This document shows, in pieces, positions 1-64,000 of a stretch of 64,000 nucleotides of DNA. The stretch is from the NCBI GenBank assembly GCA_009773335.1, contig WRPF01000001.1, forward strand, positions 1 to 64,000. The letters are read 5' to 3'. The notes under the pieces are model-generated. The model made no database searches. It was given only the letters and a program-made list of their open reading frames with translations, and was not told the DNA's origin. The position numbers and the translations under genes are program-made. The stretch is from Caulobacteraceae bacterium. Its GTDB lineage: Bacteria; Pseudomonadota; Alphaproteobacteria; Caulobacterales; Aquidulcibacteraceae. Positions within the stretch are counted from its first letter, which is position 1; each line of letters begins with the position of its first letter.

Positions 1-654
1 CTGGCCTCGCCCGATCAGGACGCCGGCGCGGCGCTGGCGTTGCTCGCCGACGCCTTGGGCGCGCCGGCCTCGGGACCGGTCGCCGCGCGGCAGGACTTCC
101 CGGCGCCGAAGGGCGTCCTCTCCCCCGCCGACGTGGGCGTTTCGATTGCGCGTCACATGGCGGCGGGCGCGATCATCGCCGACGACGGCGTCACGGCGGG
201 TCTGCCGGTGTTTTCGATGACGGCGGGGGCCGAACCCCACGACTGGCTGGCGCTGACGGGCGGGGCCATCGGCATCGGCATGCCGCTCGCGGTGGGCGCA
301 GCCGTGGCGGCGCCCGACCGGAAGGTGATCTGCCTCTCGGGCGACGGAGCGGGCATGTATACCAATCAGGCGCTCTGGACGATGGCGCGCGAGAAGCTGG
401 ACGTGCTGACCATCGTGTTCGCCAACCGCAGCTACCGCATCCTCAACATCGAGATGGCGCGGACGGGGGCCGGCAACCCCGGCCCGGCGGCGACCTCAAT
501 GCTCTCGCTCGACAATCCACCCGTGGACTGGGTGAAGCTCGCCGAGGCGCAAGGGGTCACGGCGGCGCGCTGCGAAACCGCCGAGGCGTTCGACACAATG
601 TGTGCTAGAATGCTTGCGATGAAGGGGCCTTCGCTGATCGAGGCAGCCTGTTGA
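1..654 (+). CDS. Thiamine-pyrophosphate enzyme, acetolactate synthase large-subunit-like, C-terminal part (5' truncated by window)
   Basis: Frame open from base 1; GGAIGIGMPLAVGAAVAAPDRKVICLSGDGAGMYTNQALWTMAREKLDV is a TPP-binding GDG motif region. Confidence 0.85.
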   Translation: MASPDQDAGAALALLADALGAPASGPVAARQDFPAPKGVLSPADVGVSIARHMAAGAIIADDGVTAGLPVFSMTAGAEPHDWLALTGGAIGIGMPLAVGAAVAAPDRKVICLSGDGAGMYTNQALWTMAREKLDVLTIVFANRSYRILNIEMARTGAGNPGPAATSMLSLDNPPVDWVKLAEAQGVTAARCETAEAFDTMCARMLAMKGPSLIEAAC

Positions 655-1139
655 GCACAAGCCAACTTCGCCGCATGTTCGCCTTCGAGCGCCGGTCCCT
701 GACCGGCGGCGAGAAGGATCTCGCGCGCGTGGTGTTCGGGCGCGAGATCGATCTGGAGGCGGTGCGCATCCAGCAGGCGCCGCCCGCGCCGTTCGCGGCG
801 ATGGTGCCGCACCGGCGCACGATCGTCTTTTCCATGTGGCGCGCGGCGCGCGATTTTGCCGAAACGGCGCCCGCCGAGCGTGGCTGGTTTGTCCACGAAC
901 TGGCGCACGTCTGGCAGGCCCGGCGCGGGGTGGTGCTGGCGGCGGCGAAACTGAGGGCGCTGGGACGCGAGGCCTACGACTACCGCTGGGAGCCCGGCAA
1001 GAAACTCGGGGACTACAACATCGAGCAGCAGGCCGAGATCGCCCGTCACCTCTATCTCGCCCGTGTCGGGGCGCCTGACCCGGCGGCGCCATCGCGCGAA
1101 CGGCTTGAAGATGTCTGGCCCATTCGCCTGAACGTTTGA
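651..1139 (+). CDS. Conserved hypothetical protein with HELAH (HExxH-type) putative metal-binding motif
   Basis: ORF overlaps the preceding stop; WFVHELAHVWQ motif; compact 162 aa. Confidence 0.6.
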   Translation: MSTSQLRRMFAFERRSLTGGEKDLARVVFGREIDLEAVRIQQAPPAPFAAMVPHRRTIVFSMWRAARDFAETAPAERGWFVHELAHVWQARRGVVLAAAKLRALGREAYDYRWEPGKKLGDYNIEQQAEIARHLYLARVGAPDPAAPSRERLEDVWPIRLNV

Positions 1140-1191
1140 CGCCTCTCACGCCGCGTCCTACCCCGGCGCCTCAATCAACGGAGAGCGGACG

Positions 1192-1650
1192 ATGATCGCG
1201 ATGGCGCCCGTCGGCCATGTACGAGGCGGCCGCAGCGAGGCGGTGGATGACGACTGGGGCGCCAGCCGGGCGCGCATCGACCTCGATCCTGCGCGCTTCG
1301 GTCCGGACGCGCTGGCGGGGCTCGACGGATTCTCGCACGTCGAGGTGATCTTCGTGTTCGACAGGGTCGGCGAGGATGAGATCACGACAGGCGCGCGACA
1401 CCCACGCGGCAACACGGCCTGGCCGAAGGTCGGCATTTTCGCCCAGCGGGGCAAGAACCGGCCCAACCGAATCGGACTGTGTACCTGCCGCGTGATCGCA
1501 GTGGACGGCCTTGCGCTCGATGTCGAAGGGCTCGACGCCATCGACGGATCGCCGGTGCTGGACATCAAGCCGCTGATGAAGGGGTTTCAGCCGCGTGGGG
1601 AGATCCGCGAACCGGCCTGGGTCGAAGAGATCATGAAGGACTACTGGTAA
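1192..1650 (+). CDS. TrmO/TsaA-like (UPF0066) SAM-dependent methyltransferase
   Basis: Motifs GLDGFSHVEVIFVFDRV, ARHPRGN, RGKNRPNRIGLCTCRVI, LDIKPLMKGFQP typical of the TsaA/TrmO family. Confidence 0.85.
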   Translation: MIAMAPVGHVRGGRSEAVDDDWGASRARIDLDPARFGPDALAGLDGFSHVEVIFVFDRVGEDEITTGARHPRGNTAWPKVGIFAQRGKNRPNRIGLCTCRVIAVDGLALDVEGLDAIDGSPVLDIKPLMKGFQPRGEIREPAWVEEIMKDYW

Positions 1651-1651
1651 G

Positions 1652-2830
1652 ATGAGCGACAACGACGACCGCCAGATTCTCGATTCCATCGACCGCTGGC
1701 TGAAGACGAAGGTGGCGCCCGTGGCGGCGCGCTACGAGCAGGACGACGAGTATCCGCAGGGGCTCGTCGATGACATGCGCGAGCTCGGCCTGTTCGGCGC
1801 GCTCATCCATCCCGACCATGGCGGACTCGGGCTTTCGGCGACGACGTATTCGCGCATTGTCGCGCTCATCAGCGAAGAGTGGATGAGCCTCACAGGCGTG
1901 TTCAACACGCACATGATGATGGCGCTGATGGTGCAGCGCTTCGGCACGCAGAAGCAGAAGGATTACTGGCTGCCCAAGTTCGCCAGCGGAACGCTGCGCG
2001 GCGGCCTCGGGCTCACGGAGCCGGACGCCGGCACGGACCTGCAGGGCATCCGCACCCGTGCGACGAAGAAGGGCAACGACACCTACGTCGTCCACGGCGC
2101 CAAAACATGGATCACCAACGTGATCGAGGGACAGTGCCTTGCGCTGCTCGTGAAGACGGATCCCGAGGCGCAGCCGCGCCACAAGGGCATCTCCATGCTC
2201 ATCGCGCCGAAGATCGATCCCGAGACCGGCAAGGCGAAGGCCGGCGTCGCCATCGGCAAGAAGCTCAAGAAGCTCGGCTATCGCGGCGTCGATACGGGCG
2301 AGATCACCTATGACGGCTACGAGGTGGATGCCGAGCTCTCGCTGATCGGCGGCGAGGAAGGCAAGGGCTTCATAATGGCCACGAGCGGCCTCGAACTCGG
2401 CCGTATCAACATCGCCGCGCGCGGTGTGGGCATCGCGCGCCGCGCGTTGCGCGAAAGCGTGCGCTACGCGCAGGAACGCAAGACCATGGGCAAGGCCATC
2501 GCCGAGCATCAGGCGATCCAGCTCAAGCTCGGCGAAATGGCGGCCAAGACGCGCGCCGCTGAACTTCTCGTGGAGGACGCCGCGAAGGCCTTCGACGCGG
2601 GCGGGCGTGTGGACATGGAAGCCGGCATGGCGAAGTGGTTCGCCAGCGAGACCGCTGCAGAAGTGGCCTTCGAGGCCATGCGCATCCACGGCGGCAACGG
2701 CTACTCGAAGGAGTATCCCATCGAACGGCTCTACCGCGACGCCCCCCTCCTCTGCATTGGCGAGGGGACGAATGAAATGCAGCGCATCATCATCGCCCGC
2801 CAGCTCATCGCGCGAAACAAGATCTCATGA
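1652..2830 (+). CDS. Acyl-CoA dehydrogenase
   Basis: Full-length 392 aa; GLTEPDAGTD, IHGGNGYSKEYPIERLYRDAPLLCIGEGTNEMQ. Confidence 0.95.
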   Translation: MSDNDDRQILDSIDRWLKTKVAPVAARYEQDDEYPQGLVDDMRELGLFGALIHPDHGGLGLSATTYSRIVALISEEWMSLTGVFNTHMMMALMVQRFGTQKQKDYWLPKFASGTLRGGLGLTEPDAGTDLQGIRTRATKKGNDTYVVHGAKTWITNVIEGQCLALLVKTDPEAQPRHKGISMLIAPKIDPETGKAKAGVAIGKKLKKLGYRGVDTGEITYDGYEVDAELSLIGGEEGKGFIMATSGLELGRINIAARGVGIARRALRESVRYAQERKTMGKAIAEHQAIQLKLGEMAAKTRAAELLVEDAAKAFDAGGRVDMEAGMAKWFASETAAEVAFEAMRIHGGNGYSKEYPIERLYRDAPLLCIGEGTNEMQRIIIARQLIARNKIS

Positions 2831-3222
2831 AGCCGTCTGACGTGCCGATGATCACCGATGTGACGGTCCGCATTTCCGATGCAGGCGACATGTTCGCGCT
2901 GGAGTTCGAGGGCTCCGACGGAAAGGTCCGCAGCGTAGCGTTGCCGGTGTCCAGCCTCACGAAGCTGGTTTCGGGACTGATGTGGGCCGGGGCGGAAAGC
3001 GCGGAACGGCGCGTGACCCCGCCACTTTCGCTCGCCGAACGCGAGACGCTGCAGCACGGCGCGCGCACTATGTCGGACTGGCGCGTGACGCCATCGGCGG
3101 ATGGGCGTGACACGGTGCTTGAAGTGGAGTCAGGAGCGGCGCTGCTCTGCGTGCGCGTCCCGCCGGTCGCCGCACGACTTCTCGGGCTTGCCCTTCAGGC
3201 GGCGCCGGGGGATCTCAGCTAA
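2827..3222 (+). CDS. Hypothetical protein
   Basis: ATGA overlap with acyl-CoA dehydrogenase stop; uninterrupted 131 aa ORF. Confidence 0.6.
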   Translation: MKPSDVPMITDVTVRISDAGDMFALEFEGSDGKVRSVALPVSSLTKLVSGLMWAGAESAERRVTPPLSLAERETLQHGARTMSDWRVTPSADGRDTVLEVESGAALLCVRVPPVAARLLGLALQAAPGDLS

Positions 3223-3232
3223 CGCCCTTCGT

Positions 3233-4489
3233 TTATATCGTCGCGCGCATCTCGGCCCATGCGCGCGCAAGATCGTCGCGGGCCGACGGCGGCGCGACCG
3301 AGGCGAGGGCCTCGGCGCGCGCGTCGATGTCGAGCGGGGCCAGATCGACGGTCCCGAATTCGGTGACGATGATTGGCGCGTCCGCGCGCGACACGGTGAC
3401 GGCGTGCGCCGAAAGGCGCGGCACGATGCGCGAGACGCCGCCCTTGCCTTCGGCCTGCAGCATCACGATTGGGCGCCCGCCGCGCGACGTGCGCGCGCCG
3501 CGGATGAAATCGACCAGCCCGCCCACGCCCGAGATCTGTTCAGCGCCGGCGTACTCGGCGTTCACCTGGCCGAAGAGATCCACCTCGAGTGCCGCGTTGA
3601 TGGCGACGAGACGTTCGATGCGCGCAAGTGCTGCGGCGCCATGGGTCTCGGGGACGCCGACGAGCGAAAGGCGCGGCTCTGCGGCGATCCGGCGGTAGAA
3701 CGCCGCGTCACCGACGGCGATGCCGGCGCGGATCGCGGCGGGTTCATCGGCGATGGCGCCGGCGTCCGCAAGCATGAGATGTGACGGCGCGACGAGGCCT
3801 GAGTGGATACGCAGATTGCGCCGCGCCGCGAGCGCCTCGACGGCGGCCAGCGGCAGCTTGCCGATGCCGGTCTGGATCGTGTCGCCGTCTTCTATGAGCG
3901 CCGCCACGCGCGCCGCGATGGCCTGTGCGGCGGCGTTCGCAGGCGCTCCCGCGAGCGTCGGCAGGGCCGTGTCCGACTCGACGATCGCGTCGAACGCCGA
4001 CAGCGGCACGCGCGGCGCACCGGCGATGGCAGGCATCGCGTGATTGACGATCGCGAGTTTGAAACCCGTCCGCGCCAGCATCGCCGGCGGCGCATCGGCG
4101 GCGAGGCCGAAGGAGCAGAGCCCTTGCGCATCCGGCGCGCTCACCGTGAAGACGCCCGCCGTCGCGCCCTCGGCGACAAGCGCTGCGAATGCTGCGGAGT
4201 AGTGCAGCGGGCGCACGCGCGTGCGTCCCGCCGCGAGCCCCGCGCGCCAGTCCGGCGACAGCATGAAGAGTTCCATGCGCGCTTCGGGATGAAGGCTCGC
4301 ATAGTCGAGACGGTTCACGCCGGGAATGAAGAGGCCTGCGAAGGACAGTGCGGCGGCGGTCTCCGGCGTCGCGCGCCACGCGTCGTGCAGCACGAGAGGT
4401 TCAGCAGGGCCTGCGGACAAAAAGACCCGTCCGTCGGGGGCGTGACGGGCGAGTTCTGCGACGGCCTCGTGCGGCGTGATCGTCTTCAT
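3233..4489 (-). CDS. Acetyl-CoA hydrolase/transferase family protein (4-hydroxybutyrate CoA-transferase-like)
   Basis: 418 aa; DGDTIQTGIGKLPLAAVEAL, GQVNAEYAGAEQISGVGGLVDFIRGA. Confidence 0.85.
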   Translation of the reverse strand: MKTITPHEAVAELARHAPDGRVFLSAGPAEPLVLHDAWRATPETAAALSFAGLFIPGVNRLDYASLHPEARMELFMLSPDWRAGLAAGRTRVRPLHYSAAFAALVAEGATAGVFTVSAPDAQGLCSFGLAADAPPAMLARTGFKLAIVNHAMPAIAGAPRVPLSAFDAIVESDTALPTLAGAPANAAAQAIAARVAALIEDGDTIQTGIGKLPLAAVEALAARRNLRIHSGLVAPSHLMLADAGAIADEPAAIRAGIAVGDAAFYRRIAAEPRLSLVGVPETHGAAALARIERLVAINAALEVDLFGQVNAEYAGAEQISGVGGLVDFIRGARTSRGGRPIVMLQAEGKGGVSRIVPRLSAHAVTVSRADAPIIVTEFGTVDLAPLDIDARAEALASVAPPSARDDLARAWAEMRATI

Positions 4490-5430
4490 GGAAAGCGCGG
4501 CGTCCGCTTGGCGAGGAACGCCGTGGAGCCCTCGCGAAAATCCGGGCCTTCAAAGGCGTCGGCGAACAGCGCGCGACTTTCCGCCGTATCGTCGATGGCG
4601 CCGTCGCGCAGCATCGCCATGACCTGCTTCACGGCGCGCGCCGTGAAGCCTGATGCGCTGGCGAGTTCCGCTTCAAAGGCGCCGACAGCGCCGTCGAGCG
4701 CGGCATCTCCGTGCGCGGCGTCGACCAGGCCGATGCGCAGTGCTTCCTCAGCGTCGATGAGCCCGCCCGTGAACAGGATGCGCTTTGCCGCCGAGGGACC
4801 AACCGCCTGCACGAGCCGGCGCGTGTCCGAGACGCCGTACGCGAGGCCGAGCTTCGCGGGCGTGACGCCGAAGCGGGCGTCCGTCGCGGCAAACCGCAGA
4901 TCGCAGCAGAGCGCCAGCGCGCATCCTCCGCCGACACATGCGCCGCGGATGACGGCGAGCGAGGGCTTCGAGAAGGATTCGAGCGCCGCCATGGCGCGCG
5001 CCATCACCGCCTGATTGGCGAGCGCGGCTTCGCGGGTGGCGTAGGTGGTCTCGAACTCGGCGATGTCGGCGCCTGCGGCGAAATGCGCGCCCGCGCCCCG
5101 CACGACGAGCAGGCGCACGTCTGGATCAGCGTCGACCTGCGCCACCAGATCCGGGATGGCGCGCCACATGGCCAGCGAGAGCGCATTGCGCTTGGCAGGG
5201 CGGTTGAGGACCAGTTCGGCCCTGCGGCCCGTGCGGGCGAGGTAGATGTCGGCTGACTCGGACAGTGTGGCCTCCGGGGCGGGCTCCTGACGCACGGCTT
5301 GCCGAGCCGAAGCTTGCGAAGCAAGTTTTACATGGTCCGCCTTCGCCCTCGCGGGCTTCGGCGCGACAGCCTTCACTCGCTTCGCATGAAGGATTGGGGC
5401 TGGCCTGCCGAGCCGAAGCTTGCGAAGCAA
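4486..5430 (-). CDS. Enoyl-CoA hydratase/isomerase family protein (true start probably downstream of 5430)
   Basis: Crotonase motifs GAGAHFAAGADIAEF, GACVGGGCALALCCDLRFA; the N-terminal extension covers a direct repeat so the start is uncertain. Confidence 0.85.
   Translation of the reverse strand: MLRKLRLGRPAPILHAKRVKAVAPKPARAKADHVKLASQASARQAVRQEPAPEATLSESADIYLARTGRRAELVLNRPAKRNALSLAMWRAIPDLVAQVDADPDVRLLVVRGAGAHFAAGADIAEFETTYATREAALANQAVMARAMAALESFSKPSLAVIRGACVGGGCALALCCDLRFAATDARFGVTPAKLGLAYGVSDTRRLVQAVGPSAAKRILFTGGLIDAEEALRIGLVDAAHGDAALDGAVGAFEAELASASGFTARAVKQVMAMLRDGAIDDTAESRALFADAFEGPDFREGSTAFLAKRTPRFP
5300..5325 (+). repeat. 26-bp direct repeat copy 1 (contains small hairpin CTTGC-GAA-GCAAG)
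   Basis: TGCCGAGCCGAAGCTTGCGAAGCAAG identical to 5406-5431. Confidence 0.9.
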
Positions 5431-5431
5431 G
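5406..5431 (+). repeat. 26-bp direct repeat copy 2
   Basis: TGCCGAGCCGAAGCTTGCGAAGCAAG identical to 5300-5325. Confidence 0.9.
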
Positions 5432-5438
5432 CGAAGGC

Positions 5439-5513
5439 TGGTGGGCGGTGAGGGGATCGAACCCCCGACCCTCTCGGTGTAAACGAGACGCTCTACCGCT
5501 GAGCTAACCGCCC
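5439..5513 (-). tRNA. tRNA-Val (anticodon TAC), CCA encoded
   Basis: Reverse complement GGGCGGTTAGCTCAGCGGTAGAGCGTCTCGTTTACACCGAGAGGGTCGGGGGTTCGATCCCCTCACCGCCCACCA folds as a cloverleaf. Confidence 0.95.
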
Positions 5514-5646
5514 ACTTGGCCTGCCGGCCGGCCCTGTCTTAGCCGCGCGCCGCCGCCGGGCAAGGGCCGCCCCGCCGTGGCGCATCCAGTTTCACCAATC
5601 GGCTTGACCGAGGAATCCCCAAGCCCTATGCCCCCGCTTCCCCCAA

Positions 5647-5723
<77 letters not shown>

Positions 5724-5913
5724 TGGGGCGCATCCCCCAGATTGCCGATAGCCTCCTCGTGCCGGGGGCGTCGGCCTGTTGGCCGACCCCGAATGCTGAC
5801 CGACCCCGCGTCCTTTCGCACCCGCAGCACGGTTGCCACCCAACGAGGGCGCCGGTAGCTTCCGCCCCGCTGATTTGCCCGGTCGACCGCCGGCCCCGAG
5901 GACCAACGCCGCC

Positions 5914-6279
5914 ATGAACGGACTGCTCGTCGAATACCTCCCGATCGTGATTTTCCTCGTGATCGCCGCAGCCATGGGCGTCGGCTTCATGGCCGCAGCG
6001 TGGGTGCTGGCGCCCAAGAGTCCGGACAAGGAGAAAGTCTCGGCCTACGAGTGCGGCTTCAATGCGTTCGACGACGCGCGCATGAAGTTCGACGTGAAGT
6101 TCTATCTCGTCGCCATCCTGTTCATCATCTTCGACCTCGAGGTCGCATTCCTGTTCCCGTGGGCGATCACGCTTGAGCAGGGCAATCTCTTCGCCTTCTG
6201 GTCGATGATGACGTTTCTCGGCGTGCTGACGATCGGTTTCATCTACGAATGGAAGAAGGGCGCGCTCGAATGGCAATAG
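5914..6279 (+). CDS. nuoA: NADH-quinone oxidoreductase subunit A
   Basis: [25 protein letters not shown]...[44 protein letters not shown]. Confidence 0.96.
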
Positions 6280-6830
6280 TGCCTGCAAACGCTGCCGGAC
6301 GCGCGGGCGTCGAGGGCGGGTTCCCGGTGAAGCCGGACGATCCGTTCTACACGGGCCTGTCGAATGAACTCGCCGACAAGGGCTTTCTCGTTGCAGCGGC
6401 CGACGATCTCATCACGTGGGCCCGAACGGGCTCGCTGATGTGGATGACGTTCGGCCTCGCGTGCTGTGCGGTCGAGATGATGCAGATGGCGATGCCGCGC
6501 TATGACGTGGAGCGCTTCGGCTTTGCGCCGCGCGGCAGTCCGCGCCAGTCCGACGTGATGATCGTGGCGGGCACGCTGACCAACAAGATGGCGCCGGCCC
6601 TGCGCAAGGTTTACGACCAGATGCCGAACCCGCGGTACGTGATCTCGATGGGATCGTGCGCAAACGGCGGCGGCTACTACCACTACAGCTACGCCGTCGT
6701 GCGCGGCTGTGACCGCGTGGTGCCGGTGGACATCTACGTGCCGGGCTGCCCGCCGACGGCCGAAGCGCTACTCTACGGCGTTCTCGCGCTGCAGAAGAAG
6801 ATCCGGCGCGAGGGAACCATCGAACGATGA
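6270..6830 (+). CDS. nuoB: NADH-quinone oxidoreductase subunit B
   Basis: [62 protein letters not shown]. Confidence 0.97.
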
Positions 6831-7447
6831 CCGACGTCGTGAAACCGCTGACGCCAGCCGAAGAACTGGCGATGCACGTGTCGGGCGCCATGCCCGGCGC
6901 GGTGGACAATACGGTCATTGCATTCGACGAGGTGACCCTGGAGGCCAAGGCCGACCAGATCATCCCGTTGCTGATCTTCCTGCGCGACGATCCGCGTTGC
7001 CAGTTCCAGACGCTGATCGACATCTGCGGCGTGGACTATCCCGAACGCGTGCAGCGCTTCGACGTGGTCTACCATCTGCTGTCGATGCGGAAGAACAAGC
7101 GCATCCGCATCAAGATCCGCACCGATGAAACCACGCCGGTGAGCTCCGCGATTCCCGTCTATCCCGCCGCCGACTGGTTCGAGCGCGAGACGTTCGACAT
7201 GTACGGCGTGCTGTTCAACGGCCACCCGGACCTGCGCCGCCTGCTCACGGACTACGGCTTCCAGGGCTTCCCGCTGCGCAAGGACTTTCCGCTCACGGGG
7301 CACGTTGAAGTGCGCTACGACCCCGAACAGCAGCGCGTGGTCTACGAGCCCGTGAAGCTTCCGCAGGCGTACCGCAATTTCGATTTCCTCTCGCCGTGGG
7401 AGGGGATGAACGAAATCCTGCCCGGCGACGAAAAGGCCAAGGGCTAG
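6827..7447 (+). CDS. nuoC: NADH-quinone oxidoreductase subunit C
   Basis: [65 protein letters not shown]. Confidence 0.96.
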
Positions 7448-7480
7448 GCGAATGGCGAATGGCGAGTGGCGAATGGGGGG
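7448..7480 (+). repeat. Left arm of perfect 33-bp terminal inverted repeat (heptamer-built)
   Basis: GCGAAT GGCGAAT GGCGAGT GGCGAAT GGGGGG; exact reverse complement of 7876-7908. Confidence 0.95.
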
Positions 7481-7485
7481 GCAAA

Positions 7486-7875
7486 GTGAGCGACGCGCGC
7501 ATACGCTCCTATCGCGACCTGACCATCTGGCAGGATGCGATGACGCTCGCCGAAACGGTCTATCGGCTCACGTCTGCTTTTCCGAAAGACGAACTCTATG
7601 GAATGACTTCGCAGATGCGGAGGGCTTCCGTCTCAATTGCTGCAAACATCGCCGAGGGGCACGGTCGAGAGCATACCAAGCCTTTCATTCAGTTTCTCCG
7701 AATTGCGCAGGGGTCGCTCAAGGAACTGGAAACGCATTTTCTGCTCGCCGAACGGGTGGGTTTGTTGGCGTCGGAGCAGACGGCGGAACCCATCATCCAA
7801 TGCACCTCTCTTGGAAAGCGGATGCGATCCCTGATCCGCTCGCTGCAGGAGCGCATCGGCGCCACAAAAGATTGA
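7486..7875 (+). CDS. Four-helix-bundle protein, 23S rRNA intervening-sequence protein (S23/IVP) family
   Basis: IRSYRDLTIWQDAMTLAETVYRLTSAFPKDELYGMTSQMRRASVSIAANIAEGHGREHTKPFIQFLRIAQGSLKELETHFLLAERVGLL matches the family hallmark (YGLTSQxRRAxVSIxxNIAEG). Confidence 0.92.
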   Translation: MSDARIRSYRDLTIWQDAMTLAETVYRLTSAFPKDELYGMTSQMRRASVSIAANIAEGHGREHTKPFIQFLRIAQGSLKELETHFLLAERVGLLASEQTAEPIIQCTSLGKRMRSLIRSLQERIGATKD

Positions 7876-7908
7876 CCCCCCATTCGCCACTCGCCATTCG
7901 CCATTCGC
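7876..7908 (-). repeat. Right arm of perfect 33-bp terminal inverted repeat
   Basis: CCCCCCATTCGCCACTCGCCATTCGCCATTCGC, reverse complement of 7448-7480. Confidence 0.95.
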
Positions 7909-7923
7909 GCCGGGAGGCAATTC

Positions 7924-9135
7924 ATGGCTGACGACGCAACCAATCTCCCCGCGCTTGAAGAAGAAAAGCGCACTTTCACGATCAACTTTGGGCCGCAGCA
8001 TCCTGCCGCGCACGGCGTTTTGCGTCTGGTTCTGGAACTGGACGGCGAAGTCGTCGAGCGCGTCGATCCGCATATCGGCCTGCTGCATCGCGGCACCGAG
8101 AAGCTGATCGAGTACAAGACGTATCTCCAGGCGCTGCCGTACTTCGACCGCCTCGACTACGTCGCGCCGATGAACCAGGAGCACGCCTTCTGCCTGGCGA
8201 TCGAGAAGATGCTCGGCATCGAAGTCCCGCGCCGCGCCTCGATCATCCGCGTGCTCTTCTCCGAAATCGGCCGCGTCCTCAGCCACATCCTCAACGTCAC
8301 CACGCAGGCGCTCGACGTCGGCGCGCTGACCCCGCCGGTGTGGGGCTTCGAGGAACGCGAAAAGCTGATGATCTTCTACGAGCGCGCCTCGGGAAGCCGT
8401 CTGCACGCGAACTATTTCCGGCCGGGCGGCGTCCACCAGGATCTCACGCCGCAGCTGATCGCCGACATCGCCCGATGGGCTGAAGAATTTCCGAAGGCGC
8501 TCGACGACATCGAGACACTGCTGACCGGCAACCGCATCTTCAAGCAGCGCAACGTCGACATCGGCGTGGTCAGCGTCGAGGACGCCTACGCCTACGGCTT
8601 CACCGGCGTGATGGTGCGCGGCTCCGGCATGGCGTGGGATCTGCGCCGGTCGCAACCCTACGAGATCTACGACGAACTGAAGTTCAAGATTCCCGTCGGA
8701 AAGAACGGCGATTGCTACGACCGCTATCTGTGCCGCTGCGACGAGATGCGCGAGAGCGTCGAGATCATCAAGCAGTGCTGCGCGCTGCTGGCGACGACGC
8801 CCGGCCCGGTGCTGCCGGAGCGCTCGAAGGTCGTGCCCCCGCGCCGCGCCGAGATGAAGAACTCGATGGAAGCGCTCATCCATCACTTCAAGCTTTACAC
8901 TGAAGGCTTCCACGTCGGCCCGGGTGAAGTCTATGCGTGCGTCGAGGCGCCGAAGGGTGAGTTCGGCGTCTATCTCGTGGCCGACGGCACGAACCGTCCG
9001 TACCGCGTGAAGATCAAGGCGCCGGGCTTCCCGCACCTGCAGGCGATGGACCACCTCTGCAAGGGCCACATGCTCGCCGACGTGTCCGCCATCCTCGGCT
9101 CGCTCGACATCGTGTTCGGGGAAATCGATCGTTGA
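7924..9135 (+). CDS. nuoD: NADH-quinone oxidoreductase subunit D
   Basis: [63 protein letters not shown]; 403 aa. Confidence 0.98.
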
Positions 9136-9464
9136 CGCCAGCTGAAGTCGTGCAGGCCCAGCTCGACGCCTACAACGCGCAGGACGTCGATGCGCTGTGC
9201 GCCTCCTATACCGAGGACTGCGTGCTTGCGGGCTTCAACGGCGATGTCACGTCACGCGGCCGCCACAGCCTGCGCGAGCGTCATGTGAACCTGTTCGCGC
9301 AGTTTCCGCAGAACAAAGCGCGACTCGTGCACCGTGCGGTGGCAGGCGACTACGTGATCGACCATGAGCACGTGACGCGCGCGCCCGGCGGCGAGGAATT
9401 CGAAGTCGTGGTGGTCTATGCATTCCGCGACGGGCTCATCGCGCGCGCGGATTTCATCAGGTAA
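9132..9464 (+). CDS. NTF2/SnoaL-like domain protein
   Basis: [43 protein letters not shown]...ADFIR; overlaps nuoD stop. Confidence 0.8.
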
Positions 9465-9496
9465 GCTCACGGCGTCGCCGCGCGAGGGGGCTACCG

Positions 9497-9931
9497 ATGC
9501 ACCTCTATCTCTGGATCGAAGCGGCGGTGATCGGTGGCATCGTGGCTGCGTTCGTCATCCAGACGTTCGTCCTGTTCAGGCCGGAGCACGTCGAGCACCA
9601 TCCCGTGCGCGTGTGGATCGGCGCGATGGTGCAGGGGCTGATCGTGGGCGTATTGGGCGGGGCGGTGCTGCTGCCGCTGCGGCTGAGCTTTCTCGTGCCG
9701 GAAATCCCCGGACCGCCGCAGGCGGTGGCGTCGACGGCGGTGCTGCCGGCGTTCGTGCTGCTGCTGTTCATCCGCCGCGGCCTTCTGGCGCGGGCGCCGC
9801 TGATCGGCCCATACCTGCGCGCCTACCGGCGGGCGGCGCTCAAGCACGGCATCGACGTCGCCAAGGCGCGGCTGATCCGCCTTGAATCCATGGACAGAAA
9901 GCAACGCGCCGAGGCGCCGACGGACCCTTGA
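9497..9931 (+). CDS. Hypothetical membrane protein
   Basis: 144 aa with about three hydrophobic segments; coupled to the downstream NTF2-like ORF. Confidence 0.7.
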   Translation: MHLYLWIEAAVIGGIVAAFVIQTFVLFRPEHVEHHPVRVWIGAMVQGLIVGVLGGAVLLPLRLSFLVPEIPGPPQAVASTAVLPAFVLLLFIRRGLLARAPLIGPYLRAYRRAALKHGIDVAKARLIRLESMDRKQRAEAPTDP

Positions 9932-10308
9932 CGCGGGGCCGCAGGAGCACGAACGCAGGGGCCATGCGCCGCATCCCCGATCCGCCCCAGGTCATCGTCC
10001 AGAAGCTGACCGCCGCCTTCAACAAGCACGATCTCGACGCCGTCAGCGTGCTGATCGCGGCCAACTGCGTCGTGGCGGCGCATGGCGGGGAGACCGAGCA
10101 GGTGGGCGCGCCCGCCATCTGCGCGCAGTACCACGCCGCCTTCGAGGAGCGCCCGAGGCTGCGCATCGGCGTCATGGGCCGCATGGTGCAGGGGAACATC
10201 GTCGTCCAGCACGAATCGCTCAGCCGGGGGCTGGGCGTCGGCGAGCGGCGCATCGCGGTCTATACCGTGAACGGTGAGAAGGTGACGCGGGTCGAGTTCA
10301 TCCGCTGA
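9928..10308 (+). CDS. NTF2/SnoaL-like domain protein (paralogue of 9132-9464)
   Basis: VIVQKLTAAFNKHDLDAVSVLIAANCVVAAHGGETEQVGAPAICAQYHAAF...VEFIR; start may be 9964. Confidence 0.7.
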   Translation: MTRGRRSTNAGAMRRIPDPPQVIVQKLTAAFNKHDLDAVSVLIAANCVVAAHGGETEQVGAPAICAQYHAAFEERPRLRIGVMGRMVQGNIVVQHESLSRGLGVGERRIAVYTVNGEKVTRVEFIR

Positions 10309-10367
10309 CGGTGACAAGACAGGGCGGGCGCTGCTATGCGCTGGCCTCCAGACTCACGGGAAAATCC

Positions 10368-11018
10368 ATGTCCGTCCGCCGCCTTGCCGCCGAACAGCCC
10401 GCCACATTCGCCTTCCAGCCGGCGACGCTCGAGAAGGCGAACTGGTGGATCGCGAAGTATCCCGCCGACCGCCGCCAGTCGGCGATCATCCCGCTGCTGT
10501 GGCTCGTGCAGAAGCAGGAGGGCTGGGTCTGCGAACCCGCGATCCGCGCGCTGGGCGAAATGCTCGGCATGCCGGTGATCCGCGTGCTGGAGGTCGCGAC
10601 CTTCTACACGATGTTCCACCTCGCGCCGGTCGGCAAACACCACCTGCAACTGTGCGGCACGACGCCGTGCGTGCTGCGCGGCGCGGAGGATCTGAAGAAG
10701 GTCTGCAAGAGCCGCATCGGCGAGAAATTCCAGGTGAGCGGCAAGGGGCTGTCGTGGGAGGAGGTCGAGTGCGTCGGCGCCTGCGTGAACGCGCCGGTGG
10801 TGGCCATCGACGATTATTATCACGAAGATCTTTCGCCCGATGACCTCGAAAAGCTCATCGACGCGCTCGAGCGCGGCGAGACGGTGAAGCCCGGCAGCGC
10901 GCGCGGCCGCCAGACATCGGCGCCCGAAAGCGGCGCGCTGACGCTGAAGGACCCTGCCCTCTACGACGGCTCGCTGGCCGCGCCGGTCAAGTTGCCCAAT
11001 CTGCCCGAGCCTGCGTAG
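10368..11018 (+). CDS. nuoE: NADH-quinone oxidoreductase subunit E
   Basis: KYPADRRQSAIIPLLWLVQKQEGWV, VATFYTMFHLAPVGKHHLQLCGTTPCVLRGAEDL, VECVGACVNAPVV. Confidence 0.96.
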   Translation: MSVRRLAAEQPATFAFQPATLEKANWWIAKYPADRRQSAIIPLLWLVQKQEGWVCEPAIRALGEMLGMPVIRVLEVATFYTMFHLAPVGKHHLQLCGTTPCVLRGAEDLKKVCKSRIGEKFQVSGKGLSWEEVECVGACVNAPVVAIDDYYHEDLSPDDLEKLIDALERGETVKPGSARGRQTSAPESGALTLKDPALYDGSLAAPVKLPNLPEPA

Positions 11019-11260
11019 TGGCGTCCGACACGCCCCCCACGCCGCCAGCGCCGCCGACCCCGCGCGTTCCGCAACCGATCAGCATCGGCGGCGGATGGGG
11101 TTTTGCGTATGCGATCGCGGCTGTGGGATTTTTCGGCGCGGGCGGCTGGCTTGCGTTCGGACGCGGCGCGCCGCTGACCGATCCTTCTGTGATCGTGGCT
11201 GTCGTCGGCGGGCTCTGGTTCGTCGGCCGCGCGGTGATGTCGATGCGGAAGAAGCCATGA
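11018..11260 (+). CDS. Hypothetical small membrane protein
   Basis: 80 aa, two hydrophobic segments, overlaps neighbours by start/stop. Confidence 0.65.
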   Translation: MASDTPPTPPAPPTPRVPQPISIGGGWGFAYAIAAVGFFGAGGWLAFGRGAPLTDPSVIVAVVGGLWFVGRAVMSMRKKP

Positions 11261-11544
11261 GCATCGCCGGCCCTCCGCGCTTTGACACGGCCGAAGGCCG
11301 CGACGCCTACAACCGCGAGCTGCGCGCCGTTGCGGGGCCGTGGCGCCTCGCGGGCCTCGCGCTCATCCTCGCCGGCGCCGGCCTCGGCGCGACGGACCGC
11401 TACACCGAAATGTCCCTGCCCGCGTGGACCACGCAAGCCGTCTTCGCCCTCATCGTCGCCGGCTGGGCGCTGATGATGTTCGCGATCTTCAAACGCACCA
11501 TGTACCACCGCCGCCGGCTCGCCGGCCTTCCAGAGAAAAAATGA
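11257..11544 (+). CDS. Hypothetical small membrane protein
   Basis: ATGA overlap upstream; two hydrophobic helices; nuoF starts at 11541 overlapping its stop. Confidence 0.7.
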
Positions 11545-12848
11545 TGCTCGCCGACAAGGACCGCATTTTCCTCAATCTCTATGGGCGCCACGGCGCGGAC
11601 CTTGAGTCCGCGAAGAAGCGCGGCGCGTGGAACGGCACGGCGGACATGATCTCCGCGGGCCGCGACTGGATCATCACGCAGGTGAAAGAGTCAGGTCTGC
11701 GCGGGCGCGGCGGCGCGGGTTTCCCGACGGGCCTCAAATGGTCCTTCATGCCCAAGCAGGTCACCGACCGCCCGCACTATCTCGTCGTCAATGCCGATGA
11801 GTCCGAGCCCGGCACCTGCAAGGATCGCGACATCATGCGTCACGATCCGCATCTGCTGATCGAAGGCTGCCTGATCGCATCGTTCTCCATGCAGGCGCAC
11901 GCCTGCTACATCTATCTGCGCGGCGAGTACGTCGCCGAGCGCGAGGCGATGGAGAAGGCGGTGAAGGAGGCCTACGCGGCCAGGCTCATCGGCAAGAACA
12001 ACATCCACGGCTGGGATTTCGACTGCTACATCCACCACGGCGCGGGCGCCTATATCTGCGGTGAAGAAACAGCACTTCTGGAAAGCCTCGAAGGCAAGAA
12101 GGGCCAGCCGCGCCTGAAGCCGCCGTTCCCGGCGAACTCCGGCCTCTACGGCTGCCCGACGACCGTCAACAATGTGGAATCCATCGCGGTGGCGCCGACG
12201 ATCATCCGGCGCGGCGCGAAGTGGTTTGCGGGTATTGGTCGCCCGAACAACACCGGCACGAAGGTGTTCTGCATCTCCGGCCACGTGAACCAGCCGTGCA
12301 ACGTCGAAGAGGCGATGAGCATTCCGCTGCGCACGCTTCTGGAAGAACACTGCGGCGGCGTGCGCGGCGGCTGGGGCAACCTGAAGGCCGTCATTCCGGG
12401 CGGCTCGTCGGTGCGCATGATCACGGCGGCGATGGCCGAAGAAGCGCTGATGGATTTCGATTCGCTCTCGGCGATGAAATCCGGCCTCGGCACCGCGGCG
12501 TGCATCGTCATGGATAAGTCGACGGACGTGGTCCGCGCCATCGCGCGCATATCCTACTTCTACAAACATGAAAGCTGCGGCCAGTGCACGCCGTGCCGCG
12601 AAGGCACGGGCTGGATGTGGCGCGTGCTTGAACGCATGGCGCGCGGGGAAGCGGAGCACTCCGAAATCGACCTGCTGCTCGACGTCGCCGGGCAGGTGGA
12701 AGGCCACACCATCTGCGCGCTGGGCGACGCGGCCGCGTGGCCCGTGCAAGGCCTCATCCGCCACTTCCGCCACGAGATCGAGGAACGGATTGATCGGTAT
12801 CGTGCGAGCAAGGGCCTGCACCAGGTGAAGATGGTGGCGGCGGAGTAG
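11541..12848 (+). CDS. nuoF: NADH-quinone oxidoreductase subunit F
   Basis: [66 protein letters not shown]. Confidence 0.98.
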
Positions 12849-12851
12849 GCG

Positions 12852-13205
12852 GTGGAAGACGCGATGAGACCTCTCGCAGTTTCCATCTATTGCATTTTTG
12901 GCTGGCTTTGGGTCACGATGAGCGCGCGGTTAGAAGCCAGCGAAACCATCGGGTATCTCCTCAGCGGTATTTTCTTCATAGGCTCACTAAACCTCGTTTT
13001 ATCGATTTGCGTGGCGGCAGGACTGTTCGGGTTGTGGCGAATGCGTTGGTGGGGGCCACTGCTGATGGTGGCGACATATATCCCGGTACGAACGTTAGAC
13101 GTCATTGTCGCCCCTGCCTTGTTGAGTGTGAACCTCGCCAAGGGGTTCGTTTGGTTCGCGCCGCTCAGCGCGCTATTGGTGTGTTACCGACATCTATTTC
13201 GGTAA
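12852..13205 (+). CDS. Hypothetical small membrane protein
   Basis: 117 aa with several hydrophobic helices; visibly more AT-rich than neighbouring genes. Confidence 0.6.
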   Translation: MEDAMRPLAVSIYCIFGWLWVTMSARLEASETIGYLLSGIFFIGSLNLVLSICVAAGLFGLWRMRWWGPLLMVATYIPVRTLDVIVAPALLSVNLAKGFVWFAPLSALLVCYRHLFR

Positions 13206-13214
13206 CAGCACCCC

Positions 13215-13676
13215 ATGCACCTCGCTCAGATCAATATCGGCCGTCTGCTGTATCCGCAGGATGATCCCCGCGTCGCGGCGTTCATGGACAATCTCGATGC
13301 GGTGAACGCGGTCGCGGAGCGTTCGCCCGGTTTCGTGTGGCGCTTCAAGGACGAGAGCGGTCATGCGACGGACGTGAAGCTCTTCGACGATCCGCAGATC
13401 ATCGTGAATGCGAGCGTGTGGGAGAGCGCCGAGACGCTCGAACAGTTCGTGTTCAAGACCGTGCACCAGAAATTCTACGCCAAGCGCCGCACCTGGTTCG
13501 ATGCCGCGTTCGGCCCGCCGCTCGCGCTCTGGTGGATCGAAGAGGGCGCCACACCCGACATCCATGACTTTGCCGCGCGGTGGCGCACGCTGAAGGAAGG
13601 CGGCCCCACGGAACGCGCCTTCGGCTGGGAGGGCGTTGCGAGCGCAGCGCTCTGGAAGGCCGCGCGCTGCGGGTGA
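13215..13676 (+). CDS. DUF3291 family protein
   Basis: MHLAQINIGRLLYPQDDPRVAAFMDNLDAVNAVAERSPGFVWRF...VWESAETLEQFVFKTVHQKFYAKRRTWF. Confidence 0.85.
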   Translation: MHLAQINIGRLLYPQDDPRVAAFMDNLDAVNAVAERSPGFVWRFKDESGHATDVKLFDDPQIIVNASVWESAETLEQFVFKTVHQKFYAKRRTWFDAAFGPPLALWWIEEGATPDIHDFAARWRTLKEGGPTERAFGWEGVASAALWKAARCG

Positions 13677-13687
13677 TCGGGAACGCT

Positions 13688-13870
13688 TCTCCCTCCCCTC
13701 GATGGGGAGGGTGACGCGAAGCGCCGGGCGTGGTGCGCGGGTGATGTTGGGCGAAGAGCATGGGTGGCTCGATGCGTTCGTCGCCTCCCGCGCATTTCCT
13801 CCGAAAATGAGTCCGCACCCCACCCGACCTTCGCTCCGCTCAGGCCACCCTCCCCATCGAGGGAGGGAGA
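13688..13870. repeat. Intergenic imperfect inverted repeat (CTCCCTCCCCTCGATGGGGAGGGTG type)
   Basis: TCTCCCTCCCCTCGATGGGGAGGGTG at 13688-13713 versus reverse complement of 13846-13870 TCTCCCTCCCTCGATGGGGAGGGTG (one-base indel). Confidence 0.8.
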
Positions 13871-14033
13871 GGCGCCTGTGCTGGAAAATACGGGGACAGA
13901 TTCCCCGCGTCACCGCACTTTTCTCGCGCAAACCCATGTGCGCCAACAAACGCATGTGAATCTATCCGACCGGGGTCCCGGCCATGGGACAATCGCTCCG
14001 TTTTCAACAGGCGACGGAGCCCGGACGTATCCC

Positions 14034-14534
14034 ATGCAGATCCTCAACCCCCTTCACCCCCACAGAGCGAGCATCGAAGCCTTCGCCCAGAGCCTGAAGC
14101 TCTGGCTGCTCGAACTCGCCGTGTGGCTGGTGGCGGTGATGGAGAGCCGCGCGGGGCGAATCCAACTTCAGCATCTGATCATCGAGGCGCGCCAGGACAT
14201 CCGAGTTCTGATCGCGCTGAACATGGGATTGAGGTTGCGTATCCATACCGGGCGCCGTTCTGCGACCGGGCATGGATACTCTTCCGCGCCGCCGGGATCT
14301 GCGGTGCAGACGCGCAGTGGCAGACGTTTGCGCCTGTTCACGCGCAGTATCGCGCTCAAAAATCTCCGCGACATGCAACGCGTGATTGCTGATCTGGACG
14401 GGGTAGTGACCCGCGCGCTGGCGCGGCTGCCGTATCGGATCACGCGGACGTCGATCGTGATGGTTGCGCCGAATGCGGATGCGCTCCGTTCCACCAATGC
14501 CGCACCTGCGCCCGAAGGCCCCGACACGTCATGA
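14034..14534 (+). CDS. Hypothetical protein
   Basis: Open frame MQILNPLHPHRASIEAFAQSLKLWLLELAVWLVAVMESRAGRIQLQHLIIEARQDIRVLIALN... Confidence 0.45.
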   Translation: MQILNPLHPHRASIEAFAQSLKLWLLELAVWLVAVMESRAGRIQLQHLIIEARQDIRVLIALNMGLRLRIHTGRRSATGHGYSSAPPGSAVQTRSGRRLRLFTRSIALKNLRDMQRVIADLDGVVTRALARLPYRITRTSIVMVAPNADALRSTNAAPAPEGPDTS

Positions 14535-14673
14535 GTGTTCATGCCGGACCGCCGGCGTCCTCGCCGGCACACAGTGTCAAAGCAACGCGAGATTCTGCTG
14601 AGTCTGGCGGCGCAGCCGCATGCCGGCGAGGCGCCGGCGGTCCTCATCTTCGGAAATTGTTCTGGAAAGGAGA

Positions 14674-14749
14674 TGGTGCCTGGGGCCGGAATCGAACCAG
14701 CGACACGCGGATTTTCAATCCGCTGCTCTACCAACTGAGCTACCCAGGC
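14674..14749 (-). tRNA. tRNA-Phe (anticodon GAA), CCA encoded
   Basis: Reverse complement GCCTGGGTAGCTCAGTTGGTAGAGCAGCGGATTGAAAATCCGCGTGTCGCTGGTTCGATTCCGGCCCCAGGCACCA. Confidence 0.95.
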
Positions 14750-14918
14750 GCCGACCGGGCGAGGCCCGAAACGGAGGCGGGCTTATAGCGGCGCAGGTTC
14801 CGCCTGTCCATCGGGCCCGGGACCGCAAGCCCTCCTATGAGGCCCGCGCCGGATTTGCTAACCATGCAGGGCAGGCGCCCACAATGCGACCCCGGACCTG
14901 ACCTCGGGGCGCGAGAGC

Positions 14919-15791
14919 TTGAGGAGATACCCCATGTGCGAGCGACACGATCATGTGGACCTGGCTCCCGAAGCCGATCTCGGCCCCGCCGGCGACACGG
15001 GCGGGCGCCTCGTCGATCTCGCCAGGCTGCCACGCCGGGACGTGATGCGCGGCCTGCTGGCGGGCACGATCCTGCTGGCCGGCTGCGAGACCAACGCCGT
15101 CACCGGCCGTTCGCAGTTCACCGCCTTTGCGCCGGGCGATGCGCAGCTCGCGGCGATGGCCCTCGACAGCTGGAACGAGCAGAAGGCCAAGACCCCCATC
15201 TCGCGCGATCCCACCGCCAACGCCCGCCTGCAGCGGGTCGGGCGGCGGATCGCGGCGGTTTCGGGGCTCACCAACGTGCAGTGGGAATTTGTCGTCTTCG
15301 ACAAGCCGGAGAAGAACGCCTTCGTGCTGCCGGGCGGCAAGGTGGGCTTCTACAAGGGGTTGATCGACATCGCGCCGAAGGATGATCACATCGCCTGCGT
15401 GATGGGCCACGAGGTCGGCCACGTGCAGGCCAAGCACTCGGCGGAGCGCTACAGCCAGCAGGTCGGCGCATCGGTGGCGATGCAGGCCGCACAGGTGGGC
15501 CTCGCGAATTCGCAGAACCGCGGCGCCTGGCTCGCGGCCCTCGGCCTCGGCGCGCAGGTGGGCATCCTGCTGCCGTACTCGCGCCTGCAGGAGTCCGAGG
15601 CCGACCGGGTCGGCGTCGATAACATGCATCGCGCGGGCTACGACGTGCGCGAGGCTGTGAATTTCTGGGAGATCATGGCGCGCGAGGGCGGCTCCCGCCC
15701 GCCGGCGATCCTGTCGACGCACCCGAGTCCGGAAGGCCGCATGGCGGACCTGCGAGCCTACATCAACGCCCGGGGCTATGCGCGGATGTAG
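14919..15791 (+). CDS. M48-family metalloprotease, probable lipoprotein/exported
   Basis: CVMGHEVGHVQAKHSAERYSQQ, LQESEADRVGVDNMHRAGYD; hydrophobic stretch LLAGTILLAGCET; start may be internal. Confidence 0.85.
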   Translation: MRRYPMCERHDHVDLAPEADLGPAGDTGGRLVDLARLPRRDVMRGLLAGTILLAGCETNAVTGRSQFTAFAPGDAQLAAMALDSWNEQKAKTPISRDPTANARLQRVGRRIAAVSGLTNVQWEFVVFDKPEKNAFVLPGGKVGFYKGLIDIAPKDDHIACVMGHEVGHVQAKHSAERYSQQVGASVAMQAAQVGLANSQNRGAWLAALGLGAQVGILLPYSRLQESEADRVGVDNMHRAGYDVREAVNFWEIMAREGGSRPPAILSTHPSPEGRMADLRAYINARGYARM

Positions 15792-15878
15792 GCTTTGGCG
15801 CGGCGGCGCACGGCATGGCGCGCGGGGAGGGCGCGTGCTAGTTCCGGTAACCTTTTTTGACACATCCGAGTCGCCGCC

Positions 15879-18604
<2,726 letters not shown>

Positions 18605-18608
<4 letters not shown>

Positions 18609-19114
18609 CGGCGAAGACGAAGCGGCGCGTCGGGCTCTATCCGGGCACCTTCGACCCGATGACCAACGGGCACATGGACATCATCGAGCGGGCGGCGAAG
18701 CTCGTCGACAAGCTGGTCATCGGGGTCGCCATCAACCGGGACAAGGGACCGCTCTTCTCGCTCGCCGAACGGGTCGAGATGGTGGAGCAGGAGACCGCCC
18801 GCTTCATCACAGACATGGAAATCGTCGTCCGTCCTTTTGACACATTGCTGATGAAGTTCGCGGAGGAAGTGGGCGCGCAGGTGATCGTGCGCGGCCTGAG
18901 GGCGGTGTCGGACTTCGAGTACGAATTCCAGATGGTCGGGATGAACCAGAAACTCAACCCGGACATCGAGACGGTGTTTCTCATGGCCGATCCGACCTGC
19001 CAGGCCATAGCCTCGCGACTCGTGAAGGAGATCGCGAGACTCAAGGGCGAGGTGTCGCAATTCGTGCCGGCGGACGTTGAGCGGCGTCTGAAGGCGAAGT
19101 ACGGACTGGAATGA
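18605..19114 (+). CDS. coaD: Pantetheine-phosphate adenylyltransferase
   Basis: [42 protein letters not shown]. Confidence 0.97.
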
Positions 19115-20034
19115 TGAAAAAGAAGACGATCCTGTTCGCGCTGGTCGCCGCACTCGCTGCAACCGCGCTGACGCCTACTCTCATGGCCCAACCCGCGCCG
19201 GATCCGGCGAAGTGGCGGGTGCTCGATCCGGAAAACACGCTCTACATCGACACGGCGGACGGCCGTATCGTCCTTGAAATGTTTCCGGAAATTGCGCCGC
19301 GCCATGTCGCGCGCGTGAAGGAGCTGACGCGCGCACACTTCTACGATGGGCTCGTGTTCCACCGTGTGATCGACCGCTTCATGGCGCAGACCGGCGACCC
19401 GCAAGGCGACGGCCGCGGCGCGTCGCCGTTGCCGGATCTGCCGCAGGAGTTCACCTTCAAGCGCGGACCGGACCTACCGTTCGTGTCGGCGTCCGAGCAG
19501 AGCGGGTCCTGGCAGGGCTTTTACAAGACTCTCGCTATCGCAACCTACCCCGACGCCCAGATGGCGTTGACGGCGGACGGCAAGACTCGCGCCTGGGCGC
19601 TGCATTGCCCGGGCATCGCCTCCATGGCGCGCTCCGGGATCGTGAACGGGGTCGACCAGGTCAACAGCGCCAACAGCCAGTTCTTCTTGATGCGGGCGCC
19701 GTACCCGTCGCTCGACACCAACTACACCGCGTGGGGCCGCGTGGTCTGGGGCCAGGACGCGGTGATGAAAATTCCGGTCGGGGAGCCGCCGCCGACCCCG
19801 GGCCGGATGCAGACTGTGCGCGTCGCCGTCGACATGCCCGAGGCGGAGCGCGCGCCGATCTATGTGCTTCGCACCGACTCACCTGATTTCCGGCAACTGC
19901 TCGACAAGACACGCCGTGAACGCGGCGCCGATTTTTCCGTCTGCGATGTGCAGATTCCTGTCCGCGTCATTGACCAGAGCGGGCGCAACGAAAGGGAGCG
20001 GCCCTGGTGGCGCAACATTCCTCTGATACCCTGA
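19111..20034 (+). CDS. Peptidyl-prolyl cis-trans isomerase (cyclophilin), exported
   Basis: Signal peptide [65 protein letters not shown]. Confidence 0.92.
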   Translation: MMKKKTILFALVAALAATALTPTLMAQPAPDPAKWRVLDPENTLYIDTADGRIVLEMFPEIAPRHVARVKELTRAHFYDGLVFHRVIDRFMAQTGDPQGDGRGASPLPDLPQEFTFKRGPDLPFVSASEQSGSWQGFYKTLAIATYPDAQMALTADGKTRAWALHCPGIASMARSGIVNGVDQVNSANSQFFLMRAPYPSLDTNYTAWGRVVWGQDAVMKIPVGEPPPTPGRMQTVRVAVDMPEAERAPIYVLRTDSPDFRQLLDKTRRERGADFSVCDVQIPVRVIDQSGRNERERPWWRNIPLIP

Positions 20035-20462
20035 TCCTGACGCTCGAAGGCGGGCCTGTCGTCATCAGGACACGGCCCGACCTTGCGCCCAAGCACGTGG
20101 CGCGGATCACGGAACTGGCCGAGAGCGGCTACTATGACGGCCTCACGTTCCACCGTGTGATCGACGGCTTCATGGCGCAGGGCGGTTGCCCGCAAGGCAC
20201 GGGCACAGGCGGTTCGGGCCAGAACATTCCTGCGGAGTTCAACGCGCAACCGCACATCCGTGGCGTGTGCTCCATGGCGCGGTCGTCAAACCCGAACTCG
20301 GGCGACAGCCAGTTCTTCATCTGCCTCGACGACGCGACATTCCTCGACAAGCAGTACACCGCCTGGGGCGAGGTGATCTCCGGGATGGAGCACGTGGACG
20401 CACTGCCGAAAGGCGAGCCGCCGCGCAAACCTGGCAAGATCGTCTCCTTCAAGCGTGGCTGA
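20007..20462 (+). CDS. Peptidyl-prolyl cis-trans isomerase (cyclophilin), cytoplasmic
   Basis: YYDGLTFHRVIDGFMAQGGCPQGTGTGGSG, NSGDSQFFICLDDATFLDKQYTAWGEV. Confidence 0.95.
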   Translation: MAQHSSDTLILTLEGGPVVIRTRPDLAPKHVARITELAESGYYDGLTFHRVIDGFMAQGGCPQGTGTGGSGQNIPAEFNAQPHIRGVCSMARSSNPNSGDSQFFICLDDATFLDKQYTAWGEVISGMEHVDALPKGEPPRKPGKIVSFKRG

Positions 20463-21114
20463 ACACCCTCGGCATGCCGACGACCTCGCTGCCCGATGGG
20501 CGCGCCTCATCGCAGCGGCGGGTCTCGGCGAGGCGGGTATGCTCGGCGATAGGCTGATCGCAGCCTACAGTGAAGCGCACCGCCGCTATCACGGTCTCGC
20601 GCATGTTCGGTTCCTGCTCAACGAGATCGACCGGCGTGCCTCCAGCCTCGGCAATGCACGTCTCGTTGCCTTCGCCGCGTGGTTCCACGACGCGATCTAC
20701 GACCCCTCGGCGAAGGACAACGAGGACCGCAGCGCAGGCTGGGCACGACGTGATCTGGCCGTGATGGGACTTCCGGCGACGCAATGCGATGCAGTCGCCC
20801 GGCTGATCCTCATGACCAAGTCCCACCATGCCGGAGACGCGACGCCTGACGAGGCGCTCTTCCTGGACATGGATTTTGCAATTCTTGGCGCAGACCACGA
20901 AGTCTACACGAGATACGCCTCGGGCGTGCGCGAGGAATATGCCGCCGTTCCAGACGCGGCCTTCCGCGCAGGCCGGGCGGCGTTTCTGAAATCGGTTCTC
21001 GGACAGTCACGCATGTTCCGCACGGATTTGTATGAGGAAGAATGCGGCGGACGGGCGCGTGAAAACATGGCGCGGGAAATCGAACGCCTCGAGTCCGGCG
21101 CGCCGCTCATCTGA
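20455..21114 (+). CDS. Predicted HD-superfamily metal-dependent phosphohydrolase
   Basis: YHGLAHVRFLLNEID, FAAWFHDAIYDPSAKDNEDRSA, LILMTKSHHAGD. Confidence 0.85.
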   Translation: MAEHPRHADDLAARWARLIAAAGLGEAGMLGDRLIAAYSEAHRRYHGLAHVRFLLNEIDRRASSLGNARLVAFAAWFHDAIYDPSAKDNEDRSAGWARRDLAVMGLPATQCDAVARLILMTKSHHAGDATPDEALFLDMDFAILGADHEVYTRYASGVREEYAAVPDAAFRAGRAAFLKSVLGQSRMFRTDLYEEECGGRARENMAREIERLESGAPLI

Positions 21115-22083
21115 TCAGTCGCCGCTCGCGCCTTTTGGCGCCGGCACGTGAAAGCCGCCCACCGGGCGTTCGCGCAGCACTTCGCGTCGGAACCTGAAGA
21201 GTTCGGCCGGCCGCCCGCCGGTGCGCGCTTCCAGTTCCCCGGTTCCCACGACCAGCGTTCCGCGTTCCAGAAGGCGGCGGAAATTCTGCTTGTGCAGTTC
21301 GATGCCGGAGATGGCTTCAACGACCCGCTGCAGATGCAGCAGCGTGAAGCGTTCCGGCATGAGTTCGAACACCACGGGCCGGTACTTCAGCTTGCCGCGC
21401 AGGCGCGAAATGGCAGTCGCAAGAATACGGCGGTGATCGGAACGCATGGGCTCGCCAAGGCCTGCGGATATCGGCGTCGCTTCGATCTCGACGCCATCAC
21501 GCCCCTCGAACCGACGGGCGTCGCGTTCGGCCTCCGGCGCCAGCCCGGCTTCGTACACAAGCTCATATCGTTCAAGCGCGCGTTCTTCGTTCCATGCGGC
21601 TCCATCGAGAGCGAACGCCAGGCGTGCGCGGTCGCGGCGCTCCGGGTTTGCGCCGGCCCATTCCCGAAGCCGCGGCGCGATCGCGGCGTCGATGACAGCC
21701 GGGCGTCCGTTGCGCCAGTCCTCCCACGGAAAATAGTCATACCAATCCCGCCACCCCGCGCCGGCCGCGACGACCGTCACCTTGTCCGGCGCCAGCGCGA
21801 GATAACCGATCGACAGCACACGATCCGCATCGGCCGCGAGCGGGGCTTCGCGACCGCGGTCTCCAAAAGTGTAGAGCTGTTCGACATAACCGATCTCGAA
21901 CCCGGTCTGCGCGGTCACCCACTTGCGCAGCGTGAGTTCGAGCGTCCGGTCCCCGGCCGGGTCGAAGAGCCCGAACGGGAGGCTCGTCAACGCCTGATCG
22001 CGGTCGCGCGTGACAAGGACGAACGGCGCATCTTCTGTAGCGGCGACGACCACTGCGGAAAGCCCGAGAACAAGCTGTGTCAC
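21115..22083 (-). CDS. NUDIX/winged-helix regulator, NadQ-like (NAD metabolism regulator of alphaproteobacteria)
   Basis: GLSAVVVAATEDAPFVLVTRD...LPFGLFDPAGDRTLELTLRKWVTAQTGFEIGYVEQLYTFGDRGRE; C-term LSGIELHKQNFRRLLERGTLVVGTGE. Confidence 0.75.
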   Translation of the reverse strand: MTQLVLGLSAVVVAATEDAPFVLVTRDRDQALTSLPFGLFDPAGDRTLELTLRKWVTAQTGFEIGYVEQLYTFGDRGREAPLAADADRVLSIGYLALAPDKVTVVAAGAGWRDWYDYFPWEDWRNGRPAVIDAAIAPRLREWAGANPERRDRARLAFALDGAAWNEERALERYELVYEAGLAPEAERDARRFEGRDGVEIEATPISAGLGEPMRSDHRRILATAISRLRGKLKYRPVVFELMPERFTLLHLQRVVEAISGIELHKQNFRRLLERGTLVVGTGELEARTGGRPAELFRFRREVLRERPVGGFHVPAPKGASGD

Positions 22084-22601
22084 GCGCCCACCTCGAACAG
22101 GGCGCGCAGTTCGAAGGGCGTATTCTCGCCGGCCTCTTCCCAGCTCAGACCGGGGCCGATCGCGTCGACCGCCGCCGTCATGCGGCCGTTTCGACCCAGT
22201 TCAGCGTCCGCGAGCGCCACAATACGCCGGTTCGGCCAGGCCACGTGCGAGGCGGCGCGCAGCGCCATCGCGATTTCTTCCTCGTCGACCGCCGGGTTGT
22301 GCACGCAAGCCGTGATGAACGCCGTTGCAGTCGAGCGGGAAATGCCCGCGTAGCAGTGGATGAGGATCGGCGCCGTCCGCTCCCAGGTCGTCACGAAGGC
22401 GAGGATTTCCGACATGTGCTCGTGCGCCGGCGCGATCCATCCGGGCGACTCATCCACGATGTCGTGCATGCTCACCTTGAGGTGTCGCGCGGCGGGCGCG
22501 GGAAACTGCGAGTGCGGGTCCAGCAGGCTGATGACGTGTGAAGGTCCGCGAGCCTTCACCACCTCCGTCACGCGCGATAGCGGGCACACAAGAATCGCCA
22601 T
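22080..22601 (-). CDS. Tyrosine-phosphatase-like protein
   Basis: ILIHCYAGISRSTATAFITAC (CX5R) motif; start at MAILVCPLSRV. Confidence 0.85.
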   Translation of the reverse strand: MAILVCPLSRVTEVVKARGPSHVISLLDPHSQFPAPAARHLKVSMHDIVDESPGWIAPAHEHMSEILAFVTTWERTAPILIHCYAGISRSTATAFITACVHNPAVDEEEIAMALRAASHVAWPNRRIVALADAELGRNGRMTAAVDAIGPGLSWEEAGENTPFELRALFEVGA

Positions 22602-22603
22602 GG

Positions 22604-23227
22604 CTATGTCTCCGCCGCGAGGCGCTGAAATGCGCCGAGAAACTGCACCTGAGCCTCCGCAGCCGATAGCGGCGCCAGATCGAACATGGCTTCCAGCGGC
22701 GGAACGCGGAAGAAGCGCTTGCACTCGTCGTCACTGAACCCGGCGAGTTGGCGCGCCTCAAGATAGGCCGACATCAGGTCCGCGCGTTTGATGAGTGCTT
22801 TCAATGTCGCCGTCGGGTCGGCGGGCAGGCCGAAGCGCAGGTGAATCGCCGCCGCCAGCCGGTGCTCGAAGGCGCGATAATCGAGGCCGAGCGCGTTCTT
22901 GAACGGGCTGATCATGTCGCCGATCACGTACTCCGGCGCGTCGTGCAGGAGCGCGAAGAGCTGGGACGCCTGCGGCAACTTCGGAGACAGGACCCGCACG
23001 ATGTCGAGCACCAAAAGGGAGTGCTGCGCGACCGAAAATGGATGGTCGCCGCGCGTCTGTCCGTTCCAGCGGGCGACGCGCGCCAGGCCGTGGGCGATGT
23101 CCTCGACCTCGATATCCAGGGGGGAGGGATCCAGCAGGTCGAGCTTGCGGCCCGACAGCATCCGTTGCCAGGCGCGCGGCGGCGCGGCGGCGGCCGAACG
23201 CAGGTTTGTGGGCGCGCGCGCGGTCAC
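22604..23227 (-). CDS. HD-family hydrolase (YfbR/5'-nucleotidase-like)
   Basis: RWNGQTRGDHPFSVAQHSLLV, FALLHDAPEYVIGDMISPFK; GTG start inferred. Confidence 0.85.
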   Translation of the reverse strand: MTARAPTNLRSAAAAPPRAWQRMLSGRKLDLLDPSPLDIEVEDIAHGLARVARWNGQTRGDHPFSVAQHSLLVLDIVRVLSPKLPQASQLFALLHDAPEYVIGDMISPFKNALGLDYRAFEHRLAAAIHLRFGLPADPTATLKALIKRADLMSAYLEARQLAGFSDDECKRFFRVPPLEAMFDLAPLSAAEAQVQFLGAFQRLAAET

Positions 23228-23456
23228 GGGCGAATCTCCAGGGAAGGCTTCATGGCGATCATATAGGTCCGGAGCGGCGAAACGCTCGCGGTCCCCTGAC
23301 GGGTGAAACTTTTCTGACGAAACTTTATCCCACGCTTGCGCGCCCCGTGGGAGGGTGGGGCGGGCGGAGCGCTGGCGTGGGGAACGGCGTTGCAGGACAG
23401 GCGCATGAGGCCCATCTCTTGGGCGGCGCCCGGATGCGGGCGCGTGGAGAGTTGGC

Positions 23457-23636
23457 GTGTTCTGGATCGGTATCACCGTCTGCGTGCTTGTCATCGTCGT
23501 GCTGACATGGGTCGGGGCGTCCATGACGCGTCGTGGCTTGCCGAACGACTGGGAAAGCGGCCGTCGCAGCCGCCGCCGCCGCGGCGACCATGGCGCGCCC
23601 ATATTTGGGCCCAACGACCACGACCCCTACGTTTGA
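23457..23636 (+). CDS. Putative small single-pass membrane protein (59 aa)
   Basis: VFWIGITVCVLVIVVLTWVGASMTRRGLPNDWESGRRSRRRRGDHGAPIFGPNDHDPYV; not in the supplied ORF track. Confidence 0.4.
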   Translation: MFWIGITVCVLVIVVLTWVGASMTRRGLPNDWESGRRSRRRRGDHGAPIFGPNDHDPYV

Positions 23637-23702
23637 CGTGAGGCGCTGGACGCAGGGTCGCTTCCAGCGTTTCATGGGCGGCGTCCAGGAGGCCCCGTGC
23701 TG

Positions 23703-24182
23703 ATGTTCAGGATCCGCCGCGCCTTGCCCAGCGACGCAGATGTAGCGTGTCGTTTTACGATGGCAGCGGCACAGGAGGACGGATCTGCGCCGTCATCTTT
23801 TTCACCGGACTTGTTTCGCCGCGACGCGACGGGTGCAAATTCGGCTCTGGAAATCTGGATCGCCGAAGATATGGCCAGTCGGCCCTGTGGGCAGGCGATC
23901 GCTTGTCGCGGATACGATCTCCATCACGCCATGCCCACCATGGAGCTCCTGCACCTCTATGTGTTGCCGGAGCATCGACGTGACGGGCTTGCCCGCATGC
24001 TGATTGCCGAGGTGGCCAATCGGGCGATGGACCTCGGCGCGCGGGAACTCACCATCACCACGGGCGTCGACAATGCGGTGGCGCGCCGGTTCTTCGCCGC
24101 CATAGGCGCGCGCGAAGACAGACTCGCCCGCTATCTGATCGAGCCGGATGGAATCGAGTGGCTCGCGGCCGAGGCCCAGTAG
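23703..24182 (+). CDS. GNAT-family N-acetyltransferase
   Basis: IRRALPSDADVACRF, LHLYVLPEHRRDGLARMLIAEVANRAMDLGARELTITTG. Confidence 0.85.
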   Translation: MFRIRRALPSDADVACRFTMAAAQEDGSAPSSFSPDLFRRDATGANSALEIWIAEDMASRPCGQAIACRGYDLHHAMPTMELLHLYVLPEHRRDGLARMLIAEVANRAMDLGARELTITTGVDNAVARRFFAAIGAREDRLARYLIEPDGIEWLAAEAQ

Positions 24183-24201
24183 CGCGATCGGAGGCGTTAG
24201 C

Positions 24202-25770
24202 TTAGATCGGCTGGTTCGCAGCCGGCGGGGTCGAGGGCGCCTCCTCCCCCCCCTCAGCGGAAACGGTCGGCTTTGCAGGCACGACGAGCCTGTCTCCAGC
24301 AAAGATGAGATCGCTGCCCGAGAGAATACGACCATCCGCGAGCAGCAGCTGGCGGGATGCGAGGCACGATGCGTTGCGCTCGGCGATCTGGGCAATACCC
24401 GCCTTGCCATCCATGAACACCCGGCCGGCGACGTCGAACAGACGCTCGCCTTCCATGACTTCCACGGTGACTTCCTTCGCAGTCGGGTTCAGGCGGCAAT
24501 AGTGCAATTTCGATGTCTGGGGCGGCAGGATGGTCTGGAGTGGCGCTTCCTGCAGCGGTCCGGCGACGATCGTCGACTGCGTGGGCGCCGGCGCGATGAT
24601 CGTCGGCGCAGGCGGCGGCTGTGGCGTCGTCGCCGCTTCGACCCGCGGCGCCGGCGCCGCGATGATGCTCGGCTTCGGCGCGGCTGCGGTGGGCGGCGGG
24701 GCGGGCAATGACGGCAGGAGCGGCGGCGATTGAGTATCCGTTGAGGCGGTGTCGAACGTCGGCGCGCTCTTGGTCGGCAAGAGGTTCTTGAGCTGAGGGC
24801 CGGCGACGATCAACCCGAGGCCGAGGGCCACCGCCGCGATCGGCCAAAACACGACGCCGCCGCCTGAGCGGGCCCGCACGCGACCGAACCTTTCGCCATG
24901 CATCTCCCTGAGGTCGCGCGGATCGATGAGATCGGCAATCACCTCAGCCGGTGCTCCCGATCGCTGCAGACCGGCGGCGGCCAGCGATGCAGAGAACGGC
25001 AGCGCCAGGCGCCCGATGTGGCCCCAGAACTCCTTGTCGTTGCGCGACAGCGCCTCGGCGTAGATGCGCGCCAACCCTCTGCCCGCCGTACCCGCATCGC
25101 TGAAATCGACGAGCGCAGCGCGGATATCGCTCGGATAATCCATGGCGGCCAGCGCAGCATAACCCGAACGGAACGCTGCCTCGCGGCGCGTGGCGGCGAG
25201 TGCGGGAAGGGATTTTCCACCTCGCTGTCCCTGATCCGCGCGCAGATACGCGAACTGGGAGGCGAGGCGCCGCTGGGCCTCCTCAGCCGGGAGAACCGCG
25301 CCGGCGCCGGTCGTCGGCGCCGCGACCGGGCCGCGCGCCTTTAGCGCGCGAACGCGACCGGCCACCGGAGCCAGCTTGCGGTCAAGCATCTCTGCGGCGG
25401 TCTGGTTCCAGCCGTTCGGGGCGACGTCGCCCTCGAAGACGTCGGTGACTTCGAGGCCGGGGCCTTCGCGGAAAATCGTCGGGATGAGGTCCCGTTCCAG
25501 CGCCGGATCGGAGCGGATCGATACCGTCTGCCCGAAGTGGCCGCCGATGGCCGCCTCCGTCTGAAGCCAGTCCGCGCGCAATGCGTCCCTTGACCAGAGC
25601 GCCACGACAGCGACGCACGCGTCGACCTCGTCATAGAGCCGGGTCGGCCAGTTCGGAGCGTACTGCAGTGGGCCGCGCGAGACAGACAGCCCGGTCCTCT
25701 CCAACGCCTTGGATATCCGCAGGGCAAGTTCCGCGTCGGTGGGCGCGTAGGTAAGGAAGACATCAGCCAT
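24202..25770 (-). CDS. TIR-domain protein with transmembrane segment and LysM-like C-terminus
   Basis: MADVFLTYAPTDAELALRISKALERTGLSVSRGPLQY...VVALWSRDALRADWLQTEAAIG (TIR); TM VVFWPIAAVALGLGLIVAG; C-term VEVMEGERLFDVAGRVFMDGKAGIAQIAERN...LIFAGDRLVVP. Confidence 0.75.
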   Translation of the reverse strand: MADVFLTYAPTDAELALRISKALERTGLSVSRGPLQYAPNWPTRLYDEVDACVAVVALWSRDALRADWLQTEAAIGGHFGQTVSIRSDPALERDLIPTIFREGPGLEVTDVFEGDVAPNGWNQTAAEMLDRKLAPVAGRVRALKARGPVAAPTTGAGAVLPAEEAQRRLASQFAYLRADQGQRGGKSLPALAATRREAAFRSGYAALAAMDYPSDIRAALVDFSDAGTAGRGLARIYAEALSRNDKEFWGHIGRLALPFSASLAAAGLQRSGAPAEVIADLIDPRDLREMHGERFGRVRARSGGGVVFWPIAAVALGLGLIVAGPQLKNLLPTKSAPTFDTASTDTQSPPLLPSLPAPPPTAAAPKPSIIAAPAPRVEAATTPQPPPAPTIIAPAPTQSTIVAGPLQEAPLQTILPPQTSKLHYCRLNPTAKEVTVEVMEGERLFDVAGRVFMDGKAGIAQIAERNASCLASRQLLLADGRILSGSDLIFAGDRLVVPAKPTVSAEGGEEAPSTPPAANQPI

Positions 25771-25923
25771 GATGAACGTGGTTAACAAAATACTGTGACG
25801 GCGCAAACCATCGGTTTGGTAATTCCCGCATTCTTGCCGGGGTGTAGCTTGGGGGCAGCAGCGAAAAGACTTCGCCCGGCGCCCAGAATCCCGATCTTAT
25901 GATCGCATGAGCATGGGAGCATC

Positions 25924-27732
25924 GTGGTGAGCGCGGCGGCGAAACCGGCGCCTCAGGATGGGCCGCGAGCGTTTCTCGGCGTGCAGCGTTCGCTCACGGG
26001 CAAGCTCTGGCGGACCAAGGATGTGGACGACAAGGTCGTCTCCGACCACCGTAGATTGCAGGGTCTGCCGGAAATAGCAGCCCGGCTGCTGGCGGCGCGG
26101 GGGGTCGGCGTCGCGGAAGCCCGGGCGTTTCTCGAGCCGACGCTACGGCAGTTCTTCCCCGATCCATCCTCCTTCAAGGACATGGATATCGCCGCGCGCG
26201 TCATCGAGGACGCCATCGTCTCCGGCCGACCGACTGCGGTTTTTGCGGATTATGACGTCGACGGCGGCACGTCGGCTGCTCAACTTGTCCGCTATTTCCG
26301 GGCCCGGGGCAGGGTGCTTACGATCTACGTGCCGGACCGGATGACCGAGGGCTACGGACCGACGGCTGGCGCGTTCGCCCGGCTGAAGGCCATGGGCGTT
26401 GAACTGGTCATCACCGTCGACTGCGGCGCGGCCGCGCACGAACCGCTTGAAGCCGCCGCCGCCATGGGGCTCGACCTTGTGGTGCTTGACCACCACCTCA
26501 TGTCCGGGCCGCCGCCGCCAGCGCTGGCGGTCGTGAACCCGAACCGACATGACTGCACCGCCGGCCAGGGCGACCTGACGGCGGCTGGCGTGGTGATGGT
26601 CACGCTCACAGCGGTGAACAGGGAAGCACGCCGGCGCGGCTCCGTCGGGTCGAACAATCTGCCGGACCTCCTTTCGAATCTGGATCTCGCGGCGCTGGGG
26701 ACGGTCTGCGATGTGGCGCCGCTGACGAAGTTCAACCGCGCCATGGTCGCCCAAGGCCTCCGGGTCCTTGCGCGCGGGGAAAACATCGGCCTGAAGGCGC
26801 TCGCAGCGAGCGCAGGCAAGGCGCAGGTCGGATCCGTCTATGATCTCGGCTTCATTCTTGGCCCGCGTCTCAACGCCGGTGGCAGGGTTGGCGATGCGTC
26901 GCTCGCCACACGTCTCCTCTCAACCGACGATCCTGCCGAGGCCGCCGATCTCGCGGCCCAGCTCGAACATCTCAATGCCGACCGACGCGTCAGGGAGGCG
27001 GAGATGCTCGTTGCGGCCCAGGCCATGGCGGAAACCGAGGCCGCTTCGCGGGCGGTCGCCGTCGTGGGCGATCCGTCGTGGCACCCAGGGGTTATCGGCA
27101 TCGCGGCGGGTCGGCTCAAGGACAGGATCATGAAGCCCACCATCGTCCTGGGCGGCGGGGGCGAGAGCGAACCGGCCAAGGGCTCCGGCAGGTCTGTCCC
27201 GGGGGTCAACCTCGGTCGGGCGGTCGCCGCGGCCGCCGAGGCAGGCGTGCTCAGGGCCGGCGGCGGGCACGCCATGGCCGCAGGATGCACGGTGGACTGG
27301 AACAGGGTGCAGGATCTCCGCGATTTTCTGTCGGAAAACCTCGCTGCCGAGCTTGCCGGCGCGGACGGGGAAGCACGCGCGTTATGGATCGATGCGACCG
27401 CCTCTATTGGCGCGGCTACGCCGGAACTCATGACGGCGCTCGAACGGATCGGGCCGTTCGGTCCCGGTCACCCCGAGCCGGTCTTCGCGCTGCCCGAAGT
27501 GCGTGTGCAGTACGCAAGTGCGGTAAAGGGAGAGCACGTGCGGTTTGTGCTTGAGGACGCGCGCGGCGCGCGGATCCGCGGCATTTCGTTCAGATCGGCG
27601 ACGACGGCGCTGGGCGAGGCTCTGCTGGCGCGCGAGGGCGCGTTCCATGCGGCAGTGAAGCTCAAGCGCGACACCTATGGCGGCGGAGACCGGGTCGAGG
27701 CGGAACTGCTGGACGCCGCGCCGCTGGGGTGA
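25924..27732 (+). CDS. recJ: Single-stranded-DNA-specific exonuclease RecJ
   Basis: FADYDVDGGTSAAQLVRYFRARG, LDHHLMSGPPPPALAVVNPNR, GPRLNAGGRVGDASLATRLLSTDD. Confidence 0.96.
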   Translation: MVSAAAKPAPQDGPRAFLGVQRSLTGKLWRTKDVDDKVVSDHRRLQGLPEIAARLLAARGVGVAEARAFLEPTLRQFFPDPSSFKDMDIAARVIEDAIVSGRPTAVFADYDVDGGTSAAQLVRYFRARGRVLTIYVPDRMTEGYGPTAGAFARLKAMGVELVITVDCGAAAHEPLEAAAAMGLDLVVLDHHLMSGPPPPALAVVNPNRHDCTAGQGDLTAAGVVMVTLTAVNREARRRGSVGSNNLPDLLSNLDLAALGTVCDVAPLTKFNRAMVAQGLRVLARGENIGLKALAASAGKAQVGSVYDLGFILGPRLNAGGRVGDASLATRLLSTDDPAEAADLAAQLEHLNADRRVREAEMLVAAQAMAETEAASRAVAVVGDPSWHPGVIGIAAGRLKDRIMKPTIVLGGGGESEPAKGSGRSVPGVNLGRAVAAAAEAGVLRAGGGHAMAAGCTVDWNRVQDLRDFLSENLAAELAGADGEARALWIDATASIGAATPELMTALERIGPFGPGHPEPVFALPEVRVQYASAVKGEHVRFVLEDARGARIRGISFRSATTALGEALLAREGAFHAAVKLKRDTYGGGDRVEAELLDAAPLG

Positions 27733-27813
27733 TGTCGGCGCGCTTGCCTCCGGCGTCGGAGCCGACTATATCCCCCGGCTCGCGCGCGGGCGCGCCCTCG
27801 ATGCGTTTCCCGT

Positions 27814-27888
27814 GGGCCCTTCGTCTATCGGTTAGGACGTCAGGTTTTCAACCTGAAAAGAGGGGTTCGACTCCCCTAGGGCCTGCCA
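27814..27888 (+). tRNA. tRNA-Glu (anticodon TTC), CCA encoded
   Basis: GGGCCCTTCGTCTATCGGTTAGGACGTCAGGTTTTCAACCTGAAAAGAGGGGTTCGACTCCCCTAGGGCCTGCCA. Confidence 0.93.
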
Positions 27889-28054
27889 CTTCTTCGCCGC
27901 GCGCGCGCCATCTATTGAGCGCTTCGGTCTCTTCAATGCCAGATCTCCCGACGCATGCGCGTCGTGGACAACGGCGGGTCGTTCCGCTCTAGTCCGCGCC
28001 CGCAACGGTGGGTGCGCCGCCCGTCCCGGAGCGGATATCTGACGTGGGTTCCAA

Positions 28055-28960
28055 ATGACGACTGACCTCAGCCGCCGGACACTTCTCGGCGCTCTTCCGC
28101 TGGCCGCGCTGGGCTTTTCCCAAGCGCGCGCCGATGGACTGATCGAGCGACGGGAGTCCCAGTACAACACCATCTACATCACGCGCGAAGGGCCTTACGT
28201 CGCCATGCAGTTCGGCGTGAACGAGCAACTGTTCACGGAAAACCTGTACGACCCGGCGCGGCCGCGTTTCCTGCCCATGGAATACACGCGGATGATGACT
28301 GTCTCGCTCGCATATGCTGCAACCCCGTCAAAGGTGCTGGAGATCGGCCTCGGTGGAGGGCGCACTGCAGTTTATCTCACCGACTTCGTTCCTTCAGTCT
28401 CGGTCACGACCGTCGAACTCGATCCCGAAGTGGTCGCGATGGCGGCCAAGCACTTCGACGTGCGCCCGACGCCGCGCCTGCGGGTTGTCACGAGCGATGG
28501 CCGCATCTTCCTGACCCAGACCCGCGACCGTTACGACATCATCATTGTCGACGCCTATCGTGGCACTTTCGTACCGTTCCACCTGACAACGCAGCAGTGC
28601 TTCATGCTCGCCAAGCGCCGGCTCAATCCAGGCGGCGTGGTGGTTCAGAACATCGCGCCGAACGTGCTCCTCACGGAGTCAATGGTGGCGACGCTGCAGT
28701 CGGTTTTCGACAATGTCGACACTTTCGACATCGCAGGCAGCGTGATTGCGATCGCCTATGACGGGCCGGCGAAATCGGCGGCGGCGCTTGCGGCGCGCGC
28801 AACGGCGCTTCAGAGTCAATACCGCTTCACCCATCCCTTGCCGCAACTCCTCAGAGCGCGCCGCACGCCGGCGAAATCGACGCGCCACCCGCTCACGGAC
28901 GACTTTGCGCCGGTCGAGCATTTGCGCGGCATCCAGGCCCACAACGCGAGGCGCAAGTGA
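28055..28960 (+). CDS. Spermidine-synthase-like methyltransferase-fold protein with Tat-like signal
   Basis: N-term LSRRTLLGALPLAALGFSQARAD; VLEIGLGGGRTAVYLTDFVPSVSVTTVELDPEVVAMAAKHF, DIIIVDAYRGTFVPFHLTTQQCF. Confidence 0.85.
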   Translation: MTTDLSRRTLLGALPLAALGFSQARADGLIERRESQYNTIYITREGPYVAMQFGVNEQLFTENLYDPARPRFLPMEYTRMMTVSLAYAATPSKVLEIGLGGGRTAVYLTDFVPSVSVTTVELDPEVVAMAAKHFDVRPTPRLRVVTSDGRIFLTQTRDRYDIIIVDAYRGTFVPFHLTTQQCFMLAKRRLNPGGVVVQNIAPNVLLTESMVATLQSVFDNVDTFDIAGSVIAIAYDGPAKSAAALAARATALQSQYRFTHPLPQLLRARRTPAKSTRHPLTDDFAPVEHLRGIQAHNARRK

Positions 28961-29619
28961 CGCGCACGAAATCCATACTGGTCCTTGCCTACGGCTTCCT
29001 GATCGGCATCGCCGTCATGGGGCTGCAGATGGCGACAAGCCGTCCGCTGACGCCGCACTTTGGCAGCGACATCTTCGTCTGGTCCTCGCTCATCTCGGTC
29101 ACAATGCTCGCCATGATGGTGGGCTATTATCTTGGTGGCCGCATCGCGGACTCGGCGCCGCGCTCGGATGTGCTCGGCATTTGCGTCCTGGCCGCCGCTG
29201 CATACCTCGCGGTCGTGCCCGCCCTGGCGCAGCAGGAATTCATCGCCGACCCGGACCCGTTCTTTCCCGGCCTGAAGCGCTCCGTGCTGGCATGGATATC
29301 GGCGGAAACACCCAGCTTGCCGCTCGGCGCCATCCTGGCGTCGATGCTGCTGGTGTTCGTGCCGTTCACCTTGCTGAGTTTCTTCTCACCCTTCTGCATC
29401 CGCCTGTTGCTTGCGGATGCCGAGCATGGCGGTCGTATTGCCGGATCGGTGTATAGCCTCACCACGTTCGGCAACATCATCGGCGTCCTCGGGACGTCGC
29501 TGTGGCTCATGACGTTCATGGGCAGTCGCGACATCACGTATCTCTTCGCGGGCTGGCTTGCACTGTGCGGGATCGGGCTGGTTCTACTCAAAGCCAGGGC
29601 GACGGACGATGCGCGCTAG
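28957..29619 (+). CDS. Multi-pass membrane protein, membrane half of fused MFS/spermidine-synthase family
   Basis: MGLQMATSRPLTPHFGSDIFVWSSLISVTMLAMMVGYYLGGRIAD; ATGA-type coupling with 28055-28960. Confidence 0.8.
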   Translation: MTRTKSILVLAYGFLIGIAVMGLQMATSRPLTPHFGSDIFVWSSLISVTMLAMMVGYYLGGRIADSAPRSDVLGICVLAAAAYLAVVPALAQQEFIADPDPFFPGLKRSVLAWISAETPSLPLGAILASMLLVFVPFTLLSFFSPFCIRLLLADAEHGGRIAGSVYSLTTFGNIIGVLGTSLWLMTFMGSRDITYLFAGWLALCGIGLVLLKARATDDAR

Positions 29620-30505
29620 TATTCTCGCCATCTTCTTCCTGCTCTGCGGCGCTGCGCATGCGGAGGTGTTTGACCGTAGCGCGCGCTATCCTGAGGGACC
29701 GCTCTGGCGGGAAGGAAAACTCTACGTCGCGGAAATGGGCGCCGACGCGGTCTTCTTTCACGAGCGCGGCGAAAAACGCGTCTTCTGGCGCGACGACGGG
29801 TGCGGTCCAACCTCCATAGCGCCCTACGGCGACGGCGTTCTGGTGCTGTGTCACATTGGCCGCGCGGTGGTGGCGGTGAGCGACGCGGGTGTGGAGACGC
29901 GGCGCTGGCGCGCCGATGATGCTGGCGTGCGGCTGCGAGACCCCAACGATTCTTTCGCGGACGGTCAGGGCGGCGTCTACTTCAGCGATCCCGGCGTCTT
30001 TTCCATCGACACGCGGCCGCATGGCGCCGTGCTTTACCTGGGCGCTGACGGCTCGCTTCGCCGCGTCGCGGAAAATCTCCACTACCCCAACGGTGTGTTC
30101 GTCGATCGGCAAGAGCATGCGCTCTATGTGGACGAGCACATGCGGCGCCGGGTGCTCAAGTTTCCCATCATCGGGGGCGGCGCGCTCGGAGCACACAGCG
30201 TCTTTGCGGATGTCGACGCCTTGACAACGCGGGTCGGCGATTACCGTGAGGCGGGTCCGGATGGACTTGAGCGCGGCCCCGATGGAGATTTCTACATTTG
30301 CCTTTACGGAGAGGGGCGCGTGCTTCGTCTATCGCCGCAAGGCCGTCTGGTGGCGTCGATCTCGGTCGCGACACCCTATTTGACGAACATCGCTTTCGGC
30401 CCGGATGGATATGCCTATCTCACCGGTTCCTTCGACAATACCAGTCCGCCGTTTCCCGGTCAGGTTATCCGCCTCTCCCCCACCGCACTTTCCGGGCGGC
30501 GGTAG
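29609..30505 (+). CDS. SMP-30/gluconolactonase-like beta-propeller, exported
   Basis: Signal peptide MRASILAIFFLLCGAAHA; PEGPLWREGKLYVAEM, DPNDSFADGQGGVYFSDPG, YPNGVFVDRQEHALYVDEH. Confidence 0.85.
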   Translation: MRASILAIFFLLCGAAHAEVFDRSARYPEGPLWREGKLYVAEMGADAVFFHERGEKRVFWRDDGCGPTSIAPYGDGVLVLCHIGRAVVAVSDAGVETRRWRADDAGVRLRDPNDSFADGQGGVYFSDPGVFSIDTRPHGAVLYLGADGSLRRVAENLHYPNGVFVDRQEHALYVDEHMRRRVLKFPIIGGGALGAHSVFADVDALTTRVGDYREAGPDGLERGPDGDFYICLYGEGRVLRLSPQGRLVASISVATPYLTNIAFGPDGYAYLTGSFDNTSPPFPGQVIRLSPTALSGRR

Positions 30506-30553
30506 GGCGAACACGCTTTGACATGAGGCTCGAAGCGTCTAAACGGACCCGAT

Positions 30554-30630
30554 CGGGGCGTAGCTCAGCCTGGTAGAGCACCTGCTTTGGGAGCAGGGGG
30601 TCGCGAGTTCGAGTCCCGCCGCCCCGACCA
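30554..30630 (+). tRNA. tRNA-Pro (anticodon TGG), CCA encoded
   Basis: CGGGGCGTAGCTCAGCCTGGTAGAGCACCTGCTTTGGGAGCAGGGGGTCGCGAGTTCGAGTCCCGCCGCCCCGACCA. Confidence 0.95.
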
Positions 30631-30807
30631 TGGTTCCCGAAGCGGCCATGAATTTCACAGAACGCCCGCCGGACTCACGCCGTGGGGCGGTACAAAACAG
30701 CGCAACGCCGCAGGCGACAGGCGGGTCTGCTTGCTCGCTGGATTGGATGCGGTGCAAACTACGCGCGCGATCAAGCGTGCGTTGAGATCGTCCGGAGCCG
30801 CGGCGGA

Positions 30808-31440
30808 ATGTCAAAATTGAAACCGGGGAAGGCCGCTGCGTCCGTAGCGCCGGTCGCCTCCGCGGAAGGAGAGGCGGCCGACGGCCGACTGCTACGCGGA
30901 GAGCGCAGCCGCCAACAGATCGTCGACGCACTTCTCAAGCTCATACGGTCCGGCGAGATGAGCCCGAGCGCAGCGCAGGTGGCGCAGGCGGCGAATGTCA
31001 GCCTGCGGACGGTGTTCCGGCATTTTGAGGAGATGGACAGCCTCCGCATGGAGATGACCGCCCAGATGGAGGCCGAAATCCGGCCCATCCTCCAGGAACC
31101 ATTCGATGCGCCGGACTGGCGTGGGCGGCTGGGACAGTTGATCGCGCGCCGGGCGCGCATCTACGAGCACGTGATGCCCGTGAAGGTCGCGGCCAGCCTG
31201 CGCAGATTTCAGTCGGCGTACCTCAGGAAGGATTATGACCGTTTCCTGACACTGGAGCGCGCAGGGTTGCACACAGTGCTCCCCAAGGCGGTCATCTCGG
31301 ACGTGGTGCTGTTTTCGGCGATCGAAATGGCGACGAGCTTCCAGGCTTGGCGGCGTATGCGGCAAGATCAGGGGTTGAGTGCGGCCGAAGCAGAGCGCGT
31401 CTTGCGCTACACCGTCGATCGGCTCATTGCGGATCAGTAA
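30808..31440 (+). CDS. TetR/AcrR-family transcriptional regulator
   Basis: RGERSRQQIVDALLKLIRSGEMSPSAAQVAQAANVSLRTVFRHFEEMDSLRMEM helix-turn-helix; start at MSKLKPG. Confidence 0.85.
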   Translation: MSKLKPGKAAASVAPVASAEGEAADGRLLRGERSRQQIVDALLKLIRSGEMSPSAAQVAQAANVSLRTVFRHFEEMDSLRMEMTAQMEAEIRPILQEPFDAPDWRGRLGQLIARRARIYEHVMPVKVAASLRRFQSAYLRKDYDRFLTLERAGLHTVLPKAVISDVVLFSAIEMATSFQAWRRMRQDQGLSAAEAERVLRYTVDRLIADQ

Positions 31441-31691
31441 TCTTCTCGGGCAAACGCGGCGATCCAGTGCGACAGGGCTACGTGTGCGGTGGCCGGATCC
31501 CACATGCATCGAGGGTTGCCCATCCAGCGCGCAATGCAGGCGCCGAAGTCCAATTGATGTTGGTGCGGCGACCGAGATCACCCAACTGAGGCGGCGGGTG
31601 GATTGTTTTCGCTTGAGGGCAGTGCGGCGTGGCGCGTGACGCGGTGTTGCATAGATACTTGTGTGGGCAGTGTGGACCGTTCGAGGGCACT

Positions 31692-31805
31692 ATGGGGGGG
31701 CGCATGGATGAACTGCAGCAGTTGCAGAACCTTCGCTCGACAGGGTCCGGTATCGACTTAAGTTCTTTGAACGCTGCGGCGATTCTTGTCTTTGTCATGG
31801 CGTAA
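31692..31805 (+). CDS. Putative short leader ORF (MGGRMDELQQLQNLRSTGSGIDLSSLNAAAILVFVMA)
   Basis: 37 codons ending 5 nt before the pfaD-like ATG at 31811; not in the ORF track; possible translational coupling. Confidence 0.35.
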   Translation: MGGRMDELQQLQNLRSTGSGIDLSSLNAAAILVFVMA

Positions 31806-31810
31806 GGGGG

Positions 31811-33460
31811 ATGCCGGTGTCCGCAGAAAGCGGCCGGGCCGCGCGTACCGTTCCAGCGCCGCAAGCCGGCGGGGAACGGGAGACGCTGCGGCTGGCTCAC
31901 GACGAAATTCAACAGCGCGCAGCCGACGCGCTCGCCAACATACGCTGTCCGGTCGCGATCGTTTCAACGCCGGGCGGTCCGGTTCCGCTACTGCTCGACG
32001 CTGAAGGAGGCTGGCCGCGCGGAACAGATCCCAGGAGCGTTCTGGCGGTGCTTCCGCCGCTCTTTCCGGAGTGGCTGGGGGACAGGTCGTTTCTCGCGGC
32101 CCATGCGGTTCGTTTTCCGTATGCGATCGGCGAGATGGCGCGTGGAATTGCGACGCCCGCCATGGTCATCGCGGGCGTGCGGGCGGGTGTCATGGCGTTC
32201 TATGGGAGCGCCGGTCTTCGCCTCGACGAGATCGAGCGGGGCATAGGAGAAATCCACGCAGCGCTCGGGCGCAAATCGGCGGTGTGGGGCGCGAATCTCA
32301 TTCACAGCCCGCAGGAGCCCGGCCTCGAACTGGCGACGACGGACCTGTTTCACCGGCTCGGCGTGCAACGCGTTTCCGCCTCGGCGTTCATGCGGTTGCA
32401 GCCCGCAATTGTCTGGTTTGCCGCGAAGGGACTGATGCGTGATCCCGGTGGGGGCATCGTCCGCGCAGGACGCATCATCGCAAAGGTTTCGCGTGTGGAG
32501 GTGGCGCGTCAGTTTCTGTCGCCTCCACCGGAGGCGATGCTGCGCGAGCTGAGGACGGCGGGACGCCTGACCGAAGAAGAAGCGCAACTCGCCGCCCGGA
32601 TTCCCGTTGCCGAGGACGTCACCGCGGAGGCGGATTCCGGCGGGCACACGGACAATCGACCTCTGACGGTGTTGCTCCCGGCGCTTCTATCCCTTCGCGA
32701 CGAACTGACACGAAGCCATGCCTACACGATAACGCCGCGGATCGGCGCGGCCGGCGGCATCGGCACACCCGCGGCGGTCGCTGCGGCGTTCGCGGCGGGC
32801 GCGGCCTATGTCGTGACCGGTTCCGTGAACCAGAGCGCCGTCGAAAGCGGACTGTCTGCGAACGCCCGCGCGCTTCTGGCCGAGGCTGACTCGACCGATG
32901 TCGCGATGGCGCCGGCGGCCGACATGTTCGAGATGGGTGTAAAGGTTCAGGTCCTGAAACGCGGGACCCTGTTCGCCCAGCGTGGCGCCAAATTGAGCGA
33001 GTTCTTCCGCAGGCATACGTCCATTGAGGACGCGCCTCCCGAAGATGTCCGCGATATCGAACAGAATGTACTCGGCCGGAGCGTGGCCGAGATCTGGGCC
33101 GACACCCAGGCGCACTTCCTGCAGGCCGATCCGGCACAGATCGAACGCGCGCGGCGCGACGGCAAACACCGGATGGCGCTGATCTTCCGCTGGTATCTGT
33201 TCATGGGCGCGCAATGGGCGCGCGAGGGCGTCGAAGAGCGGCGGAGCGACTACCAGATCTGGTGCGGGCCGGCGATGGGCGCCTTCAACGCATGGGCCAA
33301 AGACAGCTTTCTGGCGCCCATCGAGAGCCGCTCTGTGGCGCAGATCGCCCTGAATCTGATGGAAGGCGCTGCAACTGTGACGCGGGCCGGGCAGCTGAGA
33401 TCGGCTGGTGTGGCGCTGCCGCCTTCCGCATTCGATTTCCGACCAAGGCCGCTGAGCTAG
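31811..33460 (+). CDS. pfaD-like: PfaD-type enoyl reductase (nitronate monooxygenase/2-nitropropane dioxygenase fold) of PUFA-synthase-like system
   Basis: 549 aa; IAGVRAGVMAFYGSAGLRLDEIERGIGEIHAALG, WGANLIHSPQEPGLELATTDLFHRLGVQRVSASAFM, AGGIGTPAAVAAAFAAGAAYVVTGSVNQSAVESGLS. Confidence 0.9.
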   Translation: MPVSAESGRAARTVPAPQAGGERETLRLAHDEIQQRAADALANIRCPVAIVSTPGGPVPLLLDAEGGWPRGTDPRSVLAVLPPLFPEWLGDRSFLAAHAVRFPYAIGEMARGIATPAMVIAGVRAGVMAFYGSAGLRLDEIERGIGEIHAALGRKSAVWGANLIHSPQEPGLELATTDLFHRLGVQRVSASAFMRLQPAIVWFAAKGLMRDPGGGIVRAGRIIAKVSRVEVARQFLSPPPEAMLRELRTAGRLTEEEAQLAARIPVAEDVTAEADSGGHTDNRPLTVLLPALLSLRDELTRSHAYTITPRIGAAGGIGTPAAVAAAFAAGAAYVVTGSVNQSAVESGLSANARALLAEADSTDVAMAPAADMFEMGVKVQVLKRGTLFAQRGAKLSEFFRRHTSIEDAPPEDVRDIEQNVLGRSVAEIWADTQAHFLQADPAQIERARRDGKHRMALIFRWYLFMGAQWAREGVEERRSDYQIWCGPAMGAFNAWAKDSFLAPIESRSVAQIALNLMEGAATVTRAGQLRSAGVALPPSAFDFRPRPLS

Positions 33461-33467
33461 AGACACA

Positions 33468-36400
33468 ATGAGCAACTCTCCATCCGCAAGCGTTCCTCCT
33501 GTCGCCGTCGTCGGCATGAGCGCAATCTATCCAGGCGAGTCCGGACTGGCCGGATACTGGCGCACCATCGTGTCGGGCCGCAACGCGATCAGCGATGTGC
33601 CCGCGTCGCACTGGCTGATCGACGACTATTACGATCCAGATCCTGCCGCGCAGGACAAGACCTATTGCAAGCGGGGCGGATTCATTCAGCCCGTTTCCTT
33701 CGATCCGATGCAGTTCGGACTACCTCCGAACGCACTGCCGGCGACAGATTCCGCCCAGATACTGGCCCTGATCGCCGCGAAGCAGGCTCTGGATCAGGCG
33801 AGCAGGGGGCAAATGAAGGTCGATCCGGATCGCATCAGCGTGGTTCTCGGCGTCGCCTCAACGACGGAACTTGTCGTGCACATGGGCGCGCGATTGCAGC
33901 GACCGGTCTGGCGCAAGGCGCTCATTGACAACGGCATGTCGGAACCCGAAGCGGACGCAATCTGCGATGACATCGCAGCCGAGTACGCGCCCTGGCAGGA
34001 GAGCACTTTTCCCGGACTGCTCGGAAATGTCGTCGCCGGCCGCGTTGCAAACAGGCTCAATCTTGGGGGCGCCAACTTCGTTACCGACGCCGCCTGCGCG
34101 AGTTCGCTCTCGGCCCTCCAGGTCGCCCTCCATCAACTCTATCTGAACGAAGCGGACATGGTGCTGACGGGAGGCGTGGATGCGCTGAACGACATCATGA
34201 TGTTCATGTGCTTTTCGAAGACACCGGCGTTTTCTCTGACGGGCGACTGCCGGCCATTCTCCGACGCCGCCGACGGAACGATTATCGGGGAAGGTGTCGG
34301 CATGCTGGCGCTCAAGCGCCTGAGCGACGCCGAGCGCGATGGGGACGTCATTCACGCCGTTGTGCGCGGACTGGGATCATCATCCGACGGCCGGGCCTCC
34401 AGCGTCTATGCCCCCAGACCGGAGGGACAGGCCAAGGCGCTGCGACGCGCCTACCAACATGCCGGCTACGCGCCGGCCACCGTCGAACTGCTGGAGGCTC
34501 ACGGGACGGCGACGAAGGCTGGTGATGTCGCCGAGTTTTCGGCGCTTTCGGCCGTGTTCGCGGAAAGCGGTGACCAGGGAAGTGCGCGCTGCGCCCTCGG
34601 GTCCGTCAAGTCGCAGATCGGGCATACGAAGGCAGCGGCGGGCGCCGCAGGATTGATAAAAGCAGTCCTTGCTCTGCAACATGCGACGCTTCCGGGCACG
34701 ATCAAGGTGGGGCGCCCCAATGCGTCGCTTAAGGTCGAGAGCACACCTTTCTACATCAATGCGCAGACACGTCCGTGGGTGCGCGACGGCAGTCATCCCC
34801 GTCGCGCCTCGGTCAGTTCCTTTGGATTCGGCGGCAGTAATTTTCACGTGGCGCTTGAGGAGTACCGTGGGCCGATGGCCGCGAAGCGTGTCCGCGCCCT
34901 TCCATGCGAGCTAATCCTTTTGAGTGCCGAGTCCGCAACCGGGCTGGCGGAGAGATGTAGTGCGCTTGTCGCCTTGTGTGTGCGCGGAGAAGGTATTGGA
35001 AAAATAGCGTTCGACGCGGCGGCTTCATTCGAAACAAGGCACGGAGCGCGCGCCGGCGTTGTCGCGGCTGACCCCTCATCGCTTCAGGTGCTTCTGAACA
35101 AGCTCCGCGCTGCGCTTGAAAGCGACTCTTGCGATGCGCTCAAGGACGCCGATATCGCCGTGTCTGTTGCGCCGCCGCGGGAGGGCAGGACCGCGTTCCT
35201 GTTTCCCGGACAGGGCAGCCACTATGTCGGCATGGGCGCAGACCTGGCGCTCGCGTTTCCCCAGGCGCTTTCCGTGTGGGACAGGATTGCCGGGCAGGCC
35301 GCTGTCTCGGAACTTCCATCAATCGTGTTTCCCGAACCTGCGTTTGACGCGGCCACGCGGGAACAACAGGCGGCGGCTCTGACGGCGATGGTCAACGCCC
35401 AGCCGGCAATAGCAGCGACAAGCCTCGCCCAGTTGGCGCTCCTCGAGCGGCTCGGCGTGCACGCGGATGTTTTTGGCGGACACAGTTTCGGCGAAGTCAC
35501 AGCTCTGGCCGCGGCTTGTTCGATCTCCAGGGACAACCTGATTTCCGTGGCGCGCGTGCGCGGCGAATTGATGACCCAGGCGGCAGGTGCGGCAAGAGGC
35601 GCCATGCTCGCCGTCGCAGCCGGCGCGGCGCAGGTCGAAGCGTTGCTCGCGCGGGATCCAGGTCTTGCAAGCGAAGTTGCTATCGCCAACGACAACGCAC
35701 CTCTTCAGATCGTACTCTCGGGATCGGTCGAGAGCATTGAGCGCGCCGAGTCGGTCATGAAGGCGGAGCGGATAACGACGTTCCGCCTGCCGGTTGCAAG
35801 CGCCTTTCACTCACCGATCGTGGCTGCAAGCTGTGAACCCTTTGCGGCGTTCCTGAAATCGATCAAGTTCGGCAAAGCGAAAGGCGATGTGTACTCGAAC
35901 GCCAACGCGAAACCATACGGTCGATCCCCCGGAGCCCAGCTGGCGGACCAACTGCAGAGACCCGTACGTTTTCGCGAAATGATCGAGGCGATGGCGGCGG
36001 CTGGCGTGACGCGCTTCATCGAAGTGGGACCCGGTCGAATCCTGACGGCGCTTGTCGATCAGATACTCCCCGACACCCCTCATCTGGCCGTTGCGCTCGA
36101 TGATCGCAAGGCGGGCGCGCTGCGTGGCTGGAGTCGCGGTCTTGCAGCGCTCGCAGCGGATGGCGTTGTGCTTGACTTCGCGGCGCTCTTTGAGAGTTAT
36201 GAACAACCGGAAGCGGCGGCGCCAGCGCCAGCTCATGCTGTGCTGGTTGGCGGGGCGAATCTCGGAAAGCCTTATCCACCGCAAGCCGGAAGCGCTCCAA
36301 GGGCGCCGCGTTTGCCTCCGCTGCGGCTCCCAGCACATGCGCCACGCGAGGCGACATTGCCCATAGCGGATGCGTTGGCGGCGCCCTTGATGCAGATCAT

Positions 36401-39400
36401 GCCGATGGCCCCGCAACCTGCCTTCCAGACCGCCGCGTCGGCGGGACGGATGCTCGAGGTCGATGTTGACGGATCGCATGATGCCTGGAGCATCATCGAC
36501 AGGATCCAGGCGGAAACGGTCGATCAGCACCGGCACTATCTGGACGTCATGGCGCGCAGCCATGAGGCGTTTCTCCAGATGTCCGCGCAGATGCTGGATC
36601 ACATCATGGGTAACGCGCCGTCCGCGCCGCCCGCGTCGCGCGCAGAACCACTGGCGCCGATCGCTGCGCCCATCGCAATGCAGCCGCCGCCTCACGTTGC
36701 GGTGGAAACGCCTCCGCCGCTTAAGCCGTCGTCCGCGCCTGGTCCGGCGGCGCGGCCAGAGGACGTGGTCTTGGCCATCGTGGCGGAAAAGACCGGCTAT
36801 CCTATGGATATGCTCCAGCTCGACATGGAAATGGAGGCGGAGCTTGGAATCGATTCGATCAAGCAGGTGGAGATCCTCTCCGGCGTACAGGAAAGGTTTC
36901 CGGGCGCTCCCGAAATTCCGGCGAGCGACCTATCCGCGCTGAAGACGCTCAGGGATGTCGTCAACGCGGTCTCCGCGGTTGCGACCGCGCAACCGCCCGG
37001 CGTCGCGCGGGTCGCCGACCTCACGTCGCCGCCTCCGCCAAGTCCGGATGCCTTGCGTGAGTCCGTTCTGTCGATCGTCGCGGAGAAAACAGGCTACCCA
37101 CAGGACATGCTCAATCTCGACATGGAGATGGAGGCTGAGCTCGGCATCGATTCCATCAAGCAGGTGGAGATATTGTCAGCGTTGCAGGAACGCTGGCCCA
37201 ACGCACCGGAGGTCTCTGCGTCCGACTTGGCCGGATTGAAAACGCTGCGAGACGTGTCTAACGCGCTCGCGAGTATAGGTTCCCCAAGTCCCGCAATGTC
37301 GTTGTTGGCAGGCGAAGAAGTCGTGGCGGTCAAGCACCCGCCGTCGGCCTTGGCGGCGGCGGAGGTAACCCTCGTGGAGCGTATGCCGTCAGGGTTTGCG
37401 ATGGCCGGATTGCTGGGCGATGTCGTTGTCAACGTGACAAAGGAGAATCCTGCCTTCGCCGACGAGGTCGTCTCCGAACTGGAAAAACGCGGCATATCTG
37501 CGCTGGCGGTCGATGTTGTGCCCCCAGGCGCGAGCGCGGTGATTTCGCTGGCGGCGCTCGCTCGAGTGAGCACCGCCGTACAATCGCTTGAACTGCATCT
37601 CAATGCATTCCGGGCCGCACAGGTCGTCGCGCGAAGCGAAAACGCAGCGCGTCTGTTCGCCACGGTGCAATCGACCGATGGCTGCTTCGGTAGCGGCGGG
37701 TCTGATGGGCGTGCATTGGAGTTCGCGCTGTCCTGCGGCGTCGCCGGTCTTGCAAAGACTGCTGCGCGCGAGTGGGAAAACGGGTCGACCAAGGCGATAG
37801 ACATGCAGGTGCTGGATGCGTCGCGTCTCGTCGATGAACTCCTTGCAGGCGGGCCGGAACTGGAGGTGGCGCTGACTGCAGACGGACGGCGCCATATCGT
37901 GTCCGACCGTTTGGCGACGCTTGCTTCTGAAGAAGCGTCGATCCCCGCCGGAGGCGTGGTGGTGGTATCTGGGGGCGCTCGCGGTGTTACTGCGCGATGC
38001 GCCATGGAACTGGCAAAGAAGAAGGGTGTTCGTCTCGCTCTGCTCGGCCGGACGGTGCTCGACGACGCTGCCGAGTGCTTTCCTGGCCTGGACACTCCTG
38101 CAGCGATCGCCGGTGCAATTGTTGAGGCCTCGAAGCTGGATGGCAGACCGGTCGCGTTGTCGGAGGCGCGCCAGCGGGCGTCGCTTGTCCTTGCGAGGCG
38201 TGAAATCGCATCGACGCTCGAGTTCGCGGCGCGGACTGGCATAGAGGCGCGATACTACTGTGTGGATGTCGCGTCGGCCGAAGAGGTCTCCAAGGCTGTC
38301 GCGGAAATCCGGAGCGGTTTCGGTGCGATCGTGGGGATCATTCATGGGGCCGGCGTGTTAGCCGATAGACGTCTGGCTGACTTGGAAGAGGCACAATTCG
38401 AGTTCGTCTTTCTGCCCAAGGTGGCCGGGGCGGAAGCGTTGCTTGCCGCGACACGAGACGACGACCTGCGCATGGTAGCGTTCTTTTCGTCGGTTGCGGC
38501 GCGCACGGGCAATGCTGGGCAGGGCGCATATGCCGCCGCCAACGAGGTCCTGAATGCTATCGCTGCACGCGAACGTGCGCGACGAGGGCCGTCGTGTGCA
38601 GTTCGCGCCTTCGGTTGGGGGCCATGGGATGGCGGGATGGTGGACGCTTCCCTGAGAAAGCACTTCGAGCGTGCGGGCGTGGGACTGATCGATATCGAGA
38701 TCGGCGCGGCGTTTTTCGCTGACGAGGCTTGTCGTCTCGACGGTGCGCCGGCGATCGTTGTCTCGGCGCCCGGTATCTCGCCGTTGCGTCACGCCCATAT
38801 CGACTGGTCGGTTTCTGCGCGCGCCCTGCCGCCGCTTTTCGATCATGTGGTGCAGGACCGCATCGTACTCCCGGTGGTTGTCGCGCTGGAGCGGGTGATG
38901 CGCGCAGCGCAGGCGCTGGCGCCGTCGGAGCGTAGTCGCGTTGTAGTACGCGACTTTCAGGTTCTCTCCGGGGTCACGCTTTCGACGGACGCTGGAGAGG
39001 AGGTAACGCTGTCCATTGCGTTTGAACCCAAGGGGGCGGCCTACGCGGTTACCCTTCGCGACAGCGCGCAACGCCTGCGGTATCGCGCCGTCGTGGAGTT
39101 GCGAGATGAGGCGCCGGCTCGCCCTCCTCGGATGGAACAAGCTTCGGCTGGGCCGTGGGGCGTCACGCTTGAGCAGGCCTACGCGGGGCCGCTCTTTCAC
39201 GGTGCACGGTTTGAAGCGCTAAGTCGTCTTGAAGGAACCGATAGTCGTGGGGGCGTCGCCATCGTGAAGCGATGCACCGATCTCGGGTGGCCGGATGAGC
39301 CGTGGGCGACAGATCCCGCCGCCCTCGATGGCGGTCTGCAACTCGGTCTTCTCTGGGCGAGTGCCAACAAGCGCGGCACAATGCTGCCCCAACGGATCGC

Positions 39401-39587
39401 AAGCTTCGCCCAGTATAGCGTGCCGGCGCCGAGTGCGCCGCTGCAATGCAGTTTCACCGCTCGTCCAGTGAGTGAAAAGCGAATCGATTTCGACTTTGTC
39501 CTTGAGACGGTGGCAGGTGACCTGGTTGCAGTGATGAGCGGGACGGAGTTCTACGCTCTTGGCGCGGGCGTTGCGGCGACCCCGTGA
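33468..39587 (+). CDS. pfaA-like: PfaA-like multidomain synthase: KS-AT-ACP-ACP-KR-DH
   Basis: KS TDAACASSLSALQ / EAHGTATKAGD / SVKSQIGHTKAAAGA; AT GGHSFGEVTALAAA and SAFHSP; two ELGIDSIKQVEIL ACPs (Ser codons 36855 and 37152); KR VVVVSGGARGVTARCAMELAKKKG and AYAAANEVLNAIAARE; C-terminal PS-DH-like region with GPLFHGARFEAL and DPAALDGGLQLGLLWAS. Confidence 0.93.
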   Translation: MSNSPSASVPPVAVVGMSAIYPGESGLAGYWRTIVSGRNAISDVPASHWLIDDYYDPDPAAQDKTYCKRGGFIQPVSFDPMQFGLPPNALPATDSAQILALIAAKQALDQASRGQMKVDPDRISVVLGVASTTELVVHMGARLQRPVWRKALIDNGMSEPEADAICDDIAAEYAPWQESTFPGLLGNVVAGRVANRLNLGGANFVTDAACASSLSALQVALHQLYLNEADMVLTGGVDALNDIMMFMCFSKTPAFSLTGDCRPFSDAADGTIIGEGVGMLALKRLSDAERDGDVIHAVVRGLGSSSDGRASSVYAPRPEGQAKALRRAYQHAGYAPATVELLEAHGTATKAGDVAEFSALSAVFAESGDQGSARCALGSVKSQIGHTKAAAGAAGLIKAVLALQHATLPGTIKVGRPNASLKVESTPFYINAQTRPWVRDGSHPRRASVSSFGFGGSNFHVALEEYRGPMAAKRVRALPCELILLSAESATGLAERCSALVALCVRGEGIGKIAFDAAASFETRHGARAGVVAADPSSLQVLLNKLRAALESDSCDALKDADIAVSVAPPREGRTAFLFPGQGSHYVGMGADLALAFPQALSVWDRIAGQAAVSELPSIVFPEPAFDAATREQQAAALTAMVNAQPAIAATSLAQLALLERLGVHADVFGGHSFGEVTALAAACSISRDNLISVARVRGELMTQAAGAARGAMLAVAAGAAQVEALLARDPGLASEVAIANDNAPLQIVLSGSVESIERAESVMKAERITTFRLPVASAFHSPIVAASCEPFAAFLKSIKFGKAKGDVYSNANAKPYGRSPGAQLADQLQRPVRFREMIEAMAAAGVTRFIEVGPGRILTALVDQILPDTPHLAVALDDRKAGALRGWSRGLAALAADGVVLDFAALFESYEQPEAAAPAPAHAVLVGGANLGKPYPPQAGSAPRAPRLPPLRLPAHAPREATLPIADALAAPLMQIMPMAPQPAFQTAASAGRMLEVDVDGSHDAWSIIDRIQAETVDQHRHYLDVMARSHEAFLQMSAQMLDHIMGNAPSAPPASRAEPLAPIAAPIAMQPPPHVAVETPPPLKPSSAPGPAARPEDVVLAIVAEKTGYPMDMLQLDMEMEAELGIDSIKQVEILSGVQERFPGAPEIPASDLSALKTLRDVVNAVSAVATAQPPGVARVADLTSPPPPSPDALRESVLSIVAEKTGYPQDMLNLDMEMEAELGIDSIKQVEILSALQERWPNAPEVSASDLAGLKTLRDVSNALASIGSPSPAMSLLAGEEVVAVKHPPSALAAAEVTLVERMPSGFAMAGLLGDVVVNVTKENPAFADEVVSELEKRGISALAVDVVPPGASAVISLAALARVSTAVQSLELHLNAFRAAQVVARSENAARLFATVQSTDGCFGSGGSDGRALEFALSCGVAGLAKTAAREWENGSTKAIDMQVLDASRLVDELLAGGPELEVALTADGRRHIVSDRLATLASEEASIPAGGVVVVSGGARGVTARCAMELAKKKGVRLALLGRTVLDDAAECFPGLDTPAAIAGAIVEASKLDGRPVALSEARQRASLVLARREIASTLEFAARTGIEARYYCVDVASAEEVSKAVAEIRSGFGAIVGIIHGAGVLADRRLADLEEAQFEFVFLPKVAGAEALLAATRDDDLRMVAFFSSVAARTGNAGQGAYAAANEVLNAIAARERARRGPSCAVRAFGWGPWDGGMVDASLRKHFERAGVGLIDIEIGAAFFADEACRLDGAPAIVVSAPGISPLRHAHIDWSVSARALPPLFDHVVQDRIVLPVVVALERVMRAAQALAPSERSRVVVRDFQVLSGVTLSTDAGEEVTLSIAFEPKGAAYAVTLRDSAQRLRYRAVVELRDEAPARPPRMEQASAGPWGVTLEQAYAGPLFHGARFEALSRLEGTDSRGGVAIVKRCTDLGWPDEPWATDPAALDGGLQLGLLWASANKRGTMLPQRIASFAQYSVPAPSAPLQCSFTARPVSEKRIDFDFVLETVAGDLVAVMSGTEFYALGAGVAATP
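36757..37285 (+). repeat. Tandem acyl-carrier-protein repeat (2 units, 297-nt phosphosite spacing)
   Basis: AELGIDSIKQVEILSGVQERFPGAPEIPASDLSALKTLRDV and AELGIDSIKQVEILSALQERWPNAPEVSASDLAGLKTLRDV. Confidence 0.9.
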
Positions 39588-42500
39588 GTTCGTTCCCGCC
39601 AATAGCAATCGTCGGACGGAGCTGCGTCCTGCCGGGTGCAACCTCGCCCGGCGCTCTTTTTGACGCCTCGATTACCGGACGCAGTCTTCTTTCGCCGACG
39701 CCGCGCGACCGGTGGCCCGGCCTTGATCCGGAAGCGTTGGCGCGAAGTAGCGAAGCGGGCGCCCGCGTTGCTTGCGCGGTGGGTGGCTACGTGGACGCGT
39801 CCGACCTGCAGGTCCGACGGGTCGCCGACAGGGTCGCCGCCTTTGAGGCGCTCGATCCCCTGGTTCACTGGCTCGCTCACTGCGCGATCGAGGCGCTGGA
39901 GCAGGCTGGCGCGGTCGATGTGGATCGGGTTGGTCTGATCGTCGGCAATCTCTCATACCCCAGCCGGTTGGGTGCGGCGTTCGTCGAAGGCTACTGGCGC
40001 GGCGAAACCAGCGTCGATCCGCGCAACAGGTTTTCATCGGGCTTGCCAGTGCACCTGATCGCCGAAGCGCTTGGCTTCGGCGGGCCGGCTTTCGCTTTGG
40101 ACGCCGCGTGCGCTTCGTCGCTCTACGCGATCAAACTCGCGTGCGATGCGCTGCATGACGGCGAGGTCGACCTGATGCTGGCCGGAGGAGTGAACGGAGC
40201 TGACGACCTGTTCATCCATCTCGGTTTCACTGCCCTGCAGGCACTCAGTCCCAGCGGGCGGTCGCGACCGTTTCACAGCGCGGCCGACGGACTCGTGCCA
40301 TCTGAGGGCTGTGCCCTTGTGGCGCTGAAACGCCTGGAGGACGCGGAGAAGGCGGGGAACCGAATACTCGGTGTCATCCGCGCCATCGGTTTGAGCAACG
40401 ACGGGCGCCAGAACGGCTTTCTCGCTCCAGCGGCGGCCGGTCAGGTGTGCGCCATGCAGGCGGCGCTGGCGCAATCCGGCCTGGCCCCCCGCGACGTCTC
40501 GTTTGTCGATTGTCATGCGACCGGCACCTCACGTGGTGACGCAATCGAAGTGGAAAGTCTCGCGACCGTCTATGGGGAAATACCGCTGCTGCTCGGTGCA
40601 CTCAAGGGCGTGCTTGGCCACGCCATTACCGCTTCTGGCGCTGCAAGTCTGATCAACGTATTGTCTTCGTTCGAGGCAGGCCTCGCGCCGCCTGCGCACT
40701 GCGACGCGCCAATTGTTGGTCTGAAGCACACTGCTTTCGCATTGCCGAGCGCGCCAACGCCATGGCGGGGCGGGATCAAGCGGGCGGCCATCAGCAACTT
40801 CGGATTCGGCGGCAACAACGCGCACCTGATCGTCGAATCCCATGTGCCGACAGCAAAGAGGCGGCTTCGGCGGAAACTGTCGCCTCCGATCGGCGATATC
40901 GCGATTTGTGGCGCCGGTGTGATCGCCGGCGGTATTCGCGGGTTGGCTGCGTTTCGGCAGGCGTTGTTCGATCCGGCTGTATTGTCGCGCGCGGCGGAGC
41001 GTGTCGAACTTGAAATGGAGGGACTGGGTTTTCCGCCCAGTGATCTGAAAGCAAGCCTGACCCAGCAGACGGCCATGTTGGAAGTCGTTGCCGAGGCGCT
41101 CGGCGGCGGGCGCCAACTCCCGTCGGAGCGAACAGGTGTGATCGTCGGCATGGGGTGCGACGCCACGATTGCACGCCATGGAGTGCGTGTGCGTGCAGGT
41201 GGCGACGCGGAGTGGCTCTCGACGAATGAGGCCGCAGCGCCGCGCCTGACGGCCGAGGGCGTCCTCGGCACCATGCCCAACATTCCGGCCAATCGCATTC
41301 ATGCCCAACGTGATTTCCGTGGGTTCGGGCTGACCATTTCCAGCGAGGAACTTTCTGGTCTCGCCGCCCTCGCTGTTGCCGCGCGCGCGCTGCGTGCAGG
41401 AGAGCTGGATGCAGCTATTGTCGGCGCCGTCGATTTCTGCTGCGAACCCGCGAATGTCGCCGCGCTGTCTCACGTGGTTACCGGGACCTGGCACGGCGCC
41501 GGAGATGCGGCCGTTGCGCTGGTTTTGAAACGACGGGCGGACGCCGAGGCCGCCGGGGACAGCATCCTTGGCGTGTTGCCTGTCTTGGAGCCAGAGCACG
41601 TTGCGACTTCGACCGGGGATTTCACCAGCCGGCGTTTCGGTCACTCGCACGCAGCCAGCGCCTTGCTGCAGGTCCTCGTCGACTCACTTGGCCTTGAGGC
41701 GCGCGTGCGGTTCGATGAAGATGGCGCTCAGCCGGAGACGGGCATCCGGAGGCTGACGCGGGAGCACGTCTCGTTCAGCGGGCGGTCCATGAAGGAAGTG
41801 CTCGTCGCGGCTGACGCTGTTCCCAAGGCCGCATCATCGGGATCTGTGCCGGTTCTCGCCCGGTTCGCAGCGCCATCGCTCGCAGAACTCGTCGAACGGG
41901 TTGAGACGAACGCCCAGGGCGGTGAAGGCGAGGTTCGATGCGGCTTCGTCAGCGATAGCGCGGTATCGCTCGACGCATTGAGATTGCGGGCAATCGAGTC
42001 CTTGCGATCCGGCGCCGCACCGCCTCTTCCGGGGGTCGCATTTGCAAGCCGGGCGCTGGCGGGAGAATTGGCATTCACGTTTACCGGTGCAGCAGCCGCG
42101 TATCCGGGGGCTGGTCGTGAACTGATGCTGGCGTGGCCGGAAGTTGGCGATGCGCTGGCGGTGCGGCACGCAGGCGTGGCGGACCTCGCACGCGCGCTCT
42201 ATGGCGCGGGATCCGGGGCGCTGGAGCCGCGGGTCCAGCTGACTGGATGCGCGCTGGTGTGTCAGGCGCATGCCGAGTTTTCCAGAACAGTCCTGAAGCT
42301 GACCCCGCAAGCGGCGATCGGGCTCTCCTCCGGCGAAACAAACGCGTTGCTGGCTTTCGGGGTCTGGCGCGATCTCGATGCGATGCTGGCTGAAATCGAG
42401 CAGTCAGGTCTGTACGGGCGCGCGCTGACAGGGGCGTGCAGTTCTGCGGCGCAGAGTTGGGGGCTTTCCACTGGCGAGAGTGCTCCCTGGACCTGTTGGC

Positions 42501-45500
42501 GACTGTCGGCGCCGCGAGACGTTGTGGATGCTGCGCTGGTCGGCGAGCCGCGCGCCTACATGACCATTGTGCACGCGCCTGACGACTGCGTTATCGGCGG
42601 CGATCCCGGCGCCTGCGCGCGCATTGTGGAAAAGGTCGGCCGCGCGCGGGCAATGCCCCTCGGGCTGGATATGGTCGTGCATTGCGACGCCATGAGACCG
42701 TTCGAGGCGCAATGGCGGCGGATCCACACACGTGAGGTCTTTCCGGCAGAAGGCGTGCGGTTCTACTCGAACGCCCACAACGGGCACTATGCACCAACGT
42801 CGGCATCGGCTGCTGACGCCATTACAAGGCAGGCGGTCACGCCGATTGATTTTCCAAAGACAATCTGCGCCGCGTGGGATGACGGCGTGCGCGTATTTGT
42901 CGAGCATGGGCCGCGTTCCATCCTAACGGGTGCAGTGGCGCGCATCCTTGAGGGTAAGCAGTATCTGGCTGTCGCTCTTGACGCCCAGGAGCGTCGGGGG
43001 CTTCGCGCGGTTGCCGAGAGTGTGATGAAGCTCTGGGCGAACGGCGTATCCGTGGATGTTGGTGCGTTTGAGGCGCGACTGGATGCCTTGCGGAAGGGGA
43101 GCGCGCCTCCCCTGCGGCCCGAAGCGCGGAGATTGGTCCTTCCGGCGCACCCACCCGACATTCGACAGCCACGACGACAGACTGTCGTCGCCGCTGAACC
43201 GATCGCGATATCGTCAACCATCGCGGAAGACTGTCAGATCATGCCGCAGGCGCCGAGCAGCCTCAGACCGCTTGCATTGTTCGAGGTGATGCAAGCCCCC
43301 AGATCGGCGCCGCTCGCTTCGCGACGCAACAAGGATCGACAAAGCGTCGCGCACAACCTTGTCGCCGCTGTGACCGAAACACATCGTGCATTCATGGAGC
43401 GACAAGGAGCTACTCACACAGCGTTCCTGCAAGCGCGGATGGCCGCAGTTTCGGCGATCGCCGCGCAGCCCTTGACCCGAATGACCGCGCGCGCGCAACC
43501 GGTCCCGCCGCGCGAACGGGAATCGAAAGCTGTTCTGTATTCCAGAGCGCAACTTGAGACCCTGGCCGGCGGCAAGGTGTCGGAGGTGTTTGGTCCGCTG
43601 TTCAGCCAACAGGATGGGTACGACCGGCAGGTCAGGATGCCTCAGCCGCCGTTGCTGCTCGCCGACCGGGTAATGTCTCTCGACGGCGCGCCGGGTTCGA
43701 TGGGCAAGGGACGCATCGTTACCGAGACGGATGTGGCTGCCGACGCATGGTACATGCATGCGGGCCGCATGGCGCCCGGTGCGGTCATCGAGTCCGGTCA
43801 GGCTGATCTGCTTCTCGCCTCGTGGCTAGGTGCGGATTTTCTCAATCGCGGTGAACGCGTCTACAGACTTCTCGGGTGCGATCTTACGTTCATGGGGGAG
43901 CTGCCGAGAGCTGGCGATACTCTTCGCTACGACATCCATATCGACGGCCACGCGACGACCGGCGAGACCCGGCTCTTCTTCTTCCACTACGATTGCTACA
44001 TTGGCGATCGTCTCATGATCTCGGTCCGGAATGGGCAGGCCGGCTTCTTTTCGGACCGTGAACTGGCGCAATCCGGAGGCGTCCTCTGGAACGCGGAAGA
44101 CGACGCGCCCCCGCAAGACGCCTGTCGGAATATACCACCTCAGATCACGAGCCGGCGAACGTTTGATCGATCATTGGTGGACGCCTTTGTCAGCGGAAAT
44201 GCATTCGCGTGTTTTGGAGCGGGCTTTGAGATGGCCGCCGCCCACGTCCGGACGCCGTCCTTGCCGACAGGACGCATGCGACTTCTGGATGAAGTCGTTT
44301 CATTTGAACCTGATGGTGGACCGTGGGGACGCGGCTATCTGAAGGCGCGCACGGTCGTACCGAGGGACGCGTGGTTCTACGAGGGTCATTTCAAGAACGA
44401 TCCCTGCATGCCTGGCACGCTCATGGCGGACGCCGCGACGCAGGCGCTTTCCTTCGCCATGGCGGGCTACGGCTTCACGATAGATCGTGACGGGTGGCGG
44501 TTCGAGCCGGTCGCCGGGGAATTGGCGCGGTTTGTGTGCCGCGGACAGGTTACACCCGAGACAGAGCACGTGCTGGAATACGAGGTGTTCATCGAGGAGA
44601 TCATCGATGGACCCGAACCGACGGTGTTTGCCGCGCTGCTGTGTCGGTGCGACGGTTTCAAGGTTTTCCAATGCCGCCGTTTTGGTATGCGGCTCGTGCC
44701 TGATTGGCCGATGGGCGCTGAGGGTGCACGCGGCGTCGGAGCGTCTTCGCGACGTATCGTGGGACAGTCCGTCGATGTACGCGGAGACCTGGGCGCGCTT
44801 CTCGCATGCGCGCAGGGTAAACCCTCGGACGCGTTTGGCGCGCTCTACGAGGTCTTTGACGGAACGAGGCGGGCGCCGCGATTGCCCGGCGATCCATACC
44901 ATTTCATGTCGCGTGTTCTCTCCGTCGACGGCGCCCCGGGAACACCTGTCGCCGGGCATGCAGTTGTTGCGGAATACGATGCGCCCGCCGACGCCTGGTT
45001 CTTCGAGGATGGAGGGTCCGGCGCCATGCCGCTCTCCGTGCTGACGGAAGTCCTGCTTCAGCCGTGCGGTTGGCTGGCCTCCTATATGGGATTTGCGGCC
45101 AAGCGCCCCGAAGATGTGGCCTTCCGTAATCTCGACGGTACGGATGTGCTGCTGCACCGACCGGCGCGCGCGGGAACTCTGCGGGTCACGGCGCGTCTGG
45201 AGCGGTTTGCCGAGGCCGGCGGCTCGACGATCGTCTTTTTCAGCGTGGCGGCGACGCAGGCCAGCGAACTCGTCATGACGATGAAAACGGCGTTTGGCTT
45301 TTTTAGTCCGGCGGCGTTGAAGGGTCAGTCGGGGTTACCGGCCTCGGCAGAGGCGCTGCGACGCCTGGCCGACCCGAGCGAGCCGCCGAGCCTGAATGCC
45401 CAACTGTCCGATACGCCGCTTCTCGCACGTGGCAGATTGAAGGTGCTCGATACGATCGACGGGTTCTGGCCTGATGGCGGACCCGCGGGGCTCGGTCGCC

Positions 45501-45877
45501 TCGTCGCCCGGACGGCGGTGGACCCGGAAGCGTGGTTCTTCAAAGCGCATTTCTTTCAGGACCCGGTCCAGCCGGGCTCCCTCGGGCTGGAGGCGCTGCA
45601 ACAGAGCCTGCGGGCCGCAGTTCTCCTGAAGCGGCCTGGAGGGCAAGGCGCAGATCAGCGCTTTGAACCTGTGGCGCGAGGCGTCCCGTTCGCCTGGCGG
45701 TTCCGCGGACAGATACTGCCCACAAGCAGACAGGTCGTTACAGAGGTGGACATCGTCACCATTTCTTCGGAGGGGGACACGCTGACGGCCTTGGCGGATG
45801 GCTCGGTCTGGGTAGACGGCGTACGAATCTACGAGGTCAAGGGCATGGGAGCCCGGCTGGCGTCCGCGGCTGGATAA
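39584..45877 (+). CDS. pfaC-like: PfaC-like multidomain synthase with internal PfaB-type AT: KS-CLF-AT-DH-DH
   Basis: KS [74 protein letters not shown] (no Cys); AT [17 protein letters not shown]; FabA-like hotdogs [21 protein letters not shown] and [22 protein letters not shown] plus two degenerate hotdogs. Confidence 0.92.
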   Translation: [2097 protein letters not shown]

Positions 45878-46087
45878 CCTCAGTCAAGCGCCATGGTCTT
45901 GCCATAGAGCCGACGGAAACGGCTCGGGGGGGCGTTGAAGGGGCGCTGTTGCCTGAAGCGACAGGGAACGCGTAATGATGTAGTCAGGCAGGCGCTTGGG
46001 GATGCCATCAGACGGTTCGCAGTCTCCTGAGTGGGGACGGTACGATGCTGGCCGTGGTCGTGACCTGACGCGGCGTTCAGACGGGGG

Positions 46088-46966
46088 ATGTTTTATCGTG
46101 CGGACCAGATACTCATGAGTGTCCAGGGCATTGGATTGCAGACCGTGCGTGTCGGACGCGTGACGCTGGGTTCCTACCTCGCGGGCATGTGGCGATACCG
46201 GCATCTCATGTTCCACCTCGCGAATGCGGATCTTCAGTCGCGCTTTCGGCGATCGTCACTCGGCGTTGTCTGGGCGATGATCCATCCTCTGTCTTTCGCG
46301 ATGCTGTATTCGCTAGTGCTCGCAAACCTGTTCCAGCAGGAATTCAAGACGTTTTCCATTTACGTGTTTGCTGGCTTCATCCTCTGGGACGCGCTTTCGT
46401 CGTTCGTCCACCTGGGTTCGCAATCGATCATCAACGGAGCGGGATATCTCAAGCAGGCGCCCATCCCGATGCTCATTTTTCCGCTACGGACCTGTATTAC
46501 CGTCACGGTCGTATTCCTGATCGGTTTCCTGGCGCTCTTGATCTACAGAACTGGTGTGATTCTCATGTTCGGACTCGATGAGCCGATCATGACGATCTAT
46601 TGGGCGTGGGCGGCGCCATTGGTCATCGCACTATTTGTCATGGGCTCTGCCTGGGCGACGATCGTCGCGTTCATCAATCTCAAGTTTCGAGACACCCAGC
46701 AGCTGCTGATGATCCTGATGCAGGCCGTGTGGTTTTCCAGCCCGGTGTTCTTCGATCGATCTGTGTTCGACAATCCGCGCCTTGAGCTGTGGTCCGCCAT
46801 CAACCCTGTCCTGGCGTTTTGCGATGCCTTCCGCGACCCGGTCATCTATGGCCGCCCGCCCGAGATGCGCGACTGGATTGCGATAGGCGTCTGGACAGGA
46901 CTGTCCTGGCTGGTGGCGATTGTCATAACCGCGATCAACGACCGGAAATCGATCCACTATGTCTAG
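46088..46966 (+). CDS. ABC-2 type permease, polysaccharide/lipid exporter (Wzm/TagG-like)
   Basis: YRHLMFHLANADLQSRFRRSSLGVVWAMIHPLSFAMLYSLV, NLKFRDTQQLLMILMQAVWFSSPVFFDRS; multi-pass. Confidence 0.88.
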   Translation: MFYRADQILMSVQGIGLQTVRVGRVTLGSYLAGMWRYRHLMFHLANADLQSRFRRSSLGVVWAMIHPLSFAMLYSLVLANLFQQEFKTFSIYVFAGFILWDALSSFVHLGSQSIINGAGYLKQAPIPMLIFPLRTCITVTVVFLIGFLALLIYRTGVILMFGLDEPIMTIYWAWAAPLVIALFVMGSAWATIVAFINLKFRDTQQLLMILMQAVWFSSPVFFDRSVFDNPRLELWSAINPVLAFCDAFRDPVIYGRPPEMRDWIAIGVWTGLSWLVAIVITAINDRKSIHYV

Positions 46967-47729
46967 CAATGTCGTCAGCACCGGGCCGCGGATCATCATC
47001 CGCAGGGCGCAACTAGACTATCCGCTTGTCCGGGACCAGTCGAGCATCAAGTCCGCGGTCTTTGGCGCGTTGGGATTCAGGACCGGGCCGCGCATCGACA
47101 AAAAGGCAGTGCACGCCGTCAACGGCTTGTCGCTGACCATCAATCGCGGCGAGCGCGTCGGCTTGATCGGGCACAACGGAGCCGGAAAGTCGACGCTCCT
47201 GAGGACGATTGCCGGGATATATCCGCTCACGGACGGATCGATCGAGGTGACTGGCCGGATGCAGGGCCTCTTCGATCTGGGCACGGGGTTCGAATCCGAA
47301 GCGACGGGTCGTGAAAACATCATGTTCCGTGGCCTCTCGATCGGCTTTTCGCCGCGCCAGATTCGCGAACGTGCAGAAGAGATCATTGCATTCGCCGATC
47401 TTGGAGAGTTCATCGACCTGCCCATGCGGACCTATTCAGCGGGCATGTATGTTCGGCTCGGCTTTGCGGTGTCCACCTACCTTGAAGGGGACATCCTGCT
47501 CGTCGACGAGGTCTTCGGCGCCGGCGACGCGAATTTTCAGGAACGTGCAATTCGTCGCATGAATGACCTCATCGACAGGGCAGGTATCCTGATGCTGGTT
47601 GGCCATGACCTTGCACTGATGTGCAGCGTCTGCACCCGTCTTGTGTGGCTGTCCGGCGGCCAGATGGTGCTCGACGGCGATCCGCGCGAGGTTGCAGAGG
47701 TATACATCCGCAGCATGAGGGCGGCGTGA
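46959..47729 (+). CDS. ABC transporter ATP-binding protein (Wzt/TagH-like, short form)
   Basis: INRGERVGLIGHNGAGKSTLLRTIAGIYPLTDGSIEV, MRTYSAGMYVRLGFAVSTYLEGDILLVDEVFGAGDANFQERAIRRM; no C-terminal carbohydrate-binding extension. Confidence 0.93.
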   Translation: MSSNVVSTGPRIIIRRAQLDYPLVRDQSSIKSAVFGALGFRTGPRIDKKAVHAVNGLSLTINRGERVGLIGHNGAGKSTLLRTIAGIYPLTDGSIEVTGRMQGLFDLGTGFESEATGRENIMFRGLSIGFSPRQIRERAEEIIAFADLGEFIDLPMRTYSAGMYVRLGFAVSTYLEGDILLVDEVFGAGDANFQERAIRRMNDLIDRAGILMLVGHDLALMCSVCTRLVWLSGGQMVLDGDPREVAEVYIRSMRAA

Positions 47730-47835
47730 CTCCAGGAGCGGAGCCAAGGCATCCGGCGGCATCTTCGCCGCACAGAACAAAACGGGAATGCGCGGGTGCG
47801 CCGAATCATGCCTGAGATGGCGATCAGGAGCCTCC

Positions 47836-50800
47836 ATGTTCGTTCACCTTCGCGCCCGGTCCTCGTATTCACTGTTGCTGAGCATGTTGAGTGTGAAAGC
47901 GCTTGGCGGCCTGGCTGCCAAGAACGATCAGCCCGCCATTGCACTTTGCGACTCGAATAATCTCTTCGGAGCGCTGGAGTTCTCGGAAGCGGTTGTTGAA
48001 AAGGGCGTGCAACCCATCATCGGCTGTGCGCTCGACGTGCGCGGGGGCGACGGCCTTGATGGCGTGCTGGCGCTGCTGGCGCAGAACGAGGAAGGCTACG
48101 CCAATCTTATGCGGCTCTCGACGGCGGCGTTTCTCGAAGTGGGAGGGACGGGCGAGCCACATGTTTCTATCGAACGCGTGCTTGAGAACAGCGCCGGGCT
48201 GATCGCGTTGACGGGCGGCGTGCACGGGCCGGTGGCCGGTCAATTGCTCGCGCACAAGCCGCAGCAGGCCCGTGCGTTGATGGACATGTTGGCGGTCGCA
48301 TTCGGCGACAGGCTTTACGTGGAACTGCAGCGCCATGGCGATCAAAGGGAGGCGGAAGTCGAAGGCGCGCTCGTGGACCTCGCCTACAATATGGGTGTGC
48401 CGCTCGTCGCCACGAATGACGTCAGGTTCGCGGCGCGCAAGGATCACGCCGCGCACGACACGCTGCTGTGTATCGCCAACAGTACGTACCTCGGGGAGCA
48501 AGACCGGCCACGCGTCACGGCCGAGCACTACTTCAAGAGCAAGGATGAAATGCTGGCGCTGTTCGAGGATCTACCGGAGGCGACCGCGTCCACGGGCGAG
48601 ATCGCGCGCCGGTGCTCGGTGCGGTCGCGAACGCGCAAGCCAATCCTGCCAAGCTTCGACACCAGGGCCGGTCGTGACGAGCAAGCAGAACTTGCAGCGC
48701 AGGCGGAGGAGGGACTGCGTCGTCGCCTCGAAACGCTTGGCGCGGCGCGGCGGGCCGCGTCCGAAGAGGCGTACTGGGCGAGGCTCTCATTCGAGATCGG
48801 CATCATCCAGCAAATGGGATTTTCCGGTTATTTCCTGATCGTTTCGGACTTCATCAAGTGGGCGAAAGCCAATGGAATCCCCGTGGGTCCGGGGCGCGGA
48901 TCCGGCGCCGGCTCGCTCGTGGCCTGGGCGCTGACGATCACCGACCTCGATCCATTGCGGTTCGGACTGCTGTTTGAGCGCTTTCTGAATCCTGAACGCG
49001 TATCGATGCCCGACTTCGATATCGACTTCTGCCAGGAGCGGCGCGGCGAGGTCATCGAGTACGTCAAACACAAGTATGGCGCCGACCGGGTGGCGCAGAT
49101 CATCACCTTCGGCACGCTTCAGGCGCGCGCGGTCTTGCGCGACGTCGGACGCGTCATGCAGCTGCCGTTCGGCCTTGTCGACCGTCTCGCCAAACTGGTG
49201 CCTGCAAATCCCGCGAACCCGCTCACGTTGGCGGAGGCGATCGAGGTCGAGCCGCGTCTGCAGGAGGCTCGCAAGCAGGAGGTGGAGGTCGGCCAGCTCC
49301 TGGATACCGCGCTTCAACTTGAAGGCCTGTACCGGAATGCTTCGACCCATGCTGCAGGCGTGGTGATTGGCGACCGTCCGCTCGTTGAGCTTGTGCCGCT
49401 GTACCTCGATCCGCGTTCCGATATTCCTGCGACACAGTTCAACATGAAGTGGGTCGAGCCAGCGGGGCTTGTGAAGTTCGATTTCCTTGGCCTGAAAACG
49501 CTGACAGTCATCGATCGCGCGTTGGGATTCCTGAAAAAGCGCAACATTGTAGTCGATCTCTCGGCAATCCCCTGGGATGACGAGAAGAGCTACAACCTGC
49601 TACAGTCGGGGGCGACTTTCGGCGTGTTCCAGCTCGAAGGCCAGGGCATGCGGGACACGCTGCGCAAGGTGAAGCCGACGTGCCTTGAGGACATCATCGC
49701 TCTCATCTCGCTGTACCGTCCCGGGCCAATGAAGAACATCGACGCCTTCGCTGACGTGAAGCACGGGCGGATGGAGCCAGAGTATCCCCATCCGCTGCTG
49801 GAGCCGCTACTGAAGGAAACCTACGGCGTCATCGTCTATCAGGAACAGGTGATGCAGATCGCGCAGGTTCTGAGCGGCTATTCGCTCGGGGAGGCCGATC
49901 TTCTGCGGCGCGCGATGGGCAAGAAGCAGCCCGCGGAGATGGCGAAGCAACGGACGCGCTTTCTGGAAGGCGCGAGCGCCAACGGCGTGGGCGACGCACT
50001 GGCCGGACGGATATTCGATCTTGTCGCAGAGTTCGCGGGCTACGGCTTCAACAAGTCTCACGCGGCGGCTTACGCGGTCGTCGCGTATCACACCGCCTAC
50101 CTCAAGGCGAACTATCCGGTCGAGTTCATCGCCGCATCGATGAGCCTCGACCTCTCTAACTCTGAAAAGCTTGCGAGCTTTCAGCAGGACGCGCGCCGCA
50201 TGGGCGTTGAGGTGGCGCCGCCGGACATCAATCGGTCAAGCGCCGATTTCGACGTCGCCGACGGCAAAATACTGTACGCGCTCGGCGCTGTCCGAAACGT
50301 CGGGCTGGCCGCCATGCAAGGTGTCGTGGTCGAACGCGAGAGAGGCGGCCGGTATCGCGACCTCTTTGATTTCGCCGAACGGCTGGAGGCGAAGGCGATC
50401 AATCGGCGTCAGCTGGAGAATCTCGCCAAGGGCGGGGCCTTTGATTCTCTTGAGCCCGATCGTGCGCGTGCCTTTGCTGCGTGCGACATGCTCACGCAGT
50501 TCGCACAGCGTGCGGCAAGCGAGCGGGCAAGCGCGCAGACCAGCCTTTTTGGTTCGGAAGAGGCAGCTGTTCGGCCAGTCTTGCCTAAGGCGGAGCCCTG
50601 GAGCGCGCAGGACCGGCTCGACAATGAACGCGACAGCGTGGGCTTCTACCTCTCCGGGCATCCGCTCGACGTGTTCTTCGCCAATGCGCCGAGCGGCGCG
50701 ATGACCTCGTTTTCCGAGATTATCGAAACCGGGGAATGCGAGCAGCGGAATGTCGCAATGGCAGGCGTCATCCGGCGGATTCAGCCACGCCCGGCGCAAT

Positions 50801-51234
50801 CGGGCGGGCAATTCGCGTGGCTGGGGCTTTCCGACCCCACGGGGGAATTCGAGGCGATGATGATGCCGGAGGATTTTGAGCGCGAACGCGAGGCGCTGCA
50901 GGTGGGCAAGTCCGTAATCTTCCGCGCCCGTGTCCGCTGGCGTGACGGGGACCTGAAGCTTGCGTGTTCCCAGTTCGAGCCTGTCGAAGCTGCCGAGGCC
51001 CGCGCCAGCGACACCCTGCGCATCGTGCTGAAGGAGGGCGCGCCTCTTGGGGCGCTCGCCGACACCCTGAAATCCCTGGAGGGGGCGGGCGGCAGTGAGA
51101 TGAGGCCATTGACGCTGGTGCTGCGACTGGCCGATGGCCGGGAGGTCGAGATCGAGGCGGAGGGACGGTTCCCGGCGGGGGCCGCTGCGCGGGCTGCTGT
51201 AAAAGCGTCGCGGGGCGTCGAACGGGTTGGCTAG
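47836..51234 (+). CDS. dnaE: DNA polymerase III subunit alpha
   Basis: FVHLRARSSYSLLLSMLSVKALGGLA, PVGPGRGSGAGSLVAWALTITDLDPLRFGLLFERFLNPERVSMPDFDIDFCQ, MGKKQPAEMAKQ. Confidence 0.98.
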   Translation: MFVHLRARSSYSLLLSMLSVKALGGLAAKNDQPAIALCDSNNLFGALEFSEAVVEKGVQPIIGCALDVRGGDGLDGVLALLAQNEEGYANLMRLSTAAFLEVGGTGEPHVSIERVLENSAGLIALTGGVHGPVAGQLLAHKPQQARALMDMLAVAFGDRLYVELQRHGDQREAEVEGALVDLAYNMGVPLVATNDVRFAARKDHAAHDTLLCIANSTYLGEQDRPRVTAEHYFKSKDEMLALFEDLPEATASTGEIARRCSVRSRTRKPILPSFDTRAGRDEQAELAAQAEEGLRRRLETLGAARRAASEEAYWARLSFEIGIIQQMGFSGYFLIVSDFIKWAKANGIPVGPGRGSGAGSLVAWALTITDLDPLRFGLLFERFLNPERVSMPDFDIDFCQERRGEVIEYVKHKYGADRVAQIITFGTLQARAVLRDVGRVMQLPFGLVDRLAKLVPANPANPLTLAEAIEVEPRLQEARKQEVEVGQLLDTALQLEGLYRNASTHAAGVVIGDRPLVELVPLYLDPRSDIPATQFNMKWVEPAGLVKFDFLGLKTLTVIDRALGFLKKRNIVVDLSAIPWDDEKSYNLLQSGATFGVFQLEGQGMRDTLRKVKPTCLEDIIALISLYRPGPMKNIDAFADVKHGRMEPEYPHPLLEPLLKETYGVIVYQEQVMQIAQVLSGYSLGEADLLRRAMGKKQPAEMAKQRTRFLEGASANGVGDALAGRIFDLVAEFAGYGFNKSHAAAYAVVAYHTAYLKANYPVEFIAASMSLDLSNSEKLASFQQDARRMGVEVAPPDINRSSADFDVADGKILYALGAVRNVGLAAMQGVVVERERGGRYRDLFDFAERLEAKAINRRQLENLAKGGAFDSLEPDRARAFAACDMLTQFAQRAASERASAQTSLFGSEEAAVRPVLPKAEPWSAQDRLDNERDSVGFYLSGHPLDVFFANAPSGAMTSFSEIIETGECEQRNVAMAGVIRRIQPRPAQSGGQFAWLGLSDPTGEFEAMMMPEDFEREREALQVGKSVIFRARVRWRDGDLKLACSQFEPVEAAEARASDTLRIVLKEGAPLGALADTLKSLEGAGGSEMRPLTLVLRLADGREVEIEAEGRFPAGAAARAAVKASRGVERVG

Positions 51235-51271
51235 ACCCGGCTGGACTTGCCCGCCCCGGTCTCGTATATCC

Positions 51272-51320
51272 CCCGCACTTCACACACGGGGTTGCCTCGT
51301 GCGGGTCGGCTCTGGAGCCG
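51272..51320 (+). promoter_or_regulatory. Candidate structured 5' leader upstream of rpsB
   Basis: CCCGCAC(51272-51278)/GTGCGGG(51299-51305) stem followed by CGGCTC-TG-GAGCCG palindrome. Confidence 0.35.
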
Positions 51321-51416
51321 GTCCGCTCTTTGGCGTCCGGTGTCGGATTTCGCCCAAGGGTTCGATCCGGCTCCTCCCGTGGCGGCTAACCGGACGAACA
51401 GAAAGCAGACAGACAC

Positions 51417-52217
51417 ATGGCGCAGAGCGATCTCATGCGTCAGCTCATCGAAGCTGGCGCGCACTTCGGACACCAGACCCACCGCTGGAACCCCAAGATG
51501 TCCCGGTACATCTTCGGCGAGCGGTCCAACATCCACATCATCGACCTGTCGCAAACGCTTCCGTTGCTCGACGCAGCGCTTGAGAAGGTGCGCTCCACGG
51601 CGGCGGCGGGCGGTCGCATCCTGTTTGTCGGCACCAAGCGCCAGGCATCGGACCTGATTTCGGCCTCCGCGAAGCGCTGTGCCCAGTACTACATGAACCA
51701 GCGCTGGCTCGGCGGTACGCTGACCAACTGGCAGACCGTCTCGAAGTCGATCCAGCGCCTGCGCGAAGTGACTGAGCTTACCTCCCAGGAAGGCCCGACC
51801 GGCCTGACCAAGAAGGAAGTCCTGAATCTGACGCGCGAACGCGAGAAGCTCGACCGTTCGCTCGGCGGCATCGCCGGCATGGGCGGCACGCCGGACCTCA
51901 TGTTTGTGATCGACACCAACAAGGAGGCGATCGCGATCCAGGAGGCGCGCAAGCTCGGCATCCCGATCGTCGCCATCATCGACACCAACTGCGATCCGGA
52001 TCTGGTCGATTTCCCGATCCCCGGCAACGACGACGCCTCGCGCGCCATCCAGATGTACTGCGACATGGTCGCGGACGCCGTTCTGGACGGTCTCGCGCAA
52101 GGTCAGGTCGCTTCGGGCGCTGACGTGGGCGCATCGGCGACCCCGCCGGCAGAGCGCGCGCTGCGCGGTCGCGGCGAGGCGGCGGTCGAGGCGGCTGCGG
52201 ACCCCGCAGGCGTCTGA
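51417..52217 (+). CDS. rpsB: 30S ribosomal protein S2
   Basis: [46 protein letters not shown]. Confidence 0.98.
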
Positions 52218-52221
52218 CCGT

Positions 52222-52245
52222 CACACCGTCAGAACGGTGTGTTTT
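52222..52245 (+). terminator. Intrinsic terminator/attenuator between rpsB and tsf
   Basis: CACACCGT-CAGA-ACGGTGTG-TTTT perfect 8-bp stem with short T run. Confidence 0.6.
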
Positions 52246-52277
52246 CAATGAACTAACGAACATCTGAGGGCATAGAC

Positions 52278-53213
52278 ATGGCCGAAATCACAGCTGCGCT
52301 CGTGAAGGAGCTTCGCGAAAAAACCGGCGTCGGCATGATGGATTGCAAGAAGGCGCTCGGCGAAACCAGTGGCGACCTCGAGGCCGCTGTCGACTGGCTG
52401 CGCGCCAAGGGGCTCTCGAAGGCTGCCAAGAAGGCGGATCGTGCGGCGGCTGAGGGGCTCGTCGGCGTCGCCGTGTCCGGCAACAAGGGCGCGATCATCG
52501 AGTTCAACTCGGAAACCGACTTCGTGGCCCGCAACGAAGGGTTCCAGAAGGCGGCGGCGCAGTTCGCCTCGACGGCGCTCGCCGCCAAGGGCGATCACGA
52601 CAAGCTCTTGTCCGCTCCCGGAGCCGGCGGCACCGTGTCCGACCAGATCACGCAGCTGATCTCCACCATCGGGGAGAACATGACGCTGCGCCGGTCGAGC
52701 TATGTTGAAGTATCGGAAGGCGTTGTCGCGCCTTACGTGCACAGTCAGGTGGCTGACGGTCTCGGTCGGATCGGCGTCCTTGTCGCGCTTGAGTCGAAGG
52801 GCAAGACGGACGTCCTGATGGACGTGGCCAAGAAGGTCGCCATGCACGTCGCGGCGACCGGCCCGCTGGCGTTGGCGGATTCCGAAGTGCCAGCCGAAGC
52901 CGTCGCCCGCGAACGGGCGGTCTACGAAGAGCAGGTCAAGGAAGACCCGAAGATGGTCGGCAAGCCGGAAAACGTCCTCAAGGGCGTCGTGGAAGGCCGC
53001 CTTCGCAAGTTCTTTGAAGAGGTCGTGCTGACCAAGCAGAAGTTTGTCATGGCGCCCGACCAGACGGTCGAAGCCTGGGTCAAGGCTGCCGAGAAGGACG
53101 CCGGCGCGCCGATCAAGATCGCCGCGTTCCGGTATTTCCGCCTTGGTGAGGGGGTCGAGAAGCCCAAGGACGATTTTGCCGCAGAAGTCGCTGGCATGAC
53201 CGGAAAATCGTAA
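52278..53213 (+). CDS. tsf: Elongation factor Ts
   Basis: MAEITAALVKELREKTGVGMMDCKKALGE; EFNSETDFVARNEGF. Confidence 0.98.
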   Translation: MAEITAALVKELREKTGVGMMDCKKALGETSGDLEAAVDWLRAKGLSKAAKKADRAAAEGLVGVAVSGNKGAIIEFNSETDFVARNEGFQKAAAQFASTALAAKGDHDKLLSAPGAGGTVSDQITQLISTIGENMTLRRSSYVEVSEGVVAPYVHSQVADGLGRIGVLVALESKGKTDVLMDVAKKVAMHVAATGPLALADSEVPAEAVARERAVYEEQVKEDPKMVGKPENVLKGVVEGRLRKFFEEVVLTKQKFVMAPDQTVEAWVKAAEKDAGAPIKIAAFRYFRLGEGVEKPKDDFAAEVAGMTGKS

Positions 53214-53284
53214 GCCGGAAGCCTTTGCAGAGTTGTCACGGAACGCGGTAACATGCCCGGCGAGATTCATCACAGGCGCCGGGC

Positions 53285-54052
53285 ATGATCGACAGCGACA
53301 CTGACGAGGACGGCGCGGTCGAGCCACGGCCGTCGCCAGAGGGGCCGTACCGCCGCGTCCTGCTGAAGGTGTCCGGCGAAGTCCTGATGGGCGACGGTCA
53401 GTACGGCATTGATGTCGACGTCTGCGACCGGATCGCTGGCGAGATAGGCGACGCGATCGATCAGGGCGTCGAGGTTTGCCTGGTGATCGGCGGCGGAAAC
53501 ATTTTCCGTGGTCTCCAGGGCGCGGCAAAGGGCATGGAACGCGCGCAGGCCGACTACATGGGCATGTTGGCGACTGTCATGAACTCGCTGGCCATGCAGA
53601 ACGCCCTTGAGCGGCAGGGTTACGATACGCGGGTTGTATCTGCGATCCCCATGGTGACCATCTGCGAGCCCTACATCCGGCGGCGCGCCATGCGTCACGT
53701 CGAAAAGGGGCGCGTGGTCATCTTCGCTGCCGGTACGGGCAGCCCGTTCTTCACGACCGATACCGCCGCCGCTTTACGAACCGTCGAGATGGGGTGTGAC
53801 GCCCTGTTCAAGGGGACAAGCGTCGACGGCGTCTATTCGGCCGATCCGAAGAAAGACAAGACGGCCAAGCGGTATGATACCCTTTCCTATCAGCACGTGC
53901 TGGAAAAGAACCTCAAGGTCATGGACGCTGCGGCGGTGAGCTTGATGCGCGAGAACAACATTCCGATCGTCGTCTTCTCGATTCGCGAGAAGGGCGCCTT
54001 CGGCGAAGTGCTCGCCGGTCGCGGCGTCTGCACGACGATCCGTGAAGACTAG
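53285..54052 (+). CDS. pyrH: UMP kinase
   Basis: [63 protein letters not shown]. Confidence 0.98.
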
Positions 54053-54078
54053 GCCCGCGAGAAAACAGGACTGGCCCG

Positions 54079-54642
54079 ATGCCGAACACTCCCTTCAATC
54101 TCGATGACATCAAGAAGCGGATGGACGGCGCGCTCGCCGCATTGAAGACCGAATACACCGGCCTGCGCACCGGCCGCGCCAATATTCACCTCCTGGATCC
54201 CATTCATGTTGACGCCTACGGAGCTTCCACGCCGCTGAACCAGGTCGGCGCAGTCTCCGCGCCGGAGCCGCGCATGCTCGCAGTGCAGGTGTGGGACAAG
54301 GGCGTCGTGAACGCCGTCGAAAAGGCGATCCGCAATGCCGGCCTGGGCGTCAATCCGATCGTGGACGGGCAGACGATCCGTGTACCGATTCCGCCGCTTA
54401 ACGAGGAACGGCGACGCGAACTCGCCAAGCTGGCCGGCAAATATGCCGAGGCTGCCCGGGTGGCGGTGCGCAATGTCCGACGCGACGGGATGGAGCACCT
54501 GAAGAGGCTCGAAAAAGACGGCGACATCAGCCAGGACCAGCACAAGAAGTTTTCCGAGCAGGTTCAGCAGGCGACCGATCAGTTCGTGAAGAGCGTTGAC
54601 CAGACGCTGGCATCCAAGGAAGAGGAGATCATGCAGGTGTGA
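54079..54642 (+). CDS. frr: Ribosome recycling factor
   Basis: [61 protein letters not shown]. Confidence 0.98.
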
Positions 54643-54658
54643 TCCTGCATGGCCGCTG

Positions 54659-55390
54659 ATGCCGGAACCTCAAGATATTGGCGCTGCGCCGCGACACGTC
54701 GCCATCATCATGGACGGCAATGGTCGTTGGGCGAAGGCGCGCGGCAAGCCACGTACCTTCGGACACAGTGCTGGGGTAGAGGCGCTGCGCCGGACCGTCG
54801 AAGCAGCGGGCGACATCAAACTTCCCTACCTGACGGTCTTCGGCTTCTCGACGGAAAACTGGGGCCGACCGAAGGAAGAAGTGGCGGCGCTTCTTGAGCT
54901 CCTTAGGCTATATGTCGGGAGAGATCTTCATCGGCTTGTGCGCGATGGCGTCAAGGTGCGCGTGATCGGGGAACGCGAGGGTCTGGAGCCCGACATACGC
55001 GCGATCATCGAGCGCGCGGAGGATCAGACGGCCGCGAATGCGACCCTCAACCTGACGATTGCTTTCAACTATGGCGCACAGGACGAGATCGTGCGTGCTG
55101 TCCGCCGGATTGCGGATGACATCGCTGCGGGACGTCTAACGCCTGACGACGTCTGTGCTGACACGTTCGCGCAGCGGCTCGACACTGCGTGCCTGCCACC
55201 GCTCGACCTCTTGATACGCACGAGCGGCGAACGGAGGCTTTCCAATTTCATGCTCTGGCAAGCCGCGTATGCTGAACTTGTGTTTCTGGAAGACCTCTGG
55301 CCCGATTTTGGACGCGAGCCCCTCGAACGCGCCATCAATGAGTTTCGGCGCCGCGATCGACGATATGGCGGCGTCGGGCGTGACGAATAG
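54659..55390 (+). CDS. uppS: Polyprenyl diphosphate synthase (undecaprenyl-PP synthase)
   Basis: HVAIIMDGNGRWAKARGKPRTFGHSAGVEALRR, TVFGFSTENWGRPKEEV, LDLLIRTSGERRLSNFMLWQAAYAELVF. Confidence 0.97.
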   Translation: MPEPQDIGAAPRHVAIIMDGNGRWAKARGKPRTFGHSAGVEALRRTVEAAGDIKLPYLTVFGFSTENWGRPKEEVAALLELLRLYVGRDLHRLVRDGVKVRVIGEREGLEPDIRAIIERAEDQTAANATLNLTIAFNYGAQDEIVRAVRRIADDIAAGRLTPDDVCADTFAQRLDTACLPPLDLLIRTSGERRLSNFMLWQAAYAELVFLEDLWPDFGREPLERAINEFRRRDRRYGGVGRDE

Positions 55391-56234
55391 CGAAGATCGT
55401 CCGGAACCATCGCGGTTGCCATCTAGACTCGATGATCTTGGTCCGCGGATTGCGTCGTCGATCGTGCTCATCGTGTTGGGGCTTACAGTGGCTGTCCATG
55501 GGGGACCGTGGATCGCCGGGGCTACCGGAGGCGCGGCGGTGGTCATGAGTTACGAGTGGGCGCGCATGAGTGAGCCGCGCGCGCTGGCGTCGGCCTTCGT
55601 CTTCTGCGTCATTGGCGCGCTTGGGGCGGTGATGGCGGCGAGCTGGGGTTACTACGCGCACGCATTCGTCTGGATGGCCGCGTGCGGCGCGGGGTCTGCG
55701 CTGCGCCGCCGCTCGTTCAGCGGCGTAATCGAGACGGCGGGCGGCATCGTCTACGTCGGCGCGCCTTGCGTCCTGTTCCTGGCTCTGCGGGCGCATGACC
55801 CGGGGGGGCTCACGATCATTCTCGGGTTGTTCTCGATCATTTGGACCGCGGACGCGGCGGCGTACTTCGGCGGCAAGTTGATTGGCGGGCCGAAACTTGT
55901 GCCGCAGCTTTCGCCGGCCAAGACCTGGTCCGGATTTGCCTCCGGCGCCGCAGCCGGAATGGCGGCGGCGGCAGTCTTCGGCGCCGCAGTCGGCGGCGCG
56001 CTCGCGCCGTGGTGCTTCGTCGGCTTCATTCTCGCGCTTGTAGGATTGCTCGGAGATCTCTTTGAAAGTCTCCTCAAACGCCGGTTCGGCGTAAAAGACG
56101 CCAGCCGCATCATCCCGGGTCACGGCGGGGTTCTGGACCGGATCGACGGTCTGATGGCGGCGACGGTCGTCACCGCGACTGTGCTTACCCTGTCGCCCGA
56201 CACCCTGCCGGCACTGCTCGGAGGCGTCGGTTGA
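55338..56234 (+). CDS. cdsA: Phosphatidate cytidylyltransferase
   Basis: Hydrophobic; C-term LVGLLGDLFESLLKRRFGVKDASRIIPGHGGVLDRIDGLM. Confidence 0.95.
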   Translation: MSFGAAIDDMAASGVTNSEDRPEPSRLPSRLDDLGPRIASSIVLIVLGLTVAVHGGPWIAGATGGAAVVMSYEWARMSEPRALASAFVFCVIGALGAVMAASWGYYAHAFVWMAACGAGSALRRRSFSGVIETAGGIVYVGAPCVLFLALRAHDPGGLTIILGLFSIIWTADAAAYFGGKLIGGPKLVPQLSPAKTWSGFASGAAAGMAAAAVFGAAVGGALAPWCFVGFILALVGLLGDLFESLLKRRFGVKDASRIIPGHGGVLDRIDGLMAATVVTATVLTLSPDTLPALLGGVG

Positions 56235-57421
56235 TGCTGAAGCGACGGATCACTGTGCTCGGAGCGACAGGCTCTATCGGCGCCAGCACAGCTGCGGTGG
56301 TGGAAGAACTCCTCGCGTCAGGTGCGGCCGAGATTGAGGTGGAGGCGCTCACGGGCGGCCGGAATGTTCGGGCCCTCGCCAGCATCACGCGGCGGTTGCG
56401 GCCCAAGTTCGTCGCGGTATCAGAAGAGAGTCTTGCTGGGGAGCTCCGGACGCTGCTTGAGGGCGTGTCCGTGGAAATCGGGGCCGGGCCGGCCGCGCTC
56501 GTGGAGGCCGCCTCGCGACCCGCCGACTGGGTGATGTCCGCCATCACCGGGGCGGCGGCGCTTGAGCCGACCCGGGCGGCGATAGATCGCGGCGCGTCGG
56601 TGGCGCTCGCCAACAAGGAGTGCCTTGTCTGTGCGGGAGCACTGTTGCTTGAGGCCGCCCGCGCCAGCGGAGCAAAGCTGCTGCCGGTGGATTCCGAGCA
56701 CAATGCGATCTTCCAGGTTCTCGGTCACCCAGATCGGGTCGAGAAGATGACGCTCACCGCCTCGGGTGGTCCGTTCCGGAAATGGTCGCGGGAACGAATG
56801 GCGTCGGCGACGCCCGACGAAGCCTGCCTGCATCCGAACTGGTCGATGGGACGCAAGATTTCCGTCGACAGCGCGACACTGATGAACAAGGGGTTGGAAC
56901 TGATCGAAGCGTCGCTTCTATTCTCGATATCTGAGGAAAGGGTCGACGTCGTGATCCACCCTCAGTCCATCATTCACAGCATGGTGTCCTACTGCGACGG
57001 GTCTGTACTGGCGCAGTTGGGTGCGCCTGACATGCGAGTGCCCATCTCCTACGCTCTGGCATGGCCGGATCGGGCGCCAGTATCAGCCCAGCGTCTCGAT
57101 CTCGCGGCGCTGGGAGAGCTGACCTTCGAAAGCCCGGACCTGGACAGGTTTCCCGCGTTGAGGCTTGCCCGCGAGGCGTTGCGCGCCGGAGGGGCCGCGC
57201 CAGCGATTCTCAACGCCGCCAATGAAACCGCCGTAGAGAGCTTTCTGGCTGGCCGGATCGGCTTTCTGGGGATCGCAGGGGTGGTCGACGAGGTTTTGCA
57301 GTCCTGGGAGGGGTCCGGGCTTGGCGCCATCGCAAAATCGCCGTCATCGTTCGATGAGGTACGGTCTATCGACGCTGCGGCCCGAATCGCGGCGCGTGAG
57401 GCTGTCGGGCGTAGCCGGTAG
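56234..57421 (+). CDS. dxr: 1-deoxy-D-xylulose-5-phosphate reductoisomerase
   Basis: ITVLGATGSIGASTAAVV, LANKECLVCAGALL, LLPVDSEHNAIFQVL, HPNWSMGRKISVDSATLMNKGLELIEA. Confidence 0.97.
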   Translation: MLKRRITVLGATGSIGASTAAVVEELLASGAAEIEVEALTGGRNVRALASITRRLRPKFVAVSEESLAGELRTLLEGVSVEIGAGPAALVEAASRPADWVMSAITGAAALEPTRAAIDRGASVALANKECLVCAGALLLEAARASGAKLLPVDSEHNAIFQVLGHPDRVEKMTLTASGGPFRKWSRERMASATPDEACLHPNWSMGRKISVDSATLMNKGLELIEASLLFSISEERVDVVIHPQSIIHSMVSYCDGSVLAQLGAPDMRVPISYALAWPDRAPVSAQRLDLAALGELTFESPDLDRFPALRLAREALRAGGAAPAILNAANETAVESFLAGRIGFLGIAGVVDEVLQSWEGSGLGAIAKSPSSFDEVRSIDAAARIAAREAVGRSR

Positions 57422-57470
57422 GCCGGAAGCAACCTGACCCCTGACAAGGGGACAAAGATCAGGGTGGCGC

Positions 57471-58700
57471 ATGGAGGATTTGATGGTCGAGGGAATGATG
57501 GGGTTGCTGATTGCGGCGCTGGCCTCTGTCAGCGTCCTCAGCCTTGTCGTTGTCGTCCATGAATTCGGTCACTTCATCGTGGCGCGCCGATGCGGGGTCG
57601 CTGTGAAGAGCTTTTCGCTCGGCTGGGGATCTCCCCTCATTTCACGCACAGACAGACACGGAACGGTGTGGAAGGTGTCGCAGATCCCGATCGGCGGATT
57701 TGTTTCGTTCCTCGACGACGCCGATCCGACCAGCAGTCGGCCGGCTCCGGAAAATCTGCGCGATCTTGATCCTCAGGAAGCGCGCCGCCGGGGCTATCTC
57801 CGGGCGCAATCCGTTGGCGTACGGGCGATGATCTCTGCGGCGGGACCGTTGGTCAATTTCCTCTTCGCGCTGGTTGCGTTCGCCTTGCTGGCGATGATCG
57901 TCGGAAAGGACGTCACCGACACCGCATCGCTCTCCCCGCGCATCGACGTCGTGCGCGCTGACGGCCCCGCGGAGGTCGCGGGCCTGGCTGCTGGCGATGT
58001 TGTCGTTGCGATCGATGGAGTCGCAGTCGGGTCGTTCGGCTCGATGCAGAAAGCTGTTCAGTCCAGTCCCGGCAAGACGTTGACGCTTGAAGTGCGGCGG
58101 GAAGGCGAACACCTCGACTTCCCCGTTTCCATTGGACGCCAGAAACTCGTTGGGGCGACGGGCATCGAAAGCGAAATCGGGCTGCTGGGCGTCGAGCGCC
58201 GCACTGCGCGAGAGGAAATCCAGATCAAGCGACTCAATCCGCTTGAGGCTCTGGGCGAGGGCGCGGGCAGGGTATGGGGAATGATCGCCCAGACGGGACA
58301 GTATCTCGGGAACCTGTTCACCGGCCGCGCTTCGTCGGAACATATCATGGGGCCGCTGGGAATTTTTGACGTTTCCGGCAAGGTCGCCAACGGTGCTCTC
58401 GCCGAGAAGGCGCCGCTGGCCACAGTGATGGGGAACCTCGCGCTTTCGCTGCTGAACTGGGCCGCCGCACTCTCAGTGGCGGTGGGATTCGCCAATCTGC
58501 TGCCCATTCCGGCGCTGGATGGCGGGCAACTGGTTCTGAACGGGATCGAGGCGATCCGCCGGAAACCTCTCAGCGCCAGGGCGCAGGAGATCGGCTTTCA
58601 GGCGAGCTTCGCAATGATCGTGTCGCTTTTCCTGTTTGCCACCTGGAACGACCTCCAACGGTTCAAGCTCCTTGAGTTCGTCGGAAGAATACTGTCTTAA
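57471..58700 (+). CDS. rseP: RIP metalloprotease RseP (site-2 protease)
   Basis: VVVHEFGHFIVARRCGVAVKSFSLGWG (HExxH), PDZ region, NLLPIPALDGGQLVLNGIEAI. Confidence 0.95.
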   Translation: MEDLMVEGMMGLLIAALASVSVLSLVVVVHEFGHFIVARRCGVAVKSFSLGWGSPLISRTDRHGTVWKVSQIPIGGFVSFLDDADPTSSRPAPENLRDLDPQEARRRGYLRAQSVGVRAMISAAGPLVNFLFALVAFALLAMIVGKDVTDTASLSPRIDVVRADGPAEVAGLAAGDVVVAIDGVAVGSFGSMQKAVQSSPGKTLTLEVRREGEHLDFPVSIGRQKLVGATGIESEIGLLGVERRTAREEIQIKRLNPLEALGEGAGRVWGMIAQTGQYLGNLFTGRASSEHIMGPLGIFDVSGKVANGALAEKAPLATVMGNLALSLLNWAAALSVAVGFANLLPIPALDGGQLVLNGIEAIRRKPLSARAQEIGFQASFAMIVSLFLFATWNDLQRFKLLEFVGRILS

Positions 58701-58740
58701 AACCCGGCGCAGGGGAGCGCCGAACGGATCGAGGGTCTGC

Positions 58741-61314
58741 ATGAAGCGCACGTTGCGTGATGTAATGGTCGGCGCCATGACCGGTGTCGCTGCGGTTGGC
58801 GCCGGCGTGCTGCTCCCGCAGCCTGCCTTGGGGCAGGAAGCGCCGCGCCCGCAAGCGCAGCCAGCTACGCCGCCATCGCCGGCTGGCCCACCCGTCGCGC
58901 CAGCGGCAGGCCAGGCGCCGGCGCAAGCGCCGCAGTTGGCCATTCGACGGATCGTCGTGGAGGGCAACCAGCGCGTCGAAGCGAGCACGGTCCAGTCCTA
59001 CCTCCTGTTGCGCCCGGGCGACATTGTAGAGCCTGAGCGTGTCGACCTTTCCCTCAAGACTCTATTTGCGACGGGCCTGTTCGCCGACGTCCAGATCGGT
59101 CAGCGCGACGCCGACCTCGTAGTGCGGGTCGTTGAAAACCCCATCGTTAACCGGGTCATCTTCGAGGGGCTCAACGCCCTCAAGGAAGAGGACGTTGAGA
59201 AAGAAATTCAGGCCAAGCCGCGTTCGGTTTTTACGCCTGCGCGCGCGCAATCGGATGTCCAGCGCATCATCGAGCAGTACCGCCGTTCCGGACGCTTCGC
59301 CGCGACCGTAACCCCGCAGGTGCGCGAACTCGAGCAGAACCGCGTAGATCTGATTTTCGAGATCGACGAAGGTCCTGTGACGGGCGTGCGCAACGTCAAC
59401 TTCATCGGCAACCACGCCTTTTCGGATCGAGATCTGAAGGAAGCGGTTCTCACGGAAGAGTCGCACTGGTGGAAGTTCTTTTCCAAGAACGACAACTACG
59501 ATCCAGACCGGCTGGAATATGACCGGGAGCTTCTGCGCCAGTACTATACCAACAGGGGTTACGCGGATTTCCGCATCGTTTCCGCGACGGCGGAGCTGAC
59601 ACCGGACCAGAAGGACTTCTTTATCACTTTCACGATCGATGAAGGTGAGAAGTACGAATTCGGCGAGGTGAAGGTCGAAACCGAACTGGACAAAGTCCCC
59701 TCGGAGCTCCTGCGGGCGGTGGTGCCGATCCGATCGGGCCAGATGTTCGAAGGCGAACTCATCGAAAAGTCGATCGATGCGATGACCTTCACAGCCGGAA
59801 CGGGTGGCTATGCGAACGTCGACATCCGCCCGCGGATCGACCGCAACCGGGAAACGCGCAAGGTCGACGTGACGTTCGAGGTCAACGAAGGTCCGCGTGT
59901 CTTCGTGGAACGGATCAATATTGTCGGCAACACCCGCACACTTGACCAGGTTATTCGTCGTGAGCTTCGTGTGTCGGAAGGGGATGCGTTCAACCGCGTG
60001 CTCCTTGACCGCTCCCGTTCGCGCATCCGGTCGCTGGGCTTCTTCAAGAATGTCGAGATCGCCGAAAGCGAAGGCTCACAGCCAGACCGGGCCGTTGTGG
60101 ACGTCAAGGTTGAAGAAGACACGACCGGCGAACTGGCATTTGCGGCCGGCTTCTCCTCGACGGACAACTTCCTGTTCGACGTTTCAGTAAGCGAGCGGAA
60201 TCTTCGCGGCCGTGGCCAGTTCCTGCGTCTGCGCGCGTCCACGAGTTCGCGCCGCCAGCAGGTGGATATCCGGTTCACCGAGCCGCGGTTCCTCGGGCGC
60301 GACCTCGCTGCGGGGTTTGATCTCTACACGCTGCGAACCGACTACCTCGATGAATCTTCCTTCGAGAACCAGTCGACCGGCGCCGGCCTGCGGGCGAGCT
60401 TTCCGGTCACAGACTCGACCGGTATCGGTCTGACCTACACTTTCCGGCAGGATGACACCCAGATCGCGGATTCGCTCATCGACCTGAATACCGATGGCGA
60501 CAATAACATCACAACGACGCCGACGGACCTCGTTGACCAGTGTGACATCAGAAACCTGTCCCGCCCCTTGTTGTGCGAACAGGAGGGGACGTTCCTTACG
60601 TCGGTCTTCGGTTACACGTTCAACTGGGACAAGCGAAACGATCCGGTGGATCCGACACGCGGCTTCGACATGTCGCTGCGCCAGGATCTCGCCGGCCTCG
60701 GCGGCGATGTGAAGTATCTGCGCACCGAAATCGAGGCGACCACCTACTACGGCATTTTCCGGGATGTGGTCGCGAGCTTCTCATTGAGCGGCGGGTATAT
60801 TCTCGGCTGGGGCGACGATACGGTCCGTATCAACGATCGGTTCTTCAAGGGCGGATCGAGTTTCCGTGGGTTCGACGTGGCCGGCATCGGTCCGCGTCAG
60901 ATCATCGTGGTTGAGGACTCGACCACGCCTAACAACCCGCAGGTCATCGAAGGCGACAGCATCGGCGGCAATGCCTATTACATCGGTACACTGCAGATGA
61001 CGTTCCCGACGGGCCTTCCGAAGGAATACGGGATTTCCGGCGCATTGTTCGCAGAATTTGGCGGCCTGGGTATTCTCGACGAGCAAGACCGGCGCAAGCA
61101 GGTCAGCGAGATCCTTGATACGAGCAACCTGCCGAACTTCACGCGCGTCACGTCCTATGTTGACGATGCGTTGAGCCTGCGCGCTTCGGTCGGTGTGAGT
61201 GTCTTCTGGGATAGCCCCTTCGGCCCGGTCCAGTTCGACTTCGCACACCCTCTCGCGGAAGAAGAGTACGACAAGACGCAAGAGTTCCGCTTCTCCACGC
61301 GCACAAGATTCTAG
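58741..61314 (+). CDS. bamA: Outer membrane protein assembly factor BamA
   Basis: POTRA repeats (IRRIVVEGNQRVEASTVQSYL); C-terminal barrel ending QEFRFSTRTRF; FFKGGSSFRGFDVAGIGPRQ. Confidence 0.96.
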   Translation: MKRTLRDVMVGAMTGVAAVGAGVLLPQPALGQEAPRPQAQPATPPSPAGPPVAPAAGQAPAQAPQLAIRRIVVEGNQRVEASTVQSYLLLRPGDIVEPERVDLSLKTLFATGLFADVQIGQRDADLVVRVVENPIVNRVIFEGLNALKEEDVEKEIQAKPRSVFTPARAQSDVQRIIEQYRRSGRFAATVTPQVRELEQNRVDLIFEIDEGPVTGVRNVNFIGNHAFSDRDLKEAVLTEESHWWKFFSKNDNYDPDRLEYDRELLRQYYTNRGYADFRIVSATAELTPDQKDFFITFTIDEGEKYEFGEVKVETELDKVPSELLRAVVPIRSGQMFEGELIEKSIDAMTFTAGTGGYANVDIRPRIDRNRETRKVDVTFEVNEGPRVFVERINIVGNTRTLDQVIRRELRVSEGDAFNRVLLDRSRSRIRSLGFFKNVEIAESEGSQPDRAVVDVKVEEDTTGELAFAAGFSSTDNFLFDVSVSERNLRGRGQFLRLRASTSSRRQQVDIRFTEPRFLGRDLAAGFDLYTLRTDYLDESSFENQSTGAGLRASFPVTDSTGIGLTYTFRQDDTQIADSLIDLNTDGDNNITTTPTDLVDQCDIRNLSRPLLCEQEGTFLTSVFGYTFNWDKRNDPVDPTRGFDMSLRQDLAGLGGDVKYLRTEIEATTYYGIFRDVVASFSLSGGYILGWGDDTVRINDRFFKGGSSFRGFDVAGIGPRQIIVVEDSTTPNNPQVIEGDSIGGNAYYIGTLQMTFPTGLPKEYGISGALFAEFGGLGILDEQDRRKQVSEILDTSNLPNFTRVTSYVDDALSLRASVGVSVFWDSPFGPVQFDFAHPLAEEEYDKTQEFRFSTRTRF

Positions 61315-61326
61315 AGGAAAACGTCA

Positions 61327-61989
61327 ATGCGGATGAAATCAGTACTTGTCGCCGCTGCGGCGCTGACCGTGGGAGCGCTTGGCGCACTCAGCGTTGGCGC
61401 GGCGATCGCACAGACCGGGCAGGCGGCGGTACAATCTCCCGTCATCGTCATGGATCTTGAGCGTCTTCGCTCGCAATCGACGGCGTGGCCGGACATGCAG
61501 CAAAAGCTCAAGACGCTGGTTGACCAGAAGGCGAATGAGTTCCGCACGCAGAATCAGGCAGCGGCGACACAACTGGAGACTGAAGGTCGCGCTCTGGCGC
61601 CTCTGCTTCAGGGGCAAAATCCGCAGCAGATCGCCGCCAATCCAGCGCTCAAGACTCGCGTTGAGCAACAAATTCGCCGTGAGAACGACCTAAAGCAGAA
61701 ACAGCAGATCTTTGAGTACTCCGTGCAGGCCACCCAGCAGCGGGCGGATGCAACCCTCATGCAGGCGCTTGATCCGATCGTCGATCAGATCATGACCCAG
61801 CGCGGCGCGGTCATTGTTGTAGATCGCTCTCAGATCGCGAAAGCACGTTCGACGGTCGATATCACGCAAGATGCCGTCACCCGCTTCAACGCTGCTACGC
61901 CGCGCGCGCCGCAGCCCACCTGGGTGCCGGTCACTGTTGGCCCGGCGCCTGAGGCGGCAGGGCAACCCAAAGCCGCGCCGAAGAAGTGA
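61327..61989 (+). CDS. OmpH/Skp-family periplasmic chaperone
   Basis: Signal peptide; coiled-coil region; QRGAVIVVDRSQIAKARSTVDITQDAVTRFN. Confidence 0.9.
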   Translation: MRMKSVLVAAAALTVGALGALSVGAAIAQTGQAAVQSPVIVMDLERLRSQSTAWPDMQQKLKTLVDQKANEFRTQNQAAATQLETEGRALAPLLQGQNPQQIAANPALKTRVEQQIRRENDLKQKQQIFEYSVQATQQRADATLMQALDPIVDQIMTQRGAVIVVDRSQIAKARSTVDITQDAVTRFNAATPRAPQPTWVPVTVGPAPEAAGQPKAAPKK

Positions 61990-62007
61990 CGCAGGAAGGC
62001 GCGGCGC

Positions 62008-63009
62008 ATGATTGATCCGCGCTTTTACCTGTTGCGCGGACCCATCGCCGTTGCGAACCTGGCCGGTGGCGGGCGTGTGCAAGGCAACGAAACGCGGGTT
62101 GTAAGCGGCGTGGCGTCCTTTGACGCAGCGGGGCCCGACGATCTCGCTTATTTTGATGGCAAGGGGATTGCGCCGAAGTCTACCGCCGGCGCAATCCTGT
62201 TGCGTGAGGGCGCTGCCAACAGCAGCCATGACGGTTCGACGCTGATTTTCTGCACGGAACCACGCGCTGCGTTTGCGCGCCTGGCGCATCGTATCGCCGT
62301 GCCTCGCGAATTCGCGGCGGGTGCGCCGGCCGTGGATCCGACTGCCATCATCGAAGAGAGCGCCATCCTGTCCCCAGGCGCCGTCGTCGGTCCGGACGCC
62401 CGGGTTGGCGCCGGCACGCTTGTCGGCGCCAATGCGGTGATCGGGCCCGGCGTCGCGATTGGCCGGCGGTGCCGCATCGGGCCAGCCGCCGTATTGTCCT
62501 GTGCGCTCGTCGGCGACGATGTGACTTTGCTCCCCGGCGCCCTGATCGGGCAAAACGGATTTGGCGTTGCCGCGGACGCTCTGGGGCCCGTCGACATTCC
62601 CCACTTCGGGCGTGTGATTGTCCAGGACGGCGCATCCATCGGCGCGGGTGTGACGGTCGACCGAGGACTGTTTGGCGATACGGTGATCGGCGAACTGGCG
62701 AAAATCGACAACCTCTGCCAGATCGCTCACAATGTTACAGTCGGGCGCGGAGCGATAATCGCAGCCTTCGGCGGCATATCGGGATCGGTCACGATCGGCG
62801 ACGGCGCCATGATGGGCGGGCGCGTCGGGGTGGCCGATCACAGATCCATAGGACGCGGGGCGATCCTTGCGGCAGGCTCTGCGGTCATGCATGACGTTCC
62901 CGCGGGCGAGACATGGGCCGGATACCCGGCCAAGCCTCTGCGGCAGTGGCTGCGCGAGGTCGCGTGGCTCGGAAGGGCGATCGGTAAACGGGATGGCGGA
63001 CAAGGCTGA
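62008..63009 (+). CDS. lpxD: UDP-3-O-acylglucosamine N-acyltransferase
   Basis: Hexapeptide repeats; DLAYFDGKGIAPKSTAGAILLR, LIGQNGFGVAADALGPVDIPHFGRVIVQDGASIGAGVTVDRG. Confidence 0.96.
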   Translation: MIDPRFYLLRGPIAVANLAGGGRVQGNETRVVSGVASFDAAGPDDLAYFDGKGIAPKSTAGAILLREGAANSSHDGSTLIFCTEPRAAFARLAHRIAVPREFAAGAPAVDPTAIIEESAILSPGAVVGPDARVGAGTLVGANAVIGPGVAIGRRCRIGPAAVLSCALVGDDVTLLPGALIGQNGFGVAADALGPVDIPHFGRVIVQDGASIGAGVTVDRGLFGDTVIGELAKIDNLCQIAHNVTVGRGAIIAAFGGISGSVTIGDGAMMGGRVGVADHRSIGRGAILAAGSAVMHDVPAGETWAGYPAKPLRQWLREVAWLGRAIGKRDGGQG

Positions 63010-63472
63010 AGGCGTGGCGGCAGACAACGCCATCGACATCGCGGAAATCCTGCGCCGGCTCCCGCATCGCTACCCCTTCCTGCTCGTCGATCGGGCGGTC
63101 GAGTATGTTCCGTCCACCTCGATACGCGGTATCAAGTGCGTGACGATCAACGAGCCCTATTTTCCGGGGCATTTTCCTCACGAGCCGGTGATGCCTGGGG
63201 TGTTGCAGATCGAGGCCATGGCTCAGACGGGCGCAGTGCTCATGTCCAAGTCGCTCGATGTGGACGTGACCAGGAACACGATCCTCTTTATGTCAGTCGA
63301 CAATGCCCGGTTCCGTCGCCCTGTTCGACCGGGCGATGTCCTTGAGATGCCGGTCGAGGTGCTTTTCGCACGGCGCAACATCTTCAAGTTCCGCGGGCGC
63401 GCGGAGGTCAACGGTGAACTGGCGTCGGAGGCGGAGTTCGCCGCAATGAAGGTGGAGATCGAAAGCAAGTGA
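62993..63472 (+). CDS. fabZ: 3-hydroxyacyl-ACP dehydratase FabZ
   Basis: ILRRLPHRYPFLLVDRAVEY, NEPYFPGHFPHEPVMPGVLQIEAMAQTGAVL. Confidence 0.97.
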   Translation: MADKAEGVAADNAIDIAEILRRLPHRYPFLLVDRAVEYVPSTSIRGIKCVTINEPYFPGHFPHEPVMPGVLQIEAMAQTGAVLMSKSLDVDVTRNTILFMSVDNARFRRPVRPGDVLEMPVEVLFARRNIFKFRGRAEVNGELASEAEFAAMKVEIESK

Positions 63473-64000
63473 GCGCTGCTGTCCACCCAACCGCGATCGT
63501 TGACGCGTCCGCTGAATTGGGCGGCGAGGTCGAGATCGGCCCGTATTGCATTGTCGGCCCCAACGTGAAGCTGGGCGCGCGAACCCGACTGGTCGCGCAT
63601 GTATTCATCGAGCGGGAGACGACGCTCGGTGAAGACAATATCGTTCACCCTTTTACGGTTTTGGGGCAGCCGGCGCAGGACACCTCCTACAAGGGCGAAC
63701 CCACAAGGCTCGTCATTGGGTCACGCAACACGATCCGGGAGCACGTATCGATGCATCGGGGCACGGTACGCGGCCGCGGGGTGACGGTGGTCGGCGACAA
63801 CGGCCTGTTCATGGCGCAATCCCATATCGCGCACGATTGCGTTGTCGGAAACAACGTTATCTTCGCGCAAGGCGCCACCATCGGCGGGTATGTGCAGGTT
63901 GGCGACCATGTGATCCTCGGCGGTCTGTGCGCGATGCACCAGAATTGTCGCATCGGCAATCATGCATTCGTGGGGGGGCTTGCGGCGGTTGTCGCCGACG
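63469..64000 (+). CDS. lpxA: UDP-N-acetylglucosamine acyltransferase, 3' truncated by window
   Basis: Translated VSAAVHPTAIVDASAELGGEVEIGPYCIVGPNVKLGARTRLVAHVFIERETTLGEDNIVHPF...SYKGEPTRLVIGSRNTIREHVSMHRGT...HIAHDCVVGNNVIF. Confidence 0.95.
   Translation, partial: MSAAVHPTAIVDASAELGGEVEIGPYCIVGPNVKLGARTRLVAHVFIERETTLGEDNIVHPFTVLGQPAQDTSYKGEPTRLVIGSRNTIREHVSMHRGTVRGRGVTVVGDNGLFMAQSHIAHDCVVGNNVIFAQGATIGGYVQVGDHVILGGLCAMHQNCRIGNHAFVGGLAAVVAD

Follow-up and report, generated by a model that had tools for sequence, protein, structure and literature searches.

Results

An inverted-repeat element between nuoC and nuoD

The window (the whole stretch of 64,000 nt that was analysed, taken from genome G000) carries nuoC (6827-7447) and nuoD (7924-9135) on its forward strand, both assigned as open reading frames and by Pfam, in agreement with the first-pass annotation, which had been made from the letters alone. 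Between these host genes lies an element of 461 nt, made up of a left arm (7448-7484), a gene with a GTG start that encodes a 129-residue four-helix-bundle protein of the IVP/S23 family (7486-7875) and a right arm (7872-7908), which is the reverse complement of the left; all of these read on the forward strand. The arms are 97% complementary over 37 nt and, as already claimed, exact reverse complements over 33 nt (7448-7480 and 7876-7908), built from the heptamers GGCGAAT and GGCGAGT. The nuoC stop codon (TAG, 7445-7447) is followed on the very next base by the left arm, which, when read from 7447, runs GGCGAAT, GGCGAAT, GGCGAGT, GGCGAAT and then GGGGGGG. This inner G run immediately precedes the start codon of IVP, for which it may act as a ribosome-binding site. 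The right arm opens at the IVP stop codon and closes 3 nt, and not 2 nt as first counted, ahead of the nuoD Shine-Dalgarno sequence (GGGAGG, 7912-7917).

The transcript of the element is predicted to fold into a long stem (z = −4.9 against dinucleotide shuffles). Given this fold and the recurrence of the same heptamer array elsewhere in the genome, where a reversed control pattern returned no matches, the inverted arms are not a product of chance. The IVP gene is the only gene of the element, with no recombinase or transposase gene inside; Rfam gave no match at 6800-8300 and no sigma-70-like promoter was found within 5600-9300. The Pfam matches of both flanks and the Rfam search at the locus identify the host as a nuo mRNA operon and not a 23S rRNA gene; complementary termini around an open reading frame are present, as in the intervening sequences (IVS) of 23S rRNA. 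Downstream of nuoD, there are two SnoaL_2-like reading frames (9132-9461 and 9928-10305) and one with no Pfam match (9497-9928) ahead of a nuoE-like frame at 10311, so this nuo operon holds further genes that do not belong to nuo.

The IVP/S23 protein

Assignment to the 23S rRNA IVP/S23 family, proposed at first reading, is confirmed by PF05635 (125.4 bits, cut-off 33.8), TIGR02436 (124 bits, cut-off 24) and NF008911 (168.9 bits, cut-off 137). The bAvd Pfam model scored 20 bits, below its cut-off of 40, and PHROG 3206, ‘Avd protein of DGR’, matched IVP with E = 1.2e-6. An AlphaFold2 model of IVP (mean pLDDT 94.9) has four helices, and its closest solved structures are 2gsc (XCC0516 of Xanthomonas campestris, the best match, with E = 7e-25 against IVP) and 2rld (S23 family), followed by the Avd chains of diversity-generating retroelements (DGRs), 4dwl (TM 0.74 on query length) and 8ub7. 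The predicted model supports an Avd-like four-helix-bundle fold for IVP, and the suggestion that Avd is a structural relative holds in this comparison.

Across 48 diverse homologues, eleven columns are invariant (P33, Q43, S50, N54, A56, E57, G58, R61, G76, E80 and T83). In 12 of 13 divergent pairs, dN/dS lay between 0.04 and 0.15, which indicates that the protein is maintained by purifying selection; in the remaining pair dS was saturated, and three near-identical pairs were uninformative. To our knowledge, IVP has no known catalytic motif, and although structures of S23/IVP proteins have been solved, their function is not known. We found no IVP match in phages and no match to IVP in the defence-system library.

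Inverted heptamer arms at other IVP loci

The first ten IVP loci inspected, from the window’s genome and its relatives, all had flanking inverted repeats of heptamer-like units. We then scored 88 loci from Alphaproteobacteria, Cyanobacteria, Acidobacteria, Planctomycetes, Chloroflexi, Nitrospirae, an archaeon and others. The first-pass annotation had named absence of the repeats from other IVP loci as grounds for dropping its reading; we found the opposite, with inverted flanking arms above the 99th percentile at 73 of the 88 loci by a dinucleotide-shuffle control and at 76 by a shifted-flank control. The flanks have a sharp 7-nt period, with a lag-7 autocorrelation of 0.44 upstream and 0.41 downstream against a background of 0.25. 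The heptamer itself varies by locus (GGCGAAT, TAGGCAG, GGTGAAT, TAGGGAA, GGGTGTA and others), while the two arms of any one locus match: the median pairing score was 41 for arms of the same locus and 18 for mispaired arms. Since different loci have heptamers in common, mispairing is too strict a control by itself, and shuffled and shifted flanks were added for this reason. Among further alphaproteobacterial IVP loci, arms were clear or partial in seven of ten.

Within the arms, sense-strand G-U mismatches were not in excess over A-C mismatches (61 vs 53, p = 0.51), so this comparison gives no indication that selection maintains the arms as a stem in RNA.

Two variations on this anatomy were seen. 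In a few lineages a unit of 8 nt replaces that of 7, as in IVP elements of the Mesorhizobium/Brucella group (L124, L144, L149, L156 and L162; unit TAGGGCAG/TAGGGGAG). In one genome (G021; L032, L036-L038), two IVP genes have decayed while their arms can still be made out; one of these genes lies between reading frames that we read by eye as glyA and nrdR.

Placement within operons

The left arm follows the upstream same-strand stop codon at a median distance of 0 nt (59 loci), nearly always within ~15 nt. By a longest-ORF heuristic, the element shares its strand with the gene upstream in 59 of 73 cases and with the gene downstream in 57 of 70. Annotated plasmid cases place the element co-directionally in integrase, conjugation and suf operons. 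On records of Riemerella anatipestifer typed as plasmids (L236, 1585-3932), an IVP gene has an iron-sulfur assembly accessory gene on one side and sufB on the other; lepA is present on these records too, and they could be pieces of a chromosome.

Of 96 loci, 36 have IVP at the nuoC-nuoD junction, and most of these are from Rhizobiales. The well-supported branches of the IVP tree require that the nuoC-nuoD label was gained or lost three times or more, which makes occupancy of this junction a mixture of inheritance and renewed use. These label changes establish neither a single vertical origin nor wholly independent insertions, and much of the occupancy could be due to inheritance. The spacer between nuoC and nuoD ranges from ~4 to ~900 nt in relatives, several of which have other inserts there, including one of 262 nt in a species of the same genus (G001).

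Filled and empty sites on plasmids

The first-pass annotation had proposed an element of insertion type, and this stands: inverted ends recur at other IVP loci and empty sites exist elsewhere. Among plasmids of Nostocales that are ~97% identical, the IVP element is present in two (L235 and L238) and absent from four (L239-L242). The empty site reads AAAAAGTAATTAACAAAT, where TAA ends the upstream gene, and the filled site reads AAAAAGTAAT-[element]-GTAATTAAC, with a 5-bp flank overlap (GTAAT) that spans this stop codon. From one filled copy to the other, the left arm differs by two heptamers. A second plasmid site occurs in three states: carrying IVP, carrying a heptamer element that has no gene, and empty. 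At a third, the element stands in place of ~10 nt of target. The fourth has its upstream gene cut short near the end, with a stop codon provided by the element. A decayed remnant, consisting of the left arm and the 5′ part of an IVP gene, lies on plasmid E of Nostoc sp. C052 (L243, 2064-2270), at a site that is filled or empty elsewhere.

A gene-less element of ~209 bp that shares these heptamers lies on an Aulosira plasmid (L250) and is missing from a second plasmid of that strain (L255) with flanks 94% identical, leaving a 2-bp flank overlap; copies that resemble it occur on many plasmids without its flanks. We found no constant target-site duplication (overlaps of 5, 2 and 0 bp at three sites and a difference of ~40 bp at one), so any such duplication is short and variable.

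Gene-less hairpins in the window’s genome and its relatives

The window’s genome has a single IVP gene. A search of this genome for the arm array, as the first-pass annotation had advised, returned three more inverted pairs of this heptamer class, none of which encloses a gene: between groES and groEL, between rpsK and rpoA and in the linker of mutL. The reversed control pattern gave 0 matches. That annotation had read a selfish or regulatory element here; its insertion character stands, and it proves to be one of a class with dispersed gene-less copies.

Between groES and groEL, hairpins of GGCGAAT type occur in G000, G012 and G017 and one of a different heptamer in G022, while the spacers of G001, G002 (both of the same genus as G000), G018 and G015 are 50-64 nt long and have no hairpin. 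Gene-less copies with terminal inverted repeats at otherwise empty sites, as expected of MITEs, are thus found both here and in the Aulosira pair L250 and L255. G012 and G022 have hairpins and no IVP gene. The mutL hairpin (L025, 1485-1561, on contig C266 of G000) is read in frame and takes the place of a linker of similar length; its heptamer has no stop codons on either strand, unlike the TAG-bearing heptamers.

Heptamer arrays and IVP across genomes

Over related genomes, and with a pattern drawn from these same IVP loci, GGCGART arrays were found in five of six IVP-bearing and three of 35 IVP-less genomes among 41 relatives (p = 0.0004), while arrays on two or more contigs were found in 3 of 10 IVP-bearing and 2 of 182 IVP-less genomes among 192 of the class (p = 0.001). 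In a set of 40 IVP-bearing genomes, ranked by similarity to this IVP, 35 had arrays and 28 had >12 hits, against one of the 182 IVP-less alphaproteobacteria; five of the 40 had no array with the pattern used. The reversed control was at or near zero in most of these 40 genomes and raised in some cyanobacteria and two others. The association is partly circular, because the 40-genome sample and the pattern come from the same IVP loci, which is lessened by subtracting hits within the loci. Outside the IVP locus, RGCGART arrays are commoner in genomes whose IVP arms are themselves RGCGART (p = 0.0013 overall and 0.015 within alphaproteobacteria).

Arrays occur in some IVP-less alphaproteobacteria too: G163 has many dispersed heptamer arrays, and in G044 and G146 the arrays are long runs in tandem, (AGTCAGT)n and (CGGCAGT)n. 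These are not explained by a model based on IVP unless the gene was lost there.

Reverse transcriptases (RTs) occur in 3 of 6 IVP-bearing and 13 of 35 IVP-less relatives and so do not track IVP in this sample. The window’s genome has three RVT_1 hits and five Y1 hits; its IVP contig (C126) has no RVT_1 match, the three hits lying on C48, C27 and C272. Two other genomes, G028 and G032, have IVP and no RT. The 100% complete genome G026 has two IVP genes, ~37 array hits and no match to RVT_1 or Y1_Tnp. Dependence on an RT, as the analogy with Avd would have it, and dependence on a Y1/RAYT transposase are both unsupported, since G026 has a match to neither.

Discussion

The element is not an rRNA IVS, a RAYT system or a DGR; its protein is a member of the S23/IVP family. 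We think it probable that it is a mobile element that encodes IVP, has MITE-like partners and works much as REPIN/RAYT systems do, with an unrelated protein. Sequence comparison shows the anatomy and how general it is, insertion at empty sites, dispersed gene-less copies tied to IVP-bearing genomes and purifying selection on IVP. An element of ~460 bp, with two inverted heptamer arrays around one IVP/S23 gene, inserts between the genes of an operon, as a rule co-directionally and where the upstream gene stops; such siting would let it be expressed from the host transcript. MITE-like gene-less partners, as hairpins of ~60-215 nt with the same arms, are dispersed through the genome at sites that include groES-groEL, rpsK-rpoA and, in frame, the linker of mutL. 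Most likely, IVP would recognise the heptamer hairpin of its own class and enable copies to spread in trans, the strand chemistry coming either from host enzymes or from a yet unrecognised activity of IVP. That IVP acts on DNA hairpins is the simplest inference, and a DNA-level route with IVP as the mobilising factor would fit it. If so, this would be a class of mobile element without a recognised recombination enzyme, and it would account for hairpins at stop codons in nuo, groESL, suf and ribosomal-protein operons. Counting against this reading are the lack of a known catalytic motif in IVP, the inconstant flank overlaps, the hairpins or arrays of IVP-less G012, G022 and G163, the IVP-bearing genomes with no array by the pattern used and a nuoC-nuoD occupancy that may largely be inherited.

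The 23S rRNA IVS offers a different model, acting on RNA. The two share a protein family, complementary ends around an open reading frame, tandem heptamers beside it and a similar size (428 nt in Coxiella, 461 nt here). In Coxiella burnetii, the heptamers stand ahead of the S23 frame in a number of units that varies between strains, and the rRNA IVS is cut by RNase III (PMC4990558). Applied to nuo, RNase III would cut the stem formed by the arms and release the IVP segment, nuoC and nuoD would persist as separate messages and the element would survive by being harmless, spreading rarely and incidentally. Co-directional siting between a stop codon and a Shine-Dalgarno sequence and the strong predicted stem are both in keeping with this account. 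However, co-direction can also arise from selection for expression, selection on the sense RNA predicts the G-U bias that the arms lack, and gene-less copies at many loci and their association with IVP are left unexplained; we regard this account as unlikely. Here, the host is an mRNA operon, and there are dispersed gene-less copies and both empty and filled sites, unlike in the rRNA IVS. The Coxiella IVS has itself been suspected of being a mobile element, with the reading frame needed for mobility (PMC4990558).

By analogy with REPINs, which are gene-less hairpins tied to RAYTs (PMC3116915), or with the Avd of DGRs, the hairpins might instead be moved by another enzyme, a Y1/RAYT transposase or an RT, with IVP as passenger, regulator or RT accessory. 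IVP is predicted to share the fold of Avd, including the Avd chains of a DGR RT complex, and has the PHROG 3206 match; the window’s genome encodes candidates of both kinds. Against this stand the G026 genome, with its IVP genes and arrays and neither enzyme, the IVP-bearing genomes without RT, the similar RT frequencies with and without IVP (3 of 6 and 13 of 35) and the bAvd score below cut-off, and we hold such an arrangement to be rather doubtful. Distinctly improbable, in our judgement, is a host regulatory device, in which hairpins after stop codons adjust how stable operon messages are or how they are translated, and IVP regulates these hairpins in trans by binding RNA, being kept by selection and not by selfish spread. 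Hairpins in groESL, ribosomal and nuo operons, the frequent and by appearance partly inherited occupancy of nuoC-nuoD and purifying selection on IVP would all suit a regulator, and a TAACTGA-binding post-transcriptional regulator has been proposed for the heptamers of Beggiatoaceae (PMC4679880). Yet the sites are species-specific and empty in species of the same genus, elements sit on plasmids in unrelated genes, one insertion truncates its upstream gene, and neighbours have different heptamer classes at the same site (G000 and G022 at groES-groEL).

As an analogy, REPIN/RAYT is the closest working one for the mobile element that we favour: there too, short inverted-repeat hairpins are dispersed, mostly intergenic and matched by a coding partner that is flanked by the same repeats, and different repeat classes pair with different partner genes (PMC3116915). 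The arms here are tandem heptamers, unlike the REP/GTAG-type palindromes, and the partner is a PF05635 four-helix bundle and not a Y1 HUH transposase, Y1_Tnp being unmatched in G026. With Avd/bAvd the likeness is one of predicted fold (4dwl, TM 0.74), whereas IVP falls under the bAvd cut-off and its contig has no RT match.

Heptamer arrays are known separately from Nostoc, Xanthomonas, Beggiatoaceae and the rRNA IVS of Coxiella, with no agreed origin, and we found no open-licence paper that links IVP genes with dispersed heptamer hairpins. Elements of the kind described here, apparently an unrecognised and widespread class of mobile element with heptamer-hairpin ends, are candidate agents for these puzzling repeats. 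More broadly, and tentatively, IVP/S23 proteins may be the mobilising factors of cross-phylum heptamer-hairpin elements that have no known transposase, recombinase or reverse transcriptase, each IVP reading its own heptamer class and the rRNA IVS heptamers, the cyanobacterial and Xanthomonas arrays and the trnL-intron stems being gene-carrying or gene-less forms. Linking IVP with heptamers would give both a testable role, that of a small Avd-like bundle that spreads heptamer hairpins. We know of no carrier protein for the trnL stems or the TAACTGA repeats of Beggiatoaceae, and a link of either to IVP is one that we only infer.

In Nostoc, the P6b stems of the trnL intron consist of 7-nt repeats with gain and loss of units (PMC4476775). 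The TAACTGA repeats have no evident transfer mechanism, and their author speculated that a repeat-binding protein might be the mobile element (PMC4679880). Both are heptamer arrays, as are those described here, although the TAACTGA sets are direct and not inverted. Nostoc also has GGGGA(C/T)T heptamer repeats, and each Xanthomonas genome holds ~185 arrays of GGGAATC, among which there are ~70-75 inverted pairs; these were interpreted as G-quadruplex repeats, with no link to IVP (PMC4692102). The Xanthomonas arrays resemble ours in that inverted heptamer pairs lie close after an upstream reading frame, with groES among the marked sites (PMC4692102). Xanthomonas campestris also encodes an IVP, the protein XCC0516 (2gsc) compared above.
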